Below are positions 1 to 64,000 of a stretch of DNA of 64,000 nt, in pieces. Under the pieces are notes generated by a model. It worked only from the letters and a program-made list of their open reading frames with translations. It made no database searches and had not been told where the DNA came from. Both the position numbers and the translations under genes were made by a program. Source of the DNA: Tachypleus tridentatus (lineage: Eukaryota > Arthropoda > Merostomata > Xiphosura > Limulidae); the NCBI RefSeq assembly GCF_004210375.1, contig NC_134832.1, positions 157,229,592 to 157,293,591 of the forward strand. The letters run 5' to 3'. Position 1 is the first letter of the stretch; the number at the start of each line of letters is the position of its first letter.

Positions 1-3000
1 TTTTTTTGTCAGACTAGACTGGATCATACAGATGTATTTATTTAATTGTTTTTTTGTCAGACTACACTGGATCATACAGATGTATTTATTTAATTGTTTT
101 TTTGCCAGACTAGACTGAATCATACAGATGTATTTATTTAATTGTTTTTTGTCAGACTAGACTGGATCATACAGATGTATTTATTTAATTGTTTTTTGCC
201 AGGCTAGACTGGATCATACAGATGTATTTATTTAATTGTTTTTTTGCCAGACTAGACTGGATCATACAGATGTATTTATTTAATTGTTTTTTGTCAGACT
301 AGACTGGATCATACAGATGTATTTATTTAATTGTTTTTTTTGCCAGACTAGACTGGATCATACAGATGTATTTATTTAATTGTTTTTTGTCAGACTAGAC
401 TGGATCATACAGATGTATTTATTTAATTGTTTTTTGCCAGACTAGACTGGATCATACAGATGTATTTATTTAATTGTTTTTTGTCAGACTAGACTGGATC
501 ATACAGATGTATTTATTTAATTGTTTTTTGCCAGACTAGACTGGATCATACAGATGTATTTATTTAATTGTTTTTGTCAAGCTAGACTGGATCATACAGA
601 TGTATTTATTTAATTGTTTTTTGCCAGACTAGACTGGATCATACAGATGTATTTATTTAATTGTATTTATTTAATTTTTTTTGCCAGACTAGACTGGATC
701 ATACAGATGTATTTATTTAATTGTTTTTTGTCAGACTAAACTGGATCATACAGATGTATTTATTTAATTGTTTTTGTCAGGCTAGACTGGATCATACAGA
801 TGTATTTATTTAATTGTTTTTTGTCAGACTAGACTGGATCATACAGATGTATTTATTTAATTGTTTTTTGTCAGACTAGACTGGATCATACAGATGTATT
901 TATTTAATTGTTTTTTTGCCAGACTAGACTGAATCATACAGATGTATTTATTTAATTGTTTTTGTCAGACTAGACTGGATCATACAGATGTATTTATTTA
1001 ATTGTTTTTGTCAGGCTAGACTGGATCATACAGATGTATTTATTTAATTGTTTTTTGTCAGACTAGACTGGATCATACAGATGTATTTATTTAATTGTTT
1101 TTTGTCAGACTAGACTGGATCATACAGATGTATTTATTTAATTGTTTTTTGCCAGACTAGACTGGATCATACAGATGTATTTATTAATTGTTTTTTGTCA
1201 TACTAGACTGAATCATACAGATGTATTTATTTAATTGTTTTTTTGCCAGGCTAGACTGAATCATACAGATGTATTTATTTAATTGTTTTTTGCCAGACTA
1301 GACTGGATCATACAGATGTATTTATTTAATTGTTTTTTGTCAGACTAGACTGGATCATACAGATGTATTTATTTAATTGTTTTTCTGCCGAACCAGACTG
1401 GATCATACAGATGTATTTATTTAATTGTTTTTTTGTCAGACTAGACTGGATCATACAGATGTATTTATTTAATTGTTTTTGTCAGACTAGACTGGATCAT
1501 ACAGATGTATTTATTTAATTGTTTTTTTTGTCAGACTAGACTGGATCATACAGATGTATTTATTTAATTGTTTTTTTGCCAGACTAGACTGGATCATACA
1601 GATGTATTTATTTAATTGTTTTTTGTCAGACTAGACTGGATCATACAGATGTATTTATTTAATTGTTTTTTGCCAGGCTAGACTGGATCATACAGATGTA
1701 TTTATTTATTTAATTGTTTTTTGTCAGACTAGACTGGATCATACAGATGTATTTATTTAATTGTTTTTTGTCAGACTAGACTGGATCATACAGATGTATT
1801 TATTTAATTGATGTATTTATTTTTTGTCAGGCTAGACTGGATCATACAGATGTATTTATTTAATTGTTTTTTGTCAGACTAGACTGGATCATACAGATGT
1901 ATTTATTTAATTGTTTTTTGTCAGACTAGACTGGATCATACAGATGTATTTATTTAATTGTTTTTTGCCAGACTAGACTGGATCATACAGATGTATTTAT
2001 TTAATTGTTTTTTGTCAGACTAGACTGGATCATACAGATGTATTTATTTAATTGTTTTTTGTCAGACTAGACTGGATCATACAGATGTATTTATTTAATT
2101 GTTTTTTGTCAGACTAGACTGGATCATACAGATGTATTTATTTAATTGTTTTTTTGCCAGACTAGACTGGATCATACAGATGTATTTATTTAATTGTTTT
2201 TTGTCAGACTAGACTGGATCATACAGATGTATTTATTTAATTGTTTTTTGCCAGACTAGACAGGATCATACAGATGTATTTATTTAATTGTTTTTTTGCC
2301 AGACTAGACTGAATCATACAGATATATTTATTTAATTGTTTTTTGTCAGACTAGACTGGATCATACAGATGTATTTATTTAATTGTTTTTTTGCCAGACT
2401 AGACTGAATCATACAGATGTATTTATTTAATTGTTTTTTGTCAGACTAGACTGGATCATACAGATGTATTTATTTAATTGTTTTTTGCCAGACTAGACTG
2501 GATCATACAGATGTATTTATTTAATTGTTTTTTGTCAGACTAGACTGGATCATACAGATGTATTTATTTAATTGTTTTTTGTCAGACTAGACTGGATCAT
2601 ACAGATGTATTTATTTAATTGTTTTTTGTCAGACTAGACTGGATCATACAGATGTATTTATTTAATTGTTTTTTGCCAGACTAGACTGGATCATACAGAT
2701 GTATTTATTTAATTGTTTTTTGTCAGACTAGACTGGATCATACAGATGTATTTATTTAATTGTTTTTTGTCAGACTAGACTGGATCATACAGATGTATTT
2801 ATTTAATTGTTTTTTGTCAGACTAGACTGGATCATACAGATGTATTTATTTAATTGTTTTTTGTCAGGCTAGACTGGATCATACAGATGTATTTATTTAA
2901 TTGTTTTTTGTCAGACTAGACTGGATCATACAGATGTATTTATTTAATTGTTTTTTGTCAGACTAGACTGGATCATACAGATGTATTTATTTAATTGTTT

Positions 3001-6000
3001 TTTGCCAGACTAGACTGGATCATACAGATGTATTTATTTAATTGTTTTTTTCTCAGACTAGACTGGATCATACAGATGTATTTATTTAATTGTTTTTTGC
3101 CAGGCTAGACTGGATCATACAGATGTATTTATTTAATTGTTTTTTGCCAGACTAGACTGGATCATACAGATGTATTTATTTAATTGTTTTTTGTCAGACT
3201 AGACTGGATCATACAGATGTATTTATTTAATTGTTTTTTTGCCAGACTAGACTGGATCATACAGATGTATTTATTTAATTGTTTTTGTCAGGCTAGACTG
3301 GATCATACAGATGTATTTATTTAATTGTTTTTTGCCAGACTAGACTGGATCATACAGATGTATTTAATTAATTGTTTTTTATCAGACTAGACTGGATCAT
3401 ACAGATGTATTTATTTAATTGTTTTTCTGCCAAACTAGACTGGATCATACAGATGTATTTATTTAATTGTTTTTGTCAGACTAGACTGGATCATACAGAT
3501 GTATTTATTTAATTGTTTTTTGCCAGACTAGACTGGATCATACAGATGTATTTATTTAATTGTTTTTTTGTCAGACTAGACTGGATCATACAGATGTATT
3601 TATTTAATTGTTTTTGTCAGACTATACTGGATCATACAGATGTATTTATTTAATTGTTTTTTTAAGGCTAGACTGGATCATACAGATGTATTTATTTAAT
3701 TGTTTTTTGTCAGACTAGACTGGATCATACAGATGTATTTATTTAATTGTTTTTTGTCAGACTAGACTGGATCATACAGATGTATTTATTTAATTGTTTT
3801 TTTGCCAGACTAGACTGAATCATACAGATGTATTTATTTAATTGTTTTTTGTCAGACTAGACTGGATCATACAGATGTATTTATTTAATTGTTTTTGTCA
3901 GGCTAGACTGGATCATACAGATGTATTTATTTAATTGTTTTTTGTCAGACTAGACTGGATCATACAGATGTATTTATTTAATTGTTTTTTGTCAGACTAG
4001 ACTGGATCATACAGATGTATTTATTTAATTGTTTTTTGGCAGACTGGACTGGATCATACAGATGTATTTATTTAATTGTTTTTTGTCAGACTAGACTGGA
4101 TCATACAGATGTATTTATTTAATTGTTTTTTGTCAGACTAGACTGGATCATACAGATGTATTTATTTAATTGTTTTTTGTCAGACTAGACTGGATCATAC
4201 AGATGTATTTATTTAATTGTTTTTTGCCAGACTAGACTGGATCATACAGATGTATTTATTTAATTGTTTTTTGTCAGACTAGACTGGATCATACAGATGT
4301 ATTTATTTAATTGTTTTTTTGCCAGACTAGACTGGATCATACAGATGTATTTATTTAATTGTTTTTTGCCAGACTAGACTGGATCATACAGATGTATTTA
4401 TTTAATTGTTTTTTTGTCAGACTAGACTGGATCATACAGATGTATTTATTTAATTGTTTTTTTGCCAGACTAGACTGGATCATACAGATGTATTTATTTA
4501 ATTGTTTTTTGTCAGACTAGACTGGATCATACAGATGTATTTATTTAATTGTTTTTTGCCAGACTAGACTGGATCATACAGATGTATTTATTTAATTGTT
4601 TTTTGTCACTGGATCATACAGATGTATTTATTTAATTGTTTTTTGCCAGACTAGACTGGATCATACAGATGTATTTATTTAATTGTTTTTTGTCAGACTA
4701 GACTGGATCATACAGATGTATTTATTTAATTGTTTTTTGTCAGACTAGACTGGATCATACAGATGTATTTATTTAATTGTTTTTTTGCCAGACTAGACTT
4801 AAGACTAGACTGGATCATACAGATGTATTTATTTAATTGTTTTTTGTCAGACTAGACTGGATCATACAGATGTATTTATTTAATTGTTTTTTGTCAGACT
4901 AGACTGGATCATACAGATGTATTTATTTAATTGTTTTTTGCCAGACTAGACTGGATCATACAGATGTATTTATTTAATTGTTTTTTCAGACTAGACTGGA
5001 TCATACAGATGTATTTATTTAATTGTTTTTGTCAGACTAGACTGGATCATACAGATGTATTTATTTAATTGTTTTTTTGCCAGACTAGACTGGATCATAC
5101 AGATGTATTTATTTAATTGTTTTTTTTGTCAGACTAGACTGGATCATACAGATGTATTTATTTAATTGTTTTTTGTCAGACTAGACTGGATCATACAGAT
5201 GTATTTATTTAATTGTTTTTTGCCAGACTAGACTGGATCATACAGATGTATTTATTTAATTGTTTTTTGTCAGACTAGACTGGATCATACAGATGTATTT
5301 ATTTAATTGTTTTTTTGCCAGACTAGACTGGATCATACAGATGTATTTATTTAATTGTTTTTTGTCAGACTAGACTGGATCATACAGATGTATTTATTTA
5401 ATTGTTTTTTGTCAGACTAGACTGGATCATACAGATGTATTTATTTAATTGTTTTTTGTCAGACTAGACTGGATCATACAGATGTATTTATTTAATTGTT
5501 TTTTTGTCAGACTAGACTGGATCATACAGATGTATTTATTTAATTGTTTTTTGCCAGACTAGACTGGATCATACAGATGTATTTATTTAATTGTTTTTGT
5601 CAGACTAGACTGGATCATACAGATGTATTTATTTAATTGTTTTTTGCCAGACTAGACTGGATCATACAGATGTATTTATTTAATTGTTTTTTGTCAGACT
5701 AGACTGGATCATACAGATGTATTTATTTAATTGTTTTTTGTCAGACTAGACTGGATCATACAGATGTATTTATTTAATTGTTTTTTTGCCAGACTAGACT
5801 GGATCATACAGATGTATTTATTTAATTGTTTTTTGCCAGACTAGACTGGATCATACAGATGTATTTATTTAATTGTTTTTTGCCAGACTAGACTGGATCA
5901 TACAGATGTATTTATTTAATTGTTTTTTGTCAGACTAGACTGGATCATACAGATGTATTTATTTAATTGTTTTTTGCCAGACTAGACTGGATCATACAGA

Positions 6001-9000
6001 TGTATTTATTTAATTGTTTTTTTGTCAGACTAGACTGGATCATACAGATGTATTTATTTAATTGTTTTTTGTCAGGCTAGACTGGATCATACAGATGTTT
6101 TTATTTAATTGTTTTTTGTCAGATTAGACTGGATCATACAAATGTATTTATTTAATTGTTTTTTGTCAGACTAGACTGGATCATACAGATGTATTTATTT
6201 AATTGTTTTTTGCCAGACTAGACTGGATCCTACAGATGTATTTATTTAATTGTTTTTTGTCAGACTAGACTGGATCATACAGATGTATTTATTTAATTGT
6301 TTTTTGTCAGACTAGACTGAATCATACAGATGTTTTTATTTAATTGTTTTTTGTCAGACTAGACTGGATCATACAGATGTATTTATTTAATCAGACTAGA
6401 CTGGATCATACAGATGTATTTATTTAATTGTTTTTGTCAGACTAGACAGGATCATACAGATGTATTTATTTAATTGTTTTTTGCCAGACTAGACTGGATC
6501 ATACAGATGTATTTATTTAATTGTTTTTTTTTGCCAGACTAGACTGGATAATACAGATGTATTTATTTAATTGTTTTTGTGAGACTAGACTGGATAATAC
6601 AGATGTATTTATTTAATTGATTTTTGCCAGGCTAGACTGAATCATACAGATGTATTTATTTAATTGTTTTTTTGTCAGACTAGACTGGATCATACAGATG
6701 TATTTATTTAATTGTTTTTTGTCAGACTAGACTGGATCATACAGATGTATTTATTTAATTGTTTTTTGTCAGACTAGACTGGATCATACAGATGTATTTA
6801 TTTAATTGTTTTCTGCCAGACTAGACTGGATCATACAGATGTATTTATTTAATTGTTTTTTTGCCAGACTAGACTGGATCATACAGATGTATTTATTTAA
6901 TTGTTTTTTGTCAGACTAGACTGGATCATACAGATGTATTTATTTAATTGTTTTTTGCCAGACTAGACTGAATCATACAGATGTATTTATTTAATTGTTT
7001 TTTGCCAGACTAGACTGGATCATACAGATGTATTTATTTAATTGTTTTTTTGCCAGACTAGACTGAATCATACAGATGTATTTATTTATTTGTTTTTTGT
7101 CAGACTAGACTGGATCATACAGACGTATTTATTTAATAGTTCTTGCCAGACTAGACTGGATCATACAGATGTATTTATTTAATTGTTTTTTTGCCAGACT
7201 AGACTGGATCATACAGATGTATTTATTTAATTGTTTTTTTGCCAGACTAGACTGGATCATACAGATGTATTTATTTAATTGTTTTTTTTTTTGCCAGACT
7301 AGACTGGATCATACAGATGTATTTATTTAATTGTTTTTTGTCAGACTAGACTGGATCATACAGATGTATTTATTTAATTGTTTTTGTCAGACTAGACTGG
7401 ATCATACAGATGTATTTATTTAATTGTTTTTTGTCAGACTAGACTGGATCATACAGATGTATTTATATAATTGTTTTTTTGTCAGACTAGACTGGATCAT
7501 ACAGATGTATTTATTTAATTGTTTTTTTGTCAGACTAGACTGGATCATACAGATGTATTTATTTAATTGTTTTTTTGTCAGACTAGACTGGATCATACAG
7601 ATGTATTTATTTAATTGTTTTTTGCCAGACTAGACTGGATCATACAGATGTATTTATTTAATTGTTTTTTTGTCAGACTAGACTGGATCATACAGATGTA
7701 TTTATTTAATTGTTTTTTGCCAGACTAGACTGGATCATACAGATGTATTTATTTAATTGTTTTTTGTCAGACTAGACTGGATCATACAGATGTATTTATT
7801 TAATTGTTTTTTGCCAGGCTAGACTGGATCATACAGATGTATTTATTTAATTGTTTTTTTTTGCCAGACTAGACTGGATCATACAGATGTATTTATTTAA
7901 TTGTTTTTTGTCAGACTAGACTGGATCATACAGATGTATTTATTTAATGCCAGACTAGACTGGATCATTGTATTTATTTAATTTTTGCCAGACTAGACTG
8001 GATCATACAGATGTATTTATTTAATTGTTTTTTGTCAGACTAGACTGGATCATACAGATGTATTTATTTAATTGTTTTTGTCAGACTAGACTGGATCATA
8101 CAGATGTATTTATTTAATTGTTTTTTGTCAGACTAGACTGGATCATACAGATGTATTTATTTAATTGTTTTTTTCAGACTAGACTGGATCATACAGATGT
8201 ATTTATTTAATTGTTTTTTTGCCTAGACTGGATCATACAGATGTATTTATTTAATTGTTTTTTGTCAGACTAGACTGGATCATACAGATGTATTTATTTA
8301 ATTGTTTTTTTGTCAGACTAGACTGAATCATACAGATGTATTTATTTAATTGTTTTTTGTCAGACTAGACTGGATCATACAGATGTATTTATTTAATTGT
8401 TTTTTGTCAGACTAGACTGGATCATACAGATGTATTTATTGAATTGTTTTTTGTCATACTAGACTGAATCATACAGATGTATTTATTTAATTGTTTTTTG
8501 TCAGACTAGACTGAATCATACAGATGTTTTTATTTAATTGTTTTTTGTCAGACTAGACTGAATCATACAGATGTATTTATTTAATTGTTTTTTGCCAGAC
8601 TAGACTGGATCATACAGATGTATTTATTTAATTGTTTTTTTGCCAGACTAGACTGGATCATACAGATGTATTTATTTAATTGTTTTTTGTCAGACTAGAC
8701 TGGATCATACAGATGTATTTATTTAATTGTTTTTTGCCAGACTAGACTGGATCATACAGATGTATTTATTTAATTGTTTTTTGTCAGACTAGACTGGATC
8801 ATACAGATGTATTTATTTAATTGTTTTTTGCCAGGCTAGACTGGATCATACAGATGTATTTATTTAATTGTTTTTTGTCAGACTAGACTGGATCATACAG
8901 ATGTATTTATTTAATTGTTTTTTGCCAGACTAGACTGGATCATACAGATGTATTTATTTAATTGTTTTTTGTCAGACTAGACTGGATCATACAGATGTAT

Positions 9001-12000
9001 TTATTTAATTGTTTTTTGTCAGACTAGACTGGATCATACAGATGTATTTATTTAATTGTTTTTTGCCAGACTAGACTGGATCATACAGATGTATTTATTT
9101 AATTGTTTTTTTGTCAGACTAGACTGGATCATACAGATGTATTTATTTAATTGTTTTTTGTCAGACTAGACTGGATCATACAGATGTATTTATTTAATTG
9201 TTTTTTGTCAGACTAGACTGGATCATACAGATGTATTTATTTAATTGTTTTTTGTCAGACTAGACTGGATCATACAGATGTATTTATTTAATTGTTTTTT
9301 TGCCAGACTAGACTGGATCATACAGATGTATTTATTTAATTGTTTTTTTGTCAGACTAGACTGGATCATACAGATGTATTTATTTAATTGTTTTTTGTCA
9401 GACTAGACTGGATCATACAGATGTATTTATTTAATTGTTTTTTTGTCAGACTAGACTGGATCATACAGATGTATTTATTTAATTGTTTTTTGTCAGACTA
9501 GACTGGATCATACAGATGTATTTATTTAATTGTTTTTTTGCCAGACTAGACTGGATCATACAGATGTATTTATTTAATTGTTTTTTGTCAGACTAGACTG
9601 GATCATACAGATGTATTTATTTAATTGTTTTTTGCCAGACTAGACTGGATCATACAGATGTATTTATTTAATTGTTTTTTGTCAGACTAGACTGGATCAT
9701 ACAGATGTATTTATTTAATTGTATTTATTTAATTTTTTTTTGCCAGACTAGACTGGATCATACAGATGTATTTATTTAATTGTTTTTTTGTCAGACTAGA
9801 CTGGATCATACAGATGATGTATTTATTTAATTTTTTTTGCCAGACTAGACTGGACAGATGTATTTATTTAATTGTTTTTTTGCCAGACTAGACTGGATCA
9901 TACAGATGTATTTATTTAATTGTTTTTTTGTCAGACTAGACTGGATCATACAGATGTATTTATTTAATTGTTTTTTGCCAGACTAGACTGGATCATACAG
10001 ATGTATTTATTTAATTGTTTTTGTCAGACTAGACTGGATCATACAGATGTATTTATTTAATTGTTTTTTGTCAGACTAGACTGGATCATACAGATGTATT
10101 TATTTAATTGTTTTTTGTCAGACTAGACTGGATCATACAGATGTATTTATTTAATTGTTTTTGTCAGACTAGACTGGATCATACAGATGTATTTATTTAA
10201 TTGTTTTTTGTCAGACTAGACTGGATCATACAGATGTATTTATTTAATTGTTTTTTGTCAGACTAGACTGGATCATACAGATGTATTTATTTAATTGTTT
10301 TTTGTCAGACTAGACTGGATCATACAGATGTATTTATTTAATTGTTTTTTGCCAGACTAGACTGGATCATACAGATGTATTTATTTAATTGTTTTTTTGC
10401 CAGACTAGACTGGATCATACAGATGTATTTATTTAATTGTTTTTTGCCAGACTAGACTGGATCATACAGATATATTTATTTATTTGTTTTTTGTCAGACT
10501 AGACTGGATCATACAGACGTATTTATTTAATTGTTTTTTACCAGACTAGACTGGATCATACAGATGTATTTATTTAATTGTTTTTTGTCAGACTAGACTG
10601 GATCATACAGATGTATTTATTTAATTGTTTTTTGTCAGACTAGACTGGATCATACAGATGTATTTATTTAATTGTTTTTGTCAGACTAGACTGGATCATA
10701 CAGATGTATTTATTTAATTGTTTTTTTGTCAGACTAGACTGGATCATACAGATGTATTTATTTAATTGTTTTTTGTCAGACTAGACTGGATCATACAGAT
10801 GTATTTATTTAATTGTTTTTTGTCAGACTAGACTGGATCATACAGATGTATTTATTTAATTGTTTTTTTGCCAGACTAGACTGAATCATACAGATGTATT
10901 TATTTAATTGTTTTTGTCAGACTAGACTGGATCATACAGATGTATTTATTTAATTGTTTTTTGCCAGGCTAGACTGGATCATACAGATGTATTTATTTAA
11001 TTGTTTTTTTGCCAGACTAGACTGGATCATACAGATGTATTTATTTAATTGTTTTTTTGTCAGACTAGACTGGATCATACAGATGTATTTATTTAATTGT
11101 TTTTTGCCAGACTAGACTGGATCATACAGATGTATTTATTTAATTGTTTTTTGCCAGACTAGACTGAATCATACAGATGTATTTATTTAATTGTTTTTTG
11201 CCAGGCTAGACTGGATCATACAGATGTATTTATTTAATTGTTTTTTTGCCAGACAAGAAAGGATCATACAGATGTATTTATTTAATTGTTTTTTGTCAGA
11301 CTAGACTGGATCATACAGATGTATTTATTTAATTGTTTTTTGCCAGACTAGACTGAATCATACAGATGTATTTATTTAATTGTTTTTTGTCAGACTAAAC
11401 TGGATCATACAGATGTATTTATTTAATTGTTTTTGTCAGGCTAGACAGGATCATACAGATGTATTTATTTAATTGTTTTTTGTCAGACTAGACTGGATCA
11501 TACAGATGTATTTATTTAATTGTTTTTTCTCAGACTAAACTGGATCATACAGATGTATTTATTTAATTGTTTTTTGCCAGGATAGACAGGATCATACAGA
11601 TGTATTTATTTAATTGTTTTTGTCAGGCTAGACTGGATCATACAGATGTATTTATTTAATTTAATTGTATTTTTTTTGTCAGACTAGACTGGATCATACA
11701 GATGTATTTATTTAATTGTTTTTTTCAGACTAGACTGGATCATACAGATGTATTTATTTAATTGTTTTTTGTCAGGCTAGACTGGATCATACAGATGTAT
11801 TTATTTAATTGTTTTTTGTCAGACTAGACTGGATCATACAGATGTATTTATTTAATTGTTTTTTGTCAGACTACACTGGATCATACAGATGTATTTATTT
11901 AATTGTTTTTTGCCAGACTAGAGTGAATCATACAGATGTATTTATTTAATTGTTTTTTGTCAGACTAGACTGGATCATACAGATGTATTTATTTAATTGT

Positions 12001-15000
12001 TTTTTGCCAGGCTAGACTGAATCATACAGATGTATTTATTTAATTGTTTTTGTCAGACTAGACTGGATCATACAGATGTATTTATTTAATTGTTTTTTGT
12101 CAGACTAGACTGGATCATACAGATGTATTTATTTAATTGTTTTTTGTCAGACTAGACTGGATCATACAGATGTATTTATTTAATTGTTTTCTGCCAGACT
12201 AGACTGGATCATACAGATGTATTTATATAATTGTTTTTTTTGCCAGACTAGACTGGATAATACAGATGTATTTATTTAATTGTTTTTTGTCAGACTAGAC
12301 TGGATCATACAGATGTATTTATTTAATTGTTTTTTGCCAGACTAGACTGGATCATACAGATGTATTTATTTAATTGTTTTTTGCCAGACTAGACTGAATC
12401 ATACAGATGTATTTATTTAATTTTTTTTGGATCATACAGATGTATTTATTTAATTGTTTTTTTGTCAGACTAGACTGGATCATACAGATGTATTTATTTA
12501 ATTGTTTTTTGTCAGACTAGACTGGATCATACAGATGTATTTATTTAATTGTTTTTTGCCAGACTAGACTGGATCATACAGATGTATTTATTTAATTGTT
12601 TTTTGCCAGACTAGACTGAATCATACAGATGTATTTATTTAATTGTTTTTTGCCAGACTAGACTGGATCATACAGATGTATTTATTGTTTTTTTTAATTA
12701 CAGATGTATTTATTTAATTTTTTGTCAGACTAGACTGGATCATACAGATGTATTTATTTAATTGTTTTTTGCCAGACTAGACTGAATCATACAGATGTAT
12801 TTATTTAATTGTTTTTTGTCAGACTAAACTGGATCATACAGATGTATTTATTTAATTGTTTTTGTCAGGCTAGACTGGATCATACAGATGTATTTATTTA
12901 ATTGTTTTTTTGTCAGACTAGACTGGATCATACAGATGTATTTATTTAATTGTTTTTTGTCAGACTAGACTGGATCATACAGATGTATTTATTTAATTGT
13001 TTTTTGTCAGACTAGACTGGATCATACAGATGTATTTATTTAATTGTTTTTTTGTCAGACTAGACTGGATCATACAGATGTATTTATTTAATTGTTTTTT
13101 TGTCAGACTAGACTGGATCATACAGATGTATTTATTTAATTGTTTTTTGTCAGACTAGACTGGATCATACAGATGTATTTATTTAATTGTTTTTTGTCAG
13201 ACTAGACTGGATCATACAGATGTATTTATTTAATTGTTTTTTGTCAGACTAGACTGGATCATACAGATGTATTTATTTAATTGTTTTTTTGTCAGACTAG
13301 ACTGGATCATACAGATGTATTTATTTAATTGTTTTTTGCCAGACTAGACTGGATCATACAGATGTATTTATTTAATTTTTTTTGCCAGACTAGACTGGAT
13401 CATACAGATGTATTTATTTAATTGTTTTTTGTCAGACTACACTGGATCATACAAATGTATTTATTTAATTGTTTTTTGCCAGACTAGACTGGATCATACA
13501 GATGTATTTATTTAATTGTTTTTTGCCAGGCTAGACTGGATCATACAGATGTATTTATTTAATTGTTTTTTTCAGACTAGACTGGATCATACAGATGTAT
13601 TTATTTAATTGTTTTTTGTCAGACTAGACTGGATCATACAGATGTATTTATTTAATTGTTTTTTTTGCCAGACTAGACTGGATAATACAGATGTATTTAT
13701 TTAATTGTTTTTTGTCAGACTAGACTGGATCATACAGATGTATTTATTTAATTGTTTTTTGCCAGACTAGACTGGATCATACAGATGTATTTATTTAATT
13801 GTTTTTTGTCAGACTAGACTGGATCATACAGATGTATTTATTTAATTGTTTTTTTGTCAGACTAGACTGGATCATACAGATGTATTTATTTAATTGTTTT
13901 TTTGTCAGACTAGACTGGATCATACAGATGTATTTATTTAATTGTTTTTTGTCAGACTAGACTGGATCATACAGATGTATTTATTTAATTGTTTTTTGTC
14001 AGACTAGACTGGATCATACAGATGTATTTATTTAATTGTTTTTTGCCAGACTAGACTGGATCATACAGATGTATTTATTTAATTGTTTTTTGCCAGACTA
14101 GACTGGATCATACAGATGTATTTATTTAATTGTTTTTTGCCAGACTAGACTGGATCATACAGATGTATTTATTTAATTGTTTTTTGCCAGGCTAGACAAG
14201 ATCATACAGATGTAATTATTTAATTGTTTTTTTGCTAGACAAGACTGGATCATACAGATGTATTTATTTAATTGTTTTTTTGCCAGACTAGACTGGATCA
14301 TACAGATGTATTTATTTAATTGTTTTTTTGCCAGACTAGACTGGATCATACAGATGTATTTATTTAATTGTTTTTTTGTCAGACTAGACTGGATCATACA
14401 GATGTATTTATTTAATTGTTTTTTTGCCAGACTAGACTGGATCATACAGATGTATTTATTTAATTTTTTTTGTCAGACTAGACTGGATCATACAGATGTA
14501 TTTATTTAATTGTTTTTTTGCTAGGCTAGATAGGATCATACAGATGTATTTATTTAATTGTTTTTTGTCAGACTAGACTGAATCATACAGATGTATTTAT
14601 TTAATTGTTTTTTTATCAGACTAGACTGGATCATACAGATGTATTTATTTAATTGTTTTTTGTCAGACTAGACTGGATCATACAGATGTATTTATTTAAT
14701 TGTTTTTTTGTCAGACTAGACTGGATCATACAGATGTATTTATTTAATTGTTTTTTTTTAGACTGGATCATACAGATGTATTTATTTAATTGTTTTTTTG
14801 CCAGACTAGACTGGATCATACAGATGTATTTATTTAATTGTTTTTTGTCAGACTAGACTGGATCATACAGATGTATTTATTTAATTGTTTTTTGCCAGAC
14901 TAGACTGGATCATACAGATGTATTTATTTAATTGTTTTTTTGTCAGACTAGACTGGATCATACAGATGTATTTATTTAATTGTTTTTTGCCAGACTAGAC

Positions 15001-18000
15001 TGGATCATACAGATGTATTTATTTAATTGTTTTTGTCAGACTAGACTGGATCATACAGATGTATTTATTTAATTGTTTTTTGTCAGACTAGACTGGATCA
15101 TACAGATGTATTTATTTAATTGTTTTTTTGCCAGACTAGACTGGATCATACAGATGTATTTATTTAATTGTTTTTTGTCAGACTAGACTGGATCATACAG
15201 ATGTATTTATTTAATTGTTTTTTTTGCCAGACTAGACTGAATCATACAGATGTATTTATTTAATTGTTTTTTGTCAGACTAGACTGGATCATACAGATGT
15301 ATTTATTTAATTGTTTTTTTTGCCAGACTAGACTGGATCATACAGATGTATTTATTTAATTGTATTTATTTTTTTTTGTCAGACTAGACTGGATCATACA
15401 GATGTATTTATTTAATTGTTTTTTTTTGTCAGACTAGACTGGATCATACAGATGTATTTATTTAATTGTTTTTTGTCAGACTAGACTGGATCATACAGAT
15501 GTATTTATTTAATTGTTTTTTGTCAGACTAGACTGGATCATACAGATGTATTTATTTAATTGTTTTTTGCCAGACTAGACTGGATCATACAGATGTATTT
15601 ATTTAATTGTTTTTTTGTCAGACTAGACTGGATCATACAGATGTATTTATTTAATTGTTTTTTTTGTCAGACTAGACTGGATCATACAGATGTATTTATT
15701 TAATTGTTTTTTGTCAGACTAGACTGGATCATACAGATGTATTTATTTAATTGTTTTTTTGTCAGACTAGACTGGATCATACAGATGTATTTATTTAATT
15801 GTTTTTTTTGCCAGACTAGACTGGATCATACAGATGTATTTATTTAATTTTTTTTGTCAGACTAGACTGAATCATACAGATGTATTTATTTAATTGTTTT
15901 TTGCCAGACTAGACTGGATCATACAGATGTATTTATTTAATTGTTTTTTGTCAGACTAGACTGGATCATACAGATGTATTTATTTAATTGTTTTTTTGTC
16001 AGACTAGACTGGATCATACAGATGTATTTATTTAATTGTTTTTTTTGCCAGACTAGACTGGATAATACAGATGTATTTATTTAATTGTTTTTTGTCAGAC
16101 TACACTGGATCATACAAATGTATTTATTTAATTGTTTTTTGCCAGACTAGACTGGATCATACAGATGTATTTATTTAATTGTTTTTTTGTCAGACTAGAC
16201 TGGATCATACAGATATATTTAATTAATTGTTTTTTACCAGACTAGACTGGATCATACAGATGTATTTATTTAATTGTTTTTCTGCCAAACTAGACTGGAT
16301 CATACAGATGTATTTATTTAATTGTTTTTGTCAGACTAGACTGGATCATACAGATGTATTTATTTAATTGTTTTTTTGTCAGACTAGACTGGATCATACA
16401 GATGTATTTATTTAATTGTTTTTTTTGATCATACATGTATTTATTTATTGTTTTTGCTACTAGACTGGATCATACAGATGTATTTATTTAATTGTTTTTT
16501 TGTCAGACTAGACTGGATCATACAGATGTATTTATTTAATTGTTTTTTTTAATTGCTAGACTAGACTGGATCATACAGATGTATTTATTTAATTGTTTTT
16601 TGTCAGACTAGACTGGATCATACAGATGTATTTATTTAATTGTTTTTTTGCCAGACTAGACTGGATCATACAGATGTATTTATTTAATTGTTTTTTGTCA
16701 GACTAGACTGGATCATACAGATGTATTTATTTAATTGTTTTTTTGCCAGGCTAGACTGGATCATACAGATGTATTTATTTAATTGTTTTTTTTGTCAGAC
16801 TAGACTGGATCATACAGATGTATTTATTTAATTGTTTTTTTGTCAGACTAGACTGGATCATACAGATGTATTTATTTAATTGTTTTTTGCCAGACTAGAC
16901 TGGATCATACAGATGTATTTATTTAATTGTTTTTTGTCAGACTAGACTGGATCATACAGATGTATTTATTTAATTGTTTTTTGTCAGACTAGACTGAATC
17001 ATACAGATGTATTTATTTAATTGTTTTTTGTCAGACTAGACTGGATCATACAGATGTATTTATTTAATTGTTTTTTGCCAGACTAGACTGGATCATACAG
17101 ATGTATTTATTTAATTGTTTTTTGTCAGACTAGACTGGATCATACAGATGTATTTATTTAATTGTTTTTTTGCCAGACTAGACTGGATCATACAGATGTA
17201 TTTATTTAATTGTTTTTTTGCCAGACTAGACTGAATCATACAGATGTATTTATTTAATTGTTTTTTGACAGACTAGACTGGATCATACAGATGTATTTAT
17301 TTAATTGTTTTTTGCCAGACTAGACTGAATCATACAGATGTATTTATTTAATTGTTTTTTGTCAGACTAGACTGGATCATACAGATGTATTTATTTAATT
17401 GTTTTTTTGCCAGACTAGACTGGATCATACAGATGTATTTATTTAATTGTTTTTTGTCAGACTAGACTGGATCATACAGATGTATTTATTTAATTGTTTT
17501 TTGTCAGACTACACTGGATCATACAGATGTATTTATTTAATTGTTTTTTTGTCAGACTAGACTGGATCATACAGATGTATTTATTTAATTGTTTTTTTGG
17601 ATCATACCAGACTAGACTGGATCATACAGATGTATTTATTTAATTGTTTTGTCAGACTAGACTGGATCATACAGATGTATTTATTTAATTGTTTTTTGTC
17701 AGACTAGACTGGATCATACAGATGTATTTATTTAATTGTTTTTTGCCAGACTAGACTGGATCATACAGATGTATTTATTTAATTGTTTTTTTGTCAGACT
17801 AGACTGGATCATACAGATGTATTTATTTAATTGTTTTTTTGTCAGACTAGACTGGATCATACAGATGTATTTATTTAATTGTTTTTTTTTTCAGACTAGA
17901 CTGGATAATACAGATGTATTTATTTAATTGTTTTTTGTCAGACTAGACTGGATCATACAGATGTATTTATTTAATTGTTTTTTGCCAGACTAGACTGGAT

Positions 18001-20009
18001 CATACAGATGTATTTATTTAATTGTTTTTTGTCAGACTAGACTGGATCATACAGATGTATTTATTTAATTGTTTTTTTGTCAGACTACACTGGATCATAC
18101 AGATGTATTTATTTAATTGTTTTTTGTCAGACTAGACTGGATCATACAGATGTATTTATTTAATTGTTTTTTGCCAGACTAGACTGGATCATACAGATGT
18201 ATTTATTTAATTGTTTTTGTCAGACTAGACTGGATCATACAGATGTATTTATTTAATTGTTTTTTGTCAGACTAGACTGGATCATACAGATGTATTTATT
18301 TAATTGTTTTTTGTCAGACTAGACTGGATCATACAGATGTATTTATTTAATTGTTTTTTGCCAGGCTAGACTGAATCATACAGATGTATTTATTTAATTG
18401 TTTTTTGTCAGACTAGACTGGATCATACAGATGTATTTATTTAATTGTTTTTTGTCAGACTAGACTGGATCATACAGATGTATTTATTTAATTGTTTTTT
18501 TGCCAGGCTAGACTGGATCATACAGATGTATTTATTTAATTTGTTTTTGTCAGACTAGACTGGATCATACAGATGTATTTATTTAATTGTTTTTTTGCCA
18601 GACTAGACTGGATCATACAGATGTATTTATTTAATTGTTTTTTGTCAGACTAGACTGGATCATACAGATGTATTTATTTAATTGTTTTTTGCCAGACTAG
18701 ACTGGATCATACAGATGTATTTATTTAATTGTTTTTTTGCCAGACTAGACTGAATCATACAGATGTATTTATTTAATTGTTTTTTTGCCAGACTAGACTG
18801 GATCATACAGATGTATTTATTTAATTGTTTTTGTCAGACTAGACTGGATCATACAGATGTATTTATTTAATTGTTTTTTTGTCAGACTAGACTGGATCAT
18901 ACAGATGTATTTATTTAATTGTTTTTGTCAGACTAGACTGGATCATACAGATGTATTTATTTAATTGTTTTTTTGTCAGACTAGACTGGATCATACAGAT
19001 GTATTTATTTAATTGTTTTTTTGTCAGACTAGACTGGATCATACAGATGTATTTATTTAATTGTTTTTTTATCAGACTAGACTGGATCATACAGATGTAT
19101 TTATTTAATTGTTTTTTGTCAGACTAGACTGGATCATACAGATGTATTTATTTAATTGTTTTTTTGTCAGACTAGACTGGATCATACAGATGTATTTATT
19201 TAATTGTTTTTTGCCAGACTAGACTGGATCATACAGATGTATTTATTTAATTGTTTTTTGCCAGACTAGACTGGATCATACAGATGTATTTATTTAATTG
19301 TTTTTTTGATCCATTTAATTGTTTTTTGCCACTAGACTGGATCATACAGATGTATTTATTTAATTGTTTTTTGTCAGACTAGACTACAGGATCATACAGA
19401 TGTATTTATTTAATTGTTTTTTGCCAGACTAGACTGGATCATACAGATGTATTTATTTAATTGTTTTTTTGCCAGACTAGACTGGATCATACAGAGTATA
19501 TTTATTTATGTATTTATTTAATTAATTTTTTGTCAGACTAGACTGGATCATACAGATGTATTTATTTAATTGTTTTTTGCCAGACTAGACTGGATCATAC
19601 AGATATTTATTTAATTGTTTTTTTGTCCAGACTAACTGGATAATGATGTATTTATTTAATTGTTTTTTTGCCAGACTAGACTGGATCATACAGATGTATT
19701 TATTTAATTGTTTTTTGTCAGGCTAGACTGGATCATACAGATGTATTTATTTAATTGTTTTTTGCCAGACTAGACTGGATCATACAGATGTATTTATTTA
19801 ATTTTTTTGCCAGACTAGACTGGATCATACAGATGTATTTATTTAATTGTTTTTTGTCAGACTAGACTGGAATCATACAGATGTATTTATTTAATTGTTT
19901 TTTTGTCAGACTAGACTGGATCATACAGATGTATTTATTTAATTGTTTTTTGCCAGGCTAGACTGGATCATACAGATGTATTTATTTAATTGTTTTTTGT
20001 CAGACTAGA
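1..20009. repeat. Satellite array, ~47-bp monomer, ~420 copies
   Basis: One head-to-tail array fills this region and runs off the left edge of the window. The monomer reads GTCAGACTAGACTGGATCAT, then ACAGATGTATTTATTTAATT, then G plus a run of 5-9 T. Copies differ mainly at a few sites: GTCAG/GCCAG, GACTAGA/GGCTAGA, CTGGATC/CTGAATC, and the length of the T run. Each monomer contains a small inverted repeat (ATACA-GA-TGTAT). Short rearrangements occur near 660, 1810, 4795, 7950, 9720-9860, 11660, 12430, 12690, 16425 and 17600, and become dense at 19305-19640 towards the right edge. Open frames of 60-90 codons on either strand are repeat translations, not genes. Confidence 0.97.
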
Positions 20010-21880
20010 CTTTAATAGCTTTGTTCTGGAGGTTGTGTAACCTTGATAATAAGTGGCTGGACATGTTACAAACATAGGTGTTGCCATATTCAAACAGAGG
20101 TCTGATATAGATCGTTAGAATGGTTTTGGCTGAGTAACCTTTATCTGGTCCACTGACGAGTTTCGAGAAATTGATTTTGATAATGTTATGGAAGTGTTGT
20201 TTTCATCATAAATTCTGGGAGAATGTGAGGCCTAAACATTTGCTTGTACTGGTAAAGTTGATTTTAGTATTGTTGAGATGCAGATTGGTGTTCTTGAATT
20301 TTTTCCTGTATTTATTTAATTTCTGACGGAACACGATAGCTTAGGTTTTAAAGTAGTTTAGGGTGACACGCCACTTGTCACACCATGGTGATATCGTGTT
20401 TAGCGTCTATTGGAATCTGATTGCAGCAGTGTGTAGGTTACTTGAGTGTTGCATATGGCTCTATCGTCAGCATACTGTGATGTTAACGTGTAGTTGAGGG
20501 GGAGAATGGTATATCGTTAACATAAATGTTGGACTGTACTAAGTACTGAACCTTAGGACAGTTGAAACTTGATTCGTGAATTTTAACCTTAGCTATACGA
20601 TTCGTGATAAAACTAGATATCCATCAGACAATCTGGGGTGGTAAACCTAAGGTGTGTGTTTTAAACCTGAGGCTATTGTGTCAGGCTGAATCAAAGGTCT
20701 CCTGAATGTCTTGAAAGGTGGCTTCTGTGGATTGTTAGCAATTGAAGCCGCGGTCAGTAAATCTAACAAGGTGGTCTATATATTGTTTGCCTGTTTCCTC
20801 TACCAGCGTTTTGGTTGTTACTTAATATTTTACTGGATCAAAGATAGCAATTATCTCTGTTGATTACTGCTTTCCTCATGAGTTTACCTAGGGTTTTGAG
20901 TAGACTAATCGGCCTATAATTACCAGAGTTTGTGAGATCATATTATCTTGTAGGTATTATCTTAATAATAGCTGCTTTCCAGGCTTTCGGGTAGAATACT
21001 GATAAGAATGAGAAGTTAAATATCAATACTGAATGGTTCAGGTTGGAATCACGGAAATTATTTAGTACATAATTACTAATGCCATCACCACCAGGTGATT
21101 TACGTTTAACTTTCTTTTACAGGTGTAATTGCTTACGACAGGTAACTGTGACGCGAAGAGGTCCAGGCTGGTGCTTACAAATTAATTAACATGGGTTAAA
21201 TGGGTTGGATCGAATAATGGGATATTCGGATGAAAGTGTTTTTAAAGTATTCGGCGAATACTTGAGACTGTTCTCTATCGGTAATGGCTGTGGTGTTATT
21301 GTATTTAATTTCGGGTAAGTTGCTATTGGATTAATATTAGTAATAGATTTGACCTTGCGCCAGGGTACGACTGATCTATAGATCCACAAAGATTGTTTCA
21401 CTTGTCCTCCTGATGAGGTTTTTGATTTGGTTATATACATTTGGCTGTATACATTCCTGGGGATAAGCATTTCGAGGTGTTATTGTTAAGGTGAATCCAA
21501 TCGGCGTGGGTGTGGTTGTATACTGGTGGGTCCAAAGTTATGTTACTTATGTGATTAGGGAAAATTGATAGAGAAATCACTTCCCATATTGTCATGGACT
21601 TTGAAACACATCTTGCTTGGGGCTATGGCAAGATCCAGGATGTATTCGGATCCATTGTGATGTGTCATCTGGTGAATGTGGTTTAGTTATAATCCTCTAA
21701 ATATTTGCGGAGTATTGAACGATTTGGGTTAGTGGTGCGGCAATTAAAGTCCGTTTGTTTACTGTTGAGATGACGGTGTTAGGGTGTAGATTACAGATAT
21801 CTTGGAACATGTTTTTGTGTCTGGTTTTTCTGTAGGAGATACACAAACGTTAATTAATTAATGCCAAACAATCCGTTCAC
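20010..21880 (-). pseudogene. Decayed Jockey/CR1-like LINE (endonuclease to reverse transcriptase)
   Basis: Reading the minus strand gives pieces of a non-LTR retrotransposon ORF2 in the expected order, broken by frameshifts and stops. Near 21570-21600 is an AP-endonuclease GSD motif (MGSDFSINFP, compare the GSDH motif of the family). At 21186-21470 is a 94-codon piece with the linker typical between endonuclease and RT (ITDREQSQVFAEYF in a shifted frame). At about 20510-20530 is NIYVNDIPFSPS. At 20463-20477 is the RT catalytic box QYADD. Towards 20300-20010 is the RT thumb region (LNKYRKKFK, CLGLTFSQNL, IRPLFEYGN). The copy stops at the satellite junction with no 3' end visible. The clade is inferred from motif style only. 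It is inactive. Confidence 0.85.
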
Positions 21881-21915
21881 TGCAGGTAGTGAAAGCTGGG
21901 GGATGGAAACCTAGA

Positions 21916-22137
21916 GGCCCTAAATATACAACATCAACCATCATTGGACGACTTATCCATTTTTAATTACTTAGTTTATAGTTAAATAAGGCCCTAAATA
22001 TACAACATCAACCATCATTGGACGACTTATCCATTTTTAATTACTTAGTTTATAGTTAAATAAGGCCCTAAATATACAACATCAACCATCATTGGACGAC
22101 TTATCCATCTTTAATTACTTAGTTTATAGTTAAATAA
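21916..22137. repeat. 74-bp tandem repeat, 3 copies
   Basis: Three nearly identical head-to-tail copies begin with GGCCCTAAATATACAACATC at 21916, 21990 and 22064. The only clear difference is CCATTTTT versus CCATCTTT in the last copy, which suggests a young duplication. It sits between the LINE relic and the 17-bp array. Confidence 0.95.
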
Positions 22138-22214
22138 TGTTAGGTCTGTTAGGAATTGAATAAAAAAACAACAACATTCAAAATCATCATAAAAGGAGAG
22201 TTATAGTAAATGCT

Positions 22215-22405
22215 TCACGAACTTAGCGATACTACGAACTCAGCGACACTACGAACTTAGCGATACTACGAACTCAGCGATACTACGAACTTAGCTATAC
22301 TACGAACTCAGCGATACTACGAACTTAGCGATACTACGAACTCAGCGATACTACGAACTTAGCTATACTACGAACTCAGCGATACTACGAACTTAGCGAT
22401 ACTAC
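22215..22405. repeat. 17-bp tandem repeat, ~11 copies, alternating two variants
   Basis: The unit is TACGAACTYAGCGATAC. Copies alternate between CTTAGC and CTCAGC, giving a 34-bp higher-order unit, with occasional GCTATAC or GCGACAC changes. It lies about 285 bp upstream of the first recognised channel exon, inside the presumed intron. Confidence 0.93.
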
Positions 22406-22688
22406 TTTTTCAAATTGTAATCAAATATCACTAATTTGGACTCTGACGCTTTATGTGATGCGTGTGGAACTGGTTCAAAACAAACTGAATTGACAGAATT
22501 GCTTTCTGAATGCATACAGCTTAGTTTCAGGCGAAAAAGCTGTCTTAGCGCATTACTTAGAACAACATTAGTTATTATTAATTCCATAAAGATTTATCTT
22601 TTGATAATGGTAAAATGTAAACCGTGTTAAATATTTCTAATTCTGCGATAAGAAATGATCATTATCCAACCTCCGATTTCTCTTTCAG
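22406..22688. other. Unique sequence upstream of the first recognised channel exon
   Basis: This stretch ends in a strong acceptor (pyrimidine run then CAG at 22686-22688). It contains overlapping frames on both strands (22436-22630 plus, 22402-22587 minus), neither of which resembles a known family or the channel. I see no credible exon. Confidence 0.5.
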
Positions 22689-22846
22689 ACCTGATTTTTC
22701 TAGTTTACTTGCCATTAAGAGACTTCGATCTGAGTCCGGCAGCTCTCCTTACTTTTCATGCACCTCATGTAGCACCAAATATCCACAATTATGCCACTAG
22801 GTGGACCGTTAATCCAGGACGTTTGTATGAGTATCACTTTTCTCAG
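22689..22846 (+). CDS. DEG/ENaC gene 1, exon A (finger region)
   Basis: The acceptor is TTTCTCTTTCAG and the donor is CAG|GTACCA. The exon has 2 nt plus 52 codons, so the upstream intron is phase 1 and the downstream intron is phase 0. It encodes YLPLRDFDLSPAALLTFHAP followed by HVAPN and a YHFSQ end. This aligns by eye with the family segment carrying an S/H-P-x-x-x-P motif and a later V-x-P-G. It is the most 5' exon I can place, so at least one earlier exon must exist to supply the first base of its split codon. Confidence 0.8.
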
Positions 22847-25800
22847 GTACCAATTAGTTTCTATAGTTTTTAAACGTTTAAAAGTGACACATTCACGATA
22901 CGTTTTATCTTTATTATCTGTTGCTCTGTCTATTCCTTTAAGAATAAATTAATGTAAACCTCAGATTTCGACGCATTTCTAGACACATTTGTGATATAAG
23001 AATTGTCCAGAAAACAAAAAGTGTATAGTGGGTTCATTGCACATTTATAACATCTATGTATTTTATTATGTTTAGTATTTCCCGTTGAACACCGTTATGA
23101 GTAGACCTATGACTAAAGTTTCGTCATAACTTCTGAAGAAAGATTTGAATTTGAATAAGGACTTCTCTAAGAACAATTACAGAAATTAGAAAATTAATAT
23201 GAAATAGTTAACCAAAATCTTCGCACACACGTACTACACGTACTGAATGTATACAAAAAGAAAAAAAAATATTGAATACTTTTGGGTGAAATTGTGGAGA
23301 CATTATTTATAATTGAATAGTTCTGTACAATAGGATTTAGTAGTTTAGGTCTATCTCCAGTGGAGAACACAAATTGAATTACACTTTAATAACACTTCAG
23401 AAAACCTTAGTATTTTACGGGAATATGAAATCACATTTTTGTCTAATCAAAATATTTTTGTGTATAAAATATTAGTCTGTTAAAGTAAGGACAATCGTAG
23501 TAGAGCATATTTTGTAGACAAAAGTAAACATGCCGAAACTGTATAAACATCCTGAAAAATTCTTAGAATACAAAAGATGTAAGATTGGGAATGTAACTTT
23601 AGTTTTCATTAACTTACAACAGAGGACAGCACTCATGTTGCCTCCGCCGTATCGCACTAACTGTACGAATTATGAAATGATTGGTACAACACCAGCAAGA
23701 CCAGGACTTCTGGACGAAAATGTAAATATATTTTCACTCTAACGTTCATTATGACAAACCGAGATAGTTTGATGATATTTAGTGGATAAACTGGTAATAA
23801 GTGCTTCGCTTACAGTGATATTTACCCATCAATGTTTCTGTCTGTTTCGCTGTAGGTTTAAAATTAACCAATTCATTTCAAATGTTTTACTAATGTTGAG
23901 ATAACACCTTCAATGTTTTACTAATGTTGAGATAACACCTTCCCTGTTTTACTAATGTTGAGATAACACCTTCCCTGTTTTACTAATGTTGAGATAACAC
24001 CTTCCCTGTTTTACTAATGTTGAGATAACACCTTCAATGTTTTACTGATGTTGAGATAACACCTTCCCTGTTTCCGAGCCGGTAATAATTCCGAGCCTGA
24101 CATCACTACATAATAATGACAATTTTTGTAGGTAACGAATTAATTTTACTGTTAGTATAGAAATTATTAAATTCCTTTGGCAAAAACAAAACAAAAACAT
24201 ACATTTTAGAAATCAAGTGCTTGTGCAATGAAAATCGAAGTATAGAATGATTCTGTGAAAGAACAACAGAGCTGCCTATATAACAACAACGAAGACAAAT
24301 AAATTATATGCAGAACTATAACAAGAGTTTTTTCTACACCCATTTAGAAGAAAACAACAAGTATTTTTTAAACATGACATATATTAGTCAGCAACAACAA
24401 TAATATTTATGTTGTAGAATTTCAGTAAGGCCGATAAGTCCTACACCATAAGATGTCTGAAACTATTGTTGCTTACGTTTATGTGTGAGGCTTTTCTCTG
24501 TAAGTTTTGTTAGTTATGTTGTACTGTATGAGAGCTGTTGTCTGTACCTATTGATTGTTTTATTGTATTGAATGAAAGCTGTTGTCTGTAATTATTGTCA
24601 ACTATGTTGTATGTTATCAAATTTATTGTCTGTAAGTATTCTTAGTTATTTTATGTTGTATGAGAGCTGTTGTCTGTAATTATTGTCAACTATGTTGTAT
24701 GTTATCAAATTTATTGTCTGTAAGTATTCTTAGTTATTTTATGATGTATGAGAGCTGTTGTCTGTAAGTATTCTTAGTTATGCTATATATTCTCTAATTT
24801 ATTTTCTGTAAGTATTGTTAGTTATGTTGTATGTTATCAAATTTATTGTCTGTAAATATTGTTAGTTATGTTGTGTTGTACCAGAGCAATTGTCTATAAG
24901 TATTGTTAGTTATGTAAGATATTATCAAATTTATTGTCTGTAAGTATTGTTATTTAGTGGTACTGTATTGAAGCTGTAATCTGTAAATATTGTTAGTTAT
25001 GTAAGATATTATCAAATTTATTGGCTGTAAGTATTGTTATTTAGTGGTACTGTATTGAAGCTGTAATCTGTAAATATTGTTAGTTATGTTGTATTCTATG
25101 AGAGCTATTGGCTGTAAGTGTTGTTAATCATGTTTTATTGTATGAGAGCTGCTCTCAGTAAGTATTGTTAGTTATATCCTGTTGTATGAGAGCTGTTGTC
25201 CTTAAGAATTGTCAGCAATGTTGTATATTATCAAATTTATTGTCGGCAAGTATTGTTAGTTATGTTGCTTGTTACCAGAGTTATTGTGTGCAAATACAGT
25301 GGAGCGCAGTTAAGCCGCGGTATTTGGGGGGTGAACCTGCTTAACCGCGGCTTAACTGGTCCGCGGCTTAAACCTTTGTGACTGAAAAGCCGAAGTCGCC
25401 AACAGCTCCGCCGAGGAGCCTCATCCGGGCCATTGCGTGATCATTATATCGGATTATCGAATTAAAAATAATACTTTAGTTATTGATCACTTTTTCATGG
25501 ATTTACCGCGGATTAACTTTAACATATGGAGAGGTGTGATTCGGTAACAATGGCGGCCTCCATAAAGCTGACATAGAGAGCGGATAAGATAGATTAACGA
25601 TCGATTTCTATTGTAATATATTTTATTTATTTCCCAAATTAAAGCAAATCCTTTTTAAATATCCCCTTGAAGTTATAAAGCCAGGATTAAATTCGTAAGC
25701 CGCGTTTTTACACGTTCTTAAATTAGCGGTGAGCCGCGATAATCCTCGCTCACAAGACTTGCTACAGCGGCATAAGCGATTTCGCGGTTTACTGGTCCAC

Positions 25801-28800
25801 GGTTTAATGGCGCTCCACTGTATTGTTAGTTATATTGTATTGTAGTAAGAGCTGTTGTCTGAAAGTGTTGTTATGTTGTATTGAATGAGAGCTGTTATCT
25901 ATAAATATTGTTAGTTATTCTGTGTTGTATGAGAGGTGTTATCTATAAATATTGTTAGTTATTCTGTGTTGTATGAGAGCTGTTATCTCTTAGTATTGCT
26001 AATAATGTTGTATTATTGTGTGAGAGCTGTTGTTTGTATGTATTGTTAGTTATATTGTATGCTATCAGATATATTTTCTGTAAGTATTGTTAGTTGTAAT
26101 TATGAAAGTTGTTGTTTGTAAGTTTTGTCAGGTATGTTGTATGTTATTACATTTATTGTCTGTAAGTATTGTTAGTTATGTCGTATTGTATGAGAGGTGT
26201 TGTGTGTGAGTGTTGGCAGTAGTGTTATATATTTTAAAATTTATTGTATGTTATTACATTTATTGTCTGTAAGTATTGTTAGTTAAGTTGCATATTATCA
26301 AATTTATTGCATGTAAGTATTGTTATTTGTGTTGCATGTTATGAAATTTATTGTATGTAAATAATATCAGTTGTATTGTATGTAGGTAATATCAGTTGTA
26401 TTGTATGTTATGAAATTAAATGTATAGAAGTATTGTTTTTGTTTGTATGTTATGAAATTTATTGCATGTTATTATTCTTTGCTGTGTTGTATGTTATTAT
26501 ATTTATTGTATGTAAGTACTGTTAGTTGTGTTGTATGTTATCAATGTTAGTAATGCTATATGTGCTATCAGAGTGTTTTTTTTTAAGTTAATGTATGATA
26601 TACTTTTTCTACTTAGTTGTGCGTTTTGGAATGCGTAGCAAATGTAACTTACAAGGAGTGTGGAAGTTTATGTGTTGATTCATCTCCATTTTCTATAGAA
26701 TCGCAGTATAAAATGGGAATGAAAACAAAAGGTAAAGTAGACCATTTGAAAAATAATACTTCTTTTTTGTTATAAGGAAAGGAATTTAAAATGTACTTTT
26801 ACTTTAAGTGTTTTTAAATAAAAATTATATTTCATATTAAGAATAGATTTTTTTTTATTTTCGTGAAGTTGTTGTTATCGAAATTGTAACTTAGCACACC
26901 TTTATTAAGTTTACATTATTTTGTCCTTAGTGAATAGTGTGACATTTATAACTTTATAGAAGATAACAGAATTTCCATTGGATAATAACTTTCAAAGTAA
27001 GAGTTTAATTTCTGGAAAGTATAAAATGTAAATAAGCTTATTTTTATTTTATTCTACACATTTCTTTTCGTTATTTAATTAAAAACTTTTACAGAATATT
27101 AAAGACCATAGTTGATTTTTCATCATTCTTTAATATTCTTCTATATCTAGAGTTGCAGGACTGAAATTAGAAAAAAATTATAGAATTAAGTATGAATGTA
27201 TTCAGCTAGTACTGTTAATAAATGTAATTGGTAATGCATCATTAGCTATATCCCAGTGAGAATGAATGCCTTCCAATTAATAGTGGTCATAAGAGAGGGC
27301 CGACTAATCCTTCATATTAAAAAAATAGTACTTGGTGAGAAATAGAAACATTTAGGACTTCCATATCACTGATATGGTCCTCATTTGTTGTGACTAGTCA
27401 GGAAATGACATTATGAAGGACCCTACATTACTTTTACCCAGCACAATTCGAAGCCGTCTGGTTTTTATTTGATAGGTTAAGGCATAATGTTCAAGGAGGT
27501 TATTTATATCAAGAACCTTTTTTCATCGATTCATGATCTCAAGGCATATTCTCATATCACTGTACAACGTGTGGTCGTTTTTTATGTGAGAAATCTCACT
27601 GTGTCCAATATTGTCGATATATACAGTCTAGCAATAATTCTGTCCTCCCATACATTACTAGTCATGTTTCCATATCCTATCATTGAACTACAGTCAAGAA
27701 GATGATATTGAAAGATATTGCATTCCAGCCATGAATGTATTTATTTATTATTATATATGACGGGTCGGCATGGCCAAGCGCATTAAGGCGTGCGACTTGT
27801 AATTCGCGGGTTCGCATCCCCGTCGCGCCAAACATATTTGCCTTTCGCATTATAATGCGACGGTCAATCCTACTATTCGTTGGTAAAAGAGTAGCCCAAG
27901 AGTTGGCAGTGGGTGGTGATGACTAGCTGCGTTCCCTCTAGTCTTACACTGCAAAATTAGGGACGGCTAGCGCAGATAGCACTCGAGTAACTTTGTGCGA
28001 AATTCAAAAAACAAACAGCTATTATATATGACATGAAATATTGATCCTATGGTGCTCCTAACAATCTGATTTCTGGATAACTTGTTTTGTGGTGAGTTAG
28101 AGGTGGGACAACTTGTACTGTGTTCTGTTTGTGAGTTGTTGGCCTGAAGATGATTTCTTTTCAATTTTAAACTGGAGTCATGAAGTCTTTTCCTGAAATA
28201 CATGTTTAGTTCATGAACAGTTGATTAGCAAATTCTAAGAAAGATCATATTGTACATGTAATGGTCATTACTTGACATAACTTATATTCTACAAGTTCCT
28301 CCAGGCTGTTTAGTGTACAGATAAGTTTTATGATATTGGTTCACTTCACTATGTAGGCAGATATACCAAAAGGAGTTGCTACCACTTTTAATGTCTTAAC
28401 TCCCATAAATAAAGTAACTTCAATAAAAGTCTCCACCCCAGACGACAGGGTAACATTGTAAAAAAACTATATGGATAATCAAAGTTGATTAGAGTTGTTG
28501 TGATTTTGAAATATTTGAGTCCATTTCCAATATTGAAACTTAGAAATGAATTAAAATAAAAAAATATATTACGCCTCCAGCTTTCGAAGCTTTAAATCTA
28601 ATTTTTAAAGATATTTTGACATTTTGAGTAACTACTTCTATCTTTACACTGATCACTGGTTCTAATGTTAAAAATATTTGAAATCCTAAGTCTTTATTAT
28701 TAGATAAAATATCATGTCACTTTAATATTGCTGTAAGAGTTTATCAAAATTCACAATTTGGTATTGTAAAACTGAACTGCTCTACGTAGGACTTATAAGC

Positions 28801-31800
28801 TAAACTTTCCTAATTTAGAAATATAGTCCAGATAGAAAGCAGCCAATTAGTAGCATCCTCTGACGATACAGCTACAAAGCAGCCAATTAGTAGCATCCTC
28901 TGACCATGCAGCTACAAAGCAGCCAATTAGTAGCATCCTCTGACCATGCAGCTACAAAGCAGCCAATAAGTAGCATCCTCTGACCATGCAGCTACAAAGC
29001 AGTCAATTAGTAGCATCCTCTGACCATACAGCTACAAAGCAGCCAATTAGTAGCATCCTTTGACCATACAGCTACAAAGCAGTCAATTAGTAGCATCCTC
29101 TGACCATACAGCTACAAAGCAGTCAATTAGTAGCATCCTCTGACCATACAGCTACAAAGCAGCCAATTAGTAGCATCCTCTAACCACACAACTACTTTTA
29201 AGCAAATAGCGGGTAATACTTTCTCTTTTATAATTAAGATGCAGAAACACCTCAAACCTTGATCCACAACCCAAACTGAGGTTGTTTATTCTATTTTATC
29301 CTTTATCGTGTTGACTGAAATTGATAGAAAATAATTTCGTGATTATTCAACACTGCAGTTTGAATGGTCGTTGCTCCTTCAGGTCATTCATTCTGAAATC
29401 CGCCAAACGAAAAAATCGCACTTCACTTAAAACCGCGTAGCTAATACACAAATGAAGATATCTGCAATCGGGAAATGGCGCCGTAATCAGCTGATATGTG
29501 CGAACCTAGCGACACCAAGCGGATTCCCCTGGAACCAACTGGAGCCACGCAATTCAAACAGTCCACGTATTTTTTGAACAGACCTCGTATATTAGAAACA
29601 AATTTGGATAAAGTATTTTTGTTAATAATTTATTAATTTTCTAATAATAAATATTTTCTAATCTGATCGAAATAAAAGACACATCTGTTAATTAAGGAAG
29701 TATTTGCATGAATAGTTTTACAACAAAATCATAAACACATTATAACAATCTTTGTGGGATCCAGATACAGATAGGAATACTTAGTCATTAATTTACACAT
29801 CTTGATCATTTATTTGTAAATCGTCTTGAAAGAGAATATTTGTACTAGTTCGTTATTAGTTACTAGTTATTAGTTATTGTTAGTTTATTATTATTATTAG
29901 TTACTAGTTATTAGTTATTGTTAGTTTATTATTATTATTAGTTACTAGTTATTAGTTATTATTAGTTTATTATTATTATTAGTTACTAGTTATTAGTTAT
30001 TATTAGTTTATTATTATTATTAGTTACTGGTTATTAGTTGTTATTAGTTTATTATTATTATTAGTTACTAGTTATTAGTTATTATTAGTTCATTATTATA
30101 ATTAGTTACTAGTTATTAATTATTATTAGTTACTAGTTATTAATTATTATTAGTTATTAGTTATTATTAGTTTATTATTATTATTACTTACTAGTTATTA
30201 TTAGTTTATTACTATTATTAGTTTATTATTATTATTAGTTATTATAATTTATTATTATTATTAGTTATTATAATTTATTATTATTATTAGTTCATTATTG
30301 TTATTAGTTACTAGTTTTATTATTAGTTACTAGTTATTATTCGTTTATTATTATTATTAGTTATTAGTTATTATTAGTTTATTATTATTATTGGTTGTTA
30401 TTAGTTTATTATTATTATTAGTTATTATTAGTTTATTATTATTATTAGTTATTATTAGTTTATTATTATTATTAGTTACCAGTCATTAGTTATTATTATT
30501 ATTAGTTTATTATTATTATTAATTACTAGTCATTAGTTATTATTAGTTACTTAGTTCTATATTTAATTACATTTATAGGTAAACAGTCCAGAAAAAGACA
30601 GTTATTTAAACATCATGCAATTATTTAATATTTACTGTTACATCAGTTTGAATTTATGATATTCAAATAACTTGACAAAATAATTCATATGCAATTGTTT
30701 TACAAAGGTGGATGGTGCTTTACATATACTAAGAAAAGTTGATTTCAATGTGTTTAAACACTTGATGCCCTAAAGTATAATTAATGATAAAACTATTATA
30801 ACAGTGACACATGTCTGTTTTTATCACACATTCACTGGAACAACATAAATAATTTACAAGTATTTGTCATGAAAGAATTATGAAGCCCAGCATGGCCAGG
30901 TGGGTTAAGGCGTTCGACTCGTAATCCGAGACGCACCAAACGTGCTCGCCCTTTCAGCCGTGGGGGCGTTATAAAGTTACGACCAATCCCACTATTCATT
31001 AGTAAAAGAGTACCCTAAGAGTTGGCGGTGGGTGGTGATGACTAGCTGCTTTCCCTCTAGTTTTACACTGCTAAATTACGAACGGCTAGCGCAGATAGCC
31101 CTCGTGTAGCTTTGCGCGAAATAAAAAACAACAACAACAAACAGGATTATGTCATACCTAATGTTTTTTGTAAATATACTGACTGAATTAACATACAAAA
31201 TATAGGTGTCATTTGTTCACAAACTCTGCAGCAAATCATTGTGCTATACAATAAATGTATTACTCAGTTATAGAACAGTGGCACTTACCAGTTTTTCATA
31301 AATCTTTGAGAACTGAAGTTTCTTCTACATTGGAAGTGTAACATCCTTTTTCTAAGGAGGTAGGAGGAGGGAATTGTTTGTTTGTTTGTTTTTGAATTTC
31401 GCGCAAAACTGCACGAGGGTTACCTAATTTTGAAGTTTAAGACTAGAGGAAAGGCAGTTAGTAATCACCACTCACTGCCAACTCTTGGGCTACTCTTTTA
31501 CCAACGAAAAGTGGGATTAACCGTAACTTTATAACGCCCTCATTGCTGAAAGGGCGAGCATGTTTGATGCGACAGGGATTCGAACCCGTGCGTCTCAGAT
31601 TACGAGTCGAACGCCTTAACCACCTGGCCATGCCGGGCCCGGAGGGGATAAAATAGAAAGTGCAGTTTGATTAGTCTGACATATTTGATATTCAAGGCCA
31701 ATATCGGGTTTGGATTTATAAAACATACAGAACAGAATAATAGGCTTATAAACATTTTTTACCTTTAGTATTAGCTAAAGCAGATAACAGTTTCATTTGA

Positions 31801-34800
31801 ACCCACGGAAAACTTTTATTAAAATATAAGTCAATTATAATATACTATTGCTATCTATGTATTTACTCTATATATAATATTTAAAATAAACTACATAAAT
31901 TTAATGTTCACTTTGCAAAACAATAAATGTTTATTGACGATTTCAGTTAAGTAAACTTTTATATTCAGTTAGATATACGTTTCTAGAAATCTATTCATGA
32001 ATGATGTTTACACTACCTATATATTGATATTTATGATGTCAGAGAAACGTGTAGGTTCAAGAAGTTTTTATTGGAAATGACAAAACACTGTAATAGAGAT
32101 TTATCGTTATTTATTTACATTAAGTTTAATGTTAATTATGAATGGTTCAGACTCTACATAATGATATACTACACACATATATTTAACGTTCACCATAGTT
32201 TAACTTGAATTTTTGTGTGCCATAGAAAATTAAGTCAGTAAACGTAATTATTTCACTCTATATAGTAATACAAAACACTAACTGTATATTCTCAATATTT
32301 TAAGAGACGTTTCAGTTAGGGTACAATTATTTTATACTGTGCCCAACATACAGCAAAACAGTCATATGTTGAGACTGGTCAGCCGACTTAGAATAATTTA
32401 CAAAATGAAAGATCTATTTAATTCGAATTTTTATGTACATAAACATCTATAATATATGATGTTTCATTTTAAACAAATGCATAATTATTTTAAATACGTC
32501 ATAATACTTTTAATCAGTGTCGTTATATATTCAGACGACTGCATATAATGGGTCATTGAAAAATGTAGGAAAGGTCGCCTATAAGTTGGCCTAGTCTATT
32601 TCAAATGGACCAGCATAGCCAGGTGGCTAAGGCATTCGACTCGTAATGCGAGAGTCGCGGGTTCGCATTCGCGTCGCATTAAACATGCTCGCCTTTTCAG
32701 CCGTGGGGGCGTTATAATGTTACGGTCAATCCCACTATTCGTTGGTAAAAGAGTAGCCCAAGAGTTGGCGTTGGGTGATGGTGACCACTAGCTGCTTTCC
32801 CTCTAGTCTTACATTGCTAAATTAGGGACAGCTAGCGCAGATAGCCCTCGTGTAGCTTTGCGCGAATTCAAAACAAATCAAACCAAAACCGAAAAACTGT
32901 TTAATTTCCATGCCTAAGTTCAAGGGAAGTCCAGTTCAATCTACATTTAAATCGTGTTTTATATTGGGTTATACTCGTTTTGAAATCACACACGTGTAGC
33001 GTTCTCTGTCCCGGCTCTTGCTTCTTACATACAAATGTTTAAAATCTAACAACCTGATATCACACAGTGACAACTGTTTATTTTAAGTCAATGTTTTAAA
33101 TGTTCTACTGAAATATTATGAAAAAAGATACTTTATTAAAGTGATGTTGGATGCAGGACATACAAACTTGACGATTTAAAGTTAGGATTTCATTTTAATT
33201 TTCATACCATTTTAAAGATTGAACTATACTCCTAAATGTTCATGTTAATTTTCATATCCATTTTTAAAATAGTAAACTATACTCGAATATTATATACAGC
33301 ATGTGAATATTATTTAGACATTGCTAAAAATAGCTCTCCAGTTGCACGTGGTAGCTCTCCAGTTGCACATGGTATATCTACAGGCTTATAATGCTACAAA
33401 CCAGATTTCGTTACCATGGTAAGCAGAGCACAGATGAAAATAAAGTGCTTAAAATTTTTATTAAAAACTTGGTAGTCGTTTAGGTTTTAAAGACCTTTGA
33501 AAGGGAAACCCCAAAGGCAAACCTGGGGAGCTCAGAAACTTTTGTTTCTCTTCAGCCCCAAACGTGTGTGAAGGTTAAAGTCATTTTGAAGAGTAAGGTA
33601 AAAGCTTGGTTTGTTTATTTCTTGGTTGATTTCTAGTAGTCGACTTGGGGTTAATCGGATGTAGTTGCAATGAAGACCAGTTAAGAACAGGAAGAACGAG
33701 CTATATATGAAACAGATTAATGTAGATGCTACATGAATTAAATCAGATGAGCCAGAGGAGAACAGGAAGAACGAGCTATATATGAAACAGATTAATGTAG
33801 ATGCTACATGAATTAAATCAGATGAGCCAGAGGAGAACAGGAAGAACGAGCTATATATGAAACAGATTAATGTAGATGCTACATGAATTAAATCAGATGA
33901 GCCAGAGGAGAACAGGAAGAACGAGCTATATATGAAACAGATTAATGTAGATGCTACATGAATTAAATCAGATGAGCCAGAGGAGAACAGGAAGAACGAG
34001 CTATATATGAAACAGATTAATGTAGATGCTACATGAATTAAATCAGATGAGCCAGAGGAGAACAGGAAGAACGAGCTATATATGAAACAGATTAATGTAG
34101 ATGCTACATGAATTAAATCAGATGAGCCAGAGGAGAACAGGAAGAACGAGCTATATATGAAACAGATTAATGTAGATGCTACATGAATTAAACCAGATGA
34201 GTCAGAGGAGAAGAGGAAAAACGAGCTATATATAAAACAGATTAATGTAGATGCTACATGAATTAAATCAGATGAGCCAGAGGAGAAGAGGAAAAACGAG
34301 CTATATATAAAACAGATTAATGTAGATGCTACATGAATTAAATCAGATGAGCCAGAGGAGAACAGGAAGAACGAGCTATATATGAAACAGATTAATTCAG
34401 ATGCTACATGAATTAAAGAAATGTATAAAGATACAGGAACAGCATTGACACAGGATAACGGACCTTTTTTCCGGGCCTGGGTAAAGAAATACCCAAAATT
34501 TTGCTGTGGGGGGGGGAACGGGAGTACCCCGAGAAAAACCCACTTTCACGTTCAGGGCGCCGAATAATCTACCCTGAACGTGCCCTGGGTAGCTGGGGAA
34601 AACTGAGTTAGATCATTAGATAATGATAATTGCTGGGTAAAGCTGAGTTAGATCATCACACAATGATAATAGCTGGGTAAAGCTGAGTTAGATCATCAAA
34701 TAATGACAATAGTTGGGGAAAGCTGAGTTAGATCATTAGATAATGATAATAGCTGGATAAAGCTGAGTTAGATCATCACATAATGATAATAGCTGGGTAA

Positions 34801-37800
34801 AGCTGAGTTAGATCATCACATAATGATAATAGCTGTGTAAAGCTGAGTTAGATCATCACATAATGATAATAGCTGGGAATAGCTGTGTTAGAACTTCACA
34901 TAATGATAATAGCTGGGGAAAGCTGAGTTAGATCATCAAATAATGACAATAGTTGGGGAAAGCTGAGTTAGATCATTAGATAATGATAATAGCTGGGTAA
35001 AGCTGAGTTAGATCATCACATAATGATAATAGCTGGGTAAAGCTGAGTTAGATCATCACATAATGATAATAGCTGGGTAAAGCTGAGTTAGATCATCAAA
35101 TAATGATAATAGCTGGGTAAAGCTGAGTTAGATCATCAAATAATGACAATAGTTGGGGAAAGCTGAGTTAGATCACATAATGATAATAGCTGGGAATAGC
35201 TCTGTTAGAACATCACATAATGATAATAGCTGGGGAAAACTGAGTTCGATCATCACATAATGATAATAGCTGGGGAAAACTGAGTTCGATCATCACATAA
35301 TGATAATAGCTGGGGTAAAACAAATAGACAGAGTTGGGAGAAAAACTATTCAGCGAATATTCGCGTTTCTTCATCAATTTTCTGGACAGTAAAGTCGTGC
35401 TCGTGACCCTCTGCACAGGCTTGTGTTGATCTAGGTTTCGAAAATATGAGTTGTCGTCGTGAAGGGGGACGCAGGTATTGTGGTTGTGCATCTAATACTG
35501 AGTTATCATTTGGTTTCTCTATTGTCTGGTGAGATTTATGTCTTCTGGGTACTCTGCCTTGAGAGTTGGTGGGTTGCTTGTCTTTTATAGTAGTATTATC
35601 AGAACGCATGGTTTGCGTTTGGGCTGAAGTTTTTAGAATTGGGATGTTGAATGGCGCTTGAGTGAATTGGTTGTTGTTCTTCGTCTTGTTGTTCAGAGGT
35701 CATATAGTCCTTTGTCTGAGAGTGGCCATTTCTCTTGGTAGATGTTGTGCTTATTGACGGTTTCACGGGAGAGTGATAACCAAGCTTGTTGTTCTTGTAT
35801 GATTGTTGGTTAGACGGTGATTCGGTAGGTTCACTTCAGGTTGTGGTCTTGAGGGTTTAGAGGTTCGGGAATTGGCGGGACGGCAGTAAGGACGTTCGGC
35901 AGTAGAGTGAAATATATGGTAGTAGCACCCGTTATGTAAAACATGATGAGCAGTTTGGTTAGTAGTAGTTACGATCTTCATGAACCTGGTGGGTTGAGTA
36001 GACCTTTATACTATGAATAGTATATATATCAATCTTGTATTGGCTTTCCAAGGCTAGCTTGATTTCGCTAGGTTGGATAGATGTGTCAACACCTTGCTGG
36101 AAAACAGAGAACAGGCTGGTAGGGCTTTTGGTGGGAAAGCAGCTGACTTTGATGGTAGTATGGTTGTACTTAAAAATAGCTTTATACATGGTAACTGCCG
36201 TATTGGACCGATTATAAGGTGACATTTTTTGAGCAATAATTAAGCTGTAAACTTCATATTCGTATAATTGCGGCTGACAATAGACGCTGCCCCAACTCTA
36301 GCATGTTGCATTCTTAAAGGTCGAGATAATCGCTCTACGAATGCGCGCCAGATGTTAGCTCAAGGTTATCCCTAATTGTTGCAACCAATCCATCTTCTGG
36401 CTGTTCAGTTACAGTTATGATTATGTAGATTTAAGACTATAATATATATATATATAAGGCCTAAGAGTAAATAGGACGTCACAAAAGCACATGATTTTCA
36501 GTTGAATTAAGTCTAACCAAATATGTATACAGCAAAGAAAACGCGTAAAATAGGAATGGTGTGTAAGGTAATTTTAATATACTAATAAATAAATAAAAAC
36601 AATTGATAACTTGTGTTGCTGATTTCTTTCTAAAGGGAATACTTAGTGAAATATTAAGAATGCACTTGTCACAACTGAGATAAACAGACTGTTCAGAAGA
36701 CGATAAAAATTAACACAGATAAGGCCACAAAAGTAACCGGTCATATTTTGTTATGATAGTAGCTCGCATGTTCATATTAAAACTTTGTTCATCTAACTTT
36801 TAATATTTTTTCAAATCAACAGGAACTTCTTACAAATGCTATAAAAAAGTCTTGAAAGAGTTGAATTTTCTGCACCACTGTAAAGGTGTCTGTCGACAAC
36901 CGTGTAGGTAAGAAAAACTGTTCACACCAAGCTGAGTGATGTAGTTACTAAACATTTAGTTTGTGTTATTATTGTAAAGGTGTCTGTCGACAACCGTGTA
37001 GGTAAGAAAAACTGTTTACACCAAGCTGAGTGATGTAGTTACTAAACATTTAGTTTGTGTTATTATTGTAAAGGTGTCTGTCGACAACCGTGTAGGTAAG
37101 AAAAACTGTTTACACCAAGCTGAGTGATGTAGTTACTAAACATTTAATTTGTGTTATTATTGTAAAGACGTCTGTCGACAACCGTGTAGGTAAGAAAAAC
37201 TGTTTACACCAAGCTGAGTGATGTAGTTACTAAACATTTAGTTTGTGTTATTATTGTAAAGACGTCTGTCGACAACCGTGTAGGTAAGAAAAACTGTTCA
37301 CACCAAGCTGAGTGATGTAGTTACTAAACATTTAGTTTGTGTTATTATTGTAAAGGTGTCTGTCGACAACCGTGTAGGTAAGAAAAACTGTTTACACCAA
37401 GCTGAGTGATGTAGTTACTAAACATTTAGTTTGTGTTATTATTAAACTTCAATGAGCAGTTAATAATGTTATTACTAATATGATGTTAAATACTAAGTGG
37501 TAGTTAGTATACAAATAATTAGTTGTAATATTAGCTAAGCCATTAAACAGTTATTTAGTTTTGGTAATAAGTAAAACATGCTCCGATGAAGCTTATTTTT
37601 AAACTATAGGTTTGAATAGGTTATATTAAAGAATATTCATTCAGGAAATCACGCAACAACCGCAGTCAATATTAAGTCGTCACAGGGGAAAGGAATGCGT
37701 TAGAATTACAATTTACATTGTCTGGTTTTACGAAGGTAGTGTTATACCAGCGAAATGTGTTTGGTTTGAGGAAAATATGTAATAGCTTTTCCTATGCCAA

Positions 37801-39343
37801 ATATTCATATAACAGCTGGTGTCTCAGCCTTGGGAGGCAAAGTCACAAGGCAGAACCCACGTACCATAATGAATCGAGAAAGATCTTTGTGGAAAAACGA
37901 CGCCAACTTATTAGTGTTTCATCAAGATAAGGTTTCTAGCCATAGATACCTGCCATATACCTCACCATAAGGTTTCTAGCCATAGATATCTGCCATATAC
38001 CTCACCATAAGGTTTCTAGCCATAGATATCTGCCATATACCTCACCATAAGGTTTCTAGCCATAGATATCTGCCATATACCTCACCATCTTGGGAGTTAA
38101 ACAGATGTTGATGCTACTGGATACCGAGATAGAGCCTGACTTAATGAAGCTACATTAAATAATGGTAAGGTGACTTAAAATTTGGTATTTCACCAAAAAA
38201 TATTTTAAAATTCTAGGTTATGCCCTAACATCTCTACAGTGGTGTTGCATTAATATCGTTCAACTATTAAATATGGGAGCTAAACCATAACATAAAATGT
38301 TTCATTTGTTCTTAGTTAAAGACATAGCTACGAATTAGGCTATCTGTATTGTGCCCACTACGTGTATAAAAACCCGATTCCTAGTGCTGAGACACTAGGG
38401 CTTAAATGAAGAAACTCGTAAAATTTAAATAAAATTGAAAATATAGCAAAAACAAAGTCAAGAAAAGTATAAGTTTTTTTTTTTTATAAATCATGTTCTC
38501 TTTTAATATTCTGAAGGTAAACCTAGGGGATTAACGCCGACAGTTGCTAATGTGTTCCTTTTTGTCATGATTGTAACTGACTTCGTTTTAACCAGTGTAT
38601 AAGTAGTTAGTAGGTTAGCCGCTAGATGACATCATCCTTTGCTTCTTCTTTGTGGGTATTTGAGTATGTTTAATTTTTAAATACCCTGGTGGGTCAGGTG
38701 CACAAGACCTCTTCCTCCATCCCTAGCTTTCATGTCGGCTACTAGTAAGAATTTGTTGTTATTGTAGTGGTTTTGTGCCACAGTATCCCACAATACCCCG
38801 GCCCTTGTAAGAATTTGTTGTTATTGTAGTGGTTTGGGGCCACAGTATCCCACAGTATTCCAGCCCTTGTAATAATTTGTTGTTATTGTAGTGGTTTGGG
38901 GTCACAGTATCCCACAGTATTCCGGCCCTTGTAAGAATTTGTTGTTATTGTAGTGGTTTGGGGCCACAGTATCCTACAGTATTCCGGCCCTTGTAATAAT
39001 TTGTTGTTATTGTAGTGGTTTGGGGTCACAGTATCCCACAGTATTCCGGCCCTTGTAAGAATTTGTTGTTATTGTAGTGGTTTGGGGCCACAGTATCCTA
39101 CAGTATTCCGGCCCTTGTAAGAATTTGTTGTTATTGTAGTGGTTTTGGGCCAAAGTATCCCACAGTACTCCAGCCTTTGTAAGAATTTGTTGTTATTGTA
39201 ATGGTTTTGGGCCAAAGTATCCCACAATATTCCGGCCCTTTTCAGGGCAATGCCCATGTATTGTCTTGATTCCTTTCTTTTTACTTTTATTTAATTAATT
39301 ATTTATTTTTTACTTTTATTCGTATATATATATTTTTTTTCCA

Positions 39344-39376
<33 letters not shown>

Positions 39377-42300
39377 CTTATATATTTATCGGAAAAATAA
39401 AATAAAGTAAAATAAAAAGAAAGGAAAAGGAAAAATAAAATGGTAAAATAAATTAATACTAGTTTTAAGCGTCTAGTGCGTGTTGGCCAGCTTGATTTAT
39501 GTTTCTTAAATATATATTTATAGGAGAGAGGTAGTTAGGACAATGTTCATCACGTCTAGTGCATGGTGGCCAGCTTGATTTATGTTTCTTAAATATATAT
39601 TTATGGGAGAGAGGTACATAGGACTATGTTCATCACGTCTAGTGCATGGTGGCCAGCTTGATTTATGTTTCTTAAATATATATTTATAGGAGAGAGGTAG
39701 TTAGGACTATGTTCATCACGTCTAGTGCATGGTGGCCAGCTTGATTTACGTTTCTTAAATATATATTTATAGGAGAGAGATACTCAGGACTATTTACATA
39801 CTTGTACATGAATGTGGATGAAGTGCTACGTTGCTACGTGGTGCTTTATAGGCTGAAGTTGAAACTGAATTTTGTATTCTTTGTAGTTTCTGTAATTGTT
39901 TTTGTGTTTCGGTTATCCACGCAGGAGATGCGTATTCTATTATAGGTCTAATGTATGTTTTGTAGATTTTATTATATTATCAGGTAATGCACCTTGATTT
40001 TTACCTGAAAGACTTCTTGCATAATTTTCTCTCTTCCAGATTCTAGTCAGGATATTGTTTGTATGTTGTATCCACGTTGATTTGGTATCATAAGTTAATC
40101 CTAAAAATTTAGCAGAAGTAGCAGTCAGTAAAAGTGATCCGTTCATGTATAACTTTGGTGGATCTTTTTTCAGTTTATTTAATCTAGTGAATAGTATATT
40201 CTTACACTTAACATTACAGAGGGCTAATGAACCTTTTCAGTATTTGATGGCTCAATAGGAAATTATTTTCAACTTTTACGTTACTAGTTTCTTTTTTTGA
40301 TCGCATATTTATCGTTAAATACAACACAAAAAGTCATGTGCAGAATTTAACTTCTTGAAGGTGTCGTCATTTTGTACATAAGGAAATATAAGTATCGTCC
40401 ATTTTATTAATTGGGCAATTTTATCTCAAGAAAACATTCCTTTAACAGTACAAAAATATTTGATATTTATAAATAACAATATGTATGGAATACCAAGATT
40501 AAATATAGCTTTCCTAGAAGTTAATGTATAACTTTGTTATACTTCTGTCATTATAAGATTTATAAAAATTAAGTACAGTTCACTGTAGTAACGGTGATAT
40601 GCTTGTTAGTTTAACTTACCAAATGTTTGTAAACGGTTTTATAATTGTTATTGTAAGTCACCAATTGTTTGAAAACGGTTTTATAATTGTTATTGTAAGT
40701 CACCAAATGTTTGAAAATGGTTTTATAGTTGTTATTGTAAGTCACCAAATGCTTGAAAACGGTTTTATATTTGTTATTGTAAGTCACCAAATGTTTGAAA
40801 ACGGTTTTATAATTGTTAGTGTAAGTCACCAAATGTTTGAAAACGGTTTTATAATTGTTAGTGTAAGTCACCAAATGCTTGAAAACGGTTTTATATTTGT
40901 TGTTGTAAGTCACCAAATGTTTGAAAACGGTTTTATATTTGTTGTTGTGAGTCACCAAATGTTTGAAAACGGTTTTATATTTGTTATTGTAAGTCACCAA
41001 ATGTTGAAAAAGGGTTTTATAATTGTTAGTGTAAATCACCAAATGTTGAAAAAGGGTTTTATATTTGTTATTGTAAGTCACCAAATGTTGAAAAAGGGTT
41101 TTATAATTGTTAGTGTAAATCACCAAATGTTGAAAAAGGGTTTTATAATTGTTAGTGTAAATCACCAAATGTTGAAAAAGGGTTTTATAATTGTTATAAA
41201 AAGTCACCAAATGTTTGAAAACAGTGCTGTACTTGCTAGTTTGACTTATATTATGTTTAAATATTATTTTATACTTGTTAATTTAATGTTCCATATATTT
41301 AAGAGCGGTGTTATACTTTAGTTACACATACTGTAATTATTTTTTGTTTCATTTCTTACACATTGTTTTGTTTTAATACATACAGTTGTAATTAGTTATT
41401 ATGTATCTTTTATTCAGAAAAGTAACCTACGTCATAGAACAGGAAACGAGGGTCTGGCCTCTATCAAATGAAGAAGAAAAGGCAGGTTAAAATGATAACG
41501 TTCTATTTTGTAATGTCTGCCTGATGGTTCATTCTATGAATCTTTTAATACTTGTTTATAGCTATCTGCTTGGAACCTAAATCGCTTAAAGCGAGCAATA
41601 AAAACTGCTCTAAAGACAATATATTTTCCCCCAATACGCGTGTAGTTTGGAAGGGTTGGCAACGTCTTATTTAGATGAAATTTATTTAGAAACCTAAACA
41701 CAAATTTTTGTATTAATTCTAAAATATATTTTCTGGTTGCGTATCGGAAAGTCCAAGGGTGGAGGCGTAATATGTTGCTGAATATATCGCACACCTGTAA
41801 CTGTGAGAACGTTTAAAGTGTTGTAGTTAATCTGTATATGTGTGTTTTCTTATTAGGCTATCTGCTGACTCCACCGAGGGGAATCGAACCCCCTATTTTA
41901 GCGTTGTAAATCCATAGACTTACCGCTGTACAGGCTGGGGATTGCAATTAATCTCCCAGCCAAACTAATAGAATCCTAGTGGGTATCGCTGAGTTGTTGC
42001 ATTTTTTCAGTTAACTATTTTGAATTAAAGATAATTATTCCTGAACTTTGAGTTTCCTGATCTGACTGCTTAGCGTCTGTGTCGCAAATACGACTCATAA
42101 CTTATTTTTGGTCACTCAAGTAGAATATAATTTAATAGTAGGACGTTAACACTAGATGTTAAAAGAAGCCTATTTCATTTCGTATGAATATCTCTAAGAA
42201 TTATAAGCCGAAAACAGTTTGGCTGAAAAAAATAAAAAAAGAGCGGACAGGCAAAAGTGTTGTTCAACAAACAGCGACTAGAAGCTGTTGTACTCACTCC

Positions 42301-45300
42301 GCATGCACATGGTACAGACGCATCATTATTAACGCTAACTGGTATTACTATGCAATATTAAACGATTTTAATTAGGAAAATTTAAAAAAAATTAGCAAAT
42401 TTGCATTCATAAGTTGGCAATCAATAATGATTAATAACCGTTCAACTGTATGATTTTTTTTAAAAACTAGAATAAGAATCTGCTAATCCAGTTCCGCGCG
42501 AAGAAAAACAAAACAATAAAAATTGCAGATTTTATAACTCGTATGTTTCTGAATGGATTACCTTGAAATTCAGTATGTAAAGTACGTGTCTTGTAGAACA
42601 CTGAAAATATGAAGTACTTTGGTCTAACATAGTAAGAGATACAGAAAGTGGTAAGTTGCTAACCTGGTAATCCTAGTACTTTGGTCTAACATAGCATGAG
42701 GTACAGAAAGTGGTAAGTTGCTAACCTGGTAATCCTAGTACTTTGGTCTAACATAGCATGAGATACAGAAAGTGGTAAGTTGCTAACCTGGTAATCCTAG
42801 TACTTTGGTCTAACATAGTATGAGATACAGAAAGTGGTAAGTTGCTAACCTGGTAATCCTAGTACTTTGGTCTGACATAGTATGAGATACAGAAAGTGGT
42901 AAGTTGCTAACCTGGTAATCCTAGTACTTTGGTCTAACATAGTATGAGATACAGAAAGTGGTAAGTTGCTAACCTGGTAATCCTAGTACTTTGGTCTAAC
43001 ATAGCATGAGATACAGAAAGTGGTAAGTTGCTAACCTGGTAATCCTAGTACTTTGGTCTAACATAGTATGAGATACAGAAAGTGGTAAGTTGCTAACCTG
43101 GTAATCCTAGTACTTTGGTCTAACATAGCATGAGGTACAGAAAGTGGTAAGTTGCTAACCTGGTAATCCTAGTACTTTGGTCTAACATAGCATGAGATAC
43201 AGAAAGTGGTAAGTTGCTAACCTGGTAATCCTAGTACTTTGGTCTAACATAGTATGAGATACAGAAAGTGGTAAGTTGCTAACCTGGTAATCCTAGTACT
43301 TTGGTCTGACATAGTATGAGATACAGAAAGTGGTAAGTTGCTAACCTGGTAATCCTAGTACTTTGGTCTAACATAGTATGAGATACAGAAAGTGGTAAGT
43401 TGCTAACCTGGTAATCCTAGTACTTTGGTCTAACATAGCATGAGATACAGAAAGTGGTAAGTTGCTAACCTGGTAATCCTAGTACTTTGGTCTAACATAG
43501 TATGAGATACAGAAAGTGGTAAGTTGCTAACCTGGTAATCCTAGTACTTTGGTCTAACATAGTATGAGATACAGAAAGTGGTAAGTTGCTAACCTGGTAA
43601 TCCTAGTACTTTGGTCTGACATAGCATGAGATACAGAAAGTGGTAAGTTGCTAACCTGGTAGTCCTAGTACTTTGGTCTGACATAGCATGAGGTACAGAA
43701 AGTGGTAAGTTGCTAACCTGGTAATCCTAGTACTTTGGTCTAACATAGTATGAGATACAGAAAGTGGTAAGTTGCTAACCTGGTAATCCTAGTACTTTGG
43801 TCTAACATAGTATGAGATACAGAAAGTGGTAAGTTGCTAACCTGGTAATCCTAGTACTTTGGTCTAACATATCATGAGATACAGAAAGTGGTAAGTTGCT
43901 AACCTGGTAATCCTAGTACTTTGGTCTAACATAGTATGAAATACAGAAAGTGGTAAGTTGCTAACCTGGTAATCCCAGCATGGCCAGGGGGTTAGGCGCT
44001 CGACTCGTAATTTGAGGGTCGCTGGTTCGAATTCCTGTGGAGTAAACATGCCCTTTCAGCCGTGGGAGTGTTATAATGTGACAGTCAATCCCACTATTCG
44101 TTGGTAGAAGAATAGCCTAAGAGTTGGCGGTGGGTGGTGATGACTAGTTGCCTTTCCTCTAGTCTTACACTGCTAAATTAGGGACGGCTAGCGCAGATAA
44201 CCCTCGTGTAGATTTGCGCGAAATTAAAAAAACAACAAACAAACCTGGTACGATCACACACTGAGGTTGTTTTAGCCTCAGTATTGTCAGATATAATTAT
44301 TTTAATTTTACACACTAAGTCTATTTTAAAATGGGAGTATAATTCATAGTTAGAATATTTTATATGGGATGTTAATAAAAGAGTGGTTTTCACGTATATT
44401 TTCTAATATTTTGTAATTATACCTAATGTGAAGCCAGTTGAGTATAGAATTAATGATCGGTTTAATATTTCAGCTTAAAGTCATACTTTTGTATGGCCTA
44501 CAAGAAATAAAGAAAATCACATCTGAAAAAATTGATGACGAATTTATAAAGTAAGAATATTTTTGTATCGTTTGTTTTAATTTCACATGTTTCATATTTT
44601 ATTTCCAGAAACGTGTTTTCATGCTAAACATTTCCCCTAGTGATCTGTTGTAGATAACAGATAAATATGTACAAGTTAAACATTTATTCTATTGGTGTGT
44701 TGGTAGATGACGGAAATGTGTATAAGTTTATTCTACTGATCTCTTGTTGGATAATAGATATATGTGTAAAGTTAAATATTCAGGTGTTTGGCAACTGGTG
44801 TTGACCAGAAAAGTGGTTTTAATATTATCCTTAACATAATCAAAACAAGGTATCATTACGTGAAGTGTAATGCAGTTCCACTTTCAGTCATTGTTAGGTT
44901 AAGCACATCACAGAGTTATGTGTACAGGTGGTGTCGTGTCTATATTAGTCTAGTCACAGAGTTATGTATATAGGTGGTGTTTTGTCTGTATTAGACTACT
45001 ATAATGATTATTAGACCAATAAACACATTGCAAAGTATTTTACAGCTGGTGTTGTGTGTGTATTAACTAATATAATGATTGTTACACCAATAATTGCACT
45101 ACCAAACTATTTGTACAGCTAGTGTTATGTCTGTAATAGACTAATATATTGACTGTTAGACCAATAAGTGCATTACCAAACTATTTGCACATCTGGTGTC
45201 TCATCTCTATTTGTCCAGTATAATGATTGTTAGACCAAGAACCACATTGCCAAACTATTTGTACAGCTGGTGTTGTGCCTGTATTAGACTTGTGTAATGA

Positions 45301-46419
45301 TTATTAGACGAATAATCATGTTATGAACTGTTTGTACAGCTGGTGCTGTGTCTGAATCAGATGGTTTGAATAACTTTGACATTATATTTCAGACTTACTA
45401 AAATAAGTTGTAGTTTGACATAATCAATTACTTACATATTGAAAGTTCATTTAAAATGTGATATGTAAAAATATATACAACAGTGTGCACAAATCATGTT
45501 AAAAACTGTGTTTCAGGAATCAGCTGCTACTTGTTTCAATACATCCCAGCAAATCAGAGAGTCTTATCTACAGTTATTACCCAAGTTTTCAGGTATCTGT
45601 TGCCACGATAATTCTGTTTTATAAAGTATATTCCAGTTGTTGTACATCATAGCAAAATGTTTGTTTACAGATGAAATTCTATGCTTTGCATATAGAGATA
45701 AATTTCTAGCTTTTAGATACACAAGTTGAGTGCCTTCTTCTACATTATAAAATAGGTTTTAGATACTAGAAGTAAGCGTTAAGGAAACTTAACTTTGTTT
45801 CTAGAGGGATTATTAAATTGTTTATATACATTATTCAAAACTGTATATATTTTTATATTGAAATTCTTATATTTTGTCAGAATTTTCAATACCTTTAAAA
45901 TTTATAAATAAATATATTTTAAGTTCTATTTTAATGAAACGGTATTGTTTATCTAACAAAAGGATATAACAAAAATCTAATTTGATAAAGACACTTTAAG
46001 TAAGACAATATACTTTTTTTCAGATGATTACAAATTTGCCCTATTATTAAGTCTAAAATTAACTATGTACTGTTATCAATTTTAATATTCATCTTCATTT
46101 CCATGTTTTCATTTCTAAGGTATAAATAAATGATTTGTTAGATCAATGAAAATACAAATCATATTTACACTTTGTTTCATATCTGTTTTAGGACATTGAA
46201 CTTTTTGGCTACTTTGGGGGGTACCTAGGAATGTGGCTAGGTTTTTCGGTACTCAGTATATCAGACACTATTCTAACTCTACTTTCAAGGTTGTTCTCCA
46301 GATGTCACAAAAAGCAAGTAATAACGGATTCATCTAATAGTAATTACCAGAAGAATGTGGCCAAGGGCAGTAAACTTCACAAATCTATTTCAGTTATCAC
46401 TGTTACAGATTTTCCTTAG
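22689..46419 (+). CDS. DEG/ENaC (amiloride-sensitive) sodium channel subunit, 3' part, 8 exons
   Basis: The join is 22689-22846, 23623-23721, 26617-26731, 36823-36907, 41418-41485, 44481-44550 (or from 44474), 45517-45592 and 46192-46419. It gives about 300 codons with consistent phases and ends at TAG. Family members are trimeric plasma-membrane Na+ channels with two transmembrane helices and a large cysteine-rich ectodomain. Visible in order are a finger/thumb strand region (FHAPHVAPN), PPPYRTNC, a thumb with C-x3-C, further cysteines and HHCKGVCRQPC, the VWP element, and the pre-TM2/TM2 signature FGGYLGMWLGFSVLS. The signature contains the G-F-S selectivity filter. The N-terminus, HG gating motif and TM1 are not in view. 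The C-tail is basic and serine-rich. The exact subfamily (ASIC-, pickpocket- or degenerin-like) cannot be assigned by eye. An AATAAA lies at 46527-46532. Confidence 0.88.
22847..23622 (+). other. Intron A, unique sequence
   Basis: A 776-bp GT-AG intron that is AT-rich, with no repeat array or transposon that I recognise. The open frame 23530-23742 starts inside this intron and is only real coding sequence from 23623 to 23721. Confidence 0.75.
23623..23721 (+). CDS. DEG/ENaC gene 1, exon B (PPPYRTNC)
   Basis: The acceptor is AACTTACAACAG and the donor is AAT|GTAAAT. The exon is exactly 33 codons with phase 0 at both ends. It encodes RTALMLPPPYRTNCTNY and then a short loop ending LLDEN. The L-P-x-P-Y-x-x-N-C block is a hallmark at the start of the thumb cysteines in DEG/ENaC channels, and its Cys is the first of the conserved thumb set. 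Confidence 0.88.
23879..24071. repeat. 31-bp tandem repeat, ~6 copies (intron B)
   Basis: The unit is TGTTTTACTAATGTTGAGAT followed by AACACCTTCCC. Variants have CTTCAA at the end, and one copy has CTGATG for CTAATG. It lies 157 bp after exon B. Confidence 0.93.
24450..26560. repeat. Degenerate ~42-48-bp minisatellite in intron B, split by a MITE
   Basis: There are many diverged units built on TGTCTGTAAGTATTGTTAGT and TATGTTGTATGAGAGCTGTT, or TATGTTGTATGTTATCAAAT as the alternative half. Both half types are interleaved. The array is interrupted at 25297-25820 by a DNA-transposon insertion and decays towards the exon C acceptor. No coding content. Confidence 0.85.
25297..25820. mobile_element. 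524-bp non-autonomous pogo/Tigger-like DNA transposon (MITE)
   Basis: The left end CAGTGGAGCGCAGTTAAGCC is matched by an inverted right end: the complement of CCACGGTTTAATGGCGCTCC ACTG. The element is flanked by TA on both sides (25295-25296, 25821-25822). Both the TA target and the CAGTGGAGCG-type terminus fit the pogo/Tigger branch of Tc1-mariner. Internally it carries several GC-rich CCGCGG blocks, unlike the AT-rich surroundings, and no transposase frame. It sits within the intron B minisatellite. Confidence 0.85.
26617..26731 (+). CDS. DEG/ENaC gene 1, exon C (thumb cysteines)
   Basis: The acceptor is TTTTTCTACTTAG and the donor is AAAAG|GTAAAG. The exon has 38 codons plus 1 nt (phase 0 in, phase 1 out). 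It encodes LCVLECVANVTYKECGSLCV. The C-x3-C-x8-C spacing equals the C-x3-C-x8-C run of ASIC-type thumbs, but the usual C-G-C becomes C-G-S-L-C. Confidence 0.85.
26732..27748 (+). other. Start of intron C, unique AT-rich DNA
   Basis: Intron C is about 10.1 kb (26732-36822). This first part has no repeat or gene I can recognise. A 72-codon open frame at 27487-27705 has no family resemblance. Confidence 0.6.
27749..28032 (+). mobile_element. tRNA-derived SINE with 13-bp target-site duplication
   Basis: The body is 27762 to about 28019. The tRNA-like head contains an A-box-like TGGCCAAGCG and a B-box-like GGGTTCGCATCC. The family body follows (CGTTGGTAAAAGAGTAGCCC, GGTGATGACTAGCTGC, CTCTAGTCTTACACTGC), ending GTGCGAAATTCAAAAAACA. 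TATTATATATGAC occurs on both sides (27749-27761 and 28020-28032). Confidence 0.93.
28033..28837. other. Intron C, unique AT-rich DNA
   Basis: I see no gene, array or transposon. The 78-codon minus-strand frame at 27967-28203 overlaps the SINE tail and has no recognisable domain. Confidence 0.55.
28838..29195. repeat. 40-bp tandem repeat, ~9 copies (intron C)
   Basis: The unit is AGCAGCCAATTAGTAGCATC followed by CTCTGACCATACAGCTACAA. The copies are very similar, with C/T at CAGCC/CAGTC and CCATGC/CCATAC. The exact 40-bp spacing is seen at 28838, 28878 and 28918 and continues to the end. Confidence 0.96.
29196..29849. other. Intron C, unique sequence
   Basis: AT-rich with a somewhat more GC-rich patch near 29390-29570. 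No open frame or repeat stands out. Confidence 0.5.
29850..30555. repeat. TTA-rich compound micro/minisatellite
   Basis: About 700 bp made almost only of TTATTATTATTAGTTACTAG and related words (TAGTTATTATTAGTTTATTA), with irregular unit lengths. Typical replication-slippage DNA in the intron. Confidence 0.95.
30556..30884. other. Intron C, unique AT-rich DNA
   Basis: No feature recognised before the next SINE. Confidence 0.5.
30885..31143 (+). mobile_element. tRNA-derived SINE lacking its B box
   Basis: It begins GCCCAGCATGGCCAGGTGGG and has the standard family body and CGCGAAATAAAAAACAACAA tail. Within the tRNA-like head the sequence jumps from GTAATCCGAG to ACGCACC. Relative to the other copies here, about 22-24 bases, including the GGTTCGAATCC B-box segment, are missing. 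Confidence 0.92.
31144..31374. other. Intron C, unique sequence between two SINEs
   Basis: No feature recognised. Confidence 0.5.
31375..31640 (-). mobile_element. tRNA-derived SINE, minus strand
   Basis: This is the complement of the family: TTTGTTTGTTTTTGAATTTC GCGC at the low-coordinate (3') end, and AGGGATTCGAACCCGTGCG (the B box reversed) to CCTGGCCATGCCGGGCC at the high end. It has a complete head and body with a few differences. It lies 230 bp from the plus-strand SINE at 30885, in inverted orientation, so the two could form a long hairpin in the intron RNA. Confidence 0.94.
31641..32607. other. Intron C, ~970 bp unique AT-rich DNA
   Basis: No open frame of note, no repeat and no splice-flanked coding segment that I can recognise. 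Confidence 0.5.
32608..32890 (+). mobile_element. tRNA-derived SINE
   Basis: The head reads GACCAGCATAGCCAGGTGGC and then GGGTTCGCATTCGCGTCGC. The body is CCCACTATTCGTTGGTAAAA, GAGTAGCCCAAGAGTTGGCG and so on, ending CGCGAATTCAAAACAAATC. It has mutations in the B box. I did not find a clear target-site duplication. Confidence 0.93.
32891..33685. other. Intron C, unique sequence with a small duplication
   Basis: Mostly AT-rich unique DNA. A 20-bp direct duplication TAGCTCTCCAGTTGCACGTG / TAGCTCTCCAGTTGCACATG lies near 33331-33372. No coding signal recognised. Confidence 0.5.
33686..34415. repeat. 75-bp tandem repeat, ~10 copies (intron C)
   Basis: The unit starts AACAGGAAGAACGAGCTATA and includes GATGCTACATGAATTAAATC. 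It repeats exactly every 75 bp (33686, 33761, 33836 and on). The first copies are almost identical. A variant (AAGAGGAAAAACGAGC, TATATAAAAC) occupies two copies near 34210-34320, after which the main type returns. Confidence 0.96.
34450..34592. other. GC-rich island with a perfect 11-bp hairpin
   Basis: A short GC-rich block between two AT-rich arrays contains a run of nine or ten G (about 34507-34516), then GGGAGTACCCCGAGAAAAAC CCAC. It ends with a perfect inverted repeat: CACGTTCAGGG at 34547-34557 and CCCTGAACGTG at 34572-34582, with a 14-nt loop. The GGAGTACCC-GAGAAAACCCAC wording resembles a motif I recall being scattered through many animal genomes. Its function and identity here are uncertain. 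Confidence 0.6.
34593..35316. repeat. 40-bp tandem repeat, ~18 copies (intron C)
   Basis: The unit is GCTGGGTAAAGCTGAGTTAG followed by ATCATCACATAATGATAATA. Variants occur in groups: GGGGAAAGC, ATCATTAGAT, ATCAAATAATGACAAT, and GGGAATAGCTCTGTTAGAAC. Some variants recur at intervals, which suggests block duplications. The low-coordinate end of the minus-strand frame 35213-35491 is this repeat. Confidence 0.95.
35317..36430 (-). pseudogene. Unrecognised broken coding-like stretch
   Basis: The minus strand carries a chain of open pieces in different frames. From the 5' side: a piece near 36410-36350 reading VTEQPEDGLVATIRDNLELT, then 35959-36225 (with LFSVFQQGVDTSIQPSEIKL and LALESQYKI), then 35763-35981 (with HNGCYYHIF, and a proline/arginine/serine-rich tail), then 35346-35609 (basic, glutamine-rich, with RPPSRRQLIF). 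The order, amino-acid mix and basic tail would fit a retroelement ORF1/Gag-like relic, but no zinc knuckle or other diagnostic motif is visible. I do not recognise the family. It lies antisense within the channel's intron C. Confidence 0.4.
36431..36822. other. End of intron C
   Basis: AT-rich, with a short TATATATATATATA run near 36443. It ends in the acceptor CAAATCAACAG before exon D. No other feature. Confidence 0.55.
36823..36907 (+). CDS. DEG/ENaC gene 1, exon D (C-x3-C-x3-C)
   Basis: The acceptor is TTTTCAAATCAACAG and the donor is GTGTAG|GTAAGA. The exon is 85 nt: 2 nt completing the split Gly codon, 27 codons, then AG. It encodes TSYKCYKKVLKELNFLHHC then KGVCRQPC, the end of the thumb cysteine set; the family usually ends it C-x-C-x3-C. 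The split codon AG|A with exon E gives Arg. The last 29 nt and the donor belong to the first unit of a six-copy tandem repeat. Confidence 0.87.
36879..37442 (+). repeat. 94-bp tandem repeat carrying exon D end plus 5' splice site, 6 copies
   Basis: Units start at 36879, 36973, 37067, 37161, 37255 and 37349. Each contains TGTCTGTCGACAACCGTGTA then GGTAAGAAAAACTG, that is, 29 nt matching the 3' end of exon D followed by the GTAAG donor and 65 nt of intron. Two middle copies have GTAAAGACG in place of GTAAAGGTG. Copies 2-6 lack the exon D acceptor and the first 56 nt of the exon. Reading through the first donor gives TGT AGG TAA, an immediate stop. Confidence 0.96.
37443..37928. other. Intron D, unique sequence
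   Basis: A 70-codon open frame at 37718-37930 has no recognisable domain and no splice or initiation context that I trust. Otherwise AT-rich. Confidence 0.5.
37929..38088. repeat. 40-bp tandem repeat, 4 copies (intron D)
   Basis: The unit is AAGGTTTCTAGCCATAGATA followed by TCTGCCATATACCTCACCAT. The first copy has ATACC in place of ATATC; the others are identical, so the expansion is recent. Confidence 0.97.
38089..38744. other. Intron D, unique AT-rich DNA
   Basis: Nothing recognised. Confidence 0.5.
38745..39243. repeat. 62-bp tandem repeat, 8 copies (intron D)
   Basis: The unit begins GTAAGAATTTGTTGTTATTG, then TAGTGGTTTGGGGCCACAGT and ATCCCACAGTATTCCGGCCC TT. Copies start at 38745, 38807 and every 62 bp after. 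Note that each unit begins with a GTAAGA donor-like word. The minus-strand frame 39069-39257 is this repeat. Confidence 0.96.
39290..39470. repeat. AT microsatellite and A-rich low-complexity DNA
   Basis: Includes a run of about 14 TA dinucleotides near 39347-39374, flanked by TTTTATTTA and AAAATAAAGTAAAATAAAAA stretches. Confidence 0.9.
39470..39800. repeat. 83-bp tandem repeat, 4 copies (intron D)
   Basis: Units start with CGTCTAGTGCATGGTGGCCA at 39470, 39553, 39636 and 39719. They contain GCTTGATTTATGTTTCTTAA and end GGACTATGTTCATCA. The first copy is the most diverged. Confidence 0.95.
39800..40235 (-). pseudogene. LINE fragment (3' end of reverse transcriptase ORF)
   Basis: The minus strand reads ILFTRLNKLKKDPPKLYMNG, then AKFLGLTYDTKSTWIQHTNN, RSLSGKNQGALP, then in another frame IIEYASPAWITETQKQLQKL QRIQN. 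This is the RT thumb/C-terminal segment of Jockey-like LINEs (FLGLTFD, RSLSGKNWG, IEYASPVW). It is frameshifted near 39960. It covers the same domain as the left end of the LINE at 20010-21880 but differs in sequence, so it is a different copy or family. Confidence 0.85.
40236..40607. other. Intron D, unique AT-rich DNA
   Basis: Nothing recognised before the 42-bp array. Confidence 0.5.
40608..41240. repeat. 42-bp tandem repeat, ~15 copies (intron D)
   Basis: The unit is ACCAAATGTTTGAAAACGGT followed by TTTATAATTGTTATTGTAAG TC. A second block uses ATGTTGAAAAAGGG and GTGTAAATC. Because 42 is a multiple of 3 and no unit carries a stop in the relevant frames, both strands stay open (240 codons plus, 199 codons minus). 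These frames are not treated as genes because they lie between exons D and E of the channel and translate as a simple 14-residue repeat. Confidence 0.95.
41418..41485 (+). CDS. DEG/ENaC gene 1, exon E (VWP element)
   Basis: The acceptor is TGTATCTTTTATTCAG and the donor is GCAG|GTTAAA. The exon is 68 nt: 1 nt completing AG|A (Arg), 22 codons, 1 nt. It encodes KVTYVIEQETRVWPLSNEEE KA, matching the Y-x(n)-S/T-x-x-x-W-P stretch that follows the last thumb cysteine in the family. An alternative GC donor (AAG|GCAGGT, exon ending 41481) would give phase 0. Confidence 0.83.
41486..41854. other. Intron E, unique sequence
   Basis: The minus-strand 86-codon frame at 41534-41794 has no recognisable family and lies in the intron. 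Its composition is not repeat-like, so a retroelement scrap is possible but unproven. Confidence 0.45.
41855..41950 (-). mobile_element. Fragment of a second tRNA-like SINE family
   Basis: The complement carries a B-box-like GGGGTTCGATTCCCCTCGG. On the plus strand it reads GGGGAATCGAACCCCCTATT, GCGTTGTAAATCCATAGACT and TACCGCTGTACAGGCTGGGG. The layout (tRNA-like promoter in reverse, then CTGTACxAGCxGGGG) differs from the main SINE family here. Truncated. Confidence 0.65.
41951..42611. other. Intron E, unique AT-rich DNA
   Basis: A 63-codon frame (42184-42375) has no family resemblance. Nothing else. Confidence 0.5.
42612..43971. repeat. 62-bp tandem repeat, 22 copies (intron E)
   Basis: The unit starts AGTACTTTGGTCTAACATAG, contains ATACAGAAAGTGGTAAGTTG and ends CTAACCTGGTAATCCT. 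It is nearly homogeneous. Variation is almost confined to TATGAG/CATGAG, GATAC/GGTAC and CTAACA/CTGACA, combined in patterns that suggest multi-unit duplication. Each unit contains GTAAG (in GGTAAGTTGC), a donor-like word. The array ends at a SINE. Confidence 0.97.
43972..44241 (+). mobile_element. tRNA-derived SINE at the end of the 62-bp array
   Basis: The head has CCCAGCATGGCCAGGGGG and the B box GGTTCGAATTCC. The body includes CCCTTTCAGCCGTGGGAGTG and GCGGTGGGTGGTGATGACTA, with tail CGCGAAATTAAAAAAACAAC. Nine bases, AACCTGGTA, occur on both sides (43963-43971 and 44242-44250) and look like the target-site duplication. The left one is part of the array unit. Confidence 0.9.
44481..44550 (+). 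CDS. DEG/ENaC gene 1, exon F
   Basis: The donor is ATAAA|GTAAGA at 44551. It encodes ILLYGLQEIKKITSEKIDDE FI. The start is ambiguous. The best-looking acceptor is TTTAATATTTCAG|CTTAAAG at 44473, but if exon E uses its GT donor (phase 1) this gives G-CT TAA, a stop. Either the next AG (44479-44480, start 44481) is used with the GT donor, or exon E uses the GC donor at 41482 and this exon starts at 44474. The two choices differ by only a residue or two in the protein. Confidence 0.72.
44790..45370. repeat. Degenerate ~80-90-bp repeat (intron F)
   Basis: About six diverged units share TTTGTACAGCTGGTGTTGTG, a TCTGTATTAGACTA-like segment, and AATGATTGTTAGACCAATAA then ACCAAACTATT. It lies between exons F and G. 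It was probably an old minisatellite. Confidence 0.75.
45517..45592 (+). CDS. DEG/ENaC gene 1, exon G (pre-TM2 strand)
   Basis: The acceptor is CTGTGTTTCAG and the donor is TTTTCAG|GTATCT. The exon is 1 nt plus 25 codons (phase 2 in, phase 0 out). It encodes NQLLLVSIHPSKSESLIYSY YPSFQ, matching the N-x-x-x-L-x-V-x(n)-Y palm strand that leads into TM2 in the family. Confidence 0.86.
45593..46191 (+). other. Intron G
   Basis: A 599-bp GT-AG intron, AT-rich, ending CATATCTGTTTTAG. No repeat or other feature. Confidence 0.75.
46192..46419 (+). CDS. DEG/ENaC gene 1, terminal exon (TM2, G-F-S filter, C-tail)
   Basis: The acceptor is CTGTTTTAG. The exon has 75 codons, phase 0, and ends at TAG. It encodes DIELFGYFGGYLGMWLGFSV LSISDTILTLLS: the FGG-x-x-G-x-x-x-G-x-S-x-x-S TM2 signature with G-F-S as the selectivity filter. 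A basic tail of about 40 residues follows (RLFSRCHKKQ, SNSNYQKN, KGSKLHKS). The matching exon of the second gene (58648-58809) is 53 codons, so the tails differ. Confidence 0.95.
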   Translation, partial: DIELFGYFGGYLGMWLGFSVLSISDTILTLLSRLFSRCHKKQVITDSSNSNYQKNVAKGSKLHKSISVITVTDFP

Positions 46420-46944
46420 AAATCTTTTCAACTTTTAAGAAACATTAGTAGTTTGCATAAACAAAAATATAAGTTATATATGCACTTTGGTGTTTTTTTT
46501 CTCTCTGTATTTTATAAGTGAAGACAAATAAATTATATTGATTGACTGCATTAACCTCAAATATGTCTATACTTGAAATAATGTTATTAATCATTAAAGA
46601 AATGAACATGCAATAATATATCTGTGTTTCACTCTTCAGTAAGTAAATTAAATCTTTTGATTTATTGACTTAACAACTGGTAAAACTGTTTCTAGATTAT
46701 TGTTAGACATTTACACTGATATAGTGTTGTAGTTACAAGTTTTGCTATTTTATTATTATTATAATGATTTTATTCAATGATGTGTATACCATAGGTAATC
46801 TGAAAAAAAATAAAGAAAAAAATGATAAAACTTCCATAGATGCTGACTTTAGTATTGCAGACAATATTTCATAATGCAGGTTGAGACTTGGCCTTCAGAA
46901 ATAGTTGAAATGAAGGTTTAAGTTTAGTGCCTAATTACTTGACT
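46420..46944. other. 3' flank of DEG/ENaC gene 1
   Basis: Presumed 3' UTR and beyond. AT-rich, with a canonical AATAAA at 46527-46532, about 108 bp after the stop. No other feature. Confidence 0.6.
46527..46532 (+). promoter_or_regulatory. Probable poly(A) signal of DEG/ENaC gene 1
   Basis: AATAAA sits in AGACAAATAAATTATATTG at a typical distance after the stop. It is chosen by position only, and another AATAAA lies further on near 46810. Confidence 0.5.
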
Positions 46945-47165
46945 GGAACTTGCTTAGAGGTTAGCATGTCTGAGAATTTATGGTTCATAGCCCATTGCTG
47001 CAAAAACGTGCATTGACAGTCATATCTGATATTTCAGTTAGACAGAGTAACTTAAGTGATGGTGGTGGGCACTGTTGTTTAGTTTTCTTTCCAATTATTT
47101 ATCAATTAAAGTTTAGATAAGCCTCTGCATAGGTACCTCTTGTGTAGCTTTATGGAACCATTTTA
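46945..47165 (+). mobile_element. Possible strongly decayed tRNA-like SINE
   Basis: GAGGTTAGCATGTCTGAGAA, then TTATGGTTCATAGCCC (B-box-like GGTTCATAGCCC), a GGTGGTGGGCACTG stretch and a CTCTTGTGTAGCTTTATGGA tail recall the layout of the other SINEs. Divergence is high and boundaries are uncertain. Confidence 0.35.
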
Positions 47166-47659
47166 AAACTTTTATTTTAAGGTATACTTTATTGAACTTT
47201 TCAGAAAATAAAACTTAAATGTTTTAAACTCACCATGGTGAGGCTTCAATGTAAACAAAAAGCTAATAATGTACATACATAGTAATGGTACACTGACGTG
47301 GGAGAAAGTTAAGTAAATGTTGCAAGTCATATTAATTATCTAGCATTAAATTTATAAATATATAATCCTGGTTTGGACTTGAACCTAAAACCTTAAGCTA
47401 AACCGTCCTGAGTCCAAGCTCAGGAGTCTATTTCCACTTATGAACTTTTATAAAACTATTACATTGTGTATCTCTGTACTTTTTAAAGACAAACATTTTT
47501 CTGCTACAATAAAGAGTGAATTATTTGAACATTCTTTCAGCAAACGTTAAAAAACAAGTAAGCAGTTGAGACTTGTGATGCATTCTTTCCATGTATGGGA
47601 TGGCAGCTCATCACTTCCAGTTGTCTTTAGGTGCTTTTGGTTTATCTAGGTAGGCTGAA
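47166..47659. other. Intergenic, unique sequence with a tRNA-like patch
   Basis: Around 47370-47440 the complement has GGTTCAAGTCC (B-box-like) and a TCCTGAG-CTTGGA-CTCAGGA hairpin. I cannot fold it into a credible tRNA; it may be an old tRNA-derived fragment. Otherwise nothing. Confidence 0.4.
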
Positions 47660-47683
47660 GCAGTTAGTGGTTAACCTAATCTG

Positions 47684-47890
47684 ATGTGTTATAAGAGTCT
47701 GAGGCTTCTTGTTAGAGTACTTGTTAATCAGATGTGTTATATCAGTCTGAGGCTTCTCTTTAGAGTACTTGTTAATCAGATGTGTTATATCAGTCTGAGG
47801 CTTCTCTTTAGAGTATTTGTCAGTCGAATGTGTTATATCATTCTGAAACTTGTCTTTAGAGTACTTGTGAATCAGATGTGTTATAGTAGA
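47684..47890. repeat. 48-bp tandem repeat, ~4 copies
   Basis: The unit is ATCAGATGTGTTATATCAGT followed by CTGAGGCTTCTCTTTAGAGT ACTTGTTA. The length is a multiple of 3, so it stays open (47684-47905), which is not taken as a gene. Confidence 0.92.
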
Positions 47891-47905
47891 ATTGTGTGTA
47901 CATAA

Positions 47906-48530
47906 TAAAACTTAAGAGTAAATAACACTGAATATTAATTATTGATTATGATAAATATAACAACCAAATCTGATGTATAATGTATAAAGAAATAATAATG
48001 TTGAAGAATATATAGCAACACACGATGTCTAATGAATATGATAAGTGTAATATCCAATATTGAAAATTAAATAAGCATGATAATAACTATTGAATAGGAT
48101 ACATGTAATACACAACACTTATGTGCAACTTAGTTCTTGTTGGTTGGTAATTCATAAAGATTTATTTGTGAGAAATGTATGAATAACTCATTATGAATAA
48201 CTTGAACTGGTGACATTGTGAGTATTGAATTAACTGCTTTGTCCTTCTGTGTGTGACTAGGACATTAACCTTAGCATACACAAACTTTGTAATTATCAAG
48301 ACAGGTATTATTCAAGTAGTATTTTATTTGTAACTGTAATTGTAGAAGATGCAAAAATATATAAAAATGGAAAATAGGATAGAAAAGCTATTGAAGTTTA
48401 CATGCACAGTAAGATAATTGAACAAAACAAAAGGAAGGAAACACACATATTTGTTCCCTTAATGCATTGAAAAGCAAAACAAAAAAGTGTAAGAGAGATT
48501 CCAGTGACAAATATTTTAGTGTAATGTCTT
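47906..48530. other. Intergenic, AT-rich unique DNA
   Basis: Nothing recognised. Confidence 0.5.
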
Positions 48531-49049
48531 CAGAGAGAGTGATAACTCTGATGAAGATGTCTGTAAAGAAGAACGTAATTCATCAGGGTAGTAGTGGTTA
48601 TCAGAGATAATATTGTAATACATCAGGCCATTAGTGGTTACTGGAGAGAAGACATTTGTAGATCAGCCCACTAGTGGTTATTTGAGATAGATTGTTATAC
48701 ATCGGTAGTAGTTATTGGAGATAGCAAAGTTGTGCAACAGAAGTGGTCAGTGAAGATAAGTATTAAATTTACCAGAAGTGGATAGTAGAGAAAAGAATGT
48801 AATTCACCAGTAGTTGTTAGTAGAGAAAAGAATGTAATTTACCAGTAGTTGTTAGTAGAGAAAATAATGTAATTCATCACTAGACTCATTGCTATGAACT
48901 GGGTTTTGATACCCGTGGCAGACAGAGCACAGATAGCCCATTGTGTAGCTATGTGTTTAATTCCAAGTAATCACTCAATAAATTTATTAGTAGTGGTTTT
49001 TGAGACAAAAATGCAAATCACTAGTAGAAGTTCATGGAAAGAAGAGTGT
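48531..49049. repeat. Degenerate left flank of the 35-bp array
   Basis: Diverged copies of a CATCAG-AGTGGTTA-GGAGA-like unit (for example TAATTCACCAGTAGTTGTTA twice near 48790-48850) appear to be an older outskirt of the array at 49050. A SINE fragment interrupts it at about 48880-48968. Confidence 0.65.
48880..48968 (+). mobile_element. SINE fragment with CAGATAGCCC tail
   Basis: GGGTTTTGATACCCGTGGCA (decayed B box) is followed by GAGCACAGATAGCCCATTGT GTAGCTATGTGTTTAATTCC. This is the tail of a second tRNA-derived SINE type, with the body shortened. Confidence 0.65.
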
Positions 49050-52000
49050 AACTCAACAATAGTGGTTAGTGGTGGATATAATGTATCTCAACAATAGTGG
49101 TCAGTGGTGAATATAATGTAACTCAACAATAGTGGTTAGTGGTGAATATAATGTACCTCAACAATAGTTGTTAGTGGTGAATATAATGTATCTGAACAAT
49201 ACTGGTTAGTGGTGAATATAATGTATCTCAACAATAGTGGTTAGTGGTGAATGTAATGTAGTTCAACAATAGTGGTTAGTGGTGAATGTAATGTAGTTCA
49301 ACAATAGTGGTTAGTGGTGAATATAAGGTAATTCAACAGTAGTGGTTAGTGGTGAATATAATGTATCTCAACAATAGTGGTTAGTGGTGAATATAATGTA
49401 TCTCAAGAATACTGGTTTGTGATGGGTATAATGTATCTAAACAATAGTGGTTATTGGTGAATATAATGTAACTCAACAATAGTCGTTAGTGGTGAATATA
49501 ATGTATCTGAACAATACTGGTTAGTGGTGAATATAATGTATCTCAACAATAGTGGTTCGTGGTGAATGTAATGTAGTTCAACAATGGTGGTTAGAAGTGA
49601 ATATAATGTATCTCAACAATAGTGGTTCATGGTGAATGTAATGTAGTTCAACAATAGTGGTTAGTGGTGAATATAATGTATCTCAACAATAGTGGTTAGT
49701 GGTGAATATAAAGTATCTCAACAATAGTGGGTAGTGGTGAATATAATGTATCTCAACAATAGTGGTTCGTGGTGAATGTAATGTAGTTCAACAATGGTGG
49801 TTAGAAGTGAATATAATGTATCTCAACAATAGTGGTTCGTGGTGAATGTAATGTAGTTCAACAATAGTGGTTAGTGGTGAATATAATGTATCTCAACAAT
49901 AGTGGTTAGTGGTGAATATAAAGTATCTCAACAATAGTGGGTAGTGGTGAATATAATGTAACTGAACAATACTGGTTAGTGGTGAATATAATGTAACTGA
50001 TTAATAGTGGTTAGTGGTGACTATAATGTATCTCAACAATACTGGTTTGTGATGGGTATAATGTATCTCAACAATAGTGGTTAGTGGTGAATATAATGTA
50101 TCTCAACAATAGTGGTTAGTGGTGAATATAATGTAACTCAACAATAGTGGTTAGTGGTGAATATAATGTAACTCAACAATAGTGGTTAGTGGTGAATATA
50201 ATGTAACTCAACAATAGTGGTTAGTGGTGAATATAATGTATCTGAACAATACTGGTTAGTGGTGAAAAAATGTATCTCAACAATACTGGTTAGTGGTGAA
50301 TGTAATGTAGTTCAACAATAGTGGTTTGTGGTGGATATAATGAAACTCATCAATAGTGGTTGGTGGTGAATATAATGTATCTCAACAATGGTGGTTAGTG
50401 ATGTATATAATGTATCTCAACAATAGTGGTTAGTGGTGAATATAATGTAACTCAACAATAGTGGTTAGTGTTGAATATAATATACCTCAACAATAGTTGT
50501 TAGTGGTGAATATAATGTATCTGAACAATACTAGTTAGTGGTGAATATAATGTATCTCAACAATAGTGGTTAGTGGTGAATGTAATGTAGTTCAACAATA
50601 GTGGTTAGTGGTGAATATAATGTATCTCAACAATAGTGGTTAGTGGTGAATATAATGTATCTCAACAATAGTGGTTAGTGGTGTATATAATGTATCTCAA
50701 CAATAGTGATTAGTGGTGAATATAATGTAATTCAACAGTAGTGGTTAGTGGTGAATATAATATATCTCAACAATAGTGGTTAGAGTTGAATGTAATGTAT
50801 CTGAACAATACTGGTTAGTGGTGAATATAATGTATCTCAACAATACTGGTTAGTCGTGAAAGTAATGTAGTTCAACAATAGTGGTTTGTGGTGGATATAA
50901 TGTAACTCATCAATAGTGGTTCGTGGTGAATGTAATGTAGTTCAACAATGGTGGTTAGAGGTGAATATAATGTATCTCAACAATAGTGGTTCGTGGTGAA
51001 TGTAATGTAGTTCAACAATGGTGGTTAGTGGTGAATATAATGTATCTCAACAATAGGTGTTAGTGGTGAATATAAAGTATCTCAACAATAGTGGGTTGTG
51101 GTGAATATAATGTATCTCAACAATAGTGATTAGTGGTGGATATAATGTATCTCAACAATAGTGGGTAGTGGTGAATATAATGTAACTCAACAATAGTGGT
51201 TAGTGGTGACTATAATGAATCTCAACAATACTGGTTAGTGGTGAATATAATGTAACTTAACAATAGTGGTTCGTGGTGAATATAATGTATCTCAACAATA
51301 GTGGTTAGTGGTGAATATAATGTATTTCAAGAATAGTGGGTAGTGGTGAATATAATGTATCTCAACAATAGTGATTAGTGGTGAATATAATGTATCTCAA
51401 CAATAGTGGTTATTGGTGAATATAATGTATCTCAACAATAGTGGTTAGTGGTGAATATAATGTATCTTAACAATAGTGGTTAGTGGTGAATGTAATGTAT
51501 CTCAACAATAGTGGTTAGTGGTGAATATAATGTATCTCAAGAATACTGGTTTTTGATGGGTATAATGTATCTCAACAATAGTGGTTAGTGGTGAATATAA
51601 TGTATCTCAACAATAGTGGTTCGTGGTGAATGTAATGTAGTTCAACAATAATGGTTAGAGGTGAATATAATGTATCTCAACAATAGTGGTTAGTGGTGAA
51701 TATAATGTATCTCAAGAATACTGGTTTGTGATGGGTATAATGTATCTAAACAATAGTGGTTATTGGTGAATATAATGTAACTCAACAATAGTCGTTAGTG
51801 GTGAATATAATGTATCTGAACAATACTGGTTAGTGGTGAATATAATGTATCTCAACAATAGTGGTTCGTGGTGAATGTAATGTAGTTCAACAATGGTGGT
51901 TATTGGTGATTATAATGTAACTCAACAATAGTGGTTCGTGGTGAATGTAATGTAGTTCAACAATAGTGGTTAGTGGTGAATATAATGTATCTCAACAATA

Positions 52001-52615
52001 GTGGTTAGTGGTGAATATAATGTATCTCAACAATAGTGGTTAGTGGTGAATATAAAGTATCTCAACAATAGTGGGTAGTGGTGAATATAATGTATCTCAA
52101 CAATAGTGGTTAGTGGTGAATATAATGTAACTCAACAGTAGTGGTTAGTGGTGAATATAATGAGACTCAACAATAGTGGTTAGTGGTGAATATAATGTAT
52201 CTCAACAATAGTGGTTAGTGGTGAATGTAATGTAGTTCAACAGTAGTTGTTAGTGGTGAATATAATGTATCTCAACAATAGTGGTTAGTGGTGAATATAA
52301 TGTAACTCAACAATAGTGGTTAGTGGTGAATATAATGTATCTCAACAATAGTGGTTAGAGGTGAATGTAATGTAGTTCAACAGTAGTTGTTAGTGGTGAA
52401 TATAATGTATCTCAACTATAGTGGTTAGTAGTGAATATAATGTATCTCAACAATAGTGGTCAGTGATGAATATAATGTATCTCAACAAGAGTGGTTCGTG
52501 GTGAATGTAATGTAACTGAACAGTAGTGGTTAGTGGTGAATATAATGTAGCTGAACAATAGTGGTTAGCGGTGAATATGATGTAACTGAACAATAGTGAT
52601 TAGTGGTGAATATAA
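49050..52615. repeat. 35-bp tandem repeat, ~100 copies
   Basis: The unit is ATGTATCTCAACAATAGTGG followed by TTAGTGGTGAATATA. Common variants are GTAACTC, GTAGTTC, GTATCTGAACAATACTGG, GGTTCGTGGTGAATGTA and GGTTTGTGATGGGTATA. The same runs of variants recur at a distance (for example the GTTCGTGGTGAATGTAATGT blocks), showing higher-order duplications. It is intergenic between the two channel genes. Confidence 0.97.
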
Positions 52616-53504
52616 GTTCAGATAACAACAAATCAGCTTCTGCTAAATATTTGTTAACATATTTAGGAGAGATTAGCTTGTGTACAATGATAATTTTTTT
52701 AAACTTTATCAATCTACGTTGAACCTGAACATGAGGTTTTATAACACAGACCCGCGACGATTTTATTGTTGTGACGTTTTTTACATGTTCTACACTAATT
52801 TTTGTTGAATTGAATAATGATATCCAATTTTCTTTATCACGTTTAGATTGTTCACGATATGTCGTATGTACTTTTACCTAAGTAAAACATTTTCATTGAA
52901 ATCGCGTTACATTTTGTTACGGTTAATGTTGACAACCACTGACTATAGATTTCTCTATGCCAATCGAGACGTGAGAGTCACTTCCACCTTTCTGGAACTC
53001 GCGAGAAACACACAGCTAGTATATAAACAATGAACAGTCCCTATGACGTGTCAGCTATGGATATTACTGTTTGTGGGTACACTTTAACATTCCTTTTTGT
53101 TTTTAATATTATTTATTCGTCGGTATAGCAACAAAAGTTTGTGTAAATGGCCTAAACACATTCTGTTATATTTGTGGTAAATATCATATCATATAATATT
53201 TTCTTTTTGTTCCCGAATGTAATAATCCTTACATGATAAAAAAAAACAGAATATTTATTTTTGAAATCTGTGTAACTGAAGTATGGAAAATTTATTATTA
53301 AAACCAAAACAACTTTTATGAAATTTAAAATTGTGTAAGGTAATTTATTGGCTATAATATTTGTTTCATTTAAATAATAGATAAAAACGAACAAATGTAA
53401 CAGTGTTGTAATAGTTGTTTCGTTCGAATAAAGGATTTACTCATGAAAGCAGAACATCAGAGTTGTTCAAGTCCTGTGGAACTAGAGAAACACTGTCTTA
53501 GTTA
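52616..53504. other. Intergenic, ~890 bp unique AT-rich DNA
   Basis: Open frames at 52530-52712 (partly repeat), 52848-53033 and 53152-53394 resemble no family. I see no gene. Confidence 0.5.
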
Positions 53505-53665
53505 CGCTCTCAGTCTAAAGTAGCACATTCTTAATACGACCAGTTACACTCTCTGCCTAAAGTAGCACATTCTTAATACGACCAGTTACACTCTCTGCCT
53601 AAAGTAGCACATTCTTAATACGACCAGTTACACTCTCTGCCTGAAATAGCACTTTCTTAATACGA
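53505..53665. repeat. 42-bp tandem repeat, ~4 copies
   Basis: The unit is CTGCCTAAAGTAGCACATTC followed by TTAATACGACCAGTTACACT CT. The two middle copies are identical and the outer ones slightly diverged. Confidence 0.94.
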
Positions 53666-54094
53666 CCCTATAATAACACTGAAGCACTGTCAGTCTTTGT
53701 AAAACGCATATGAAAACTACAAAACAACATGTGTGAAATGTATTGCGTCTCGATCTGGTATACACAGCAAAAATGTTGTTGTATGGGTAAAGGAATAGTA
53801 TATTTAATCCATAAAGCCAAACAAGTAAAACTATGTTTTATGTTAAATTACTGTATGAGGCTTAGATATTTAAATAAACGTTCTCTTTTTAGTACAATAA
53901 TTGTTAACAATATGTTATACCAATTATAGAAGTGGAATTTAATCTGCAATATTACGTTTAATGTGTGCTAATTTATGAAAACATAATTGTGCCAAGGGTT
54001 TTGCTTGAATTAACATACTGATAAAATTTATGTAGTGTTATAACTATTCAGAAAGAAGCTATCCAGGGACTAGCATACAGAACATTTTCTGTTT
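53666..54094. other. Intergenic, unique DNA
   Basis: A 66-codon cysteine-containing frame (53729-53929) resembles nothing I know. No other feature. Confidence 0.5.
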
Positions 54095-54577
54095 TGGCTC
54101 AACATCTTCAGGATATTAAGGCACTTGACTCACAGTCAGAAGATGGCGGGTTCGAATCCCTGTTTCATCAAAATTGTTTGCCCTTTCAGTTGTGGAGGCG
54201 TTATGATGTGACGGCCAATACCATTATTTGTTGGTAAAAGAGTTGCCCAACAGTTAGCGGTGTGTAGTGATGAGTAGCTGCATTCCCTACGGTCTTCCAC
54301 TACTGACTTAGGGTCAGATATCCCTCATGTAGCTGTGCTTAGGGTCAGATATCCCTCATGTAGCTGTACTTAGGGTCAGATATCCCTCATGTAGCTGTAC
54401 ATAGGGTCAGATATCCCTCATGTAGCTGTACTTAGGGTCAGATATCCCTCATGTAGCTGTACTTAGGGTCAGATATCCCTCATGTAGCTGTACTTAGGGT
54501 CAGATATCCCTCATGTAGCTGTACTTAGGGTCAGATATCCCTCATGTAGCTGTGCGCGAAATTTTTTTTTTTTTTTT
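54095..54577 (+). mobile_element. tRNA-derived SINE with internally amplified 3' tail
   Basis: The head has GGCGGGTTCGAATCCCTG (intact B box). The body is recognisable though diverged (TTTGCCCTTTCAGTTGTGGA, GGTAAAAGAGTTGCCCAACA, GTGATGAGTAGCTGCATTCC). The family tail, normally one AGATAGCCCTCGTGTAGCTT block, is here repeated about 8 times with a 31-bp period. The true end GCTGTGCGCGAAATTTTTTT then closes the element with a T run in place of the A-rich tail. Confidence 0.9.
54308..54556. repeat. 31-bp tandem repeat inside a SINE, 8 copies
   Basis: The unit is TTAGGGTCAGATATCCCTCA followed by TGTAGCTGTAC, with starts at 54308 and 54339 and then every 31 bp. It derives from the SINE tail. It contains an ATATCCCTCA/TTAGGG word but is not telomeric repeat. 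Confidence 0.96.
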
Positions 54578-55009
54578 TGAAACCGGAGTAGTAAAGATTT
54601 TGTAAGTTACGAGGCCTTTATAGAAATATAAGATGATGTTGTCTAAGTAATCCAAATAGATGAATATTTTAAAGGAATATCTCGTGAAGAAGTAAAGCAT
54701 ACCTTGATAGCAGGTAAGATAAACACCTTTCGAAGCTTTCAGTACTACAGTAAAAGTGTGTGAAACGTATCATTTGAGACAGAATTCTTAATTATTGGAT
54801 TAAGTTTTTCATATCAGAATCTGTAAAAGGAATTCTTCATGTCAATATTTGTCTGACAAAAATCATGGGTTAGTAATTCCTTCGTTCTACACAGAACACC
54901 TCAGCTGATCATTACCAAAAGTATATCATAAATGTAATTTCTATTCATTATTTTATATATCTATAGAAGACATATTTCATCTGATTATAAATTTGTGAAA
55001 ACAATAATT
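54578..55009. other. Intergenic, unique AT-rich DNA
   Basis: Nothing recognised. Confidence 0.5.
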
Positions 55010-55288
55010 CACTGCTAGATCGTACTCTGATGAAGCTGTACAAGCGAAACACTGGCCGAAACAACAAGTTTTGTTATTATTATCTACTGGGAGATTATCG
55101 TTTAATTCATTGCTATATCGTACTCTGATGAAGCTGTACCAGCGAAACACTGGCCGAAACAACAAGTTTTGTTATTATTATCTACTGGGAGATTATCGTT
55201 TAATTCATTGCTATATCGTACTCTGATGAAGCTGTACCAGCGAAACACTGGCCGAAACAACAAGTTTTGTTATTATTATCTGTCATTA
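55010..55288. repeat. 98-bp tandem repeat, ~2.7 copies, with CTGATGA...GCGAAAC core
   Basis: TCGTACTCTGATGAAGCTGT occurs at 55020, 55118 and 55216, followed by ACCAGCGAAACACTGGCCGA AACAACAAG. The CTGATGA and GCGAAAC words, separated by a short hairpin (GCTG-TAC-CAGC), are like those found at the 3' ends of several retroelement families. Confidence 0.9.
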
Positions 55289-55849
55289 TTATTATCGTTT
55301 TTACTCTAACTTTAATTTTTAAATCTCTACCAATTTTGGGAAATCAGTAAAAGCTGCTTCACTGTCCGTAGAGGAAACCACTTCAGGAATAAATGTTGAT
55401 CATAAACGTAAGAAACAAGAACAACAACAAAATAAATACGTGTTATGTTGTGTTTATTGATTACAATTATTTTTAATATGGTGACGAACGACACAATTAG
55501 CATTCAAAATACACTACATCAGAGTGTAGAATTAAGATTGTTTAAAAATACTGCTTACTGAATATCAAAGTTAATAAATAATTTAAAACTATATTCAATT
55601 TCTCAATAATAACCACTGAATATTTCTAATAACACGTATGAAACAATGAATAACTGTAAATGTTTTTTTATTAAAGATGTATTAAACAGGAATTACAAAC
55701 AGCAATATATTCTTTATGTCTTTTCATCCAACTCTAGACAGTTTTTTGTTATGCATTACTGTGTAAAAATGTTAGTCAAGATCAATATGTCTCTGGTGTT
55801 AACTTTCACAAATAACGCACGTTACAAGAAATAATTATGATGTCACTCA
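55289..55849. other. Intergenic, unique AT-rich DNA
   Basis: A 62-codon frame (55646-55834) just precedes the 77-bp array and has no recognisable family. Confidence 0.5.
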
Positions 55850-57745
55850 AGTTAAATATAAATATGCCTTTAGTGTTAAAATTGCATAAAAAATGAACAA
55901 GTAACAGTTCTGACATCACTCAAGTTAAATGTAATATAAATATGTGTTTAGTATTAAATTTCCACAAATAACACATGTTACAAGTAACAGCTCTGATGTC
56001 ATTTAAGTTAAATATAAATATTTCTATAGTGTTAAACTTTCACAAATAATACACGTTGCAAGTAACAGCTGTAATGTTACTCAAATAAGTATAAATATTT
56101 CTTTAGTGTTAAATTTCCACAAATAATACACGTTACAAGTAACAGCTGTGATGTCACTCAACTAAGTATAAATATTTCTTTAGTGTTAAACTTTCACAAA
56201 TAATACACGTTGCAAGTAACAGCTGTAATGTTACTCATATAAGTATAAATATTTCTTTAGTGTTAAATTTCCACAAATAATACACGTTACAAGTAACAGC
56301 TGTGATGTCACTCAACTAAATATGAATGTTTCTTTATATTAAATTTCCACAAACAACACACGTTACAAGTAACAGCTGTGATGTCACTCGACTAAGTATA
56401 AATATTTCTTTAGTGTTAAATTTCCACAAATAATACACGTTACAAGTAACAGCTGTAATATCACTCAACTAAATATAAATATTTCTTTAGTGTTAAATTT
56501 CCACAAATAATACACGTTACAAGTAACAACTGTGATGTCACTCAACTAAGTATAAATATTTCTTTAGTGTTAAATTTCCACAAATGATACACGTTACAAG
56601 TAACAGCTGTAATGTCACTCAACTAAGTATAAATATTTCTTTAGTGTTAAATTTCCACAAATAATACACGTTACAAGTAACAGCTGTGATGTCACTCAAC
56701 TAAGTATAAATATTTCTTTAGTGTTAAATTTCCACAAACAACGCACATTACAAGTAACAGCTGTGATGTCACTCAACTAAGTATAAATATTTCTTTAGTG
56801 TTAAATTTCCACAAATAATACACGTTACAAGTAACAGCTGTAATGTCACTCAACTAAATATAAATATTTCTTTAGTGTTAAATTTCCACAAATAATACAC
56901 GTTACAAGTAACAGCTGTGATGTCACTCAACTAAGTATAAATATTTCTTTAGTGTTAAATTTCCACAAATGATACACGTTACAAGTAACAGCTGTAATGT
57001 CACTCAACTAAGTATAAATATTTCTTAGTGTTAAATTTCCGCAAATAATACACGTTACAAGTAACAGCTGTGATGTCACTCAACTAAGTATAAATATTTC
57101 TTTAGTGTTAAATTTCCGCAAATAATACACGTTACAAGTAACAGCTGTAATGTCACTCAACTAAGTATAAATATTTCTTTAGTGTTAAATTTCCACAAAT
57201 GATACACGTTACAAGTAACAGCTGTGATGTCACTCAACTAAGTATAAATATTTCTTTAGTGTTAAATTTCCACAAATAATACACGTTACAAGTAACAGCT
57301 CTGATGTCACTCAAGTTAAATATAAATATTTCTTCAGTGTTAAATTTCCACAAATAATACACGTTAACAAGTAACAAGTAACAGCTGTAATGTCACTCAA
57401 CTAAGTATAAATATTTCTTTAGTGTTAAATTTCCACAAACAACACACGTTACAAGTAACAGCTGTAATGTCACTCAACTAAGTATAAATATTTCTTTATA
57501 TTAAATTTCCACAAATAATACACGTTACAAGTAACAGCTGTGATGTCACTCAAATTAAACATAAATATTTCTTTAGTGTTAAAATTGGGTAAAAAGCAAA
57601 CAAGTAACAGTTCTTACGTCACTCAAGTTAAATGTCGTATAAATATGTCTTTAGTATTAAATTTGAACAAATAACGCACGCAACAAGTAACAACTCTGAT
57701 ATCACTGAAGTAAATATAAATATTTATTTAGTGTTAAATTTGCAC
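55850..57745. repeat. 77-bp tandem repeat, ~24 copies
   Basis: The unit is AGTATAAATATTTCTTTAGT, GTTAAATTTCCACAAATAAT, ACACGTTACAAGTAACAGCT, GTGATGTCACTCAACTA. Adjacent copies often alternate GTGATGTCAC and GTAATGTCAC, a dimer pattern. The ends of the array are more diverged. TGATGTCA is CRE-like but is a by-product of the unit unless shown otherwise. Confidence 0.96.
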
Positions 57746-58374
57746 AAATAATGCCTATTTCGGATTATAACTTCGATATCATTTAAGTTAAATATAATAG
57801 AAAGATTTTTTTTACTACGAAACTGGCATAAATAACTACGCTCATTACATGTTACAGCTTTCTAGAATATAAAAAATTACAGGTGCTTGTTTAAGCTATA
57901 AGCCACTTCTAACAAGATTTAAAGTTTAATGGACAGTTGAAATAAATAAGTTATTACTGTTTTACATTTGTCCGTGAAGAAGATGCACAGTAAATAATAA
58001 ATATAAAAAGAACATGCTGCCACACCCTAATAATATTTTATTGGGAATAATTAATAATTTATTACACTACAAATTTAATTTATAACCACGGAATGACAGA
58101 TGTGTTATAATTCAAACGCACGTGATAATTATCAACACATGATGTAAAGGGTTTCCTACATTTAAAAAGCGATAAATGAGATATGGTTTCATGAATTAAT
58201 TGTATGTAACAAACAAGTAAACTAATACAAGCATGATGAATTGGGCAATGAAACAAGCTAAATATGTTTCGCTAGGACAACAATAACGATTTGTGTCTGT
58301 AATAGTAACAACACACAGCTATACAATTCCTTTCTGATATGTACTTCATAAGAACATCAAATTATCCACTTGAT
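57746..58374. other. Intergenic, AT-rich DNA downstream of DEG/ENaC gene 2
   Basis: Nothing recognised. Confidence 0.5.
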
Positions 58375-58380
58375 TTTATT
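58375..58380 (-). promoter_or_regulatory. Probable poly(A) signal of DEG/ENaC gene 2
   Basis: TTTATT on the plus strand is AATAAA on the minus strand, about 268 bp downstream of the gene 2 stop. It is chosen by position only. Confidence 0.4.
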
Positions 58381-58432
58381 GAATTAGAACAAAAGATTTT
58401 GTAAAAAATTCTCAAAGCACATTAAATATTTT

Positions 58433-58600
58433 TATCACAATAGCAGTAGACCAATGTGATGTATTATATTGAAAACACCCATAAGCTATGATAGTGTCAA
58501 ATTTCAACCAGTACTGACTTATTACAATAGCAGTAAACCAAAGTGCTGTATTACGTTCAAAACATTCATAAGCTATGACAGTGTTAGGCTTCAATCAATA
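58433..58600. repeat. ~84-bp tandem duplication in the gene 2 3' flank
   Basis: Two diverged copies share ACAATAGCAGTA-ACCAA, GTATTA-TT-AAAAC and CATAAGCTATGA-AGTGT-A, followed by TTCAA-CA-TACTGA. The minus-strand frame 58412-58594 is the translation of this duplication. Confidence 0.8.
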
Positions 58601-58647
58601 CTGATACGACTTCACTTTTTCAACTTCAATTGACTCAGTTTCTCCTG

Positions 58648-58809
58648 TCAATAGGCCGACTTTTCGTCATTCTTTTCTTCATTACGTTTTTTAAAGCATT
58701 TTATCGCCCAAGACCATAATGCACCCATGGCAATAGCTGCCACGCTCAGTACCGAGTAACCTACCCACATACCCAGGTAACCGCCAAAGTAGCTGAACAC
58801 CTCGATTTC
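58648..58809 (-). CDS. DEG/ENaC gene 2, terminal exon (TM2, G-Y-S filter)
   Basis: On the minus strand, an acceptor TTATAATATTACTATAG at 58810 is followed by 53 codons and TGA. It encodes EIEVFSYFGGYLGMWVGYSV LSVAAIAMGALW, then IKCFKKRNEEKNDEKSAY. The start point and phase match the terminal exon of gene 1 exactly, and the FGGYLGMW block is identical. The C-tail is shorter, lysine/glutamate-rich and unrelated. Upstream exons should lie at higher coordinates. I could not identify any before the right edge, so they may be beyond the window, or the copy may be truncated. Confidence 0.9.
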   Translation of the reverse strand, partial: EIEVFSYFGGYLGMWVGYSVLSVAAIAMGALWSWAIKCFKKRNEEKNDEKSAY

Positions 58810-60114
58810 CTATAGTAATATTATAAGAAAATTCTTGAAAAAACATCACTTGAAACTAGATATGTTGACTATAACAGGTGTTTGTTAAAATAAATATAAT
58901 ATAATATAATATAAATAAAATAAATATCAATACCGACATTTATGACCATACAAGAAAAATGAAAATATTACAAACATCCTCATTACTTATTAGAAACAAA
59001 ACCTAAGAACGATATATGTTACTTTTGATACAAAGCGAACAATAGCTATCCATCTTGTGTTTTCTGTTGCTATAAAGAATACTTGTTCTTGTTGTTGCTG
59101 GATGGCTTTAGTAACGGAGAAGAGAAAATGTATCTATCAACATGAACACGATTTTTGCTTTTTAACACACAGAGCACTATCTGGTCGTCTCATACGTTAA
59201 TTTTCTTATGGCTTATATGTATGAATGTAACATTAATCTGTGAATAAGGCTAAACGACGTTTTCACTTTTTGACTAACTGTAAATAACGTTTGAAATAGA
59301 TTTTCTTACTACTTTTAGGTTTGAGATTCTACGTTTATTTCCTTATAAAGATTGCCAGTGTGACATAATGTTTACTATATTTTGTAAGTCTGAAAAACGG
59401 CGCTTTAGAAACTAATGGAAATAGAAAGTAGTTAGGGCTGTGCCCAAGGGATGCCGACTCAAGATTATTATAACTAGTCCATAATGTATACACCCGTGGG
59501 CTACACAACTATTACATAATATATACACTTGTGGGCTATAAAATTATTACATAATATGCAAATGACGTTGACGCCTGAGGGTTGCACTATGTTACGTAAT
59601 AAGCATCAGTGTGCGTAGCTGTCTCAGGATCGTAGGTCCAGGTATAATGAGCGTGTGAACAACCAGAGGGTGATATAAACCAACATGACATCAACGTTAT
59701 AGTAACAATGAAAGTCTTAAAATTAATAATTTAATCTCACTTAAATAATGTTACTTTTATAGTTTCGATTTATAATAAAACATTTATCCTGAGTTGTGAT
59801 TACCAAGGTTTTGTAGGCTGATGGTGTTGCTATAGGCAGTCGATGTCACCAAGGGTCTATAAGCAGCTGGTTTTACCAAGGTTCTACTGCCGAAGTGTGT
59901 TACTAAAGGTAGTGTTTTCGTCAAATACAATTTACACATTAGCGCCAATGTTATTAAGTTGTTACAGGCGGATAATGTTTCTACAGGGACACAATGGTAC
60001 TATTCTTCCATAGAAATGTATACAGATTTTAAATCATTTCAACATATGTTTAAAGTTTTTTATGGTCTTACTAGACATATTGGGTGCATTTTACAATGAT
60101 AGGCTGTGCTTCTA
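58810..60114. other. Presumed last intron of gene 2, unique AT-rich DNA
   Basis: I searched the minus strand for an equivalent of the pre-TM2 exon and did not find one. A short imperfect duplication (TGGGCTACACAACTATTACA / TGGGCTATAAAATTATTACA) lies near 59500-59560. Confidence 0.5.
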
Positions 60115-61595
60115 CACTGCTGGCCAAAATCTTAAGGCCAATGAACATAAAGAAAAAATATGCATTTTGCGTTGTTAGACTCAACCACTTATTTGAGTAG
60201 AGCTTCGAAAGATGAAAATAATAAAAGGGAAAATCAAAATCGTTTTAGCATTTAATAGGGAAAATGTGAACACTGAAATTATCCTAAATACTAGCTGGTC
60301 AAAAGTTTAAGACCATACCAAAAAGAAGTCCTAAACAGGGTAGGAAATGCCCAACAATAGGTCTCAGCAGTGAGTTGCATGGTCGTCATTGCGAATAACT
60401 TCAAACATTCGCTTTGGCTGGGTCGATATAAGCGTTTGCAAAAGGCTGGCTGGAATGTTATTCCAAGTGGTGAAGATGGCTTCACGAAGATCATGCACTG
60501 TTTGGAATTGAAGTACATTTCTATAGACTTCCATTGCCATCCACTCCCAGACATTTTCAATGGGGTTCAGTTCGGGTGGAAACGCTGGACGGTCCAAAAG
60601 AATTACGTTATTCGCCATGAAAAAGTCCTTTGTCCCTCGGGCATTGTGGACTGTAGCGTTGTAATGCTGTAAGATCCAGTCATTTCCACATATGCGAGGG
60701 CTTTCATTCAATAAGGATGCTCTCTCCAACATGGCCCTTATATTCTGAAGTTCCACTGTTCCATGGAAGGAGAAAGCACCTCAGATCATGATGGAACCTC
60801 CTCCACTGTGTCGTGTATAAAATGTCTCTGGTGAGATATCTTTATCGTGCCAGTAACGTTGGAAGCCATTTGGACCATTCAGGTTAATTTTTTTTCTCAT
60901 CAGAGAACAAAACCTTAGTCCACTTTTCTAAGTCCCATGTTTGGTAATTCTAAGCAAAGTTTAACCGAGCTGTTTCATGGTGTGGAAGGAGACGTGGCCG
61001 TTGAAGACGTTTACGGTTTTTAAAGCCTTTCTCTCGTAGATGCCGTCTTATTGTTCTTGAGCTGCATTCTGCGTCCGTTAGGGCCTTAATCTGGTTCGAC
61101 GATCGGCTGGTGTCTTGCCGGACAACCCATAGAATCCTCCTGCTCAACGTCAGCGAAATTTTCTTGGGCCGACCACTTAAAATTCTCGTTCCGTATCCCT
61201 CAGGGTCTTTTGAGAAATTTGCAACAGCAGCTTTACTACGCCCAATCTCACCAGCGATGGCACGTTGAGAGAGAAAATTCTGCCACGTTCAAAGTCTGTC
61301 AACTTTTTAGACTATGCCATGTTTTTATCCAATGTAACACAGGAGATGTCAGTGGGAGATATTGACAACGCTAATGCTTGAACACAAATTACTAAATTTC
61401 GTTATGTGTTTACCGATTAACGCTGCGTTTCAGTATGGTCATAAACTTTGGACCAGCTAGTATTTAGGCTAATTTCATAGTGTTCACATTTTCCTTATTA
61501 AATGCTAAAAAAGTTTTTTTATTTTCCCTTTTCTTATTTTCATCTTTCGAAGCCCTACTCAAATAAGTGGCTTAGTCTTACAACGCAAAATGCAA
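60115..61595 (-). mobile_element. Tc1-like DNA transposon with IR/DR-type ends, right end lost
   Basis: The left end CACTGCTGGCCAAAATCTTA AGGCC starts at 60115 after a TA. A related motif GCTGGTCAAAAGTTTAAGAC lies about 178 bp inside. On the right, the inner motif is present inverted (GGTCATAAACTTTGGACCAGC at 61437-61457), and the long inverted repeat continues outward to about 61595 (AGCCCTACTCAAATAAGTGG, GTTGTAAGACT-like). The outermost right motif is absent. Paired direct motifs in long inverted repeats are the IR/DR layout known from Sleeping Beauty-type Tc1 elements. Confidence 0.9.
60364..61320 (-). pseudogene. Tc1-like transposase pseudogene
   Basis: The minus strand from ATG at 61320 reads KKLTDFERGRIF, then after a frameshift IGRSKAAVANFSKDPEGYGT and SGRPKKIS (first HTH and GRPKK hook). 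The second HTH (ECSSRTIRRHLREKGFKNRK) and the first catalytic Asp (LFSDEKK) follow, then [22 protein letters not shown] and PPELNPIENVW with the catalytic Glu. About 319 codons' worth, near full length (usual about 340). Inactivating changes are TAG at codon 3, a frameshift near 61250, a stop after RLNFA, a stop where Trp is expected after SIMI, and Tyr in place of the second catalytic Asp (QHYNA for QxDNA). Confidence 0.93.
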
Positions 61596-61800
61596 AGAAA
61601 GGTAGAGGTAACTGACCGGAAGCTGAACACATGTTTGAAAGGGGTTGTGTAACTGAGTGTCAGAATGTCAGTTACCTCTTCATTTCTTTGTGAACCTGAT
61701 AATGACCGAAGAAGGTCGAAACGTTGTTCGCTCCTCTACGCAAAAATTTTTTTCAATCCAAATGAGCCGTTTTTACATATGTTTTTTCTCTACAAGTGGG
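61590..61800. repeat. Dispersed-repeat fragment with inverted repeat and GGTCGAAACG motif
   Basis: AAAGAAAGGTAGAGGTAACTGAC (61594-61616) is inverted at about 61668-61690 (GTCAGTTACCTCTTCATTTC TTT), with 20 of 23 positions matching. It is followed by ACCTGATAATGACCGAAGAA GGTCGAAACGTTGTTCGCTC, a wording recurrent at the 3' ends of some animal retroelements. It joins directly to the broken end of the Tc1 element. Confidence 0.6.
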
Positions 61801-62459
61801 TTTTCTCGAAAGTACTGATAATTAAAATACAATTATCATTATGTTAACCACCGGACTTATAAGAAAACCTATAATGACGATAAAGACAAGACTTATTAGG
61901 GATAAGAAGACATATAATGATCTATATACATTAAATCAGTAGCATTTATACGTGAATAATTATGACGATAAACGTAGGACTAATTAGGGATAAAAACTTA
62001 AAGTGTAATAATCATATAGATACATCAAATCAGTAATAGTATTGATCGAGGACTTGGTGAAACTCCATAATTACAGAATGGAAAAATAAGCGAAGTTTAT
62101 GTGAAACGCACACTTGTCTTTGTTTTCCTTTTCTGTAGATTGGGTATATTCTTAATAAATAAATTATACTGTGGGAACTTAAACTGTAATAGTGTTGTAT
62201 ATATGTTAAATAGATACCATTTACAAAATAATAATAATGATAATGAAAACCGTATTTATCTTTAGTAGGAACAAACAACGTAACAAGATGTAAATCGGCT
62301 TATTCAGTATCGATTAACATGAACACAGGAGGGAACTTAAAGGGTAATGATAATCTATATACAATAAGTCAGTTATATTTACAAATCAGTAATAATAATG
62401 ATGAACATAGAACATAGGATCTGACAATGATGTAGGTACACTATATATATGGATTAATA
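61801..62459. other. AT-rich DNA, outskirts of the 42-bp array
   Basis: Loose repeated words (TAATAATGATGAACATAGA, ATATACA-TAAATCAGTA) suggest an older decayed edge of the following array. No gene. Confidence 0.5.
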
Positions 62460-63890
62460 TTGATGATAATAAATGCAGGAATTAATGGAGTAATAATAAT
62501 GAACTATGTACATTACATCAGTAAAATATTTGTAATAATAATGAACTATGTACATTACATCAGTAAAATATTAGTAATAATAATGAACTGTGTACTTTAC
62601 ATCAGTAAAATATTAGTAATAATAATAAACTATGTACATTACATCAGTAAAATATTAGTAATAATAATGAACTATGTACACTACATCAGTAAAATATTAG
62701 TAATAATAATGAACTGTGTACTTTACATCAGTAAAATATTAGTAATAATAATGAACCGTGTACATAACATCAGAAAAATATTAGCAATAATAATGAACCG
62801 TGTACATAACATCAGTAAAATATTAGTAATAATAATGAACTGTGTACATTACATCAGAAAAATATTAGCAATAATAATGAACTGTGTACTTTACATCAGT
62901 AAAATATTAGTAATAATAATGAACTATGTACATAACATCAGTAAAATATTAGTAATAATAATGAACTGTGTACATTACATCAGTAAAATATTAGTAATAA
63001 TAATGAACCATGTACATTACATCAGTAAAATATTAGTAATAATAATGAACTATGTACTTTACATCAGTAAAATATTAGTAATAATAATGAACCGTGTACA
63101 TAACATCAGTAAAATATTAGTAATAATAATGAACCATGTACTTTACATCAGTAAAATATTAGTAATAATAATGAACCGTGTACATAACATCAGTAAAATA
63201 TTAGTAATAATAATCAACCATGTACATTACATCAGAAAAATATTAGTAATAATAATGAACCGTGTACATAACATCAGTAAAATATTAGTAATAATAACGA
63301 ACCATGTACATTACATCAGAAAAAATATTAGTAATAATAATGAACCATGTACATTACATCAGTAAAATATTAGTAATAATAATGAACTATGTACTTTACA
63401 TCAGTAAAATATTAGTAATAATAATGAACCGTGTACTTTACATCAGTAAAATATTAGTAATAATAATGAACTGTTTACATAACATCAGTGAAATATAAGT
63501 AATAATAATGAACTGTGTAAATTACATCAGAAAAATATTAGTAATAAGAATGAACTGTGTACGTTACATCAATAAAATATTAGTAATAATAATGAACCAT
63601 GTACATTACATCAGAAAAATATTAGTAATAATAATGAACTGTGTACTTTACATCAGTAAAATATTAGTAATAATAATGAACTATGTACACTACATCAGTA
63701 AAATATTAGTAATAATAATGAACTGTGTACTTTACATCAGTAAAATATTAGTAATAATAATGAACCATGTACATGACATCAGTAAAATATTAGTAAAAAT
63801 AATGAACTGTGTACATTATATCAGTAAAATATTAGTAATAATAATGAACCGTGTACATAACTTCATTAATATATTAGTAATATTAAAATA
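62460..63890. repeat. 42-bp tandem repeat, ~34 copies
   Basis: The unit is ATGAACTGTGTACATTACAT followed by CAGTAAAATATTAGTAATAA TA. Variants are AACTATG/AACCGTG/AACCATG and CATTAC/CTTTAC/CATAAC. Because the unit is 42 bp and stop-free in one frame, long plus-strand frames arise (301, 64 and 127 codons; a 14-residue repeat like MNYVHYISKILVII). Single-base indels near 63321 and 63495 break it. Not taken as a gene. Confidence 0.96.
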
Positions 63891-64000
63891 GTTGTGACGA
63901 TAAATACATTTCTGTTTAAGGATAGGAACGTAAACATTCGTTAAAATAGTGATATTTATAAATCAATAATGAATATGATCTCTGTTCTTCTTATGGTTTT
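63891..64000. other. Right edge, unique AT-rich DNA
   Basis: Nothing recognised. Confidence 0.5.

Follow-up and report, generated by a model that had tools for sequence, protein, structure and literature searches.

What does it mean for a gene when the end of one of its coding exons, together with the splice donor that closes it, is repeated in tandem? The question is raised by a 64,000-nucleotide (nt) stretch of the Tachypleus tridentatus genome (the window, whose positions are used throughout unless a C8, C19 or other coordinate is given). Here, a 94-bp unit that begins within an exon and runs on into the following intron recurs six times at 36879-37442.

The repeated donor and its exon

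The array is reported by Tandem Repeats Finder (TRF) at 36879-37443 with a period of 94, 6.0 copies, 98% matches, 0% indels and a score of 1081. Unit-by-unit comparison agrees, so that the sixfold unit across exon end, donor and intron described in the original prediction stands. The predicted partition of the unit holds as well: the boundary at 36907|36908 divides it into 29 nt of the end of exon A (36879-36907) and 65 nt of intron, GTAAGA first. The features to which the argument refers are as follows.

36823-36907, forward strand: exon A of a DEG/ENaC gene, 85 nt, TSYKCYKKVLKELNFLHHCKGVCRQPC(R), with acceptor caacag|GAAC and donor TAG|GTAAGA; its last 29 nt open repeat unit 1
36879-37442, forward strand: the array of six 94-bp units, each 29 nt of exon end and 65 nt of intron from the donor (TRF and unit comparison)
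36907-36908, forward strand: donor 1 (TAG|GTAAGA), the sole donor in frame into exon B (reading frame and site comparison)
36973-37442, forward strand: units 2-6, whose five donors repeat donor 1 exactly, with introns starting at 37002, 37096, 37190, 37284 and 37378
36980-37001, forward strand: possible 22-nt microexon of unit 2, following TTATTATTGTAAAG, its acceptor with A at -3
37074-37095, 37168-37189, 37262-37283 and 37356-37377, forward strand: the same possible microexon in units 3-6
41418-41481, forward strand: exon B (RKVTYVIEQETRVWPLSNEEEK), with an apparent GC donor, AAG|GCAGGT (homology to paralogues)
44474-44550, forward strand: exon C (LKVILLYGLQEIKKITSEKIDDEFI(K)), placed by reading frame and splice sites, without a paralogue match
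45517-45592, forward strand: exon D (NQLLLVSIHPSKSESLIYSYYPSFQ; homology to paralogues)
46192-46419, forward strand: exon E, the last exon (DIELFGYFGGYLGMWLGFS...TDFP, stop; homology to paralogues)

The six-copy array is not a chance resemblance, given the 98% likeness of its units and the presence of the same unit twice in a second copy of the gene. Measured against the unit of that second copy, units 1 to 6 differ at 1, 0, 1, 2, 3 and 0 positions, with units 2 and 6 exactly like both units found there. The AC variant seen in unit 4 and the C variant seen in unit 1 occur together in unit 5, a sign that units have exchanged sequence. The predicted secondary structure of exon plus array has a z of -2.28 against 20 shuffles, none of which was equally stable, values that pairing between repeat units could give.

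The exon from which the unit was copied belongs to an ion channel, as originally proposed. Joined through donor 1, exons A-E stay open for 175 residues, counted from exon A, and end in a terminal TAG. Their product belongs to the DEG/ENaC family (ASC, PF00858), matching the Pfam profile at 4.1e-13 with 49.6 bits against a cut-off of 23.6; it also matches an FMRFamide-gated Na+ channel of known structure in the PDB (2.9e-8). We take the motif of exon E to be the second transmembrane part of the channel. Keeping the frame requires the GC donor of exon B (41482), which both gene copies share and whose position was deduced by following the reading frame and by comparison with the translated exon length of the paralogue L067; the GT four bases further on would shift the frame. 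A protein search with exon A in its own genome returned 13 places, of which 12 lie on C8 (153.97-157.69 Mb) and one, weak, on C3 (E 7.4). Read in gene orientation and counting the window copy, 11 of the 12 on C8 end in CRQPCR and one in CRQSCR, and all 12 keep the donor TAG|GTAAG. Exon A is thus real, since its 11 other C8 copies retain both exon end and donor, and the donor within the repeated unit is a genuine coding-exon donor that leads in frame into exon B.

All six donors are one and the same 9-mer, TAG|GTAAGA, so that the five later ones are as intact as the original prediction supposed and site scoring ranks all six equally, at 7/9 matches to CAGGTAAGT. Their computed consequences are anything but equal. 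Donor 1 closes exon A at 85 nt, while donors 2-6 would extend it by 94n nt, to 179, 273, 367, 461 and 555 nt, and each of these extensions reads ...CRQPCR followed by TAA. The expectation that the first donor alone preserves the frame, with TAA soon after it is passed over, is borne out by these computed products. For the predicted microexon the outcome is mixed: the exon-like piece is present behind GTAAAG in units 2-6, though at 22 nt instead of the claimed 20. Its inclusion would yield ...CRQPCR(C/R)LSTTV and then an in-frame TAG, and at -3 its acceptor carries an A, a position held by C or T in the acceptors of exons A-E.

Donor array aside, the interval between exons A and B contains just one more donor-like site matching at 7/9. 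The intron after exon B, by contrast, holds a 62-bp array with 22 donor-like GTG|GTAAGT sites that also match at 7/9, so strong decoys as such are not special in this gene.

Two gene copies and their minisatellites

A near-identical copy of the gene lies 497 kb away, where the array region matches C8:156769299-156769487 at 99% and contains the unit twice. In the remaining ten copies of exon A, the donor region occurs once within each locus of ~3 kb. Variability in the number of units is therefore likely, six in one and two in the other of two near-identical gene copies. The two can be aligned from window position 20011 to ~49000, and in TRF-free stretches they differ at 273 of 18,624 non-coding positions (1.47%). 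Their exons, once the array-borne 29 nt of exon A had been masked, differ at 2 of 501 positions (one-sided Fisher P 0.023 against the non-coding count).

The minisatellites of the two copies were compared with TRF at a uniform setting, counting arrays with a period of at least 10 after removal of overlaps. The window copy has 24 such arrays and the other copy 26, which could be paired by eye, from period and order, into 19 pairs; 15 of these by-eye pairs differ by about one unit or more. In window and other copy, respectively, the counts are 3.0 and 5.0 for a 74-bp array, 9.2 and 19.2 at 40 bp, 9.8 and 13.8 at 75 bp, 22.0 and 3.0 at 62 bp, and 6.0 and 2.0 for the 94-bp donor array itself. Four pairs differ by less than that (19 bp, 2.2/2.2; 44 bp, 17.7/17.6; 62 bp, 8.0/8.0; 29 bp, 3.0/2.5), and five arrays of the window copy and seven of the other are unpaired; a 35-bp array of the other copy is listed at period 70 and extends past the end of the sequence retrieved. 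With 15 of 19 paired arrays differing at 1.5% divergence, the donor array looks like ordinary minisatellite turnover of the kind that its neighbors undergo. The changed 62-bp array is the one in the intron after exon B (42613-43975). Just past the donor of exon C, the other gene copy carries a 105-bp stretch twice (C8:156775353-156775565) that is single in the window (44550 region).

Near-identical tandem units are hard to assemble, and two gene copies that are 1.5% diverged could be two haplotypes placed in a row; the extra units might on these grounds have been made by the assembler. The flanks of the array are gap-free within 36000-38400, however, individual units have substitutions of their own, and two units occupy the equivalent place at a second locus, which makes an outright artefact unlikely. 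The pair itself is either a recent segmental duplication or a second haplotype assembled in tandem. The sequence that precedes the two gene copies recurs in 99% copies at C19:64843417, C19:64965804 and C19:65006400, themselves either a segmental duplication or a misplaced contig; these related pieces mildly favor duplication for the gene pair.

The same comparison bears on a regulatory role. The copied donors could compete with donor 1, or the microexons act as poison exons, so that channel output would be tuned through nonsense-mediated decay with copy number as the dose. The intactness of the five later donors and the stop in every computed alternative are what such a role would call for. 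Yet two of the six units (2 and 6) show no difference from either unit of the other copy, so the intact donors may merely reflect youth; moreover, the number of units differs threefold between the two gene copies, ten other copies of exon A do without an array, and adjoining minisatellites vary in a similar way. In human ABCA7, the isoform that retains one repeat unit is reported not to change with the length of the repeat (PMC5954066). Regulation by decoys is accordingly an unlikely account of the array.

A larger difference between the copies concerns their 5′ part. The other gene copy has an exon for the first transmembrane segment (TM1) at C8:156727193. Among the 58 matches listed, this exon has no close counterpart near the window gene, and the nearest upstream match on the same strand is at C8:157025608, with 53%; the sole near-identical second copy of the TM1 stretch is at C19:64843417. 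Of the transmembrane helices, the window gene has the last exon, with the C-terminal part of the profile (46192-46419), and a TM1 exon was not found nearby. Where the upstream intron would be expected lies a 47-bp satellite, with more than 420 copies in the window (2-20011), that extends at least 7.6 kb further upstream, to at least C8:157222001; of two probes placed farther up, that at 157218001 matches the satellite, whereas that at 157214001 no longer does. The other copy has a high-copy repeat that stops ~35 bases short of the point equivalent to window position 20011, where matches to a 711-base query cease around its base 682. The six-copy gene may thus be 5′-incomplete, or else the assembly is incomplete there, and claims about its function are weakened because the TM1 exon was not found beside it.

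The six-copy gene could be a 5′-incomplete duplicate without a functional channel, its array being debris of no consequence for splicing, with the two-unit copy and its upstream TM1 as the working gene. Both the lack of a close TM1 counterpart among the listed matches and the satellite in the place of the upstream intron argue for this. On the other side, exons A-E are open and have kept their splice sites, and the low divergence of the exons hints weakly at constraint on one copy or both. Furthermore, the duplicated block may extend beyond the satellite, as C8:157210001 and C8:156739839 match at 97%, but the match is to a many-copy repeat family; if the block does continue upstream, the absence of TM1 could be a gap in assembly or search. 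A dead duplicate is possible, albeit doubtful on this balance.

Arrays at exons elsewhere in the genome

Do exons of this genome commonly tolerate such arrays? A sample of 65 exon loci, taken from four match lists (30 of 82, 13 of 13, 16 of 28 and 6 of 25 matches), suggests the opposite. TRF arrays make up 11.9% of the 209,724 bases in these loci, and random placement would bring 12.3 ± 2.9 of the 65 matched stretches into contact with an array (within 6 nt). The number observed is four, namely both gene copies, L028 and L066, a count equaled or undercut in 0.2% of 2000 draws. The test covers the matched stretch only and misses exon borders farther out; its loci are not independent, and one of them (L046) is the weak C3 match. 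Arrays are thus rarer at matched exons than chance would have them, and an array across an exon is not usually tolerated in this genome. A copied donor occurs in the set in this gene and its copy only.

The two remaining contacts were considered as splice-site arrays and rejected. At L028 (C13:248624602, minus strand), which is a copy of a DEG/ENaC exon, a 52-bp array of 10 copies touches the start of the exon and offers CAG in several units, as an acceptor array might. Its relatives L006, L007, L009 and L010 extend the exon upstream with no intron at that place, so the exon is a truncated one, broken inside and joined to the array. At L066 (C4:94849802), a 61-bp array of 4.1 copies (1623-1871) covers the end of the coding sequence and the stop codon in another last exon of the DEG/ENaC family, and no splice site. 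An apparent excess of donor-like motifs among the window's minisatellites fared no better. A 7/9 motif is present in 5 of 36 arrays on the gene strand and 2 of 36 on the other, where single-base shuffles predict 1.28 per strand; three of the five (26137, 26244 and 26374) belong to one repeat family, and the excess is not counted as evidence.

Other parts of the window gave side observations. The last exon of another DEG/ENaC gene lies at 58681-58809 on the minus strand, with an equal-score match at C8:157117856, and reading frames at 39794-40236, also on the minus strand, resemble what we presume to be pieces of a non-LTR reverse transcriptase. A search against plasmids, made as a check for contamination, gave no match. 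Three of six hemocyanin exon loci were set against the PDB, and their best matches are chelicerate hemocyanins, from horseshoe crab and scorpion, which marks the genome as chelicerate-like.

Origin of the array among known systems

In its structure the array, with a tandem unit of 94 bp within the ~10-100 bp range of minisatellites, is a splice-donor minisatellite, a type already known from human genes. The closest parallel is ABCA7, whose intron 18 holds a 25-bp variable-number repeat that includes the donor of exon 18 (PMC5954066). Like the array of the window, it starts at a genuine coding-exon donor and repeats it, and use of the next donor, retaining one unit, shifts the frame. In ABCA7, the unit starts at the donor GT, without an exon part or a microexon, and is present in ~12 to 427 copies; polymorphism and isoforms were measured there. 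Two frameshifting events amount to 14 ± 6 and 2 ± 1%, the latter being the retention of one unit, and it is skipping of exon 19, not unit retention, that rose with repeat length (PMC5954066). A minisatellite that supplies several splice donors is also found in IFI6 (6-16, G1P3), where two downstream repeat units serve as donors according to the passage that cites Turri et al. 1995 (PMC4526556). The 94-bp unit of the window differs in placing a stop behind every later donor. The IFI6 unit is a short one that keeps the frame. Since ABCA7 and IFI6 are already in the literature, and a neighboring minisatellite of the same gene offers 22 equal-scoring sites, the earlier description of the array as unusual was too strong.

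Two further systems tie border-spanning repeats to the birth of introns. Human segmental duplications contain internal tandem repeats that span exon-intron borders, differ in number between recent paralogues, as here, and include novel introns backed by transcripts (PMC2812944). In potato RdRp, an intron was gained through a tandem duplication across an intron-exon border that, again as here, took splicing signals along; there the duplication crosses the first intron and second exon, on the acceptor side, and the new intron was detected, where the window has the donor side and a putative intron (PMC4974935).

Can the array, then, be an intron in the making? TAG|GTAAG stands at every unit, so that AG|GT flanks the duplicated stretch on either side, and what lies between two donors is a 94-nt GT...AG proto-intron. 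Splicing from donor 1 to the TAG of a later unit would drop whole units, recreate the donor and leave a normal mRNA, a scarless ratchet. Border-spanning tandem duplication is a published route to new introns (PMC4974935; PMC2812944), and the TAG acceptor has T at -3 and, by a crude count, pyrimidines at 9 of the 17 positions from -20 to -4, equal to the acceptor of exon D. Only 4 of the 17 bases are U, however, a count that ranges from 8 to 11 for the acceptors of exons A-E, and TAAAG already places an AG 22 nt upstream of the TAG. The case for it is weak, and we regard such scarless removal as distinctly improbable; its stricter form, in which five proto-introns of 94 nt flanked by AG|GTAAG would be excised singly and without a scar before the real intron, is very improbable. 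If true, it would give normal mRNA at any copy number and would be intron birth by repeat expansion under way.

The reading that we favor, with a probability of roughly 0.65, is a neutral splice-donor minisatellite; neutral turnover that hit an exon border is the most likely origin of the array. One 94-bp tandem duplication would by chance have crossed the border between exon A and its intron, and unequal exchange would then have expanded or contracted the array like many minisatellites of the locus. U1 and exon definition would mostly choose donor 1, presumably because it yields an exon of 85 nt while the others yield 179 to 555 nt. Donor 2 may be used occasionally, and its product, ending at ...CRQPCR-stop, would lose the rest of the channel including the second transmembrane helix and would be removed by nonsense-mediated decay. 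No function need be invoked to account for the array. The observations behind this reading are the array itself, the conserved exon, the six identical donors, the two versus six units and the stops behind all other donors; by analogy, the dominance of donor 1 would be in line with ABCA7, where retention of one unit is the rarer of the two frameshifting events. Three points weigh against it. Arrays at matched exons fall below the random expectation (4 versus 12.3 of 65), and the window gene may fail to produce a complete channel. Where donors have been duplicated in classical test substrates, the one closest to the downstream acceptor can win, which would favor a late donor and counts against the dominance of donor 1. 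Mis-splicing at the six-donor exon is possible.

With this array an arthropod ion-channel gene joins the published human cases, and no claim is made that arthropod cases are absent from print. Near-identical gene copies within one genome, one with two and the other with six identical competing donors, offer a natural dose series for studying how the spliceosome picks one of several equal donors, and the same pair bears on whether minisatellites that span exon borders seed new introns.
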